From a virus: a stretch of 39,304 bases of DNA. The stretch covers positions 1-39,304 of IMG/VR virus record IMGVR_UViG_3300009119_000002. The stretch is one strand, 5' to 3'. The position numbers and the translations under genes are program-made. Of this stretch, positions 1-39,304 are shown in pieces; within the stretch, counting starts at the first letter, position 1; every line of letters begins with the position of its first letter. The notes beneath the pieces were generated by a model. The model ran no database searches. It was given only the letters and a program-made list of their open reading frames with translations, and had not been told where the DNA came from.

Positions 1-24
1 GGTATAGGGGAAATAGGGGGTAGG

Positions 25-66
25 CGTAGAATGCGTAGAATGCGTAGAACGCCTAGAAACCCTAGA
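25..66. repeat. Left-end 9-bp tandem repeats (iteron-like)
   Basis: Five copies of CGTAGA/CCTAGA start at 25, 34, 43, 52 and 61, exactly 9 bp apart. Immediately right of them (67-130) the sequence is almost only A and T, with further TAGAA words. Iterons next to an A+T-rich unwinding stretch are the usual look of a replication origin. Inverted copies (TCTACG) lie at the other end of the window (39219-39290). That this is an origin or a terminal structure is inference. Confidence 0.6.
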
Positions 67-148
67 GAATTCAATAGAAAAGTAATAGAATAATATATAT
101 ATAATAGAATATATGTTATATATAGAGATAACACAAAGAGAAATGATT

Positions 149-364
149 ATGAAACAATCAAACAGGTATCAACTGACAGATGAACCAATCATGTCAAGAA
201 AGGAAGCAAAGCAAATCGGAAGCGCCACCTATTTCACCGGCAAGGTTTGCCCGCACGGTCACATATGGATGCGCTCTACAAAACAGGCGGCGTGTTTAAT
301 GTGCCGGGCCGAATCTAGTGACAGGCAAGCCGACCAACGCAAACATAACAAACATGTGGGCTAA
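149..364 (+). CDS. Small Cys/His zinc-binding-type protein
   Basis: A 71-residue basic protein of unknown function. The core (residues about 29-54) reads YFTGKVCPHGH followed by a CLMC pair, a Cys/His pattern common in small phage proteins and in the zinc-binding part of some HNH/endonuclease VII-like proteins; no catalytic HNH residues are visible. The start at 149 is chosen because AAAGAG lies about 8 bases upstream; ATG codons at 113 and 143 are in frame but lack this spacing. The last codons and stop are formed by the dispersed word ATGTGGGCTAA (354). The gene at 3951-4262 shares the YYTGKLCRNGH...CRQC core and is a probable paralogue. Confidence 0.7.
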   Translation: MKQSNRYQLTDEPIMSRKEAKQIGSATYFTGKVCPHGHIWMRSTKQAACLMCRAESSDRQADQRKHNKHVG

Positions 365-396
365 GAGAAGCTATGAAAATAAATTTCAAAAAGGTC

Positions 397-425
397 TTGA
401 CATTTGAAATAAAGAAGAGGATACT
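397..425 (+). promoter_or_regulatory. Early promoter P1 (sigma70-like)
   Basis: TTGACA at 397-402, a 17-bp spacer, then GATACT at 420-425. The -10 and the first leader bases (GATACTATAGTC, then GGTTTAAGAAA) recur almost unchanged at 1283-1311 and 2132-2160, so this is one of a promoter family. It drives the ParB-like gene at 471. Confidence 0.75.
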
Positions 426-470
426 ATAGTCACGGTTTAAGAAAAGCAATCAACAACTGGAGATACGACC

Positions 471-776
471 ATGAAAGTTATATTAGCCCATGACCATTTC
501 GATCAAGAGCACCTGGACGAAGTTGTCGCAGAAATGAAAGTTCTTGGTGCGCCAACAATCAGAGTTTACGAGACCGAAATCCATAACACATATCAAGCGG
601 TTGAAGGTTGCCACAGATTGCGCGCTTGTGAAATTTTGGGCATTGAACCAAACATCATTGAGTTAGACGTAGATACGTTGATCGAAGATGTTGAGGGTTT
701 GGATTATGAAGGCTCTTGCAATGATTTGTATCTGGGTTGCATTGGAGACTTTGAAAATTACACGATTGAATTTTAA
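471..776 (+). CDS. ParB/sulfiredoxin-fold domain protein
   Basis: A 101-residue acidic protein. The segment VEGCHRLRACEILGI (about residues 44-58) matches the G-x-H-R-L-x-A signature of ParB N-terminal/sulfiredoxin-like domains, which bind or hydrolyse CTP or act as nucleases. It is much shorter than true ParB and has no helix-turn-helix, so a partition role is unlikely; stand-alone ParB-like domains are common in phages with unknown targets. Start supported by TGGAG 9 bases upstream and by promoter P1 ahead. Family assignment rests on the short motif. Confidence 0.65.
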   Translation: MKVILAHDHFDQEHLDEVVAEMKVLGAPTIRVYETEIHNTYQAVEGCHRLRACEILGIEPNIIELDVDTLIEDVEGLDYEGSCNDLYLGCIGDFENYTIEF

Positions 777-1070
777 ATAACATGTGGGATAACGGGAGAA
801 CGAAATATGATTTAACTCAAGTGATGGCGAGTCCCAAAAACAACTCACTGCGCAGTGAGCGACCACAGGGTAAGCAGACCGCACCAAAAAGGTGTATTCA
901 AGTCAAGAATTCAAAATGACGTCTATCGCTGAAATGGGAATCGCAAGGCTCGGCATGCCCAAAGGGGCTTGAAGTGCGACAGAGATAGGGTTGTATACCC
1001 CAAGGCGTTTCTAGGCCGCCACGGGGCTAAAAACAGGCTTAAAATCGATTTAAACACAGAGGATACGACA
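777..1070 (+). other. Structured intergenic stretch with 16-bp palindrome
   Basis: About 290 bases with no convincing gene. It contains a perfect palindrome CTCACTGCGCAGTGAG (844-859), a one-mismatch copy of the dispersed word (ATGTGGGATA at 782), and several short G/C hairpins (GCCCAAAGGGGC near 957; GGGTTGTATACCC at 988-1000; GGCG...CGCC near 1004-1020). A micro-ORF ATG-ATT-TAA follows a good ribosome site at 794-799. Two coupled mini frames, 824-919 (31 residues) and 916-972 (18 residues), could be peptides but lack clear ribosome sites. It may be a small RNA or a leader region; I cannot decide. Confidence 0.4.
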
Positions 1071-1262
1071 ATGTTCAAACGATTAGATGGCAAAAATGAA
1101 GATTTGGCGCGCACGTTTCCGTCGGACGACGAATTGAACCGACTGACGCCGGGTGAGGTTATCCCTTGCGTCTATGGTGGCGTGATTGGCTCGATAAGCA
1201 GATCGGGCGAATTTGCTCCGTTGTCTGATAAAGCACCACATGGGGGCATAACGAAACGATAA
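1071..1262 (+). CDS. Small hypothetical protein
   Basis: 63 residues, no recognised domain. Start at 1071 chosen over an upstream in-frame start (969) because GAGGA stands 7 bases before the ATG. The C-terminal codons and the stop carry a one-mismatch copy of the dispersed word (ATGGGGGCATAA at 1240). It lies alone between the structured stretch at 777-1070 and promoter P2. Confidence 0.55.
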   Translation: MFKRLDGKNEDLARTFPSDDELNRLTPGEVIPCVYGGVIGSISRSGEFAPLSDKAPHGGITKR

Positions 1263-1282
1263 AAATAAATTTGAAAAATATC

Positions 1283-1311
1283 TTGACATTTGGATAAAAA
1301 GGGAGGATACT
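1283..1311 (+). promoter_or_regulatory. Early promoter P2 (sigma70-like)
   Basis: TTGACA 1283-1288, 17 bp, GATACT 1306-1311. From about 1266 to the ATG at 1346 the sequence is nearly the same as around 2115-2196, including the leader and the ribosome site GATGGAGATAAGATC, so promoter and leader were duplicated together. Confidence 0.75.
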
Positions 1312-1345
1312 ATGTCCATGGTTTAAGAAAGATGGAGATAAGATC

Positions 1346-1546
1346 ATGAACACTCAAACAATCGACCTCGCAGAAGGTACCGTATTAGCAATACGTGTAA
1401 ACGGTGTAACGCAAATTAAAATTGTGTTAGATAGTGAGGCTGTAACGACAAGAGATATGGTATACCAAGTAGTTGGTAGACAGATTCTTGAGGTCGATAG
1501 CTGTGAATTTAATGCTGTTGTAAATCAACAAGGGGAAGTGTCATGA
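1346..1546 (+). CDS. Small hypothetical protein, paralogue of next gene
   Basis: 66 residues. It shares with the following gene an N-terminal pattern: short basic lead, (I)DLAEGTVLAIRV here versus INLKPGEILEICV in 1543-1755, then a stretch describing a strand-rich small fold with a second matching piece (IKIVLDS / IRIAIDT). No known function. Ribosome site TGGAG 10 bases upstream, shared with the duplicated leader of promoter P2. Stop overlaps the next start (ATGA). Confidence 0.6.
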   Translation: MNTQTIDLAEGTVLAIRVNGVTQIKIVLDSEAVTTRDMVYQVVGRQILEVDSCEFNAVVNQQGEVS

Positions 1547-1755
1547 AAACCAGAAAAATAAACCTGAAGCCAGGCGAAATCCTTGAAATTTGCGTAGGAG
1601 GCGCTCATCTCCCTGAGATTAGGATAGCGATTGACACGCTCAATCCGTCCGGTGAGCCTGTGATTATGATAAATCAAAACCCGTTTGGTATTGCCGTAAA
1701 GGCTGTTACTGACGCCGGATTCGATTATAATATCTTGTTGATGGAGGATTTATGA
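1543..1755 (+). CDS. Small hypothetical protein, paralogue of previous gene
   Basis: 70 residues, with the same N-terminal arrangement as its upstream neighbour (see 1346-1546), pointing to tandem duplication. The start overlaps the upstream stop as ATGA with AAGGGGAAG in front, so translation is coupled. Function unknown. Confidence 0.6.
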   Translation: MKTRKINLKPGEILEICVGGAHLPEIRIAIDTLNPSGEPVIMINQNPFGIAVKAVTDAGFDYNILLMEDL

Positions 1756-1937
1756 ACATTAACGAAATGTATGACAAAGACGGCAAATATAGCAGATTGC
1801 CCGACGAACAGGTGTTTATGCAGTTGATTCAAGATCGGCGGTATCAAAAGGCGAAGGATGATGCTATAAAAATAGCCAAGGAATTGGAAATTTACATGGA
1901 AACAAACGTCAATGAAAACAGAACAACAATTGTGTAA
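1752..1937 (+). CDS. Small hypothetical protein
   Basis: 61 residues, highly charged and probably helical (INEMYDKDGKYSRLPDEQ...). Overlaps the upstream stop by 4 bases (ATGA) with GGAGG just ahead, so it belongs to the P2 operon. Nothing recognised. Confidence 0.55.
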   Translation: MNINEMYDKDGKYSRLPDEQVFMQLIQDRRYQKAKDDAIKIAKELEIYMETNVNENRTTIV

Positions 1938-2175
1938 GGATAGTGAAGAAATTAATCGGCCGAACGAAGTCAACGAAATGATGGAAATGTCTAAAGAAAT
2001 AGACAGGTTGATTAAATCAGGTCAATGGAAAAGCTTGTGCGAACAGGCTCAGACATTAGCCGATTACGCCCAGATGTACGGATTGAAATGTGAACGGAAT
2101 AACAAACATTATCCGCAATTTGAAAAATATCTTGACAATTTGATAAAAAGAGAGGATACTATATCCACAGTTTGA
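1912..2175 (+). CDS. Small helical hypothetical protein whose 3' end overlaps promoter P3
   Basis: Up to 87 residues, helical and charged, Cys at two places. It overlaps the previous gene by 26 bases; there is no strong ribosome site at 1912, and starts at 1978 or 1984 are possible. The last 25 codons run straight through promoter P3 (2132-2160), so the same bases are coding and promoter. The corresponding sequence before P2 is non-coding, so the frame may simply be left open by chance there. Confidence 0.45.
   Translation: MKTEQQLCKDSEEINRPNEVNEMMEMSKEIDRLIKSGQWKSLCEQAQTLADYAQMYGLKCERNNKHYPQFEKYLDNLIKREDTISTV
2132..2160 (+). promoter_or_regulatory. Early promoter P3 (sigma70-like)
   Basis: TTGACA 2132-2137, 17 bp, GATACT 2155-2160. 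Third member of the duplicated promoter family (397, 1283). Drives the small gene at 2196. Confidence 0.75.
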
Positions 2176-2195
2176 ACAAAGATGGAGATAAGATC

Positions 2196-2342
2196 ATGAA
2201 ACTTATAACTGATACGAAAATCATAAAATTGGCTGATAAGTTGGCTGAAAAGTTTACAGCAGACGAGCTGATTGAAATGTTGAGCATCAACGGTGAAATA
2301 AAAGAAGCTATTAATTTGGCAATATCAATTAAGGCAGATTGA
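2196..2342 (+). CDS. 48-residue hypothetical protein
   Basis: A short, helical, lysine-rich protein (MKLITDTKIIKLADKL... ending SIKAD). Supported by promoter P3 and by the ribosome site GATGGAGATAAGATC directly before the ATG, the same leader that precedes the gene at 1346. The stop codon is followed one base later by the start of the exported protein gene at 2344. No function recognised. Confidence 0.6.
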   Translation: MKLITDTKIIKLADKLAEKFTADELIEMLSINGEIKEAINLAISIKAD

Positions 2343-2343
2343 A

Positions 2344-2682
2344 ATGAAAACTAAAACATTATTGGGCCTTAGCGCCGCAACGGTTTGGACAATGATGGCC
2401 ATGGTGGCTGTCGCTGCGTACAGTTCAAACGCTTCGGCCATGACAGCTGGCGATGCGCGCGATCTGAACCGCTTTCAGACGGAGATCGTCGGCGCTTACA
2501 CTCTGGGCGTCTACGAGTCGATTCAATGGGCTGGCACATGCAATGCTGCGCCGAGCTATGATAAAGTCTTGGGTTGGGTCGTCAACGATCTTAGAAGTGT
2601 TTCTGTGCCTGAATCGAATCAGGTGTTCGCTGGCTGGATTAAACATCTCATCTCTATGAAATGTGGGCATGATAATCAATAA
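2344..2682 (+). CDS. Exported protein with signal peptide, possibly Rap1a/Tai-like
   Basis: 112 residues. Residues 1-32 form a signal peptide: MKTK, a hydrophobic stretch, and a cleavage-type ASA site. The mature part is about 80 residues with two cysteines (in TCNA near residue 62 and KCGH near 108) that could form a disulphide, plus GAYTLGVYESI, which resembles the G-Y-x-x-G helix of Rap1a/Tai immunity proteins. A periplasmic phage protein of this kind could act in superinfection exclusion or protection of the host; that is inference. The 3' end contains the dispersed word (2661). Confidence 0.6.
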   Translation: MKTKTLLGLSAATVWTMMAMVAVAAYSSNASAMTAGDARDLNRFQTEIVGAYTLGVYESIQWAGTCNAAPSYDKVLGWVVNDLRSVSVPESNQVFAGWIKHLISMKCGHDNQ

Positions 2683-2687
2683 ATGTC

Positions 2688-2716
2688 TTGACATAGAAAC
2701 CGATATATGAAACAAT
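2688..2716 (+). promoter_or_regulatory. Putative promoter
   Basis: TTGACA 2688-2693 and, after 17 bp, AACAAT 2711-2716 (weak -10). It lies 17 bases after a dispersed-word site (2661-2670) and upstream of the gene at 2748, which has a strong ribosome site AGAGGTG. Confidence 0.5.
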
Positions 2717-2747
2717 AGATCGTACTTAAAAAAAAGAGGTGACGACA

Positions 2748-3128
2748 ATGAAAACGGTTAAAAATGGTTTAGATCGGACGCCTGAGCAGTTCCTGGCGCT
2801 TTGGGGTTTGCGTGGTGATGAGCTGCTCAGATTACCAGATGAAATGCACGGGGCCGCTATTGGCGGCACGATAGCCACGGCCAAAGCATGGGCTATCGAA
2901 TGGTTGGCTAACAACCCAAAAAACGTGCAAAATCATCCATATAACTACAACTGGATGCAGTTTGGCAGACTTGAATTTGTGTCTAATGTGCTGGATGAGC
3001 AGATGGACGAGGCTTTGAACTTCCCACAAGCAAGGGCTATGCCGATTGCCGCTGAAGCATTCACAGGGCCAGAATTGACGCAAGATGAGTTTAACCAACT
3101 GAATCACGAAATGAGGGATTTAAAATGA
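2748..3128 (+). CDS. Hypothetical protein
   Basis: 126 residues, soluble, rich in Trp and Asn in the middle (NNPKNVQNHPYNYNWMQFGR), acidic C-terminus. No domain recognised. Start at 2748 chosen for AGAGGTG 7 bases upstream; an in-frame start at 2739 lacks it. Heads a run of overlapping small genes and overlaps the next start as ATGA-type coupling (3125-3128). Confidence 0.65.
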   Translation: MKTVKNGLDRTPEQFLALWGLRGDELLRLPDEMHGAAIGGTIATAKAWAIEWLANNPKNVQNHPYNYNWMQFGRLEFVSNVLDEQMDEALNFPQARAMPIAAEAFTGPELTQDEFNQLNHEMRDLK

Positions 3129-3334
3129 AAACTTATGTTGAAACGACGTTCGGTACTGTAAAAAGATTAAAGATTGAGGAAGGTTGGCCGATAGACTCAT
3201 GTAGGGGATGTGTAGGCAGTAACCTAACAGATGTCTGCAAACAAATCCGTAACCAAGCCGATTGTGGTGAAAATATATGGGGATACGTCAATGACAAAAC
3301 AAAAACAGACCAAGACCAAGAATCATGCACCTAA
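3125..3334 (+). CDS. Cys-rich small protein, copy 1 of 3
   Basis: 69 residues. Core CRGCVGSNLTDVCKQ followed by a fourth Cys eight residues later (C-x2-C-x8-C-x8-C) suggests a small zinc- or metal-binding knuckle. The next two genes carry the same core with a shorter last spacing, so the three are tandem paralogues. Its 3' end overlaps the next gene by 44 bases. Function unknown; compact host-takeover proteins are often of this kind. Confidence 0.65.
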   Translation: MKTYVETTFGTVKRLKIEEGWPIDSCRGCVGSNLTDVCKQIRNQADCGENIWGYVNDKTKTDQDQESCT

Positions 3335-3539
3335 TCATGACACAGGTACGTTGCAACATCGCGAAAACGGAACAAGTGTGATAAAGTTGAACGGTGTTTA
3401 TAAACGTGTTATACTTTTGAAATCCGAACACGCATGTCAAGGATGCATTGCGGAAGGTAATCAAAGACTGTGTTTGCAGCTTGATGCGTGTGATGTGAAA
3501 GGGCGCGAGAAAGAAGATTTTATTTGGCAGGAGTGTTAA
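3291..3539 (+). CDS. Cys-rich small protein, copy 2 of 3
   Basis: 82 residues: a basic, disordered N-terminus (MTKQKQTKTKNHAPNHD), then a paralogous core CQGCIAEGNQRLCLQLDAC (C-x2-C-x8-C-x5-C). Start at 3291 has GGGG about 8 bases upstream; the longer in-frame opening at 3231 lies inside copy 1 and lacks a ribosome site. Metal binding is inferred from the Cys spacing. Confidence 0.65.
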   Translation: MTKQKQTKTKNHAPNHDTGTLQHRENGTSVIKLNGVYKRVILLKSEHACQGCIAEGNQRLCLQLDACDVKGREKEDFIWQEC

Positions 3540-3541
3540 AA

Positions 3542-3781
3542 ATGGATAAAATATTATTGGGTCATCGAGTTATTATTCCAGGCTTTAGAAAAGATCGCCA
3601 TTTTGTATTGACATTGCAAGATGATAAAGAAGGTGGATGCAAAGGTTGTGTTGCTGAAAAGAACAGCTCGTTGTGTACACAACTCGACAGTTGCACGTAT
3701 ACATGGGTCGATGATCTGAAACCTAGTGTCGATGTTAAAGAGACATACGCGAGCGGAAAATACATTGAGGTTACGAAATGA
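3542..3781 (+). CDS. Cys-rich small protein, copy 3 of 3
   Basis: 79 residues with core CKGCVAEKNSSLCTQLDSC, spaced C-x2-C-x8-C-x5-C exactly as in copy 2. AGGAG 8 bases before ATG 3542 fixes the start. The stop overlaps the next start. Together with 3125 and 3291 this is a clear tandem family with divergence outside the Cys core. Confidence 0.65.
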   Translation: MDKILLGHRVIIPGFRKDRHFVLTLQDDKEGGCKGCVAEKNSSLCTQLDSCTYTWVDDLKPSVDVKETYASGKYIEVTK

Positions 3782-3963
3782 AGAAGGTTAAATATAAAAT
3801 TTGGATGAGGTTGCGTGAATCAGAATACTCGGAATGGACACCTGTCGACAGTTTAATAGATGTACCTGAGTTCAAGAACAGGTTTAAAGCTGAATGTGAA
3901 GCAGAACGGCTTTACGAAGTACATCCTAAATGGTTTTTTGAGGTGAGGCCATGCCGATCTTAA
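3778..3963 (+). CDS. Small hypothetical protein
   Basis: 61 residues, basic, rich in aromatic residues (KYKIWMRLRESEYSEWT). Overlaps both neighbours (ATGA with upstream, 13 bases with downstream), so it is part of the same operon. No function recognised. Confidence 0.55.
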   Translation: MKKVKYKIWMRLRESEYSEWTPVDSLIDVPEFKNRFKAECEAERLYEVHPKWFFEVRPCRS

Positions 3964-4262
3964 TGGACGGTAAGCTGGTAATTATTACGCGCCAGCAAAT
4001 GCTTGATCTTAAGCTTAAATTTTACTATACGGGTAAACTTTGCAGGAACGGGCATGATTCGGTGTGGCGCAAAGACGGTGGATGTCGTCAGTGTTGCAAG
4101 TGCGCGCCCGAATGGCCAAAAGGTTTTGCTGAGAAATACAGGGACGCTTTGGCCGGGAAGGAAGCTACTGAGAGGATGTCCAGGATGAGCGCAGCACCTT
4201 GGCAGTGGATAACCCCGGCTTACACTTGGTATATGGCGTGGCTTGAAGCTAATTTAACTTAA
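3951..4262 (+). CDS. Zinc-binding-type protein, paralogue of 149-364
   Basis: 103 residues. The segment FYYTGKLCRNGHDSVWRKDGG followed by CRQC-CKC repeats the Y-T-G-K-x-C-x-x-G-H ... C-x-x-C core of the first gene in the window. The C-terminal half (Trp- and Met-rich) is unrelated. GAGGTGAGGCC directly before the ATG supports this start. Role unknown; the motif family occurs in small phage DNA-associated proteins. Confidence 0.65.
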   Translation: MPILMDGKLVIITRQQMLDLKLKFYYTGKLCRNGHDSVWRKDGGCRQCCKCAPEWPKGFAEKYRDALAGKEATERMSRMSAAPWQWITPAYTWYMAWLEANLT

Positions 4263-4275
4263 TTGGGTGATCGAA

Positions 4276-4467
4276 ATGAGCGATTTAATTGACGATACTA
4301 CAGTGCGCGAAGAATTTTTACTTGACGCAGCGATAACGGAGATGCACCGGCGGGCGGTTGAAATACCGGTAGGAGAGCCCGGCGAATGCGATCTTTGCGG
4401 TGAGGATATGCCGCGATTGGTCGATGGTGTTTGCTGTCCATGCAGAGATAGAAGGGGGTTGGAATGA
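4276..4467 (+). CDS. TraR/DksA-type C4 zinc finger protein
   Basis: 63 residues, the size of phage TraR-like proteins. An N-terminal helix (residues 1-33) is followed by CDLCGEDMPR...GVCCPCRD, the four-cysteine finger of the TraR/DksA family. These proteins enter the RNA polymerase secondary channel and mimic DksA plus ppGpp, shifting host transcription. The N-terminal acidic DD near residue 9 is compatible with the TraR tip. Start at ATG 4276 rather than GTG 4267 because GGGTGA lies ahead. Overlaps the next gene by 4 bases. Confidence 0.8.
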   Translation: MSDLIDDTTVREEFLLDAAITEMHRRAVEIPVGEPGECDLCGEDMPRLVDGVCCPCRDRRGLE

Positions 4468-4757
4468 AAACTATGACAATGTTTGTAATATTGTTTATCG
4501 GCGGATTTTTCGGCGGCTGGTTTAGTGAGACGCTTCGTGTCAATCAGCTTGAGGAGGCACACATCGAATCAAGACAGGACTTGAACAACCGAACTTATAT
4601 GATCTATCAATATGATAAAGGGGCTTATCGCGACGGCAAATTTTACATCGATACGCCAGCAAATGCATTTGAATTTTGCACCATGCGCGGGGAAAAGACT
4701 TTGATACATAAATATGTGGGCATAACAATCGAATTCGAATGTAAAAATAATCCTTGA
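4464..4757 (+). CDS. Membrane-anchored small protein
   Basis: 97 residues. Residues 5-23 are one hydrophobic segment (FVILFIGGFFGGWF), followed by a charged, probably extracytoplasmic or cytoplasmic domain with two Cys. It could be an inner-membrane regulator or exclusion protein, but nothing specific is recognisable. The dispersed word lies near its 3' end (4714) and its stop codon TGA is part of the -35 of the next promoter. Confidence 0.55.
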   Translation: MKTMTMFVILFIGGFFGGWFSETLRVNQLEEAHIESRQDLNNRTYMIYQYDKGAYRDGKFYIDTPANAFEFCTMRGEKTLIHKYVGITIEFECKNNP

Positions 4758-4782
4758 CAAATGGTTAAAAAAAGAGGATGAT
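4754..4782 (+). promoter_or_regulatory. Early promoter P4
   Basis: TTGACA 4754-4759, 17 bp, GATGAT 4777-4782, with the AAAGAGGAT block of promoters P1-P3. It lies 30 bases after a dispersed-word site and feeds the gene at 4812. Confidence 0.65.
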
Positions 4783-4811
4783 GGATCTAAACCTAAAGAG
4801 GGGATGCTGTC

Positions 4812-4985
4812 ATGAAAGCTGATAGAAAACTTGATAAACAAGTGCATTTTGTGTCCATTTGCATAAATAAAAAGGTTAGTGATGATGTAAAATTACTAGC
4901 TGATTGGTACAACTCAGAAAAGAATGCAGGTAAAATAGAAAACAATGTGCTGGTAGAAAGATTCGTAAGGTGGATGCAGTCATGA
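4812..4985 (+). CDS. 57-residue hypothetical protein
   Basis: Helical, charged (MKADRKLDKQVHFVSICINK...). The central part VSICINKKVSDDVKLLADWY with a C-terminal VLVERFVRWM could be a small helix-turn-helix or ribbon-helix-helix-like fold, but I cannot assign it. AGAGGGG lies 12 bases before the ATG, behind promoter P4; its stop overlaps the next start (ATGA). Confidence 0.55.
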   Translation: MKADRKLDKQVHFVSICINKKVSDDVKLLADWYNSEKNAGKIENNVLVERFVRWMQS

Positions 4986-5395
4986 AAAACCTAATCAAAC
5001 TCGCAATTGTGCTGATGAGTATAAACGCACAAGCAGCAGTTTACAAATGTGGCAACACGTATCAAGATCATCCGTGTAATTCAGACTCGACTTCATACGC
5101 GGTTGTTTCAACGGCTCCATCGACGATCAATCATGAAGACTATGTTAAGTCGATTCACGACGCCGTGACCCGGATTGAAGATCAACGTAAAGAAGCTCTT
5201 GTTGCAAGAGAAAAAGCCAGGGCAGAAGCTCTTGAAGCGGCAGATCGGGAACAGAAGGAAACGCTCGCTAAGCTGGAACAAGAACGCATTCATCGCGAAC
5301 AGATGGACGCACAAGACCGTCAAACGCAGGCCATTGAAGTCTTGGCAAACCGTTTGCCACAATATAACTACATTACCAACCGTTGGGGACGCTAA
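4982..5395 (+). CDS. Exported coiled-coil protein, DUF4124-like N-terminus
   Basis: 137 residues. Signal peptide at residues 1-18 (MKNLIKLAIVLMSINAQA), then VYKCGNTYQDHPC, the Y-x-C...P-C pattern of DUF4124 periplasmic domains, then a long charged coiled coil (about residues 60-112, ARAEALEAADREQKETL). Size, export signal and coiled coil would also fit a spanin-type protein, but there is no lipobox and the gene lies 2 kb from the holin, so this is only a possibility. The start at 4982 is coupled to the upstream stop. Confidence 0.6.
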   Translation: MKNLIKLAIVLMSINAQAAVYKCGNTYQDHPCNSDSTSYAVVSTAPSTINHEDYVKSIHDAVTRIEDQRKEALVAREKARAEALEAADREQKETLAKLEQERIHREQMDAQDRQTQAIEVLANRLPQYNYITNRWGR

Positions 5396-5396
5396 A

Positions 5397-5738
5397 ATGA
5401 TGACCGATAGAGTTATTTTTAAACCAACCAGCATATCTGATGGGGTTGAAATGTCCATCATAACAGCATTGACTCCTGAGAATTTAAGACCATCTGAATT
5501 GCAACATTTGTTAGGTGTTGTACTGGCTAAATTGGTGCAGGCCGATTTGATGAGCTTGGGCGAAGCTGCTGATGCGGCGGGTGTTAGCGGCAAGTTGACG
5601 CCGGTTTATCCAAAGCCATATGAAATTAACAAACTGCCGAAAACTATCGATAGTCATGATGAAATGTTAAGAAAGCTGTATAATGATTACCGTGGCGAAA
5701 ATTTAAATTACAATGAAGTCGAAGAAAATGGAGACTAG
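5397..5738 (+). CDS. Hypothetical protein
   Basis: 113 residues, two adjacent ATGs at 5397 and 5400, with GGGGAC six bases upstream. The middle (LRPSELQHLLGVVLAKLVQADLMSLGEAADAAGVSGK) is amphipathic and helical; the acidic end is probably disordered. No family recognised. Directly follows the exported protein gene. Confidence 0.6.
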   Translation: MMTDRVIFKPTSISDGVEMSIITALTPENLRPSELQHLLGVVLAKLVQADLMSLGEAADAAGVSGKLTPVYPKPYEINKLPKTIDSHDEMLRKLYNDYRGENLNYNEVEENGD

Positions 5739-5740
5739 TA

Positions 5741-5914
5741 ATGAATATTGATTATGTTGTGGTATCAGCGGTGTTATTTGCAATCGGTTTGATTGCACTG
5801 GCGTTTTTCATAGGTCGATCTACAGGTTATTCAACTGGGCTTGAATCGGTTGGAATTACACGGCCGGTATGCCCACAGGTTAATGTTTTTAAAAATATGG
5901 AGCATAAGAAATGA
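5741..5914 (+). CDS. Single-span membrane peptide
   Basis: 57 residues. Residues 4-25 form one membrane helix (VVVSAVLFAIGLIALAFFIG) followed by a GRSTG-x-x-TG turn and a polar tail. Start preceded by GGAG 7-10 bases upstream; stop overlaps the next start (ATGA). Function unknown. Confidence 0.6.
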   Translation: MNIDYVVVSAVLFAIGLIALAFFIGRSTGYSTGLESVGITRPVCPQVNVFKNMEHKK

Positions 5915-6111
5915 TGCGAAACAAAGAAACAAGAAACACGTTTGAAAAACCTGAAATGAAATTGATTAGATGGTGTGGTGGGCCGTGGACGTATAAAGTT
6001 GTTTACAGTTCTGCCGGTGAAGATATGGGGTGGCTGTTTGGTTTTGGTGATACCTATCGTGAGGCCGTGGTCGATGCAATGGTGCAGATAAATTGTGAGG
6101 TGATGGGATGA
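5911..6111 (+). CDS. Small hypothetical protein
   Basis: 66 residues; WCGGPWTYKVVYSSAGEDMGWLFGFGDTYREAVVDAM suggests a compact strand-strand-helix fold. Overlaps the genes on both sides by 4 bases. It resembles the next gene in overall layout (a sensor-like strand pair, then T-x-x-x-A/C helix), but the identity is too low to claim duplication. Confidence 0.55.
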   Translation: MMRNKETRNTFEKPEMKLIRWCGGPWTYKVVYSSAGEDMGWLFGFGDTYREAVVDAMVQINCEVMG

Positions 6112-6308
6112 CAGCGGAAGAGATATTGAAAAATCCAAATGTCCGATTGCTCCAAATGTACCATGAGGGTAGTAATGTGTATGGGCGATCAAATCTACCG
6201 TGGCATGCTGATATAACAATGTGTGACGACAAAACGTTTAAAACTGCTGGCGTATCTATAAATCAATGTCTCGACATGATAGGGCGATGGCTGGAGCGTA
6301 ACTCATGA
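6108..6308 (+). CDS. Small hypothetical protein
   Basis: 66 residues, strand-rich centre and a C-terminal helix (INQCLDMIGRWLE). Coupled to both neighbours through ATGA overlaps. Nothing recognised. Confidence 0.55.
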   Translation: MTAEEILKNPNVRLLQMYHEGSNVYGRSNLPWHADITMCDDKTFKTAGVSINQCLDMIGRWLERNS

Positions 6309-6784
6309 GTCCTGATCAAATAGCAAAGAGTGGAACAGAGCACTCCATTCAAAGTGCGTTTTTTGCGTGGCGAAATATGGCCTTGAAATATGGATGGGAA
6401 GCCGCTGATGATGAAAACAGCTATTTGTTACGCGGGTATGTCGATAGGCATTACGGCGATAATCCAGGAATCCTTGAATTGGAATGGATACATGCGATAC
6501 CGAATGGAGGGTCAAGGGGTGATTCGAAGGCGTCTAGAAATATAAACGGGCTGGCGTTGAAAGCTGAAGGCGTAAAGCCGGGAATCCCAGATATATTTTT
6601 ACCAGTTCCCCGCGGAAATAGTCATGGGCTGTACATAGAGATGAAAACTTCGTCAGGTGGAGTTAGTCCTGAGCAAAGACGGTTTGCTATTTGGTGCGAA
6701 ACGTATAGATACGGCTGGGTGTTATGTCGATCATGGCGTGACGCACGTGATGAGACGTTGAATTATTTGCAAATAAAAGCTTGA
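6305..6784 (+). CDS. VRR-NUC domain nuclease
   Basis: 159 residues. The motif line GVKPGIPDIFLP (about 96-107), then LYIEMKTSSGGVSPEQRRF (about 116-134), gives the catalytic PD...E-x-K of VRR-NUC nucleases (the PD-(D/E)XK fold shared with FAN1). HAIPNGGSRG near residue 64 is the usual N-terminal block of the phage form. Stand-alone phage VRR-NUC proteins are thought to resolve branched DNA or help packaging. Last gene of the left block; its stop TGA overlaps the -35 of the next promoter. Confidence 0.85.
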   Translation: MSPDQIAKSGTEHSIQSAFFAWRNMALKYGWEAADDENSYLLRGYVDRHYGDNPGILELEWIHAIPNGGSRGDSKASRNINGLALKAEGVKPGIPDIFLPVPRGNSHGLYIEMKTSSGGVSPEQRRFAIWCETYRYGWVLCRSWRDARDETLNYLQIKA

Positions 6785-6820
6785 CAAATGACTGACGAGT
6801 TTGTTAATATGAACTCGTCA
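6781..6820 (+). promoter_or_regulatory. Promoter with overlapping operator-like dyad
   Basis: TTGACA 6781-6786, 17 bp, TTAATA 6804-6809. A perfect 9-bp inverted repeat, TGACGAGTT (6793-6801) and AACTCGTCA (6812-6820), brackets the -10. It is followed by a T-rich stretch (to 6848) but not by an immediate U-run, so I read it as an operator rather than a terminator. It precedes the gene at 6863. Confidence 0.6.
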
Positions 6821-6862
6821 AAACAAACAACTGATTTAATTTTTTTTAACTGGAGAAACAAG

Positions 6863-7462
6863 ATGAACCCTGAACAAATTTACTATTTTATGACATCTAT
6901 CGTAGCCGCAACCCTGTCCGGTAGCAAGGTCTACGCTAGCTCGGAATTTCTTGAACCATATCGCGCAGATGGAACTGTCGTTGTCAATGTAAACGATGTA
7001 AACGAAAATGGTGTGGCGTGCATTGCAACACCGTTAGGTATTGAACGTTTCAACGAGCAGATCGATAAATACCATGCCAGTGTGCAAATGTCTGCAGCGC
7101 GAGCACCACTAAAAGCAAAGCCAAGCGTTGAATTTCAAATGGGAATCCCAAAACCCGAAGTTGTTCGTCACATTGCTAAGCGTGGTTCACGCTACCCGAT
7201 TGCCGATATGCCCGTAGGTGCATCGTATTTCTTGCCAAATGGAGTAGGTAAAGATGGTAAGACCGCCAATGCAACCAAACGGCTTGCAAGCTTGGCAGAG
7301 TCTGAAAAGGTTCGCAGCGCGATCAAGACCGGCGAACAGCGTACTACCCGAACCGGCCAAATTGTCGATAAGCTCAAATACACCAAAGCCTTCAGCGTCC
7401 GGGCTTACGTTGAAAACGGCGTCGAAGGTGCTCGTATCTGGCGCGATGAAGACCCCGTTTAA
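6863..7462 (+). CDS. Hypothetical protein, possibly DNA-binding or regulatory
   Basis: 199 residues. Start at 6863 follows TGGAGA; the in-frame ATG at 6788 would lie inside the promoter. The C-terminal third is basic (IAKRGSRYPIADMPVGASYFLP ... TGEQRTTRTGQIVDKLKYTKAFSVRA), a layout seen in small phage regulators where an IADMPVGESFF-type block precedes a DNA-contacting domain, but I cannot name a family. It is monocistronic: its own promoter with an operator dyad before it and a terminator after it (7496-7524), which favours a regulator that controls itself. Confidence 0.55.
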   Translation: MNPEQIYYFMTSIVAATLSGSKVYASSEFLEPYRADGTVVVNVNDVNENGVACIATPLGIERFNEQIDKYHASVQMSAARAPLKAKPSVEFQMGIPKPEVVRHIAKRGSRYPIADMPVGASYFLPNGVGKDGKTANATKRLASLAESEKVRSAIKTGEQRTTRTGQIVDKLKYTKAFSVRAYVENGVEGARIWRDEDPV

Positions 7463-7466
7463 ACTG

Positions 7467-7494
7467 TTGCACATGTAGCGGTTTAATGTATCAT
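7467..7494 (+). promoter_or_regulatory. Putative promoter before the holin/late genes
   Basis: TTGCAC 7467-7472, 16 bp, TATCAT 7489-7494. A terminator-like hairpin starts 2 bases further on (7496), so transcripts from here would meet it at once; antitermination of late genes would be one reading, but the promoter match is moderate. Confidence 0.35.
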
Positions 7495-7495
7495 T

Positions 7496-7524
7496 AGCCT
7501 CATCTTTAATCAGGTGAGGCTTTT
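7496..7524 (+). terminator. Rho-independent terminator
   Basis: AGCCTCA (7496-7502), 12-base loop, TGAGGCT (7515-7521) and TTTT. It ends the monocistronic gene at 6863-7462 and sits in the leader of the holin gene. Confidence 0.65.
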
Positions 7525-7544
7525 GAGTAACGGGGATATGAAAA

Positions 7545-7847
7545 ATGCACAACGGCGAAATAACATTTATTGAAGTGGTTAAAGCGATCTGTCCGCTAGC
7601 CCACACGGTAGCTTTGTCTGTCTGGGGTGGCATTGTACATCATATTCAGGTGCTTCAAGCAGCGCATCGGGCGTTCAGCTGGAAGGCGTTTTTGTCTGAT
7701 ATTTCTGCATCTGCCTTTGCCGGGTGGATGGCCTATTACGCAACTAAGTCGAACGGTATTGAAGGGGAAAAGGCGTCGCTCATTATCGGGATATCAGGAT
7801 ATGTGGGCATAAAGGCGTTAAGAGGTTTCAGAGGCCGAAATGTTTAA
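7545..7847 (+). CDS. Holin, LydA-like (superfamily III type)
   Basis: 100 residues. A short N-terminal segment is followed by hydrophobic stretches at about 13-30, 43-63 and 75-90, with a charged tail (RGFRGRNV), as in LydA-type holins of proteobacterial phages. The block LSVWGGIVHHIQVL matches the conserved G-G-x-x-x-H/Y first helix of that family. It would assemble in the inner membrane and set the time of lysis. Ribosome site GGGGA 8 bases upstream. The dispersed word lies at its 3' end (7801). It overlaps TerS by 8 bases. No endolysin follows, which is unusual. Confidence 0.7.
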   Translation: MHNGEITFIEVVKAICPLAHTVALSVWGGIVHHIQVLQAAHRAFSWKAFLSDISASAFAGWMAYYATKSNGIEGEKASLIIGISGYVGIKALRGFRGRNV

Positions 7848-8262
7848 TCCAGATACGATCAAATATTTCAAATCACGGTACGCCTATGAATTGTTAAAAG
7901 TGCGTGTTGACGAGTCCGATCTTTACAGAGTTCTTAGGGATATCCTTGTCGGTTATCCCCAAGAGTTTTTTATGGTGGCGGCGCGCGAATGGCCGCAAGA
8001 CCCGTATGTGATAGCCGAAAAGGCCAGATTTTTAGCTGAATTGGGCGAAGAACATTTTCTGCCGTCAAAAGCCGAAGTCGCAAAGGTATTGTGGCAAAAA
8101 GCTAACGGTCGCTACACGGAAAATAAGGATGCCGTTAACCTATTGAAATTGTATGCTGAAGTACAAGATATGGTGCCTAGAACCGGCAAGCTGACAGATA
8201 AACTTGAAAAGGTTTTGCCGGGTGTGACAATCGTAGCTAGCAAATTTGATGAGGATTTATGA
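7840..8262 (+). CDS. Terminase small subunit
   Basis: 140 residues, helical and charged, no close sequence signature. The call rests on position (first structural gene, shortly before TerL), size, and the pattern of an N-terminal helical DNA-recognition part followed by a region (KAEVAKVLWQKANGRYTENKDAVNLLKLYAEVQDMV) like the oligomerising helices of small terminases. It would bind the packaging site and recruit TerL. AGAGG lies 5 bases before the start. Confidence 0.65.
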   Translation: MFNPDTIKYFKSRYAYELLKVRVDESDLYRVLRDILVGYPQEFFMVAAREWPQDPYVIAEKARFLAELGEEHFLPSKAEVAKVLWQKANGRYTENKDAVNLLKLYAEVQDMVPRTGKLTDKLEKVLPGVTIVASKFDEDL

Positions 8263-8340
8263 ATGAACGAATGGGATATGTTAGATTTATTCTTGATTTT
8301 GTTGATGATTCTTTTCTTCTGTAATGCCGGGTGGCGATAA
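8263..8340 (+). CDS. 25-residue membrane micropeptide
   Basis: MNEWDMLDLFLILLMILFFCN: almost all of it is one membrane helix, ending NAGWR. It fits exactly between TerS and the next gene: start 1 base behind the TerS stop (TAT-GA-ATG) and stop overlapping the following ATG. Could be a small lysis modulator given the nearby holin; function unproven. Confidence 0.5.
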   Translation: MNEWDMLDLFLILLMILFFCNAGWR

Positions 8341-8498
8341 TGAAAAAGGACTATACATCTTTGAGATTAGTTTGCACAAACTGTGCTGCGAAATGGCTCA
8401 CATATGCATATATAGGTAGACCTTCAGTGTGCCCACATTGTGGTTATGATGGATGTGTTTTTAAGCTTGACATTGATTGGGAAACTATAATATCATGA
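8340..8498 (+). CDS. Zinc-ribbon small protein
   Basis: 52 residues with CTNC (12-15) and CPHCGYDGC (31-39), two Cys pairs 15 residues apart as in a zinc ribbon. Start and stop overlap the neighbours. An inverted dispersed word (8431-8438) forms the CPH codons. Function unknown. Confidence 0.6.
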   Translation: MKKDYTSLRLVCTNCAAKWLTYAYIGRPSVCPHCGYDGCVFKLDIDWETIIS

Positions 8499-8641
8499 TC
8501 TACCAAATGTTTAAATTTGAGTGCACATATTGCGGGCACGTCTTTGAAACGTCCGTGAAAGAGCCTGTCTGCCGCGAATGTCAAGGTGAAGATTTTAACG
8601 AGCTGCTAGTGTGGGATGAAGAGTCTGAGGAGGAAGAATGA
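8495..8641 (+). CDS. Zinc-ribbon small protein
   Basis: 48 residues with CTYCGH (10-15) and CREC (26-29), followed by an acidic tail (WDEESEEEE). A second zinc ribbon next to the first, possibly a distant tandem copy. Overlaps both neighbours as ATGA. Confidence 0.6.
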   Translation: MIYQMFKFECTYCGHVFETSVKEPVCRECQGEDFNELLVWDEESEEEE

Positions 8642-8898
8642 ACAAAGATGACGACAAAGTTAAAATTGTTAATTTCAAACGGCTTGATAACAAGAGGGAT
8701 GCTGATATTCAGCAGATGATCGATGAAATTCAAGCGGAAAATGATAACGGAAACTTAGAAGAATTATTCGTTGTCATGAAACGCCGAGATGGAGATTGTT
8801 TTTTTTCAAGAATCTCGGAACTCGTGAGCCGTTACCGATCAATAGGTATGATGGAAGATTTGAAATTGATGATCTTGAACGGGCCCGCCCCAAAATGA
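8638..8898 (+). CDS. Hypothetical protein before TerL
   Basis: 86 residues, charged and probably helical (RDADIQQMIDEIQAENDNGNLEELF). GAGGAGGAAG before the start is a strong ribosome site. Its stop overlaps the TerL start (ATGA at 8895-8898). No family recognised. Confidence 0.6.
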   Translation: MNKDDDKVKIVNFKRLDNKRDADIQQMIDEIQAENDNGNLEELFVVMKRRDGDCFFSRISELVSRYRSIGMMEDLKLMILNGPAPK

Positions 8899-11153
8899 GT
8901 TTCGAATTAACAGAAAAGCAAACCGAAGCTATGAAAACGTTGGCTAGTAATGCGACGTATCTTATGTTGTTCGGAGGTAGTCGTTGCGTTGCCGCCGATA
9001 CAATCATAGACGGTCAAACTAAAACAATAAAACAGTTGGCCTTAGAAGGTAAACCCGTTCGGGTGCTGACAAGTAGGGGTGAACAGTGGGCGGAAGTACC
9101 TTTCCTAAAAGGTACTTCTCGTATGACGACTTTCGAATTGGAATCTGGCAAATCTGTGACCGTTACCGATGATCACAGATTTTGGGATGGTTTCCAGTGG
9201 ATAAAGGCTAAAGATTGTTTGGTTGGTTCTTCTTTGGCCGTCCGGTTATGCGAGAAAAACCCTCTTCAGTCCAATCAGGAATTTTTCCTTTCAAGGTTTC
9301 GTGAAGATGTTCGGCGTTTGAAGAAAAGACTCTCAAATTGTCGGGATGGTTATTCTTTATGTCACCGTCAATATGATCAACAACCTCACCAGGGAGTAGG
9401 CAGCGACCCAATTTATCGTGCATTACAATTCGATGAACCGGGGCATATCCCGCCCGATCAATACCGACAATTCCGCGCTTTGAAATCGCTCGTATCAAAT
9501 ACCCATGTGGGCTATCTTTCAAAACTCTTTGAAGGATGTAACCGCTTCTGTCACAAGTTGTTCCGTTTCGCCAACAAGGGTGATTTTCCATCGACATGTC
9601 CTCTTTCACTATTTCGTAGCCACGAACCCTTGCAAATTTGCGAACAGTTTCGGGGTTTACGTTTAGTTCGTCGGCTATTTGACCAGCTGTCAATCCTTCA
9701 ACAATTCGTTGCTGAACAAGCTGATATCTGTGTTTTCCGATTCTTCCGGTGCGTTGGTCTTTCATGGGATAGGCCTCTAAAGTCAGGTTATTGTTTGGAA
9801 AGGGTTGTGAAAATATCTTCAACCGCCGAACAAGAATACTACACACTCCATGTGCCGTCAAGCGAACAATATTTCGCCAATGGAATTCTTCATCACAATT
9901 CTGGCAAAACTTTTCTGCATGTTCGGAACATAGTTTTTAGGGCGTTGAAAGCTCCTGGGTCACGTCATTGTATTTTACGTTTCAGGTTTAACCATCTTGT
10001 TAGTTCGATAATTGAGGGCACGTTTCCGCGGGTGATGGAAATAGCATTCCCTGGCGTCGAGTACAAAATGAATCGCTCTGCATGGTACGTTCGGTTTGAA
10101 AATGGAAGTGAAATTTGGTTCGGCGGCCTGGATGATAAAGCGCGCACCGAAAAGATTTTGGGTAACGAGTATGCCACAATCTATTTGAATGAATGCAGCC
10201 AGATTTCTTGGGAATCGGTAGGCATTGTGTTCACCCGTCTGGCCCAATTGATCGATCAACAGATTCAAGGCGCGCCGAATAAGACGCTTAAGACGCGCCT
10301 CTATTTCGATTGTAACCCGCCTTCAAAGCTACACTGGTCTTACAGCTTGTTTCACAAAAAAATCGATCATGAAACGAAAGAACCATTGAAATTTCCTGCC
10401 GATTATGCTAGCGTCCAGATGAACCCACAGGATAATGAGAAAAATCTTAGTCCTGAATACATTCAAACGCTTAAGAACCTGCCTGCCCGACTTCAGAAAC
10501 GATTTTTAACAGGAGAATATACAGATGCAAATCCTAACGCTTTGTTTGACGATATTAATTTTGATTGCTGGCGTGTTACTGATGGGCTTAGTGTTGATCT
10601 TATCCGTGTTGTTGTTGCTGTCGACCCTTCCGGGGCTTCTGATGGTGATGAAAACGCGGGTAATGACGCCATTGGTATCGTTGTGGTGGGTCTTGGTTCG
10701 GACGGTAACGCCTATCTGCTTGAAGATTGTACGACAGTTGGAGGCCCGGCTATCTGGGGAAGCGTGGTCGCGCAGGCTTATGACCGTCAAGAAGCTGATA
10801 TCGTGGTTGCGGAAGTCAACTATGGCGGGGGTATGGTTCAAAGTGTCGTCCGTGCTGCTCGGCCCAATACTCCCTTCGCCCCGGTTAGGGCGTCGCGTGG
10901 AAAACATATCAGAGCTGACCCTGTCTCGATATTGTACTCGCAAGGCAAGGTGAGGCACGTTGGGAATTTTCCAGAGCTTGAGGAAGAGCTTTGTGGATTT
11001 TCGGCGACTGGATACCTGGGTGACAAGTCGCCGAACCGTGCCGATGCCTTGGTATGGGCAATCACGTATTTGTTCCCCACGATTACGAAAAAGCGGGATA
11101 ATAAGATCGTGGCAGAACCGCCGAAAACAATTAATCACTTTGGAAGACGCTGA
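8895..11153 (+). CDS. Terminase large subunit interrupted by an intein
   Basis: 752 codons; removing the intein (8985-9899) leaves a 447-residue terminase, close to P22 gp2 (499). After splicing the Walker A motif reads GGSRSGKT (residues 27-34), the intein sitting between Arg30 and Ser31. Other motifs in the C-extein: IYLNECSQI (Walker B with catalytic Glu), YFDCNPPSKLHW (motif III/coupling), then nuclease acidic residues in VVAVDPSGASDGDE, VVAEVNYGGG and SPNRADALVWA. It packages DNA into the prohead and cuts concatemers. Start at 8895 is coupled to the upstream stop; an in-frame TTG at 8796 is not used because its extra 33 residues lie in the preceding gene. Stop overlaps portal start. Confidence 0.93.
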   Translation: MSFELTEKQTEAMKTLASNATYLMLFGGSRCVAADTIIDGQTKTIKQLALEGKPVRVLTSRGEQWAEVPFLKGTSRMTTFELESGKSVTVTDDHRFWDGFQWIKAKDCLVGSSLAVRLCEKNPLQSNQEFFLSRFREDVRRLKKRLSNCRDGYSLCHRQYDQQPHQGVGSDPIYRALQFDEPGHIPPDQYRQFRALKSLVSNTHVGYLSKLFEGCNRFCHKLFRFANKGDFPSTCPLSLFRSHEPLQICEQFRGLRLVRRLFDQLSILQQFVAEQADICVFRFFRCVGLSWDRPLKSGYCLERVVKISSTAEQEYYTLHVPSSEQYFANGILHHNSGKTFLHVRNIVFRALKAPGSRHCILRFRFNHLVSSIIEGTFPRVMEIAFPGVEYKMNRSAWYVRFENGSEIWFGGLDDKARTEKILGNEYATIYLNECSQISWESVGIVFTRLAQLIDQQIQGAPNKTLKTRLYFDCNPPSKLHWSYSLFHKKIDHETKEPLKFPADYASVQMNPQDNEKNLSPEYIQTLKNLPARLQKRFLTGEYTDANPNALFDDINFDCWRVTDGLSVDLIRVVVAVDPSGASDGDENAGNDAIGIVVVGLGSDGNAYLLEDCTTVGGPAIWGSVVAQAYDRQEADIVVAEVNYGGGMVQSVVRAARPNTPFAPVRASRGKHIRADPVSILYSQGKVRHVGNFPELEEELCGFSATGYLGDKSPNRADALVWAITYLFPTITKKRDNKIVAEPPKTINHFGRR
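8985..9899 (+). mobile_element. Intein in the TerL Walker A motif
   Basis: 305 residues. Block A begins CVAADTIIDG with Cys1; block B is VTVTDDHRFW with the T-x-x-H at residues 61-64; the C-terminal blocks are EYYTLHVPSSEQYFANG and ILHHN, ending His-Asn before Ser +1. This is a full class 1 Hint domain, about 75 residues in front and 40 behind. The 185-residue linker between them has no LAGLIDADG motif in this frame; it is rich in Cys, Arg and Phe because it is the opposite strand of the HNH gene (9208-9765). The insertion site inside a P-loop is typical of inteins, which favour conserved active sites. Splicing must occur for packaging. Confidence 0.92.
9208..9765 (-). CDS. HNH homing endonuclease encoded antisense inside the intein
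   Basis: 185 residues on the minus strand. Residues about 10-50 hold a helix-turn-helix (LTAGQIADELNVNPETVRKF), then an HNH_3-type nuclease: VHRIVMHDKLGR, VVDHIDGDIKNNHPDNLRVF, SSNAEHLH, with His, His and Asn at the catalytic places. Start at 9765 is supported by AGAGG eight bases upstream on this strand; the same frame is open to 9861 without a ribosome site. Start and stop coincide closely with the linker of the intein (intein residues 75-261). It would cut intein-free terminase genes and so spread the intein. Its codons are shifted by one against the intein frame, and neither frame is broken. Confidence 0.9.
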   Translation of the reverse strand: MKDQRTGRIGKHRYQLVQQRIVEGLTAGQIADELNVNPETVRKFARVRGYEIVKEDMSMENHPCWRNGTTCDRSGYILQRVLKDSPHGYLIRAISKRGIVGIDRAGYAPVHRIVMHDKLGRCLLPGEVVDHIDGDIKNNHPDNLRVFSSNAEHLHETLKGKIPDWTEEGFSRITGRPKKNQPNNL

Positions 11154-13012
11154 TGAATCTAGCACCCCTATATAATGTAAATGTCAACCCTAACAACCAT
11201 GTGGGCTCAAATGATGATCAAAAATTGGCCGATGTGCATCAAGTTGCTTTGAAGCGCTTCGACATCATTCAAAGTTCGGTTTATGCTGAACGCCTTCGGT
11301 GCAAGGAAGATCGCCGCTTTGCCTCAATCCCCGGCGCGCAATGGGAAGGGGATATGAGCCAGCAATTCGAAAACCGCCCGCGCCTTGAATTCAACAAGAT
11401 TCAAATGGCGATAAGTCGCCTCATCTCTGAGTATCGAAACAATTCCGTTGACGTGACATTTTACCCTAACGGTGGTGACTCAGGCGAAGCTTTAACTGAC
11501 ATGCTTAACGAGATGTACCGCGCCAATGAGGCTGACTCAGGTGCAGATGAAGCCAAAGATGCCGCATTCGAGGAGGCTGTAACTGGAGGTTTCGGCGCAT
11601 TTCGTTTGCGCACGGCATACCTCAATGAATCTGATGACTCGGAAATGCAGCAAGTTTTATTCGAGCCCATATTAGACGCGGACGCTTGTGTGTATTTCGA
11701 CCTGGACGCCAAGAAGCAGGATAAATCGGATGCGACCCATTGTTTTGTGCTCACTGCAATGAGCCCCGACGCATATAGGGATACATACGACGAAGACCCG
11801 AGTTCGTGGAATCCACCAGTTATAAAATACAAATTTGATTGGGTATCTCGTGATATTGTTTATGTAGCTGAATACTATACAGTTGAACATAAAAAGGATA
11901 CTGTTTATACCTATCAAGACGTGTCTGGCGAAACTGAAACCTACCGGCAGAGCGCTTTTGATGCAAATCCTGATCTTCTGCCAACGTTACGTGCGACAGG
12001 GGCGCAGTTGATCAAAACCAAAAAGATCAAAGTGCCGAAAGTCCACAAATACATCATGAACGGGCAGGCGGTTATCGAAGACTGTGGGATATTGGCTGGA
12101 GATTGCATACCGATTGTACCGATCTACGGTCGTCGGTTTTACTACACCCGAGTGCCAAACATCCCGCCCGCCTTGGCTGCGTTGCTGCAAATGAGCGATA
12201 CTGATATGCAAGATTTGTTGGGTGTTCAAGCAGCAAGCGAACAATTGCCTGCGAACACATCAGGGTATGCGGTTGAATTGACTCAGACCAAAGCGGATAT
12301 GCAAACGGCAATCTATCTAAATAACTTTGCCAAAGGGATGAAACGTTGTGGTGAAATTTGGTTGGGTATGGTCAAAGATATTATGATCGAACCTGGTCGC
12401 AAGGTGCGCACGATGAAACCTGATGGCACTACATCTTTGATCGAGCTCGGGTATATGGAAACGACCGATGCAAACGGACGACCTAAAAGGTTTGATCTGA
12501 GCAAGATCAATCATTCAGTCGCGGTTGAAGTTGGCCCGACATCGACCAGCAAGCAAAATGCCACTGTGCGGGCCTTAACTGGATTGCTCGGCGTGACTCA
12601 AGACCCTCAGTCTATGCAGGTGATCACCAGCATGATCATCATGAATATGCAAGGGGAAGGCTTGCAAGATGTCAAGGATTATTTTAGGCGGCAAATGGTT
12701 TCAATGGGCGCTGTTAAGCCGACTCAGGAAGAGGCGCAACAAATGGCACAACAGCAGCAAAATCAACAACCTAGCCCCAACGATCAGTTTTTGTTGGCAT
12801 CTGCGCAACAGGCAACAGCTAAAGCGGCTCAGGCCCGAGCTGATACTGAGCTCACATTGGCGCAGGCTGAAAAGGCTCGCGTGGATGCGCTTGCAACTCT
12901 CCACGGGATGGACCGGCGACAGCTTGAACAGGCCATGAAGGATTTGAATGTTATGTTGGAGCTGCATGGACGCATGAACCCGGTCGAACAACAGCAACCG
13001 ACCCAACAATAA
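11153..13012 (+). CDS. Portal protein, P22 gp1-like
   Basis: 619 residues (P22 gp1 has 725). The N-terminal segment with ERLRCKEDRRFASIPGAQWEG and RPRLEFNKIQMAISRLISEYRNN is characteristic of the P22 portal family; the C-terminus (from about residue 520) is a Gln/Ala-rich coiled coil (EEAQQMAQQQQNQQ), like the barrel-forming tail of P22 portal. It forms the dodecameric DNA channel and packaging motor seat. Start overlaps the TerL stop by one base. A dispersed word is found near the start (11199). Confidence 0.9.
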   Translation: MNLAPLYNVNVNPNNHVGSNDDQKLADVHQVALKRFDIIQSSVYAERLRCKEDRRFASIPGAQWEGDMSQQFENRPRLEFNKIQMAISRLISEYRNNSVDVTFYPNGGDSGEALTDMLNEMYRANEADSGADEAKDAAFEEAVTGGFGAFRLRTAYLNESDDSEMQQVLFEPILDADACVYFDLDAKKQDKSDATHCFVLTAMSPDAYRDTYDEDPSSWNPPVIKYKFDWVSRDIVYVAEYYTVEHKKDTVYTYQDVSGETETYRQSAFDANPDLLPTLRATGAQLIKTKKIKVPKVHKYIMNGQAVIEDCGILAGDCIPIVPIYGRRFYYTRVPNIPPALAALLQMSDTDMQDLLGVQAASEQLPANTSGYAVELTQTKADMQTAIYLNNFAKGMKRCGEIWLGMVKDIMIEPGRKVRTMKPDGTTSLIELGYMETTDANGRPKRFDLSKINHSVAVEVGPTSTSKQNATVRALTGLLGVTQDPQSMQVITSMIIMNMQGEGLQDVKDYFRRQMVSMGAVKPTQEEAQQMAQQQQNQQPSPNDQFLLASAQQATAKAAQARADTELTLAQAEKARVDALATLHGMDRRQLEQAMKDLNVMLELHGRMNPVEQQQPTQQ

Positions 13013-13031
13013 AAAAATGTGGGCTTACCCC

Positions 13032-13060
13032 TTGCATTTTAAAAATGTCGGGGGTACACT
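13032..13060 (+). promoter_or_regulatory. Promoter before the scaffold/coat genes
   Basis: TTGCAT 13032-13037, 17 bp, TACACT 13055-13060. A dispersed-word site (ATGTGGGCTTA, 13017-13027) stands 5 bases upstream of the -35, where a bound protein could touch RNA polymerase. Confidence 0.6.
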
Positions 13061-13101
13061 CACGCACACAACCGCAATAACGCGAGATAGGAACTATAAA
13101 A

Positions 13102-13884
13102 ATGTCTGAAGAAACGAACACAAATGAACCTGAATTGAATGTCCCAAACCCTGAGAATGCATCGGGCGAAGGTGAACAAAACAATGAAGGTTCGGATGAC
13201 AGAACCGCCGCGCCTTGGGTCAAAGACCTGCGAAAGCGGCAAGCGCAATTGGCAAAAGAAAACCGTCAATTGAAAGAAGAGTTGTATAATCTGAAAAAAC
13301 CTCAACAAAGCAATGAGTTAGGCCCTAAGCCCACATTGGAGAGTTGTCAGTTTGACAGTGATGTATTGGCCGACGAACTGGAAAAATGGGTCTCAAAAAA
13401 AGTCGAACTTGATGCGCAGGCCGCTCGACAACAGGCGCAGCAGAATGCCGCCGTCGAAGCCTGGAACAAAAAGCAAAATGATTATTTTGCAATTAAGAAA
13501 GAATTTGTGAAAGAGGCGTCTGATTTTGAAAACGCCGAACAGAATGTCATCGACATATTGCCGGAAGCTTTACGGTCTGATTTGATCGATCTTGCCGACA
13601 ATGCCGTGGAAGTAGTTTATCAAATCGGTAATGATATCGATTTGCTTGAAAAGCTGGCCGGGATGAACCGCACGCAATTTGCTCATGCATTGGGCAAACT
13701 TGGCGGCGGTAAACGGACAGCAAGCCGCGCTCAGGGTCCAGCCCCTAGGCCAGAGCAGATGGCAGCTAAGGGTGGTACACCAAAAACAGTTAATGCTACG
13801 TTGGCGCAATTGCGCGCTGAAGCGGAACGCACAGGTAACTACTCGAAAGTGATCGAGTACAAACGACTAAACAAAACAAAATAG
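13102..13884 (+). CDS. Scaffold protein, P22 gp8-like
   Basis: 260 residues (P22 gp8 has 303). Acidic disordered N-terminus, central charged helices (RKRQAQLAKENRQLKEELYNLKK), and a basic C-terminus (AELRAEAERTGNYSKVIEYKRLNKTK-like end) which in P22 forms the coat-binding helix-turn-helix. It lies directly between portal and coat, as in P22, and would guide procapsid assembly and then leave. AGGA nine bases upstream of the ATG. Confidence 0.85.
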   Translation: MSEETNTNEPELNVPNPENASGEGEQNNEGSDDRTAAPWVKDLRKRQAQLAKENRQLKEELYNLKKPQQSNELGPKPTLESCQFDSDVLADELEKWVSKKVELDAQAARQQAQQNAAVEAWNKKQNDYFAIKKEFVKEASDFENAEQNVIDILPEALRSDLIDLADNAVEVVYQIGNDIDLLEKLAGMNRTQFAHALGKLGGGKRTASRAQGPAPRPEQMAAKGGTPKTVNATLAQLRAEAERTGNYSKVIEYKRLNKTK

Positions 13885-13896
13885 GGGATTTAAACC

Positions 13897-15171
13897 ATGA
13901 CTGGTACTAACGCTTTTAGCAAAGAAGAACTGTTATTGTGGGAAGAGGTCTGCGAAGGCTTCTCCGACGATCAAGTATTGTCTGAAATCATCGGCATTCA
14001 GAAGTTCAATGGCACAGATTCCGAGCGTACCAATGATCAATTTTGGTTGCCACAGCCTTACATCGCACAGTCTTTCTCTGGCACGGATATGACTAGCAAT
14101 TTCGTCGGCAACACTCAATTGTCCGTCCCTGCGTCGATTGGCTACAAACGTTCAAGCCCTTGGGTTATGACTGCCGATCAGTTGCGCGATGCGATTCAAG
14201 AACAAAACTTGGGTGAGGCTGCGCGCCAAAAACTTGCGTCTGACATCAATTTGGCGGTGTCCGATTTGATGGCTTTGACAGGCTCAATTGTGGTCAAGCG
14301 CACTGCTGCTGCATCGGGTTTTGACGACGTTTCAGCGGCTTCGAACGCGATGACTAGACAGGGCGTGAACTCGAAGAATCGCATGTTGGCATTGTCGCAT
14401 GGCGATTACAATTTGATGGCGTCGAATTTGGCGGCTCGTCAGGACATGACAGGTAAACCGACGCGGGCTTACGAAGAGGCTTATGTTGGCAATGTCGGCA
14501 CGTTCCGAACGTTCCAGCTCGATTATTCTTACCGCTTGACCGCTGCTGCTGGCGTTACCGTCACCGTGAACGGCTCGAATCAGTATTACACACCTAAGGC
14601 TACTTCGACCGCGGCCACCGGTGAAGTTTCAAACGTTGACAACCGCTACCAGAATCTGACCATTGCGGTCACGTCTGGCACTGTGAAGGTCGGCGACTGC
14701 TTCACGATTGCGGGCGTCAACGAAGTGCACCACATCACTAAGCGCGACACAGGACAGCTGAAAACCTTCCGTGTTGCGTCAATTGTGTCTGGTGCAGGCG
14801 GTTCCGGTGTTATTCAAATCAGCCCTCCGATCATTTCTGCTGGCGGTGCAACGGATGCTGAAAAACAGTATCAAAACGTTTCTGCAACGCCTGCTTCGGG
14901 AGCTGCGATCACTTGGCTTAACACCACAGCGGCAGATGCCAATCCATTCTGGATTAAGGATTCTATCAAGCTGTTACCTGGCACATTTGTGGTTCCAACT
15001 AACGCTGGTGCTGGTATTCTGACCTACACCACGACCCGAGGCATTCAGCTCGTATTCCAAAAGCAGTATGATGTGAATACGATGTTGACCCGGTTCCGAA
15101 TCGACACCAAGTTCGGTCTGGTTAACACCAACCCCGAGATGAACGGCTTGATTTTGTTCGGCCAGTCTTAA
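13897..15171 (+). CDS. Major capsid protein, P22 gp5-like
   Basis: 424 residues (P22 coat 430). Starts with the N-arm and LLLWEEVCEGFSDD; an HK97-type core follows. Residues about 215-335, rich in Thr/Val/Gly, fit the inserted I-domain of P22 coat. The C-terminal FQKQYDVNTMLTRFRIDTKFGLVNTNPEMNGLILFGQ is the conserved P-domain/beta hinge end. GGGGA upstream of the start. A strong terminator follows, as is usual for a highly expressed coat gene. Confidence 0.92.
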   Translation: MTGTNAFSKEELLLWEEVCEGFSDDQVLSEIIGIQKFNGTDSERTNDQFWLPQPYIAQSFSGTDMTSNFVGNTQLSVPASIGYKRSSPWVMTADQLRDAIQEQNLGEAARQKLASDINLAVSDLMALTGSIVVKRTAAASGFDDVSAASNAMTRQGVNSKNRMLALSHGDYNLMASNLAARQDMTGKPTRAYEEAYVGNVGTFRTFQLDYSYRLTAAAGVTVTVNGSNQYYTPKATSTAATGEVSNVDNRYQNLTIAVTSGTVKVGDCFTIAGVNEVHHITKRDTGQLKTFRVASIVSGAGGSGVIQISPPIISAGGATDAEKQYQNVSATPASGAAITWLNTTAADANPFWIKDSIKLLPGTFVVPTNAGAGILTYTTTRGIQLVFQKQYDVNTMLTRFRIDTKFGLVNTNPEMNGLILFGQS

Positions 15172-15190
15172 TTTAAGTCTGGTTCGTCCC

Positions 15191-15218
15191 CCGGCGGTCA
15201 CCATGCCGCCGGATTTTT
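15191..15218 (+). terminator. Rho-independent terminator after the coat gene
   Basis: CCGGCGG (15191-15197), 8-base loop, CCGCCGG (15206-15212), then ATTTTT. Perfect 7-bp G/C stem. It would uncouple coat expression from the genes downstream. Confidence 0.85.
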
Positions 15219-15233
15219 AACAGGAGAATGATT

Positions 15234-15479
15234 ATGCCAACTGGCACAATAATGCTTTATAAATACCCTGGCCCACATCAAATTCATGGCGGGATGTTTG
15301 ACTACATCATCGTGGATGAGGTTCAGGAAGAGATCGATGCCGCCAAAGCGCAGGGCTGGGGATTGACGACGCAAGAAGCTTATGATATTCATTTGGCCGG
15401 TGGTACAGTTCAGCCGGGCGATGATGTGACGATTGATAACGAAAAACCTCCGATCATCAATCATGATGAGTTCGTCTAA
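15234..15479 (+). CDS. Small head-associated hypothetical protein
   Basis: 81 residues; MPTGTIMLYKYPGPHQIHGGMFDYIIVDE then a helix EEIDAAKAQGWGLTTQEAYD. The Y-x-x-P-G...H-x-x-GG..D...V pattern with a following W-G-L-T-x-x-E-A helix recurs in small proteins coded next to phage coat genes (connector or decoration candidates). ATG 15234 has CAGGAG seven bases upstream; ATG 15228 is too near to it. An inverted dispersed word lies at 15271. Stop overlaps the next start. Confidence 0.6.
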   Translation: MPTGTIMLYKYPGPHQIHGGMFDYIIVDEVQEEIDAAKAQGWGLTTQEAYDIHLAGGTVQPGDDVTIDNEKPPIINHDEFV

Positions 15480-15910
15480 TGACTCAGTATTCAAAGCAGA
15501 AACTCATTAAACAGGCGTTAGAATACATAGGGCTGAATCCGAACTATGTTGACATTGAAACCGCTCAATATGATTCGGCTTTGATTCAGTTAAACGCCAT
15601 GATGGCTGGCTGGAAGGTTTTGGGTGTTGACATCGGCTACCCGGTGGTTCAAGATAACAGCGATGTGATCACTAATGATTCGCTGATCGACGCCGGTTAT
15701 TATGAAGTTGTATGCCGAAATCTGGCGATTCGTTTGGCCCCGAACTTTGGAAAGATTTGTCAGCCTGAAATGATGAAAATTGCCAAGGAAGGCTTTAACG
15801 GACTCATGAAGGCGGCTGCTTTGCCCACAACTATGAGTTTGGGCGACAAGATTCCATGCGGTCAAGGCAATCATCCTTGGGTGACCATTCCAACACCCTT
15901 CAGCAACTAA
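15479..15910 (+). CDS. Tail accessory/head completion protein, P22 gp4-like
   Basis: 143 residues (P22 gp4: 166). The opening KQKLIKQALEYIGL, then DIETAQYDSALIQLNAMMAGWKVLGVDIGY, is the helical signature of gp4-type proteins that bind below the portal ring, together with YYEVVCRNLAIRLAPNFGK. It would close the head-to-tail channel after packaging. No lysozyme-type active-site block is evident. Overlaps the upstream stop by one base. Confidence 0.85.
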   Translation: MTQYSKQKLIKQALEYIGLNPNYVDIETAQYDSALIQLNAMMAGWKVLGVDIGYPVVQDNSDVITNDSLIDAGYYEVVCRNLAIRLAPNFGKICQPEMMKIAKEGFNGLMKAAALPTTMSLGDKIPCGQGNHPWVTIPTPFSN

Positions 15911-15985
15911 CATGTGGGCTTACATATGAAAGGCTCGAAACCAACTGAAAATCAATCAAAAATCAAACCTAAGGGGATTGTGATC

Positions 15986-16093
15986 ATGATCGGAACGCGA
16001 CCAAAAAAAGAAATGGCGTTAGGCGCTGGTATGCCGAAGGTCGGTGAGAAAAAGAAAGGTAGCAAAGGTAAAAAACCTTGCAAGAAGTGTTAA
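15986..16093 (+). CDS. Lysine-rich small protein
   Basis: 35 residues from ATG 15986 (AAGGGG nine bases upstream): MIGTRPKKEMALGAGMPKVG, then a poly-Lys/Gly tail ending PCKKC. The same frame is open to an ATG at 15926 (55 residues), directly behind the dispersed word at 15912, without a proper ribosome site. Basic small proteins at this place could bind DNA or the connector. Function unknown. Confidence 0.5.
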   Translation: MIGTRPKKEMALGAGMPKVGEKKKGSKGKKPCKKC

Positions 16094-16094
16094 C

Positions 16095-16244
16095 ATGCCG
16101 TTCAAAAGTAAAGCCCAGCAAGGCTATCTTTTTGCTAAAAAACCAGAAGTCGCCAAGGAATTTGCGGCCAAGACGCCCAAATCAGCATATAAAAACTTAC
16201 CTAAAAAGGTTAGTTCTAAAAATCAAAAGGGTAAACCGAAATGA
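16095..16244 (+). CDS. Small basic protein, MPFKSKAQQ family
   Basis: 49 residues: MPFKSKAQQGYLFAKKPEVA followed by a Lys-rich tail. The KSKAQQ-x-x-x-F-A-x-x-P-x-x-A block is common in small phage proteins coded with head genes; their function is not known to me. The ATG lies 1 base after the upstream stop, indicating coupling; stop overlaps the next gene. Confidence 0.65.
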   Translation: MPFKSKAQQGYLFAKKPEVAKEFAAKTPKSAYKNLPKKVSSKNQKGKPK

Positions 16245-16543
16245 CCACATTTTCCCCATTCAAACCCGCATTTGGCACAAACCAAAGCGTTTCACCAGCC
16301 GCTTCATCTGCCAGGGTCGCTTTAAAAAATCTTGATAATCGAAGCCTATTTTTGAACAACAGTGGTTCGAACATTTGCTATGTGCGATTGGGTGATTCAT
16401 CGGTTGTTGCGACCGCTGCAGATTGCCCGGTAATACCGGGCAGTTATCTGTTTATCGAACGCGGGCTTGACACGACCAGCATAGCTTATATTTCTGCAAG
16501 CGGAACCACGCTCGACATCATGCAGGGCGAAGGGTCTTACTAA
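16241..16543 (+). CDS. Small strand-rich virion protein candidate
   Basis: 100 residues, Ser/Ala-rich start, then alternating strands (RSLFLNNSGSNICYVRLGDSSVVATAADCPVIPGSYLFIERG). The N-x-G-x-x-x-x-Y/F-V-R-x-G...P-G-x-x layout is typical of beta-sandwich decoration or adaptor proteins. It lies between the gp4- and gp10-like genes and overlaps both neighbours. Confidence 0.55.
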   Translation: MTTFSPFKPAFGTNQSVSPAASSARVALKNLDNRSLFLNNSGSNICYVRLGDSSVVATAADCPVIPGSYLFIERGLDTTSIAYISASGTTLDIMQGEGSY

Positions 16544-17949
16544 TGCAAGTGCCTATCGCGTCCGGCATATACACCAATGAAGCATCGGATTACAGGATTA
16601 AATACCCGGTCAATCTTGTGCCGATTGCTCAGGATGAGGGCATCTCAAACCTGTATCTTAAGCCCGCGGACGGGATTGTAGGCATTGCAACGGGATATGG
16701 CGTAGATCGGGGCGGGATAAACTGGAAAGGTGTTTGCTATCGTGTAAGCGGTAGCAAGCTCATTACGGTTACAACCGCGGGTGTTGTTGTTGTGTTGGGC
16801 GATGTTGGCGGGACAACAGGACAATGCAGCTTTGACTACTCGACCGACCGTTTGGCTATTGCATCTAACGGAAATTTGTTTTATTGGAATGGTGCGACGT
16901 TATCTCAGGTGATCGATACCGATATCGGGACAGTGAATTATGTGATTTGGGTCGATGGTTATTTTATGACCACCGATTCTAATTATTTGATCGTGACAGA
17001 TCTCGCCGACCCTATGAGCGTCAACCCTTTGAAATACGGCTCGTCAGAAGTAGACCCAGACATCATTCAGAGTATGTTAAAGGTTCGCAACGAAGTTTAT
17101 GCGATCAACAGATTTACCATTGAAGTCTTCAATAACGTCGGCGGCTCGGGATTTCCATTTCAACGCGTTCCGGGGGCAATGATTCCGCGTGGCGCAATTG
17201 GAGTTAACACCAGTTGTTTGTTCATGGATACGGTGACCTTCATGGGTTCCGGTCGTAACGAAAACGTGAGTGTTTGGAGTGATCAACGAGGTGTGATGAC
17301 CAAGCTGGCAACCCGTGAAATCGATTTGATTCTTTCGAACGATTATGCTCAATCGACGCTCAAGGATGCGGTCGTTGAAAAGATCAGCAATGACGGCCAT
17401 GAAATGTTGTATATCCATCTCCCGGATAAAACCCTGTGCTACGACGCTCAAGCAACACAGATTGCAGGTTTCCCGATTTGGTACATTTTGACAACTTCGA
17501 CAACGGAAAGCGGCATCTACAAGGCGCGCAATTTCGTTCGTTTGTCAAGCGGCTGGATTGTCGGCGACCCTTCAAGTTCTGCTATCGGCACACTTTCAAA
17601 GTCGGTCGGGTCTCACTGGGGGACCCATGTGGGCTGGTCTGTTCAAACGTCGATTCTTTACAATTCAATGAAGCAGGTTTTAATTCACGAACTTGAATTG
17701 ATTGCCTTGACCGGACGAGTTAGCGCGCTTGATAACCCGACGATAAGCACTGCACATTCGAACGACGGTGAAACCTGGTCAACCGCCCGAACTCGTTCTG
17801 CAGGACTGAAGGATAATAGGTTGATTCGTCTGAACTGGTTGCAATGCGGTATGCTGAAGAACTGGCGAATTCAGAAATTTTGGGGATTAAGCGATGCTCA
17901 CATTTCTATATCCGCTCTTGAAGTGCGCGCCGAACCTTTGAACGTGTAG
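16543..17949 (+). CDS. Packaged DNA stabilisation/tail hub protein, P22 gp10-like
   Basis: 468 residues (P22 gp10: 472). Begins with VPIASGIYTNEASDYRIKYPVNLVP and continues as a beta-propeller-like chain (FDYSTDRLAIASNGNLFYWNG, VIWVDGYFMTTDSNYLIVTDL, MGSGRNENVSVW), as expected for gp10. It forms the hexameric hub under gp4 and carries fibres and needle. Length, position and motifs agree. A dispersed word is in the coding sequence at 17627. Confidence 0.85.
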   Translation: MQVPIASGIYTNEASDYRIKYPVNLVPIAQDEGISNLYLKPADGIVGIATGYGVDRGGINWKGVCYRVSGSKLITVTTAGVVVVLGDVGGTTGQCSFDYSTDRLAIASNGNLFYWNGATLSQVIDTDIGTVNYVIWVDGYFMTTDSNYLIVTDLADPMSVNPLKYGSSEVDPDIIQSMLKVRNEVYAINRFTIEVFNNVGGSGFPFQRVPGAMIPRGAIGVNTSCLFMDTVTFMGSGRNENVSVWSDQRGVMTKLATREIDLILSNDYAQSTLKDAVVEKISNDGHEMLYIHLPDKTLCYDAQATQIAGFPIWYILTTSTTESGIYKARNFVRLSSGWIVGDPSSSAIGTLSKSVGSHWGTHVGWSVQTSILYNSMKQVLIHELELIALTGRVSALDNPTISTAHSNDGETWSTARTRSAGLKDNRLIRLNWLQCGMLKNWRIQKFWGLSDAHISISALEVRAEPLNV

Positions 17950-17951
17950 TC

Positions 17952-19337
17952 ATGACAGACATAATTCCAAATCGAAATCAATACGGCGCGTTTCTCAGTG
18001 ACCCTGTGATGGTGCAGGCGTTCGAGCAGCTTTTCGCACGAACCGTTTCAGTCACACCTTCAACCCCTGGCGATACGAGTGATACAGATTTCGCTGCAAT
18101 GAGCGCCGACGCTAAAGCCGATCTTGCTTTAGCTTTGTTGGCAAACTTAGCCGCTCAGATCGGTGATCAACCGATTGTTAGGCCAATCATCCCGGACTAT
18201 TCAAATGATCGGGCATATTTGCCTTCGCCAGCGCCCTCGGCCGAAGTCGAAGACTACAAACCAAGTTATCAACAGAGTTCAAATGTTGATAATGAGGAAT
18301 ATTCACCTTCGAATTCGCAGGTACTTTCATTCTCCGCAGATGACGCTTGGCACGAATCGTCTTATCTGCTGGCGGCTCTGCTGGACAGATATAAAAATGA
18401 GAATTATCAGGCGATTCAAGCCGGTTACACACCGACAATTGTTTATCTACCCACAAGTGTTTCAAATCATGAAGCGCCTTACTTCCCCGCACGTGGTGAC
18501 TGCGAGCCGAACTGCAATGACACTGCCCTGCTTCAAATGGGATTGCATCCATCGGAACCTATCAAAGATCGAATGGAAACCTTCCAACATCGTCCTATTC
18601 CGGTTATCCCGGCTAAGGATGAAATGTGGAATTATGTTGCACCGACCACGCATCCTTTAAACAAGGATGACATGCAGCTTTATGTCCCGCCGCAATCACC
18701 GATCAACAACAAGATCGAAGGTAACACTTACATCAACGGGACTTTCACAGTTCCGAAGGCGACGGGCAAAACCGGAATCATGGTTGATTACATGGCACCG
18801 ACATACCCGTGGCAGATAAGCATCGGGCAAATCATTATTAAATCTTCGGGTTCCGCAGACCCTGCTTGGAACATTTACCGCGGCACTGCGCCAAAGGTCA
18901 TTCGGCAATATCAATTTGATGTTAACAATGAGATTTGGATAAATCACCAATTGCCTTACGATTACGCCAAGGGAACCGATCTTTGGCTTGACTTGCATTG
19001 GTCTCTTAATGTGGGTTCAATAAATGAAAATATTACGTGGACGGTTGACCTAAGCTACGCTAAGGGTGATAACCAGCAAGCGTTTAGTTCTATCCTGAGC
19101 GCGTCTGTGACCACGGCTTCAAGCACCACAATCAGGCAGCAAATGTCCTCATGCATCCAAATCACAGGCGGTTCGATGATGACATTGACGGATATGGAGC
19201 CGGACGTTCTGATATGCATGCACATTTTCTTGGCTGCAAACACCGGTTCAACTAAACCCTTCCTTCATTCGGCTGATCTGCAATATCAAACAACCAACGT
19301 TGGAACCAAGAACCGCGAACCGGATTTTTATGCCTAG
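17952..19337 (+). CDS. Tail-associated protein with C-terminal beta-sandwich domain
   Basis: 461 residues. Residues 1-75 helical; 80-250 Tyr/Pro-rich and of low order (YSNDRAYLPSPAP...); residues about 255-455 form strands (GNTYINGTFTVPKATGKTGIMVDYMAP, IGQIIIKSSGS, ENITWTVDLSYA) like jelly-roll domains of tail appendages. Position after gp10 suits a fibre adaptor or a needle substitute, as no gp26-like protein is seen. No depolymerase motif is evident. Its 3' end overlaps the next start by 8 bases. Confidence 0.55.
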   Translation: MTDIIPNRNQYGAFLSDPVMVQAFEQLFARTVSVTPSTPGDTSDTDFAAMSADAKADLALALLANLAAQIGDQPIVRPIIPDYSNDRAYLPSPAPSAEVEDYKPSYQQSSNVDNEEYSPSNSQVLSFSADDAWHESSYLLAALLDRYKNENYQAIQAGYTPTIVYLPTSVSNHEAPYFPARGDCEPNCNDTALLQMGLHPSEPIKDRMETFQHRPIPVIPAKDEMWNYVAPTTHPLNKDDMQLYVPPQSPINNKIEGNTYINGTFTVPKATGKTGIMVDYMAPTYPWQISIGQIIIKSSGSADPAWNIYRGTAPKVIRQYQFDVNNEIWINHQLPYDYAKGTDLWLDLHWSLNVGSINENITWTVDLSYAKGDNQQAFSSILSASVTTASSTTIRQQMSSCIQITGGSMMTLTDMEPDVLICMHIFLAANTGSTKPFLHSADLQYQTTNVGTKNREPDFYA

Positions 19338-19674
19338 TAAAATATTGATAGGTAATTTGACAACACGTGGATATATGCCAGCCGTAGCAGCATATATGTA
19401 TACATCGACAGATTGCATAACTATTATTGACAAATTCACAGTGACTAATGTTTCGGCATTACCCCAAACGTTTCGAATTTGGGTTGTCCCCAATAATTCC
19501 ACGTCTGTTACCGACCCGTATCTATTGGTTTCGAACCGACCGGTGCAGGCAGACGAAACTTTTTTATGTCCTGAGCTTGTTGGCAAAGAATTAACCAGTG
19601 GTGTTACAATAGCTTGGAGTGCTTCGGACGATTACGTTTTAACTGTTAGTACCGCGGCTAGATTTTTATTTTAA
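19330..19674 (+). CDS. Beta-rich virion protein, paralogue 1 of 3
   Basis: 114 residues from ATG 19330 (overlap with the upstream gene); the earlier TTG at 19300 is ignored. Core: tail of TSTDCITIIDKFTVTNVSA, then a strand, VSNRPVQADETFLCPELVGKEL. The two following genes have the same layout, T-x-T/C-x-V-I/T-V-T-N-x-S and A-D/Y-E-T/C...C/L-P-E-x-V/T-G. Likely small beta-sandwich subunits of the tail or head surface. Confidence 0.6.
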   Translation: MPSKILIGNLTTRGYMPAVAAYMYTSTDCITIIDKFTVTNVSALPQTFRIWVVPNNSTSVTDPYLLVSNRPVQADETFLCPELVGKELTSGVTIAWSASDDYVLTVSTAARFLF

Positions 19675-19686
19675 GAGGATACGCCC

Positions 19687-20025
19687 ATGACCGTCTTAGC
19701 TCGTCCCGTTATCAATAGGCAATTTGTTTCAGACACGCCCGCCGTTGTATTTACATCGACCGGCGTCAAAACAATCGTTGACAAAGCCACTGTGACCAAT
19801 ACCAGCGCGTCACCAGTTCAAGTCGATTTGTATGTCAACACACCGGCCGGTACCGGCATTACATCCCAAATGCACGTTTTGATCGGCAAAATGGTTGCAG
19901 CCGACGAATGTTATATGCTTCCAGAAATTACAGGTAGAACCTTCGAAGCTGGTTCTGGATTGACTGCCAAGTGTGGCACAGCATCGACTTTGTGCATCGC
20001 GCTTTCCGGTCGAAACATTTCTTAA
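19687..20025 (+). CDS. Beta-rich virion protein, paralogue 2 of 3
   Basis: 112 residues: VKTIVDKATVTNTSASPVQVDLYV, VLIGKMVAADECYMLPEITGRTF, LCIALSGRNIS. Matches its neighbours in strand order and in the end block (A/V-I/S-S/G-G-R-x-I). AAGAGGATACGCCC before the ATG holds a good ribosome site. Confidence 0.65.
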   Translation: MTVLARPVINRQFVSDTPAVVFTSTGVKTIVDKATVTNTSASPVQVDLYVNTPAGTGITSQMHVLIGKMVAADECYMLPEITGRTFEAGSGLTAKCGTASTLCIALSGRNIS

Positions 20026-20036
20026 GGGTTCTTATC

Positions 20037-20387
20037 ATGGCAATTACACCAAAAGTTCTTTATCCGCAAGGTTTGATCACCGACACGACCCAAACCCTTT
20101 ACACTTGCCCGGGCACCGGTTATCAGCACGGCGTCGCTGTGATTGACACCTGCACCGTGACCAATACCAGCGTCACCCCATGTGCGATCAATATGTATTT
20201 GACCGTGGCAGGCGACCCATTGGCCGACAATTACAAGATCATTTCAAATCGAACTTTGCTTGCTTATGAAACTTACAATTGTCCGGAAATGGTGGGGCAA
20301 ATCATTGGTGGTGGCGATTTGATCATCACGACAGCGGGAACAACCAACGTTTTAACGGTTGCGATAACTGGCCGCGAGATCACGTAA
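20037..20387 (+). CDS. Beta-rich virion protein, paralogue 3 of 3
   Basis: 116 residues: VIDTCTVTNTSVTPCAINMYL, ISNRTLLAYETYNCPEMVGQII, LTVAITGREIT. ATG 20037 with AAGGG eight bases upstream; an earlier in-frame TTG at 19971 overlaps copy 2. Copies 2 and 3 are closest to each other. A triplication of a surface protein may serve receptor or decoration roles. Confidence 0.65.
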   Translation: MAITPKVLYPQGLITDTTQTLYTCPGTGYQHGVAVIDTCTVTNTSVTPCAINMYLTVAGDPLADNYKIISNRTLLAYETYNCPEMVGQIIGGGDLIITTAGTTNVLTVAITGREIT

Positions 20388-20557
20388 TGAATGCGAATAA
20401 CCCGTCCGCCGAACTTAAAGAAATGGCTCAAACCCAATCGAAAGAGGTCGCACTCATCATGGATGACAAGGGAAATTATGTCGTCATCAGCCCGGAAACC
20501 TTCAACAGGGGTGCGTTAACTCTCGCTTTGAAGCGCGCACTCTCAACGCTCGAATAA
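20387..20557 (+). CDS. Small hypothetical protein
   Basis: 56 residues, MNANNPSAELKEMAQTQSKE..., with VALIMDDKGNYVVISPE, a strand pair, and a C-terminal helix. Start overlaps the upstream stop by one base (TAATG). Conserved-looking but unknown. Confidence 0.55.
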   Translation: MNANNPSAELKEMAQTQSKEVALIMDDKGNYVVISPETFNRGALTLALKRALSTLE

Positions 20558-20561
20558 TGGA

Positions 20562-20617
20562 TTGACAACCAAGCCCACATGTTGTATAAGGACATAAAAA
20601 CTTTACATGTGGGCTAA
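20562..20617 (+). promoter_or_regulatory. Promoter inside an inverted pair of dispersed-word sites
   Basis: TTGACA 20562-20567, 17 bp, TATAAG 20585-20590: the best late-region promoter. Its spacer contains GCCCACAT (20573-20580) and the start region contains ATGTGGGCTAA (20607-20617); the two are inverted, 34 bp apart, about three helical turns. A protein bound to both would cover the promoter, so this looks like an operator. It serves the gene at 20623. Confidence 0.75.
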
Positions 20618-20622
20618 CCATC

Positions 20623-20769
20623 TTGAAAACAAAACTCCCCGCCAAACAAACCTTTAAAATCGCGAAAGGCTTAAGTCGCAATGAAGCTTTGTTGAAAGCC
20701 CCTAAGCCGAAAGGCGACCGCCGGGGTTTTTCTTACGACCCTAAAACAGGTAAAGGGTGCTGGATATGA
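20623..20769 (+). CDS. Small basic protein with TTG start
   Basis: 48 residues from TTG 20623: MKTKLPAKQTFKIAKGLSRN, ending KGDRRGFSYDPKTGKGCWI. No ATG is available in frame; the only open start after the promoter is this TTG. The stop overlaps the next ATG (ATGA), which supports the frame. Basic, probably nucleic-acid or membrane associated; unknown. Confidence 0.5.
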   Translation: MKTKLPAKQTFKIAKGLSRNEALLKAPKPKGDRRGFSYDPKTGKGCWI

Positions 20770-20837
20770 TAACCCTCGTCATTGCATATTTAATCGTGTT
20801 TGCCATGTTGGCAACATATAAACAAGCCACATATTAA
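20766..20837 (+). CDS. 23-residue membrane micropeptide
   Basis: MITLVIAYLIVFAMLATYKQ plus three residues: a single membrane helix with a polar end. Coupled by ATGA to the gene before it and followed 9 bases later by the first ejection protein. Similar in kind to the peptide at 8263-8340. Confidence 0.45.
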   Translation: MITLVIAYLIVFAMLATYKQATY

Positions 20838-20846
20838 GGTGATTTT

Positions 20847-22127
20847 ATGGCTATCGGTTTTGTCGCCAACGCTGCTAACTATCTAACAGCCCCTAATTTC
20901 GGCTGGCCGGATTTAAAGCCAACGGCTGCTGATATCAACACCCAAAATCAGATTTTGCAGGCGACGCAAGGGGCGAACCTTGTCACAAAATCCGGGTTTC
21001 AGGCGTCTCAATATGCCACCCAATTAGGGAATACAATACAGGATTTGATAGCTCAGGGTTACAATGAGGCCCAAGCTACTCAAATCGCACAAAACCAGTT
21101 AGCCCAATCTCAACTTTTTGGCGGTGCTGCTGGTGGTATGGAGACAATGGGCAAGGGTACTGCCAAAGGTGTCGAAACCCTTCAAGGCGGTATTGGCGCA
21201 GGCACTGCCAACATTACAGGCGGCGTTTCGAAAGGTGTTGGTAGTGTCCGTACTGGCGCGGGTGAAGGTGTCACTAGCATACGCGGGGGAGCCGCCGAAG
21301 GGGTTGGCAGTATTCAAACCGGAGTTAATCAAGGTGTGGGACTGTTGCAACCTTACACTTCGACCGGGGCAAACGCACAGGTTCAATTGGCGGCTTTGTC
21401 TGGAGCTAACGGTAGTGCGGCTCAATCTCAGGCGATAAATGATTTAAAAAACAGCCCTAACTTTCAAGCTCTTCAAGCTCAGGCAGAGGACGCGCTTCTG
21501 CAAAATGCTTCTGCAACGGGAGGGCTTCGGGGAGGCAATACCCAGAGGGCTTTGGCGACACTAGCCCCTAGCATGCTTAATGATTTGATAAATCAGCAAG
21601 TTAGTCGATTGTCGGCATTGAGTAGCAGCGGTCAATCCGCGGCAACCCAAGCGGGACAGTTTCAAACAGCGGGTGGCGCTCAGATCGGCAACCTACAAGC
21701 AAGTTCTGGCTCACAAGCTGGGCAGATGCTAGCGGGTGCTGGTTCGCAGGCCGGGCAAATGCAAGCTCTTGGCGGGTATCAAACCGGCCAGCTGGTTGCA
21801 GGCGGTGCAGCGGAAGCTGGTCGGATGCAAAGAGAAGGCGCTGCTCAAGTCGGCCAACTTCAAGCCACTACCGGTGGAGCGCAAGGGGCGATGACTTCTG
21901 CGCTTGGTACGAATTTGTCAAATCTTCAGACAGGTAGTGCGGCTTTACGCGGGCAAACATTATCGACCGAAGGAAACCTTGCAGCAAACCTCTTTGCAAA
22001 CCAAAACGTTGGCACTCAGTCGGCTATCCCGCTAGTCACATCGGCCCTACAAACAGGGTATCAAAATTATTTGGCAAGCCCTGAAGGCCCCTACTCTTTC
22101 AAAAATCTAGTTGCAGGTAAATTTTAA
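20847..22127 (+). CDS. DNA ejection/internal virion protein with glycine repeats
   Basis: 426 residues, Gly/Ala/Gln-rich. Residues about 100-170 repeat every 10-11 residues around G-V/T-x-x-I/L-x-G-G (GVETLQGGIGAG, GVGSVRTGAGEG, GVTSIRGGAAEG, GVGSIQTGVNQG); a second series around AGQ(M/L) runs from 265 to 345. Such repeats form extended tubes or amphipathic helices in podovirus ejection proteins. Position matches the 7-20-16 segment of P22. RBS AAGGTG upstream. Released from the capsid to build the channel across the envelope. Confidence 0.65.
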   Translation: MAIGFVANAANYLTAPNFGWPDLKPTAADINTQNQILQATQGANLVTKSGFQASQYATQLGNTIQDLIAQGYNEAQATQIAQNQLAQSQLFGGAAGGMETMGKGTAKGVETLQGGIGAGTANITGGVSKGVGSVRTGAGEGVTSIRGGAAEGVGSIQTGVNQGVGLLQPYTSTGANAQVQLAALSGANGSAAQSQAINDLKNSPNFQALQAQAEDALLQNASATGGLRGGNTQRALATLAPSMLNDLINQQVSRLSALSSSGQSAATQAGQFQTAGGAQIGNLQASSGSQAGQMLAGAGSQAGQMQALGGYQTGQLVAGGAAEAGRMQREGAAQVGQLQATTGGAQGAMTSALGTNLSNLQTGSAALRGQTLSTEGNLAANLFANQNVGTQSAIPLVTSALQTGYQNYLASPEGPYSFKNLVAGKF

Positions 22128-23548
22128 TGGCCTATGACGATCAACAATATAATGATTTGACTGACCCGCAATCTTATGGTGTACCTGACTCGGGTTTGGG
22201 CGGATATGCCGCATATGACCCACAGGTTATGGAACCATCGCGGGTAAATAGTATGCCGATTGAACAACAAATCAATCAGGCTAAGAAACTCGGCGCAATG
22301 GCCTCTTTAGGTGATGATACTGGGGCCGTGGCTGCTGAACGCGTAAAAATGGGCTATCGAAACGAGATCGATGCCAACACCAGAGAGGATTATGCAAAAT
22401 CCCTGGATATTCATCGCCGCGAACGCGATTTGAACAACCTAACGAACAATACAAAGCGCACGACTGCGGATTACAACCGCATGCTTGCGGCTCATCCCGA
22501 GTTGGCCGGGGTTGTACAACAGTCATGGCAAAACCTCAAGGCCGATCAACAACACCAAGACCTAAGTACTTTGACAGGTGTTTACGGCGCTCTTGAAAGT
22601 GACCACCCGGAAATTGCCAAAACCATGCTTGAAGCTCACGGTAACTCGTTGGCTTTACGTGGTGATCAACAGGGTGCACAGCAAACGGGTATGATGATTG
22701 ATATGCTCAAAAAAGACCCATCCCGAGCATCAACGCTGGTGGGATTAAGCCTTGCATCTGCCATGGGGCCTGAACGTTTTAACCAAACGTTCGAGACGCT
22801 CATGAACGCTAAGGGCGGCGGGTCGAAACAGAAAAAAATGGATTTGGAAACCCGTAACATCGAAAGTCAAATCGCAGAGCGCGAACAGCGTTTAAAGCAA
22901 ACCGATCAAAAAGCAGCGGCTAAACTGAGCGATCTTTCGGTCGGCGCGCAAAAGCGTGTAGCGGATAATGAGACAACGGCAAGCAACGCTTTAAACAATG
23001 CCAGCAAATACGAAGAGCTCGCGACAAAGTACGAAACCGTGCAACCTCCATCAGGAATTGTGGGCAAGTCATCCGAGTATCTGAAAAAGCTAATGGGTTC
23101 GCAGGATGAAATAAGCAATCTAAGGAAAGAGGCTGATCGAATGTTAGCCAGTGGAGTTTTATCATTTATTCCTCGCGGCCCGGCATCCGACAAGGATATT
23201 GCTTTTGCATCAAAGCCTTTCCCTGAGAATACGGACAATCCAAAAGCTATGGCTCAATGGTTACGAGGTATGGCTAAAATATCCAAATACGAAGCTGATT
23301 ATAATACCGCCAAAGTAGATTGGGAAAGCCAAAATAGTCACATGGGCTCACTAAAGACCAATCAAACTATAAATGGCGTTGAAGTGCCAAAAGGCACGAC
23401 TTTTGCAACGTACATGAAAAAGTATTTTAATCAACAACCTGCGCAACAGGGCGAATCGTCTCAGCCCACAGGTAGTGCTGTCCCGGCAGCTCCATCTTCT
23501 CCAACACCAGCAGCAGCCCAGCCGCTCTACATGAAATATGCAGGTTAA
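22127..23548 (+). CDS. Internal virion/ejection protein, gp20-position
   Basis: 473 residues (P22 gp20: 471, agreement in size only). Charged, helical, with long coiled coils (MDLETRNIESQIAEREQRLKQTDQKAAAKL, about 228-260) and a Pro/Ala-rich C-terminus. No enzyme motif. Starts on the last base of the upstream stop (TAATG), ends 1 base before the next start. Confidence 0.6.
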   Translation: MAYDDQQYNDLTDPQSYGVPDSGLGGYAAYDPQVMEPSRVNSMPIEQQINQAKKLGAMASLGDDTGAVAAERVKMGYRNEIDANTREDYAKSLDIHRRERDLNNLTNNTKRTTADYNRMLAAHPELAGVVQQSWQNLKADQQHQDLSTLTGVYGALESDHPEIAKTMLEAHGNSLALRGDQQGAQQTGMMIDMLKKDPSRASTLVGLSLASAMGPERFNQTFETLMNAKGGGSKQKKMDLETRNIESQIAEREQRLKQTDQKAAAKLSDLSVGAQKRVADNETTASNALNNASKYEELATKYETVQPPSGIVGKSSEYLKKLMGSQDEISNLRKEADRMLASGVLSFIPRGPASDKDIAFASKPFPENTDNPKAMAQWLRGMAKISKYEADYNTAKVDWESQNSHMGSLKTNQTINGVEVPKGTTFATYMKKYFNQQPAQQGESSQPTGSAVPAAPSSPTPAAAQPLYMKYAG

Positions 23549-23549
23549 T

Positions 23550-25907
23550 ATGGACAACCAATCAATCCAAAATATTTACGATGCGTATGTTGGTGGAAAA
23601 ATGTCGCCCGAAGAACGTGCGGCATATGAAACAGATGTGCGCGCCGGGAAGATTCAAACCCCTAAGGATTTGAATCAACAAACAACCTCAGAGCCGCTCG
23701 AATTGCCGAAAGGCGTGATCGACGCTTACAACTCGGGCAAGATGGACGAAGCGGCAAAGTTGCAGCTTGAACAAGACGCGGCGGCGGGCAAAATCAAGCT
23801 AACCAAAGATTTGCAGCTCAAGGGTACGCAACCAGCAGATACCGGATTGATTGCTGGCTTGAAAGAGGCTTTCACCGGCGAACAGCGCGCAACTCCAACG
23901 ACTCAAGCTCTACCTGATTGGGGCAACATGCCCGAGTTTTCAGACCCAAGCATGGCCGGGTTGAAAGCTGAGCTCGGCAAGGCTTTTTCGAGTCCGGAAG
24001 AAGCGGCCAAGATCATCAAGGTAAACTATCCAAATGTGGGCATAGGCAAGGATGAAAAAGGCAACATCATCTTGAGATCTAGTCTTGATGGTCAATCGTA
24101 TGCGATTAAGCCAGGGTTTCAAACGTCGGACATAATTCCGACTGTTGCCAAGACCCTGGCATTTTTGCCAGCCGGTAGAGTCACCGGCGTGCTGAAAGGC
24201 ATCGCTGCCGGAGCAGGTACTCAAGCGGCCATTGAAGCAGGTCAAGCGGCAATTGGTGGACAGATCGACCCCGGGCAAATCGCACTCGCCGGAGCAGTCG
24301 GCGGCGTGGCCCCAGCTCTGGGCAAGGGCAACGCGCTGATTAAAGAGGCGATGGCGCAACCTTCGGCAGCTCAGCCGATTGTTCAACAAGCTCCTCAAAT
24401 CCCGCTACAGCAACTCGCCGAAACGACTAAAAAGGCTGCTGAAGGCGGTATCGGCTCGTCCAACGCTTTGACGACGCTTGCCAGTCAAGCCGCGCCGAAC
24501 CCTGAGATTGTTTCGAGCGCCGAACGATTGGGGATAAGTCAATATTTGCAACCCGATCATGTGACAACCAATCAGGTTTATCGTGAGTTGGCTCAGGGAC
24601 TCAAATCGACCATGGGCAGCGAGACTCACAAAGCGGAGATCGAAGGGCTTCAAAAAGTCGGCGAGCGGGCAAACTCTTTGGTCGATGAATTGGGAGGTAC
24701 AACCGATCTGAGCCAACTTTCGCACGATGTAAGGGTCCGAATGGGCACATTGCACGATGAGGCTAAGGCCAAAGCTGGAGACCTTTACAATAAGGTCGCA
24801 GCGGCCATTCCAAAATCGACACCGGTCGAAGCCCCTAATACCCTCGCACTGCTTAAGGAAATGCAGAACAACGGCCTGAACCTTAGTGCCGGTGAACGCG
24901 GGCTTTTGAAAAGGCTGAGTGATACGCAGAACCCGCCAACATATGCTTACCTCGATCAACAGCGCAAGCTTATCGGCAAGGGTATGAGCGGACTTCAAAA
25001 CGGCCCATATGGCACGACCGAAAGCGGCGCGGCCAAGCGGCTTTATGCGCGCCTTGCAGATGATCAAGTGGCAATTGCCGATTTACACAATGTGGGCTTA
25101 GACTATGATAATGCTCAATGGTATACCCAAATATATAAAGGTTTCCAAGACGATACCCAAGCAATCTTTGGTAAAAACGTTGACAAGTCTTTGGTGCAAC
25201 CATTGATGAGCGGAATGGCTGGCTTGAGCAAGGGCGATACTGCCGGATTTGCCAAACTGGTTGCTGCTGTGCCACCCGAAATGCGCAAGCAAGTTGTGAC
25301 CAGCGGCTTAAGCGCGGCATTCGGCAAGCAGTTACAGCAGGGCTCTTTGAATTTTAATACGTTCGCAAACTGGTATGAAGGGGTCATGAAAAACTCTCAG
25401 GCCAAAGGTGCGCTGTTTGCAAATCTCGACCCGGCTGCGCGGCAAAGCCTGCAAGACCTTTACAATGTTTCAAACGGCATTCGGCTTGCGACCAAAAACT
25501 ACGTGACTACAGGCAAAATCCAAGAGGTTCAGAGGATTTTCGGCGATGCTGACAGCGCGATGAGCCGTATTTACAAGGCTGCCAAGGTCCTGATACCGAC
25601 TGAAGCGGCCGGTTCGGCAATGGGTATGCCTGGCTTTGCAACCGCGGTTAACGTTGGTCGAGCAATCGGGGCAGGCGGTAAAGGCGATGCAATGCGCGCC
25701 GCTGACGCTTTGATCGGGTCACCTGAGTTTACCCTGGCAATTATTCGCAATCAGCAAAACCCAGGTCAAGCGGTCAACATATTGGCGAGGTCAGAAAAGT
25801 TTCGAAACATGTGGAATGTGATAAAATCCGACCGTCCGGCAACAACTCCTCAAATGTGGGCTACCTCACTACTTCAGGGCACAATTAATCAGCAAGGGTC
25901 ACGATAA
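23550..25907 (+). CDS. Large ejection protein, gp16-position
   Basis: 785 residues. The first 90 residues hold two copies of a ~33-residue unit: AYVGGKMSPEERAAYETD..AGKIQTPKDL and AYNSGKMDEAAKLQLEQD..AGKIKLTKDL. A hydrophobic Gly/Ala stretch (about 200-255) could enter membranes; a long helical region follows. No lysozyme or transglycosylase active-site motif is visible. Two dispersed words lie inside (24034, 25090) and one near the end (25854). Start ATG 23550 sits 1 base after the upstream stop. Confidence 0.65.
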   Translation: MDNQSIQNIYDAYVGGKMSPEERAAYETDVRAGKIQTPKDLNQQTTSEPLELPKGVIDAYNSGKMDEAAKLQLEQDAAAGKIKLTKDLQLKGTQPADTGLIAGLKEAFTGEQRATPTTQALPDWGNMPEFSDPSMAGLKAELGKAFSSPEEAAKIIKVNYPNVGIGKDEKGNIILRSSLDGQSYAIKPGFQTSDIIPTVAKTLAFLPAGRVTGVLKGIAAGAGTQAAIEAGQAAIGGQIDPGQIALAGAVGGVAPALGKGNALIKEAMAQPSAAQPIVQQAPQIPLQQLAETTKKAAEGGIGSSNALTTLASQAAPNPEIVSSAERLGISQYLQPDHVTTNQVYRELAQGLKSTMGSETHKAEIEGLQKVGERANSLVDELGGTTDLSQLSHDVRVRMGTLHDEAKAKAGDLYNKVAAAIPKSTPVEAPNTLALLKEMQNNGLNLSAGERGLLKRLSDTQNPPTYAYLDQQRKLIGKGMSGLQNGPYGTTESGAAKRLYARLADDQVAIADLHNVGLDYDNAQWYTQIYKGFQDDTQAIFGKNVDKSLVQPLMSGMAGLSKGDTAGFAKLVAAVPPEMRKQVVTSGLSAAFGKQLQQGSLNFNTFANWYEGVMKNSQAKGALFANLDPAARQSLQDLYNVSNGIRLATKNYVTTGKIQEVQRIFGDADSAMSRIYKAAKVLIPTEAAGSAMGMPGFATAVNVGRAIGAGGKGDAMRAADALIGSPEFTLAIIRNQQNPGQAVNILARSEKFRNMWNVIKSDRPATTPQMWATSLLQGTINQQGSR

Positions 25908-26584
25908 TGACAGTCAAATATCAAATCAATACAACTCCGTCGGTGACGATTGGTTCACATACGCTTTATCAGATTGAATGTGTAACGCCTTTCGGTTCAA
26001 TCACAACCGGTGATAAGGGCTGTTACCTTGAAACGACCGATCAATTATCATTGGTCGGTAACTGCTGGGCAGACACAACTAGCTATATCATGGGCGAAAG
26101 CTTGATTACCGGTACAGCTAGCTTGATCGGCTCGACGGTCATGGATTCGGTAGCAATTTCAGGCAATGCGACAGTGATCAATAGCGTGATTGCTGGAAGT
26201 GCTGTAGTCAAGGGTGCTTCAACTCTTTCCGGCTGTCGTGTTTGGGGCAACGCTTCTATCAATATGGATACCGCTGTTGAAACAATTATCGGCGCTGCAA
26301 TCTACGATCATGCGGTCATTGAAAACGCTCCAACAATCAATTCCGCCGAAATCTACGAGCATGCTAAGGTGTACGGTGAAGCAACCGTAGGTGACGGCAC
26401 CAAATGGATTCCAAAAATACATGAAAATTCAGAGGTTTACGGAACTGCGGTAGTCAAAGGTAAGTCCGAAACCAAGGGTTATTCAAAGGTTCATGGCACA
26501 GCGATCTTAGACGGTAATTTTATCGCCAAAGGGAATGATGACATTTCTGGAGAGGTAAGTCTTTCGACGCCTGAAAACGTTTAG
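25907..26584 (+). CDS. Left-handed beta-helix repeat protein
   Basis: 225 residues. From about residue 60 on, hexapeptide-like repeats, V-x-G-x-A-x-V/I (ISGNATVINSVIAGSAVVKGAST, IYEHAKVYGEATVGDG, VYGTAVVKGKSETKGYSKVHGTAILDGNFIAKG), typical of left-handed parallel beta-helices. In acyltransferases such repeats bind substrate; in phages they can form trimeric spikes or needle shafts. The N-terminal 55 residues (TLYQIECVTPFG..TGDKGCYLE) could attach it to the virion. As the last late gene it is a tail-tip or spike candidate. Start overlaps the upstream stop. Confidence 0.65.
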   Translation: MTVKYQINTTPSVTIGSHTLYQIECVTPFGSITTGDKGCYLETTDQLSLVGNCWADTTSYIMGESLITGTASLIGSTVMDSVAISGNATVINSVIAGSAVVKGASTLSGCRVWGNASINMDTAVETIIGAAIYDHAVIENAPTINSAEIYEHAKVYGEATVGDGTKWIPKIHENSEVYGTAVVKGKSETKGYSKVHGTAILDGNFIAKGNDDISGEVSLSTPENV

Positions 26585-26642
26585 GGACGTGCCAACCAAA
26601 CCCGATAAACCGCCTGATTACGGGTGGCGGGAAAATAGGATT

Positions 26643-26663
26643 GGGGCCTTCGCGGCCCCTTTT
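26643..26663 (+). terminator. Rho-independent terminator at the convergence point
   Basis: GGGGCC (26643-26648), TTCGC loop, GGCCCC (26654-26659), then TTTT. Ends the rightward late operon 3 bases before the stop of the leftward gene at 26666. The opposite strand lacks a U-run, so leftward termination here is not supported. Confidence 0.85.
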
Positions 26664-26665
26664 CG

Positions 26666-27403
26666 TTATTCGAACGAGGCTTTTTGATGGCCGAAGGCTT
26701 CAATAATCTTCGGCGTCAATGCAAGCATGCCTTCATTCGTGATCAATAAGCCATGGTGCGTTCCGAGACCTTTGAGATTGATATTGTTTGAAAAGTAGTT
26801 CAGCCCACATGCTTCGTATTGCTGATACGGCATATTGTCGCGTCCCGATCTATAAATATAGCCTTCAGCGCGCAGCCAGCTAAAAACCTGCTTGCGGGTG
26901 GCAACGAAATTGTGCTCATTTCGTATCGCCTTAATCCATTTCATGACCGACCGCTTGCCAGACGTTTCACAAAATTGATCATAAACTTCGGCTTTGGGGT
27001 GATCAACTTCTAGTTGCTTCAAGGCCTCTTCTTTGGCCGCAACCTCAGAGGTCAAAGCTTGGAGAGCTTCAAGGTAGGTTTGCGGCAGGCGTGGGGCTAA
27101 AGATGATTCGAGTTCAACCATTCGATCATAGACTGCGGCTTGAACCTTGAAAGATTCGCTCATGACCATGAGATGCGCCTCGCGCTTTGGTAGGTTGTAA
27201 CAAGGTAACTCTTTGTTTTGACTAGACAAATAGGAGCCCAGAAATTTTTGCGCTCCTTCTTCACCCAATACAACCAACACTTTAGCCATAAATGACGTGT
27301 GTCTTAATTCAGCAGCGCCTTCTTCGCGCAGTTCGTTGATGAGTTTGACAAGCTCAAGGCTTGTCATGGTTACTTCTTTATTCATGTGGGTTAACATATT
27401 CAT
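26666..27403 (-). CDS. Antirepressor-type protein, Rha N-terminus plus KilAC/ANT C-terminus
   Basis: 245 residues from 27403 (GAGG nine bases upstream); a longer frame to 27484 would run into the polymerase gene. Residues about 13-90 resemble the Rha regulatory domain (LVKLINELREEGAAELRHTSFMAKVLVVLG ... YNLPKREAHLMVMSESFKVQAAVYDRMVELE), then a coiled linker (AAKEEALKQLEVDHPKAEVYDQFC), then a KilAC-type DNA-binding domain (MKWIKAI, RKQVFSWLRAEGYIYR, PYQQYEACGLNYF). Such proteins regulate phage development. As the only sizeable DNA-binding regulator in the window it is a candidate reader of the dispersed word. Confidence 0.8.
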   Translation of the reverse strand: MNMLTHMNKEVTMTSLELVKLINELREEGAAELRHTSFMAKVLVVLGEEGAQKFLGSYLSSQNKELPCYNLPKREAHLMVMSESFKVQAAVYDRMVELESSLAPRLPQTYLEALQALTSEVAAKEEALKQLEVDHPKAEVYDQFCETSGKRSVMKWIKAIRNEHNFVATRKQVFSWLRAEGYIYRSGRDNMPYQQYEACGLNYFSNNINLKGLGTHHGLLITNEGMLALTPKIIEAFGHQKASFE

Positions 27404-27404
27404 T

Positions 27405-29336
27405 TTAATCATCCTCTTCAGTTTTAAACAATTTAACTCTTCTGGTAGGTTTATTGACACCAATATGTATGAGCATCTGCCCACATGTATCTATATACCA
27501 ATCGTAATTCAAATCATCTGGCAATTCGTCTGTAAGCTGCATCATCGGTACAGCACCATCACTTTCACAGACTTTATTCTCATTTGAACAATATGATATA
27601 TATCCTTTTTCGTGTTTACCATAATACCATCTCACAGATTTACCGATGTATCTACCTCTATATTGTCCGCCACCTTTTACGTTTTTGACGGCAATAAATT
27701 TCTTAACGTCCTTGCATTCATATATAAATTCCCTTATTGGTTTTCCGGACTTTAAAAACTCCATTACAGCCTCTATGCAAACCGTCGTTTTAGGGTTTTT
27801 GTGAAATCTGAATATAGCTGCCTTTTTATCGTTCCAAGGGTTTGCAAAAGCACCTTTTCCTTTGATTTTTCCATCTGGCTTGATGGCGATGTAATTATTG
27901 ACATCTTTCAAATGTATTGATTTGTATTGGGTTTCTTCCATCTCAAAAGCCCATTCGGCTTCAAAATCCTTGATGATTTGCAGCACTTCAGCGCGCCGAA
28001 CCTCTTGATACTTGACAACAAGGCCATCCGTGTTTGCGCTAATCACCTGGACGCCGACGCTTTCGAAACGCTCGATGAGCATCATCAAATAAAGCTGCCC
28101 GCTAAGAGTTACTGCGATCAGTACTTCAGGGTCGTATAACATGCTCCATTTCGAACCGGTTTTTCCAAAAGACCCGTTAATAACAATCTTCAATCCGTCG
28201 GCAGTTTCGACAAACATCATATTGATAGTGCCGTCTTCCGAGTAACTCTGTTCTTTAGCGTCTAATCGTTCGTCTACGATTGCCTCATAGGCTTCCAAAA
28301 ACTCGTCAGCCGGGATATGTTTGGGGTGTAATCTGTGATTAATTATGATGCGCGGATAGAAACTCGCAACGTCAAAATCGCTTAAGCAAATTCCCTCCCG
28401 AGCATAATGTGAAATAGTTTTCTCGCTTGAATGGATACCGCCACGACCAAGCTTATAAACCGCTCGACCGATCTGCACTTTTAGGGTTTTGCCGTCTGCG
28501 GTGTGCGGCTTGAGTTTAAATTCTTCGTCAATTGAGTACCGCGTAGCCTTGATATGATCAAAGAAGGAGTTTACTGCCGGGGTTTGAAAGTGTATTTTAT
28601 GATAAGGCACATGGTAAAAGCTTTCGCCTGGCCTCATCTTTGGCTTTACCAGTTTCTTACCCGTGCGCCTTTCGACCTCAGCGACCAGAACCTTTTCTGC
28701 GATTTGGGCATCGCTCGAAGACATCAAATTGATACCGTAGCGCGCAGACATACGCTCGCGCATCGCCAATTGGCCGCTCAACTCTTTGTATACCAACTCA
28801 GTCAATTCCAGGTCATTGTAGCAATACGGCTTAAGCTGCTGGGCCTGATCGCGAGTTAGAATTGTTCCTGGTTCGATAGGTAAGTCTTGCATTTTTCGAG
28901 CGTGTAACCTCCCACCATAAAGCTTAAGCGACCCCATCAAAGGACAGACGTTCATCACATCAATGTGGGCTAGGTGCTTCGGGATATCGAACCCGTATTT
29001 TTTACCTGCAATCCAAGGCATCAAACGGTTGTCGATAATGTCCTGGCCCATCATGTGTAGTTGTTCACACGACGCGCCACGAAGAGCATAATAGATCGAA
29101 GGAAGGTCATAACCATTTGAATTAAATCCGATTATCTTAAATCGGTTCAACATCCAGTTAAGTTTTTGAGTATGCAAAACCGGGCAATCCGCAGATATTT
29201 CAAACAGTACAATTTCAGCTTCGCCGACCCTCTTAAACAGCACCATCCAAAAATTCGGATAGCATTCAACGTCAAAAACAAATTCGGTTCCAATTGGAAT
29301 ATTTTGTAATTCAGCATCGGTTAATACATGTATCAA
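27405..29336 (-). CDS. Family B DNA polymerase
   Basis: 643 residues. Exonuclease motifs: FVFDVECYPN (Exo I), IIGFNSNGYDLPSIYYA (Exo II), YCYNDLELTELVY (Exo III). Polymerase motifs: DFDVASFYPRIIINH (A), IVINGSFGKTGSK (B), ISANTDGLVVKY (C; Asn replaces the first Asp of D-T-D). No TPR-1-type insertion as in protein-primed enzymes is obvious. The start codon is TTG 29336: AAGGAG sits eight bases before it, and the nearby ATG is out of frame. It replicates the phage with the PrimPol-helicase and possible clamp nearby. Its stop lies 1 base before the antirepressor start. Confidence 0.92.
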   Translation of the reverse strand: MIHVLTDAELQNIPIGTEFVFDVECYPNFWMVLFKRVGEAEIVLFEISADCPVLHTQKLNWMLNRFKIIGFNSNGYDLPSIYYALRGASCEQLHMMGQDIIDNRLMPWIAGKKYGFDIPKHLAHIDVMNVCPLMGSLKLYGGRLHARKMQDLPIEPGTILTRDQAQQLKPYCYNDLELTELVYKELSGQLAMRERMSARYGINLMSSSDAQIAEKVLVAEVERRTGKKLVKPKMRPGESFYHVPYHKIHFQTPAVNSFFDHIKATRYSIDEEFKLKPHTADGKTLKVQIGRAVYKLGRGGIHSSEKTISHYAREGICLSDFDVASFYPRIIINHRLHPKHIPADEFLEAYEAIVDERLDAKEQSYSEDGTINMMFVETADGLKIVINGSFGKTGSKWSMLYDPEVLIAVTLSGQLYLMMLIERFESVGVQVISANTDGLVVKYQEVRRAEVLQIIKDFEAEWAFEMEETQYKSIHLKDVNNYIAIKPDGKIKGKGAFANPWNDKKAAIFRFHKNPKTTVCIEAVMEFLKSGKPIREFIYECKDVKKFIAVKNVKGGGQYRGRYIGKSVRWYYGKHEKGYISYCSNENKVCESDGAVPMMQLTDELPDDLNYDWYIDTCGQMLIHIGVNKPTRRVKLFKTEEDD

Positions 29337-29362
29337 AATGGTATCTCCTTATCAATATCGTA

Positions 29363-30325
29363 TTATTCGCTTTTAGGTGAGCATGCCATTAAAACCCCGC
29401 GAAACTTATCGCCAAATATTAACAGCTTTAGATTTTCAGAGTCGTATCGCCATTTGAATTTCAAAGTCGATAAACTGTGCAGCATTTTAACATCAAAAAT
29501 CGCTTGTAAACCTGTGTCGTGCACAACTGTTTTGCATTTAGCATCGTCATCATACCCGGACAGCATTCTATCACCATTGATATGCACAAAACCGGCTTTG
29601 CAAAAAGGTTTGATTGCTCCGACAGCCTTCCAAAAATCAAAATCAAATTCTTGTAATGGTTGTTCAAAATCACTTTTAAACGGTTCATCAAGATCAAATC
29701 CGAATCGATTAAGCTTTATCACTATATTCGCATGATTTTCACCATCAAAAGTAGTTATCTTAAGATATTGATTATTCAATCCGATAGATTCAAAACCGTT
29801 TTTGCGTTTAGATATGCACGCTGCAACATAATAAGGTATCGAAAACTCAAACGGAAACCCCATTCCATTCCAAAATTCAAGTATCAGATTATCGCTCATC
29901 CCTACCGTCGAGTTTGATCTAATAAAAACTTCCGAATATGTTTTGTCCGTCTTATATGGTAATAATGCATTTTGTAAAGAAAATCTGAATGAGTTATCAG
30001 GTAGATTAAACATCTGGATATCTTGTGCCAGAAACTCATCCCAATGATTTGCCTGTGCGTCGGCATATGTCGGAATGTTTACTGTGTGATCTCCTTCCCA
30101 AGCAAAGCTGGCGTGGTCATTTTTAAATGTGACTGTTTGTAAATCCCTGTCACCAGCACCCTTTATCATATTTAACACGTCCACTGATAAAAATACACAA
30201 CTGTCAACATTTAAATTTAGATACTCATCATACATCACGCGATCATCGGCCACGATCACACGGTTATTAGTCAGCAGACACAGATTGTAATCAAGTTCCG
30301 TCGGGTGTAATTTGTTATTATTCAT
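29363..30325 (-). CDS. Possible sliding clamp (processivity factor)
   Basis: 320 residues, strand-rich, acidic, no catalytic motif. Internal blocks such as LSTLKFKWRYDSENLKLLIFGDKFRGVLMACSP at the C-terminus resemble the last strands of beta/PCNA-type clamps (…L.L......GVLMP…), and the layout of alternating strands and short helices fits. It lies directly upstream of the polymerase in the same operon, 26 bases apart. The clamp reading is inference from layout; otherwise unknown. Confidence 0.45.
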   Translation of the reverse strand: MNNNKLHPTELDYNLCLLTNNRVIVADDRVMYDEYLNLNVDSCVFLSVDVLNMIKGAGDRDLQTVTFKNDHASFAWEGDHTVNIPTYADAQANHWDEFLAQDIQMFNLPDNSFRFSLQNALLPYKTDKTYSEVFIRSNSTVGMSDNLILEFWNGMGFPFEFSIPYYVAACISKRKNGFESIGLNNQYLKITTFDGENHANIVIKLNRFGFDLDEPFKSDFEQPLQEFDFDFWKAVGAIKPFCKAGFVHINGDRMLSGYDDDAKCKTVVHDTGLQAIFDVKMLHSLSTLKFKWRYDSENLKLLIFGDKFRGVLMACSPKSE

Positions 30326-30386
30326 AATCTTAATCCAGTTAAATGAGACATGCCCACAGTATCATAGTCATGTCTCATTGTCAATC

Positions 30387-30791
30387 TCACCGTTGCATCA
30401 TACCCCAGATCATGGCTGCATAATGAGCGATCTTTAAAAAGTCGCGTTCGGCTTCTTGCGGACGCGCGTTCCTGCGCCATCGACAGGTGTACTTTTGAAT
30501 GGACGAGATGCATGCCACAATTCGACCGTGATCTGTGTCGTATGTCGATAGCATATCATCGCCTTTATCACCATACTGCGGGATTGTGTAGGTTTCGATG
30601 TGGTGCAGGACGGCATCTGAAAACTCTTTCCATTCCTGCCCACGCGTTGAAAGAGGTTTGACGGCTGTTGAGATCGGGACTTCGCTCTCACACATAGGAC
30701 GACAAAGAGCCGCGATCTCGTCTTCCGACATGATCGGGTGTTTGATATGTTCTATCCCCAAATAAAAATCATCTTCATTATTTCCTAACAT
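30387..30791 (-). CDS. Hypothetical phage protein
   Basis: 134 residues. The C-terminal QEAERDFLKIAHYAAMIWGM is a block often seen in small phage metabolism proteins, together with the central HHIETYTIPQYGDKGDDM. His and Asp residues could bind a metal or nucleotide, but I cannot name the enzyme. A one-mismatch dispersed word (GCCCACAG) lies in the gap before the clamp-like gene (30352). Confidence 0.55.
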   Translation of the reverse strand: MLGNNEDDFYLGIEHIKHPIMSEDEIAALCRPMCESEVPISTAVKPLSTRGQEWKEFSDAVLHHIETYTIPQYGDKGDDMLSTYDTDHGRIVACISSIQKYTCRWRRNARPQEAERDFLKIAHYAAMIWGMMQR

Positions 30792-30807
30792 TTTAATACC
30801 TCATTGT

Positions 30808-32463
30808 TTAAAATACAAAATCTAAAATCTCAGGGTATCTAGTACTCATCCATACCCTTATTTGAGTCGGTTTAGCTAATCCTGGAGCCAATAGCAAACT
30901 TTCATCTATGGTACTAGGCATAACATTATGTTGTGACCTTTGCATAAACCACGATTCAGCCTTTTTCCTAATGCCGCCTTTGTGTTCAAAACATACCCAT
31001 TCGCTGATTGTCAATCCCTCACAATAATACGTGACTTTTAACGATGATGGATTGCCAGGTTTAATATGCTTTGAATAAGTAACTGTTGAAACATTATACC
31101 ATTTATAAATCTCTTCCTTTTCTGGTTTTGATTTCCTTATCAGTTCGCCTTCGCAGCTTTGTTCGGTTTGATTAGACTGAGGTTTGAACAAGAATTCAAA
31201 CCCGCATACGCAACAGTATCTAACTGCAGCATGATGGTATGTCCCGCATTCTTCACAGATTTTAATCGGGGCATCGCGCCCAGGCTTTCCCGGCTTGCGT
31301 GGTAAAACCGGGTCATTGATCGGCCCAAGCCGCGTAATGTTGTTGCCAAAATCGCACACCAGGGTATCAACTTTGCCGGATTCGCGGCTTGTTCGAGTGC
31401 CGCGGCCGAGCATCTGGACCCACTTACCGGGCGAAGTTGTGGCGACCATAACACCTATCAAATCAATCGGCGGGTGATCAAAACCTGTTGTGAGTTTGCA
31501 GGCATTGACAAGGCATCGCGTCTCACCAGCTTTGAACTTGACTATCGCCTGATCGTTGGCATTGCCAGGGCGCTTTGAATGCGCATAATCGACCTCGACG
31601 CCATGCGCACGAAACATTTCCGTTGCATGCTCACATGCTGAAATCCCAGATGTAAATATAAGCCAGCTGTTGCGATCTTGTCCGTAAGTGACAATCTCTT
31701 GCACCTGAGCAAGCATAAGCTCGTATTTATCAAACCTTTCTTGCATTTCATGACTGTTAAACTCCCCGCCGGTAATTTTTATACCGTCTGTGTTAGTTGG
31801 GTTAAGCATCCGTTTATTGATCAACGGTGCGAGATAGCCTTCATCGAGCAGCCGGTTAAAGTTTTCAAGCGACGTTAAATCATAGCAAACATCGGTGAAA
31901 ATACCGCCGTCATCTGTCAAGTGACCCAGCTTCAAACGGTACGGCGTTGCTGAAAACCCTATCACTTTAATATGTGGGTTTGCCTCTTTTAATTTTCTTA
32001 ACACATATCGATATTGAGTATTATCCTCTGGTGATATTAAATGGCATTCGTCGATCAATACCAAATCCCTCCACCCAAAATTCCGATATTGAGCGGGTTT
32101 ATGTTGCTCTAACTCTTCTCCCTTTTTAATAGCGTTTGCAATCGACGCAACCCCGCCATAAACAATCGGCTGTATCATATCCCGACTGTTCAATCCTGCC
32201 GAATAAATCCCGATAGGCGCTAGCGGCCAAACTGACCTCAAGGCTTCAGCGTTTTGGCTTATTAGTTCTTTGACATGAGTCATCATCATGATTCGCTGCC
32301 CCGGCCAATTATCAAATATCAGCTTGACAAAACCGCCAATAACGACGCTTTTACCTGTACCTGTGGGCATAGCCACAATCGGGTTTCCCCGGTTTCCGTC
32401 ATAAAAATATTGCATGACAGCATTAATGGCATCCTGTTGATAATACCTAAGTTTAATAGCCAT
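30808..32463 (-). CDS. Superfamily 2 DNA helicase with zinc ribbon
   Basis: 551 residues. Walker A VAMPTGTGKSVV (about 31-42), DECH box LVLIDECHLIS (about 136), motif III GFSATPYRL (about 175), motif VI WVQMLGRGTRTS (about 345). After the two RecA folds comes a zinc ribbon CEECGTYHHAAVRYCCVCGF (about 400-420). The C-terminal 120 residues (YSKHIKPGNPSSLKVTYYCEGL) are an additional domain of unknown role that many phage helicases of this type carry. RadD/UvsW-like branch-processing or unwinding is likely. Start adjoins the nuclease stop without gap. Confidence 0.9.
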   Translation of the reverse strand: MAIKLRYYQQDAINAVMQYFYDGNRGNPIVAMPTGTGKSVVIGGFVKLIFDNWPGQRIMMMTHVKELISQNAEALRSVWPLAPIGIYSAGLNSRDMIQPIVYGGVASIANAIKKGEELEQHKPAQYRNFGWRDLVLIDECHLISPEDNTQYRYVLRKLKEANPHIKVIGFSATPYRLKLGHLTDDGGIFTDVCYDLTSLENFNRLLDEGYLAPLINKRMLNPTNTDGIKITGGEFNSHEMQERFDKYELMLAQVQEIVTYGQDRNSWLIFTSGISACEHATEMFRAHGVEVDYAHSKRPGNANDQAIVKFKAGETRCLVNACKLTTGFDHPPIDLIGVMVATTSPGKWVQMLGRGTRTSRESGKVDTLVCDFGNNITRLGPINDPVLPRKPGKPGRDAPIKICEECGTYHHAAVRYCCVCGFEFLFKPQSNQTEQSCEGELIRKSKPEKEEIYKWYNVSTVTYSKHIKPGNPSSLKVTYYCEGLTISEWVCFEHKGGIRKKAESWFMQRSQHNVMPSTIDESLLLAPGLAKPTQIRVWMSTRYPEILDFVF

Positions 32464-33381
32464 TTAACAAATCGCTTCCCAGCATGCTTGGCCGGTTTTG
32501 ATTATATGATCGGGTATTGGACCAGCATTTTGGTTTTTATCGCAAGCCCACATTGATTGTTCTATGGGGTGCGAGTGTCTGCACGAACGACAATTGATTT
32601 CAACAGACTGACCGCCGTGACAAATGCCAGCCATCGAACAATCTTTACAAGCCATGTGGGCTGGATTGAGCGATAACCTCTCTGGCGGTTCGGTCGCTGT
32701 TATGATTTCAGCAGCTTTGCGTTCAAGGGCGTCAGCCCTATCCCAATCGAGTTTCACGATTTCAATATGCACGCGATCATCGTTTTTATTAACCATGATA
32801 TAAATAGCATAATCGATTTTAAATGCTTTTCCATACGTGCACATCTGGTCAAAATGCACAGGTTTGCATTTACGCACACCTTCCTTGACCATCTTTTTAA
32901 ACATATTGTCGCCAGAGGTTTTAAACTCAAACAACATTTCACGCGGGTATTTAAACCTGTCGGGAAGATACCCTACACCATCGCACGAACCTCCGAAATG
33001 TCCATCGCATGCCGAAAATCTTAATTGTTTACCGGTTACTTCGTCAATATCTGTTACACTAAAACCAATATGTCTTAATATTTTGTTTATGGCAGGTTCT
33101 TCACGGTGACCCCTGTTAAATAACCTATACATACGCCCATTGAATTCTTCCCGATGGCACCAGCGGAAAGAGTACCAAAGTTTGCGTTTGCAAGGGTCAC
33201 CTATTAAAGATGCCCCTAAATGTTTTCTGTGTTCTTTTTCGTCAAACAATTCGATGCTTGCTGTTTCAAACAGATCGCTAATTGTGTCGGCTAAATTTAT
33301 CCTTTGATATAGGGTCTCTAAGATTAGCCCGGTTTCTTGGGCGTGGTTTTGGCTTGTGGCCGAGTTTTGGTATTGAGTCAT
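32464..33381 (-). CDS. PD-(D/E)XK (RecB/Cas4-like) exonuclease
   Basis: 305 residues. Motifs: GASLIGDPCKRKLWYSFRW, SACDGHFGGSCDGVGYL (catalytic Asp), EMLFEFKTSG (E-x-K), PVHFDQMCTYGKAFKIDYAIYIMVNKND (Q-x-x-x-Y). Two Cys pairs at the end (MACKDCSMAGICHGG ... NCRSCRHSHP) could ligate zinc or an Fe-S cluster as in Cas4/AddB types. Start 33381 is chosen because AAGGA stands 8 bases before it; the longer frame to 33444 lies inside the upstream gene. It overlaps that gene by 104 bases in another frame. Likely part of the recombination set. Confidence 0.85.
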   Translation of the reverse strand: MTQYQNSATSQNHAQETGLILETLYQRINLADTISDLFETASIELFDEKEHRKHLGASLIGDPCKRKLWYSFRWCHREEFNGRMYRLFNRGHREEPAINKILRHIGFSVTDIDEVTGKQLRFSACDGHFGGSCDGVGYLPDRFKYPREMLFEFKTSGDNMFKKMVKEGVRKCKPVHFDQMCTYGKAFKIDYAIYIMVNKNDDRVHIEIVKLDWDRADALERKAAEIITATEPPERLSLNPAHMACKDCSMAGICHGGQSVEINCRSCRHSHPIEQSMWACDKNQNAGPIPDHIIKTGQACWEAIC

Positions 33382-33628
33382 TTTCAAGGTCCTTATAATA
33401 TTGCAGTGAGTCGGCATATTCGGCTTTGAATGCAATGATCGCAATCAAAGCTCGATTACACATAAGTTCGTCAAAAAGTCTTACGTGGCATTCTGCTTCA
33501 CTTATTTGCAACCTAGATGCCAGCATTTTGTAACAGTCAGATCTTGTCGTAAGCCCGTACATCCATATCTCGTCGAGTTCTGCATGCACTTCGCCACGCA
33601 GCAACCACATCTTTTTACGGTGATTCAT
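33278..33628 (-). CDS. DUF3268-like protein lacking the zinc finger
   Basis: 116 residues. The middle, HAELDEIWMYGLTTRSDCYKMLASRLQISEAECHVRLFDELMCNRAL, matches the C-terminal part of the phage DUF3268 'zinc-finger-containing' proteins (…H..FD.LWKSG…R..AY.WLA..LGI....CHI..FD...C...). The usual N-terminal zinc finger is missing, so this is a shortened form. AGGGG upstream of the ATG. The last 35 codons overlap the nuclease start, and the tail (KPKPRPRNRANLR) is basic. Confidence 0.65.
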   Translation of the reverse strand: MNHRKKMWLLRGEVHAELDEIWMYGLTTRSDCYKMLASRLQISEAECHVRLFDELMCNRALIAIIAFKAEYADSLQYYKDLENDSIPKLGHKPKPRPRNRANLRDPISKDKFSRHN

Positions 33629-33648
33629 AGGCTCACCCCTTGAATGAT

Positions 33649-33695
33649 GGCGGGGCAGAAACCCCGCCGGGTTAAAAGTTAAAAGTTAAAAGTTA
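33649..33695 (-). other. Hairpin and three-frame stop array behind the SSB-like gene
   Basis: Read leftward, the SSB-like gene ends with TAA and three more TAA follow at 7-base steps (TAACTTT repeated), so all three frames are closed within 24 bases. Then comes a perfect 7-bp G/C hairpin, GGCGGGG (33649-33655) and CCCCGCC (33662-33668), loop CAGAAA, without U-run. It may stop ribosomes, stabilise the message or separate expression of the genes on each side. Confidence 0.6.
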
Positions 33696-34391
33696 AGCGC
33701 TGGGCCATTGAGGAGCCGCCGCACCAGTAGCAGGGCCAGCGTAAGGCGGTTGTGCACCAAAACCAGCGGCTTGCGTTTGCACCGGCTGTTGACCGCCAAA
33801 GTTTGGCGCGCCTGTATAACCCTGCGCCTGTGCTGCAGCCGGTTGATACTGAGCCTGAGTCGTAGCGGCGGCTTGCTGCTGTGGTGCAGGAGCTGGTGCA
33901 GGAGCAGCCGCAGTCTGGCCAAAGCCATTTGAAGATTGCGCTGCTGTGACTGTCGAACCCGGCTCATTGCCATTTGCATCATAGACCCTTGTCACCTCAG
34001 TGTAGCCTTTTTCGTTGGGCTCGGGCTGCAGGGCGACATCGATTTGAAATGGGCGATTGTGCAGGACTGCTGTATCGGTAAAGGTTTGAAGCTGGCCGAT
34101 AGCATAAGCAACCGCGCTGAGTTGGCGCTTGGCAATGTCACGGCTCACTTCATTGGCATTGAAATAATTTAGCCTGTATACCCCGGTAGCGCCCGCAGCG
34201 TCCCCTTGCATGACTCTCAGGTTGAGCACAAGTTGGCCGGAAACCTTCTGGCCGTTGACTTCGGCTTTACCAACGCCAACAACACTTGAATCGGTGATGA
34301 TGACGGTGTGACGACCGACGGGCAATTTACCTGCGCCTTGGCTCGGGTTGTGATCTAATGGGTTAAATGGTTCTGGGAGTTGATATGACAT
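33693..34391 (-). CDS. DUF669/SSB-like DNA-binding protein
   Basis: 232 residues. The N-terminal 150 residues (KLPVGRHTVIITDSSVVGVGKAEVNGQ, LVLNLRVMQGDAAGATGVYRLNYFNAN, RQLSAVAYAIGQ) follow the DUF669 pattern: a short OB-like sheet, a G-x-x-x-G-x-x-x-x-x-x-Y/L-N strand, and a helix. The rest is a Gln/Ala/Pro-rich flexible tail, as in single-strand binding proteins. DUF669 proteins are regularly coded beside Sak4-type ATPases, as here. AGGA nine bases upstream of the start. Confidence 0.75.
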   Translation of the reverse strand: MSYQLPEPFNPLDHNPSQGAGKLPVGRHTVIITDSSVVGVGKAEVNGQKVSGQLVLNLRVMQGDAAGATGVYRLNYFNANEVSRDIAKRQLSAVAYAIGQLQTFTDTAVLHNRPFQIDVALQPEPNEKGYTEVTRVYDANGNEPGSTVTAAQSSNGFGQTAAAPAPAPAPQQQAAATTQAQYQPAAAQAQGYTGAPNFGGQQPVQTQAAGFGAQPPYAGPATGAAAPQWPSA

Positions 34392-34471
34392 TTTTAAATA
34401 TCCTAACGTGTTGTTAATAAAGGTAATCCCACATTTTATGATTACGTGGGCAACAAAGGTGCGTGTAAAAT

Positions 34472-35146
34472 TTAAGCTAAAATCTTATTGAAAATGTATG
34501 TCCAGTCGAGCGGCTCAAGATCTGCCAGCTTGCCCGATCGATCACGTGCCGCTGCCAAATATGATTCAGAGCATGTCAATGTGGGTATAGGCTTAGCTCC
34601 CTGCCCCGGGACAATCTGTTTCGAACAATATAATACCTCGTCGAACTTGTGAGGTATTTCACTATTCAATATCTTGCCGGGAAAATACGGTTTGTACTTA
34701 TCTCCCTCACCGTCCTTGCTCTGTTTCGCCAATAATATGACATGTTTTTCTTTCCAAAAATATAAAGCTTCTGTCATTTTCATTACGTTTGTCGCCATTT
34801 CTCCATAGGCCGCCTGCCCGTGGGCTTTTGCTTTCAAAGCGGCCTTAAGATAAACATCGGCCACTTCCGACCATGAATCAACGCAAATCGTCTGAAAGTT
34901 TTTCGCTTCGGCCGATTCAAAAATAAACTTAAAAAACTCTTCAATCTTGGGGACCGTGTTAGCTTCCCAACATGGGTAATCACATCCACGGGTGCTTAAC
35001 ATTCCCGGTTCAACCACAAGGCAGATCGGACTCGGAGCGCTTTGAATACTAGGTGTCTTTCCGGACCCTGGAGGACCGTAGCAAAGCACCTTTACCCCAA
35101 ATTGCTGGGCCAATGAATTAGCGGGCTTAAGATCGGACATTTTCAT
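34472..35146 (-). CDS. RecA-fold ATPase, Sak4-like recombinase (AAA_24)
   Basis: 224 residues. Walker A CYGPPGSGKTPSI (about 22-34), Walker B TICVDSWSEV (about 82-91), KHVILLAKQSKDGEG (sensor-like) near 135. Short size and G-P-P-G-S-G-K-T fit phage Sak4/AAA_24 proteins, which pair complementary single strands together with an SSB partner. The start (35146) overlaps the upstream stop as ATGA. Acts with the DUF669-like protein and the PD-(D/E)XK nuclease. Confidence 0.85.
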   Translation of the reverse strand: MKMSDLKPANSLAQQFGVKVLCYGPPGSGKTPSIQSAPSPICLVVEPGMLSTRGCDYPCWEANTVPKIEEFFKFIFESAEAKNFQTICVDSWSEVADVYLKAALKAKAHGQAAYGEMATNVMKMTEALYFWKEKHVILLAKQSKDGEGDKYKPYFPGKILNSEIPHKFDEVLYCSKQIVPGQGAKPIPTLTCSESYLAAARDRSGKLADLEPLDWTYIFNKILA

Positions 35147-35586
35147 TTGAAATCGCCTTTCAACGGCCCAGTCTTAAGCTGAACAGCACTGTCTTTGATT
35201 GTGATCGCCGGATTCAAAATCGCCTGCAGCTCTGGCGACAATCTACGATAGGACGACATTGAAATGACCGGTTTCCAGCTCACCAATGCATTGGCGTCGA
35301 ACGTGTCGTTTGTCCCGATCATCGTGTTAACAATTTGCGTCAATTCTTGGTTGCTTACATCGACCGAAATGGTTTGAGCCATTGTGACAGTCAATTCAGT
35401 GTCGATTTCTGGAAATTGAAACTTTTCAGTTCCGTATTTATCAGTCGTTGAACCTACGGTATTTAATACGACCAGTTCGCGCATTTCGCGTTCTTCAGAG
35501 ATCGACCTCTTTGTGCGTTCCCTGGAGACCATCCAGTTTTCAATCAGCACATTATTGCTTAAAGGTTTTCCTATTTGGTTTTCCAT
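35143..35586 (-). CDS. Hypothetical protein of the recombination operon
   Basis: 147 residues: charged N-terminal helix (SRERTKRSISEEREMREL), followed by small strands and a SPELQAILNPAITIKDSAVQL end. No family recognised. AAGAGAG seven bases upstream. Coupled to the Sak4-like gene by ATGA, so a partner role is plausible. Confidence 0.6.
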   Translation of the reverse strand: MENQIGKPLSNNVLIENWMVSRERTKRSISEEREMRELVVLNTVGSTTDKYGTEKFQFPEIDTELTVTMAQTISVDVSNQELTQIVNTMIGTNDTFDANALVSWKPVISMSSYRRLSPELQAILNPAITIKDSAVQLKTGPLKGDFK

Positions 35587-35654
35587 TTTCTTACTCTCTT
35601 ATTTAAAAGGTGATTCATTGTTTCACATAGCAAAACATTTGTCAAGCACTTTTT

Positions 35655-35858
35655 TTAAATTACGCCAATTTTATTTCTGATGGTGACCGCCTCGTAATTG
35701 GCACGATTGCTCAATTCGATTGCAAATTTAGCAATATCCCTAAAGTGTGCCTCTATCAAGCCCACATTGTTAGGTTGTGTTTGCAGAGTTTCGTAAAGAG
35801 CTGCTGATTGAGTCATCGCTGCTTGAATCGATTCAAATGATGCAAATAATTTATCCAT
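35655..35858 (-). CDS. Small helical hypothetical protein
   Basis: 67 residues, alpha-helical (FESIQAAMTQSAALYETLQTQ ... AHFRDIAKFAIELSNRANYEA). AAGG ahead of the ATG. An inverted dispersed word lies in the coding sequence (35760). Function unknown. Confidence 0.6.
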   Translation of the reverse strand: MDKLFASFESIQAAMTQSAALYETLQTQPNNVGLIEAHFRDIAKFAIELSNRANYEAVTIRNKIGVI

Positions 35859-35859
35859 T

Positions 35860-36099
35860 TTAGTCTACCTTAATAAAGTTATCTTTCAAAGCCCGCCAAT
35901 TGTTATCCGAAAATGATATCAGCATTTTATCTATGCTGATATCTTCTGAAATTTTTCTTGTGATCACAAGTTTCATTCCTGTTGGTGATCGAGGGAAATA
36001 AAAATCACATGTGTCTGTGCCGCAATGTCTATCAACTGTGATCGAGCCGGTTGGTATATTCAGAGCATCTTCCAGCTCGTACAATTTAAATGTTGGCAT
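35860..36099 (-). CDS. First gene of the leftward operon, hypothetical
   Basis: 79 residues, strands and Cys pair in HCGTDTCDFYFPRS; the second half SEDISIDKMLISFSDNNWRALKDNF. No family recognised. GAGGAAAG ribosome site nine bases before the start, 34 bases behind the leftward -10. The stop overlaps the leader of the next gene. Confidence 0.6.
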   Translation of the reverse strand: MPTFKLYELEDALNIPTGSITVDRHCGTDTCDFYFPRSPTGMKLVITRKISEDISIDKMLISFSDNNWRALKDNFIKVD

Positions 36100-36132
36100 T
36101 TTTTTCTTTCCTCATTGTTGATGGTGCTGCAC

Positions 36133-36221
36133 ATGATACAGATAATTTTTGCATTGTCAAGCGATATTTTTTTATCCGGAAGAAAAATATCACTTGACAA
36201 TGCAAAATTTATCTGTAGCAT
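36133..36221. promoter_or_regulatory. 88-bp dyad with divergent promoters
   Basis: The axis is the palindrome TCCGGA (36175-36180). Each arm carries a promoter pointing outward: rightward TTGACA 36194-36199, 16 bp, TAGCAT 36216-36221; leftward, on the minus strand, TTGACA 36160-36155, 16 bp, TATCAT 36138-36133. The arms match over about 40 bases with few mismatches. The leftward unit drives the polymerase/recombination genes, the rightward one the Cro-like and PrimPol genes. The dyad could be read by a dimeric regulator or form a cruciform. Confidence 0.9.
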
Positions 36222-36255
36222 TCACAACCTCAATCAACTCAACGGATAAATCCAA

Positions 36256-36462
36256 ATGAAAACTCAAGTGACCGACCTTCCAGCGCTCACCAAACACATG
36301 ATCAACGAGCGCCCAGCGAGCCTTTCACTGTGCGATCTTTGCCAAGCAATCGGACGCACACCAGCATGGCTCAGACTCTTTCGCGATGGCAAGCTCAAAG
36401 ACCCAGGTTTTTATACAATGTGCAAAATCATTGAAATAATTGAAAATCATAAAGGAGTTTGA
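36256..36462 (+). CDS. Small Cro-like helix-turn-helix protein
   Basis: 68 residues. LSLCDLCQAIGRTPAWLRLFRDGKLKDPGFYTMCKIIEII has the look of a lambda-repressor/Cro-type fold: helix 2 LCDLCQAIG, turn, helix 3 TPAWLRLFRDG, then a closing helix. Directly behind the rightward promoter of the 88-bp dyad, it is well placed to control both early operons. GGA is a weak ribosome site 10 bases upstream. Confidence 0.65.
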   Translation: MKTQVTDLPALTKHMINERPASLSLCDLCQAIGRTPAWLRLFRDGKLKDPGFYTMCKIIEIIENHKGV

Positions 36463-36465
36463 ATC

Positions 36466-36792
36466 ATGATAATTAGAAGCAGATGCAACACTAAAGTTTT
36501 ATTAGACGATTATGATATAAATAATATAATACATGCTATTGATGAAGCGGGTCCTATGTTATTGGAACTATCAGCAGAATTAACAAGAATTAAAAATAAT
36601 TTAGGTGGATTGGAAAGAAATAGAAAATGTAGAGAATATAATATTATAGATTTAAGGTTAAAGTATTTTGAAAATCTTTATAAATTGGATACGACAATAC
36701 GATTAATAAATACAATAACTAATTCAACCTCACAGCCTATATATGAATTTCCAGTACCGAAGGTTAATGAGTTAAAATCTATTTGGGGTTAA
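36466..36792 (+). CDS. A+T-rich hypothetical protein
   Basis: 108 residues, helical, coiled-coil-like (LLELSAELTRIKNNLGGLERNRK). Base composition is clearly richer in A+T than its neighbours (many AAT/ATA codons), suggesting recent acquisition. AAAGGAG nine bases before the start. No family recognised. Confidence 0.6.
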   Translation: MIIRSRCNTKVLLDDYDINNIIHAIDEAGPMLLELSAELTRIKNNLGGLERNRKCREYNIIDLRLKYFENLYKLDTTIRLINTITNSTSQPIYEFPVPKVNELKSIWG

Positions 36793-36795
36793 TTA

Positions 36796-39201
36796 ATGTC
36801 AAACTCATTCAATAATATACCGGAATACGTTAGAATTCTTCCTAAATGGGTCGTGTGGCGATATGAACAAAAGGTTGGTAAAGCCAAACCCGATAAAATT
36901 CCATACAACGCCAGAACTTTAGGTCGAGCGATGCCTAATATCCCTTCGACATGGCACACACTGGATGAAGCCATACACGCTTTTACATCGAACCTAGATA
37001 GATTTAATGGAATAGGTTTTATGCAAAGTGATGATGATAACATAACGATAATCGATATAGACGTAGGAAAGGATGACTTTGGTGCATCGTTGCCGCTAAA
37101 TCCTTTGCAAATAGCAGTATTGGCAAACTTACCTCATTGTTATGTTGAACGGTCGCCTTCCGGTAGAGGTTATCATATTGTCGCAGGTGGTAAAGTTCCG
37201 AGATCAAAACGATGCACAAAAAATCATATAGAGATGTATCGTAACAGCCGCTTCATGACATTCACCGGCAGCGTTTTTCAAGCAGGATGCGGATACCTTA
37301 ATGATGATACTTCAACGCTTGTATCGCTATGGACCCACATTGGAGGTAAAGACCTTGGAACCTATAACGACACATTCGCAGATGATCGAATAGAGACTTT
37401 AACGGATTCAGAAATATGGGACATCATGCGGGCTGATGTTAGATGGCCTCATTTTTCAAAGCTGGCCAATTCAGAAGGTGAAGAGCTTGAAAGATTTAAT
37501 GCACAATTCAACGAAGGCGATGAACGCAGGATAGACATAAGCGGCTTAGATCAAGGTTTAGTGAACGAACTTCACAAACTGTCTCGAAATTATGATCAAA
37601 CCGAACGCATGTGGTTATCAACCCGTTTGGGGAACAGAGCAAAGACGCATAATCGTGAAGATTATCGACGCATGACAATAGCTACGGCTCACGATGAAGA
37701 TAAGCAGCGTGATGCAGAAGCCGCCCGTATGGAATTGAACAAGGCCAATATGATGCAACTGGTGTCGGCTGAGCAAGAAGTTAATCAACCTGTTAGACAA
37801 TCACAAGCGCAAACATCTGTAGAAATAGCCTTCGATTCCGAAGGACACCCCGTCATACCTGGATACATGGGGAGATTGATTCGGTTCGGTCTTGAAACGT
37901 CGGTAAAACCTATCTATGAGGTTGCTTTATGCGGGGCCCGCGGAACCATGTCGGGTATATGTGGAAGGTCTTGGAACACACCATCTAGATCAGGAATCAA
38001 TGAATATACAGTTCTGCTCGCAAAAACCGGCATCGGCAAAGATGGAATGTCTTCAATGATCACCAGATTATTAGGCGAGTGTGCTAAAACCGATCAAAGA
38101 ATAAATAATTTTATAGGGCCCAGCGGAATATCAAGCCTACAATCTCTAAGAGGTGATTTGGGTGAATGGCCTTCTTTTGTCTCAATTTTGGGGGAAGTCG
38201 GTTTTATGTTTCAAGCAATGGTCAAAGCTCCCCAGACATCGCCTGAATTTGGAAAGATGAAATTTATAACAGACATATGGGGTAAAAGTGGAGACAACTC
38301 TATAGGGGGCTCATCAAAAGCGGATAGAGACAAGAAAATAGCTGCTACGTTTTCACCTGCATTTTCATTTGTTGGTGATTCTACACCAGATGCTTTTTTC
38401 AAAGCTGTGACACCGGAACACATAAAAACCGGTGTTTATCCAAGGTTAGCTTTAGTGTCATACGATGGTGACAGACCGTATAGTAATTACAACACTAAAA
38501 AAACGTCAGATTATCCGGATTTGATTCAAGAAACTAAAGAACTGGCTTTACACGCAATCTACATAAAAGATAGCGGTTTAGGGGCATGTATACCCGAATT
38601 TGGATACGGGGCCGAAGAATATTATGTTAATTTAGATAGACGTATGGACGATGAAATAAATAAAGAAAAGGTTGATTACATAAGAGAACTTAAAAGTAGA
38701 TATGTTCTGAAGGTATTGAGGTTTGCTTGTTTAATTTCAATTGGTGTGAATGCATACAAACCTGTTCTGGAAATATCCCACATTAAGATTGCTGAATGGT
38801 GGGAATCAAAATCATTGGAATTGTTCTTATCCAGAATAGAATCTGGAAATGTCGGGGAGATGATGAACACATCAACAAATCATCAACTAGAAGCGATCAA
38901 AGGTTATATTCGCAGATACTTTGAAAAGGATATTGTTAAGCACAAATTTGCTAGACGTTGGAAGGAATTGGATTGTGTACCTAAATTGTTATTTACAAAA
39001 GTTAATCCGGAAGCTAATGAAGCTTTCTCAACTCAAAAACCTAGCCCGCGTTTCGCCATTGAACAGACTATAAAAACCATGCAAGAAGCCGGGATGATAT
39101 CTACATTTTTTAAGTTCGGCGATTTGGAAGGTTTAACCGACCCTGAAGAAAAATCATGCGGGGTTACTGTTTTCAGAATACTTAAAGAGTTTCACAGTTA
39201 A
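36796..39201 (+). CDS. Primase-polymerase/helicase fusion (PrimPol plus ATPase)
   Basis: 801 residues. N-terminal archaeo-eukaryotic primase fold: ITIIDIDVGKDD (metal-binding D-x-D, about 83-94), YVERSPSGRGYHI (about 116-128), IEMYRNSRFMTFTGSVF (third motif, about 147-163). A linker follows, then an ATPase: Walker A LLAKTGIGKDGMSS (about 408-421) and FVSILGEVGFMF as Walker B candidate (about 458). This is the DUF3987/NrS-1-type arrangement of phage and plasmid primase-helicases. It would start replication, probably at the repeat-rich ends close by. Confidence 0.88.
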   Translation: MSNSFNNIPEYVRILPKWVVWRYEQKVGKAKPDKIPYNARTLGRAMPNIPSTWHTLDEAIHAFTSNLDRFNGIGFMQSDDDNITIIDIDVGKDDFGASLPLNPLQIAVLANLPHCYVERSPSGRGYHIVAGGKVPRSKRCTKNHIEMYRNSRFMTFTGSVFQAGCGYLNDDTSTLVSLWTHIGGKDLGTYNDTFADDRIETLTDSEIWDIMRADVRWPHFSKLANSEGEELERFNAQFNEGDERRIDISGLDQGLVNELHKLSRNYDQTERMWLSTRLGNRAKTHNREDYRRMTIATAHDEDKQRDAEAARMELNKANMMQLVSAEQEVNQPVRQSQAQTSVEIAFDSEGHPVIPGYMGRLIRFGLETSVKPIYEVALCGARGTMSGICGRSWNTPSRSGINEYTVLLAKTGIGKDGMSSMITRLLGECAKTDQRINNFIGPSGISSLQSLRGDLGEWPSFVSILGEVGFMFQAMVKAPQTSPEFGKMKFITDIWGKSGDNSIGGSSKADRDKKIAATFSPAFSFVGDSTPDAFFKAVTPEHIKTGVYPRLALVSYDGDRPYSNYNTKKTSDYPDLIQETKELALHAIYIKDSGLGACIPEFGYGAEEYYVNLDRRMDDEINKEKVDYIRELKSRYVLKVLRFACLISIGVNAYKPVLEISHIKIAEWWESKSLELFLSRIESGNVGEMMNTSTNHQLEAIKGYIRRYFEKDIVKHKFARRWKELDCVPKLLFTKVNPEANEAFSTQKPSPRFAIEQTIKTMQEAGMISTFFKFGDLEGLTDPEEKSCGVTVFRILKEFHS

Positions 39202-39304
39202 TTATCGTAAAAATCGAGTCTACGTGCTAAAAATAATGCTAAGCTGGAGCCCTTACCAGCCGGGGCTTCTACGAAATCTACGATTCTAGGGGGGGGTATA
39301 TACG
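39202..39304. repeat. Right-end inverted copies of the left-end repeat
   Basis: About 100 bases without a gene. TCTACG occurs at 39219, 39268 and 39277, with TCTAGG at 39285: the reverse complement of the left-end CGTAGA/CCTAGA words and again mostly 9 bp apart. Between them an AGCCC/GGGCT stem (39248-39267) is possible. The window ends in a G-run and TATATACG. If the ends are joined, the two arrays face each other. Confidence 0.6.

Follow-up and report, generated by a model that had tools for sequence, protein, structure and literature searches.

A phage terminase intein with an HNH endonuclease gene on the opposite strand, a putative mobile element

The split inteins of fractured genes, which Dassa reportedly described in 2009, are accompanied by free-standing endonuclease genes that lie between the gene halves. 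I-HmuI, an HNH homing endonuclease, is located in an intron and has a DNA-binding layout different from that of the protein described below.

The inteins known from the large terminase subunit (TerL) of mycobacteriophages have conventional endonuclease domains and occupy neighbouring sites in the P-loop (Kelley 2016, PMC5050341). The closest published case that we found is the ShiLan domain, which is encoded on the same strand as its host gene and involves no intein. It is a stop-free insertion in phage methylases that hides an out-of-frame HNH gene; this HNH gene has no detectable ribosome binding site, there is no intein splicing domain, and the insertion is thought to remain in the protein (Arsenault 2025, PMC11855218). 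An apparently ShiLan-like arrangement occurs in Mycobacterium phage Constella (L392), where an HNH gene (2201-2818) is nested on the same strand within a methyltransferase gene (1701-3128).

No antisense endonuclease gene in an intein was found in a literature search whose coverage did not include Gorbalenya 1998 ("Non-canonical inteins") or a preprint from 2025 that deals with inteins of "non-canonical architecture" in actinobacteriophages. The preprint may describe a similar idea. It probably does not cover the family discussed here, since the clear full-length relatives that we identified in 50,697 phage records did not include any actinobacteriophage.

Here we describe such an arrangement in a viral sequence of 39,304 nucleotides (IMG/VR record IMGVR_UViG_3300009119_000002), referred to in its full length as the window. 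We consider it highly probable that its terL gene carries a mobile intein and that a separate, antisense gene encodes the homing endonuclease of this intein. The anatomy of the locus, the constraint on two reading frames, the empty sites, the joint mobility and the family-wide enrichment of promoters and Shine-Dalgarno sequences are documented by sequence comparison alone; splicing, DNA cleavage, antisense transcription and homing are inferred, without any experiment.

Anatomy of the terminase intein

The TerL reading frame on the plus strand is open from 8796 to 11153, with an ATG at 8895, and forms one uninterrupted ORF. An intein of 305 residues (nt 8985-9899) extends from C31 to N335 of the TerL precursor (P0002) and is followed by a +1 serine. 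It is inserted inside the Walker A motif, GGSR/C...HN/SGKT, where the slashes mark the two junctions. The 30-residue N-extein (8895-8984) ends in GGSR, and the C-extein (9900-11153) starts with S336 of the Walker A SGKT and contains the ATPase and nuclease domains. The exteins match the Pfam families Terminase_3, 6N and 6C, and in the intein-free relatives L002 and L004 the N-extein is joined to the C-extein.

The N-terminal splicing half (residues 1-90, 8985-9254) contains C1 and the TxxH motif with H64, and the C-terminal half (residues 245-305, 9717-9899) ends in HHN. Pfam Intein_splicing matches the insert with E=7e-8 and 32.8 bits, slightly under the curated cutoff of 35.8, and the TIGR01445 match, which like the former concerns the N-terminal half, is also below cutoff. 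The residues expected of a class 1 intein are present in the window, namely C1, T61-x-x-H64, H304 N305 and the +1 serine. In a comparison of 48 sequences C1, H64, Y296 and N305 were invariant and H304 nearly so.

An AlphaFold2 (AF2) model of the intein has pLDDT values above 90 in the two halves and below 50 in most of residues 91-220. The halves match the DnaB and RecA mini-inteins of the PDB, both in a Foldseek search with the model and by sequence (HMM), so that the requirement for a Hint fold is met by prediction. Rows from isolated-phage records were left out of the structure predictions. The insert thus meets the definition of a class-1-type intein as far as its sequence and predicted fold can tell, and protein splicing activity is inferred. 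A split intein or fractured gene is ruled out in the window by the single open frame from 8895 to 11153.

Between the halves, the linker (residues 91-244, 9255-9716) is open in the sense frame. No endonuclease domain was detected in the intein's own frame; the linker gave no domain match, and most of it is predicted to be disordered. The original prediction, made from the letters of the window without database searches, had proposed both the splicing blocks at the two ends of the insert and a linker devoid of an in-frame endonuclease. Both proposals are borne out, the former by the profile matches, the nearly invariant splicing residues and the empty sites described below.

The antisense HNH gene and its family

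The minus strand at 9208-9765 encodes a protein of 185 amino acids (plus stop) with a helix-turn-helix (HTH) at its N-terminus and an HNH_3 domain (E=4.8e-10, above the curated cutoff) at its C-terminus. Its best PHROG is phrog_10730, an HNH endonuclease (E=8e-20). The AF2 model has a mean pLDDT of 90; it shows the HTH as three helices, and its core is bba-Me-like. I-HmuI (PDB 1u3e) ranked first in a Foldseek search with this model, with a weak E of 0.07, and was also among the three sequence matches of the protein. H111, H131, N139, N143 and H153 of the HNH motif are invariant in 58-60 sequences. The protein therefore meets the expectation for an HNH homing endonuclease in motif and catalytic-residue conservation; cleavage of empty alleles is inferred, and its DNA target has not been shown.

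The gene occupies the gap between the splicing halves, starting about 45 codons before the C-terminal end of the intein and stopping at about intein residue 75. Position 1 of the HNH codons lies opposite position 1 of the intein codons, so that the HNH wobble base is the second position of an intein codon. Neither frame is interrupted across the overlap. The ATG of the HNH gene, at 9765, is preceded at a distance of 8 nt by a Shine-Dalgarno sequence, AGAGG (9774-9778, minus strand). The original prediction was correct in the position of this gene and in its ribosome binding site. Further upstream is a weak candidate for a sigma-70-like promoter, TTGACG-17-TATTCT (9833-9861, minus strand), which matches 9 of 12 consensus bases. 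In a promoter scan of this window alone the candidate at 9861-9833 was not above chance, and its support comes from enrichment across the family.

Using the HNH protein alone as the query, and scoring each locus afterwards with profiles of the intein N- and C-terminal halves, we found 318 full loci, defined as those in which the two halves of the intein are encoded by a single opposite-strand ORF that extends across the HNH gene. The codon phase was identical in 318/318, and the uninterrupted reading of both frames that had been claimed for the window is thus the layout of every one of these loci. Some contigs recur among them, and removal of duplicates left 243 distinct inteins. These have C1 in 235/243, a terminal Asn in 243/243, a penultimate His in 233/243 and a +1 S, T or C in 243/243, although the count for the terminal Asn is affected by our placing the intein end at an Asn followed by S/T/C where present. 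The intein alignment contained no conserved stretch that could be used as a search query.

Expression signals are enriched across the family. A Shine-Dalgarno match of at least 4 nt precedes 64% of the HNH starts, which were fixed beforehand without Shine-Dalgarno information, versus 20% of other ATGs. Within the 160 nt before the HNH start, 34% of the loci have sigma-70-like promoters, versus 5-6% of control windows. Synonymous randomisation of the intein codons, in a slightly different region, gave an expectation of 32.7 such sites, whereas 70 were counted (z 8.3, a value that overstates the significance because of the relatedness of the loci). Some of these promoter-like sites match 11-12 of 12 consensus bases and lie about 26-31 nt before the HNH start.

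The HNH genes of the family are always within an intein at a P-loop, in most cases before [ST]GK[ST] and in a minority between K and T. The identifiable host genes are mostly terminases; one (L087) is an SNF2 helicase. Isolates with the element include Pseudoalteromonas phage PHS3, seven Pectobacterium phages and Dickeya phage Setonix, and the layout was read directly in PHS3, Ymer and Sabo. Prophage copies are present in Enterobacter cloacae DSM 26481, an Acinetobacter strain and E. coli MEI003. A plasmid search gave only generic HNHs.

Exceptions among the relatives are few. L074 has one stop and L089 a frameshift, either of which could be real or a sequencing error, and L165, L198, L213 and L374 have open frames with diverged C-blocks. 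Stops also occur in L182, at a contig edge: in L182:1-800 the frame of the intein ends a short way past the N-domain, the antisense HNH follows and the contig ends within it, possibly representing a decayed or split intein. L190 (330-1031) encodes a free-standing HTH-HNH protein with no intein nearby. This HNH was not found in same-strand (sense) orientation in any of the relatives. In an Erysipelotrichaceae MAG (L130:2301-6543) an intein N-domain match and a different, weakly similar HNH share one ORF and frame, a candidate for a conventional in-frame HNH intein. The minus-strand ORF at L229:1335-3839 has a C-extein part of 835 residues; a LAGLIDADG_3 domain within it may indicate that this gene has a second intein.

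The antisense arrangement accounts for several misannotated terL/HNH loci. In E. coli MEI003 (L390, NZ_CP071263.1 149657-154461) the annotation has an HNH gene and a TerL pseudogene "missing N-terminus", while the TerL-intein frame is actually open for 802 codons from stop to stop; its C-extein contains a tandem duplication, nearly perfect and about 29 residues long, which is either real or due to misassembly. In PHS3 (L012) the annotated "terminase large subunit" is shorter than the intein-bearing terL and stands beside an "HNH endonuclease"; in Pectobacterium phages (L013, L014) the intein-bearing terL is a "hypothetical protein".

Constraint on the two reading frames

When synonymous HNH codons of 67 HNH genes were redrawn from host usage, 399 stops were expected in the intein frame; none is observed. 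This count is conditional, as loci were chosen for an open frame, although only a few relatives failed the filter. As controls, the same antisense frame was open in 0/43 free-standing HNH_3 genes, which had 4.3 stops per 100 codons, and in 0.2% of 180-codon terminase windows. A chance antisense ORF is excluded by the synonymous randomisation, by the single phase in 318/318 loci and by these two controls.

In ten independent related pairs we counted mismatches at positions 1/2/3 of the intein codons. The N-domain (0.102/0.064/0.323), the C-domain (0.098/0.060/0.222) and the extein (0.205/0.152/0.439) all peak at the third position, whereas the overlap (0.102/0.264/0.093) peaks at the second, which is the wobble base of the HNH codons. 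In the linker the constraint is therefore on the HNH protein, and nothing more than staying open is required of the intein frame. The codon-position test excludes the sense linker as the constrained protein.

Long HNH ORFs in 86/243 inteins extend through the intein N-domain, pairing a C-terminal extension of HNH with that domain. N-domain mismatches in this long class were 0.111/0.111/0.171 (35 pairs) versus 0.113/0.070/0.323 (22 pairs) in the short class. Both frames appear constrained in the long class, the same bases apparently encoding selected parts of two proteins. According to the original prediction the HNH gene survived in the intein because the sense frame stayed open. The frame is indeed open, but mere survival understates the case, given the strong avoidance of stops and the selection on both proteins in a large subgroup.

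Mobility, alternative explanations and comparison with known systems

Intein-free TerL genes, whose comparison with intein-bearing ones had been suggested as a check, are found in L001-L004. The insert is absent from these relatives and the host gene is intact: residue 30 is joined directly to residue 336, and at the nucleotide level GGSR runs directly into SGKT. Similarly, E. coli ET729 has AGFG uninterruptedly followed by SGKT at the site where MEI003 carries the element. Among 385 pairs with HNH identity above 60%, 168 have hosts that are less than 45% identical. L036 and L039 are 84% identical in HNH and 89% in the intein and only 30% in the terminase; conversely, L313 and L220 have terminases that are 92% identical and HNHs that are 37% identical. 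HNH and intein thus travel as a unit, and replacement likewise affects both at once. On such comparisons, the locus meets the description of a sporadic, horizontally mobile element sitting in its own target site.

In a phylogenetic tree the antisense HNHs were separated from the free-standing ones, except for L190 and L015. With a modest support of 0.68 and two free-standing sequences on the antisense side, the tree is consistent with one origin of the antisense HNHs. The free-standing L190 protein is a candidate for their source or for an escapee. An HNH gene invading the intein backwards, as originally proposed, remains a supported reading, but not as a one-off event in this phage; the state is old and widespread with only one codon phase, and the reverse insertion is thus ancestral.

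We propose that the HNH gene sits where an in-frame endonuclease domain would normally lie between the splicing halves. TerL would be translated as one 752-residue precursor, in which residues 1-90 and about 245-305 of the intein would form the Hint fold, excise the intein, disordered linker included, and restore GGSRSGKT. The promoter of an antisense transcript would lie within or close to the DNA encoding the intein C-half, and the HTH-HNH_3 protein would be translated from its own Shine-Dalgarno sequence and ATG on this transcript. The nuclease would cut or nick intein-free P-loop alleles, and repair would copy intein and HNH gene together. Selection for HNH activity and for splicing of an essential protein would keep both frames open, with the linker only avoiding stops.

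The endonuclease could instead have lost its homing role and be retained to attack phages that co-infect or superinfect the cell and whose terminases lack the intein; with a promoter of its own it could be expressed from a prophage. Copies in prophages and the separate antisense promoter signals would fit such a use, and intron endonucleases in this role are generally known. We think this unlikely as a replacement for homing, because homing predicts just such a transfer of intein and HNH together between divergent hosts as is seen here; interference would come on top of homing and not in place of it.

It is less likely still that HNH is a packaging cofactor resembling HK97 gp74, placed within the terL intein to keep packaging genes together without homing. 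HNH proteins adjoining terminases are known to aid packaging (PMC11855218) and most host genes here are terminases. Across divergent hosts, however, HNH is co-inherited with the intein and not with the terminase, it is always within an intein at a P-loop, one copy is in an SNF2 helicase, and related terminases, such as those of E. coli ET729 and L001-L004, lack it.

We give little credence to regulation of terL by antisense transcription with the ORF being secondary; there are antisense promoter-like sites within terL, but neither the purifying selection on the HNH amino-acid sequence nor its invariant motif residues would be explained. That the antisense ORF is a by-product of a functional sense linker, with the HNH similarity a fossil or chance, can practically be dismissed: codon bias can yield long antisense ORFs (one other antisense frame was open in 10% of terminase windows), but the overlap's substitutions are concentrated on the HNH wobble base, the HNH motif residues are invariant and the linker is predicted to be disordered.

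The arrangement observed in the window is confirmed to be real. The interpretation of it as an intein paired with an antisense endonuclease is supported, with the homing function inferred. Three observations that would have refuted it, namely a sense-oriented HNH in relatives, unconserved splicing blocks and a domain family of the linker's own, were looked for and none was made. Beyond this locus, we judge it probable, with somewhat less assurance than for the window itself, that the family is a widespread, undescribed class of P-loop inteins in phage genes, having an antisense homing endonuclease with its own promoter and ribosome binding site in one phase since a single ancestral reverse insertion, and dually selected bases in 86 of the 243 members.

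Such a class would break the rule that a single polypeptide comprises both intein and endonuclease, and it would allow direct tests of how the two modules arose and became separated. It would provide a long-lived, hundreds-strong set of antisense overlapping genes in which codon positions reveal which protein is constrained where. Expression of the endonuclease, from its own antisense promoter, would be uncoupled from that of a late structural gene.

The inteins with in-frame endonucleases, including those of mycobacteriophage TerL, share with this one the splicing residues, the Hint fold, terminase P-loop sites and an endonuclease between the halves. Here, by contrast, the endonuclease is outside the intein polypeptide, antisense, and has its own start and ribosome site, and the insertion is between R and S of Walker A (in a minority of the family between K and T) and not only at the published TerL1 sites (PMC5050341). 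In split inteins and fractured genes, intein and endonuclease are likewise separate proteins encoded together, but the present intein is unsplit and the endonuclease gene overlaps it on the opposite strand. The bba-Me HNH core is shared with the intron-encoded I-HmuI, as judged from the weak Foldseek match, whereas the HNH described here follows an HTH at the N-terminus. Like the present element, the ShiLan domain is mobile and is inserted without stops into a phage gene, concealing an HNH in a different frame. The element does not qualify as ShiLan-type, however, having a complete intein, an HNH gene on the opposite strand, and Shine-Dalgarno and promoter signals.
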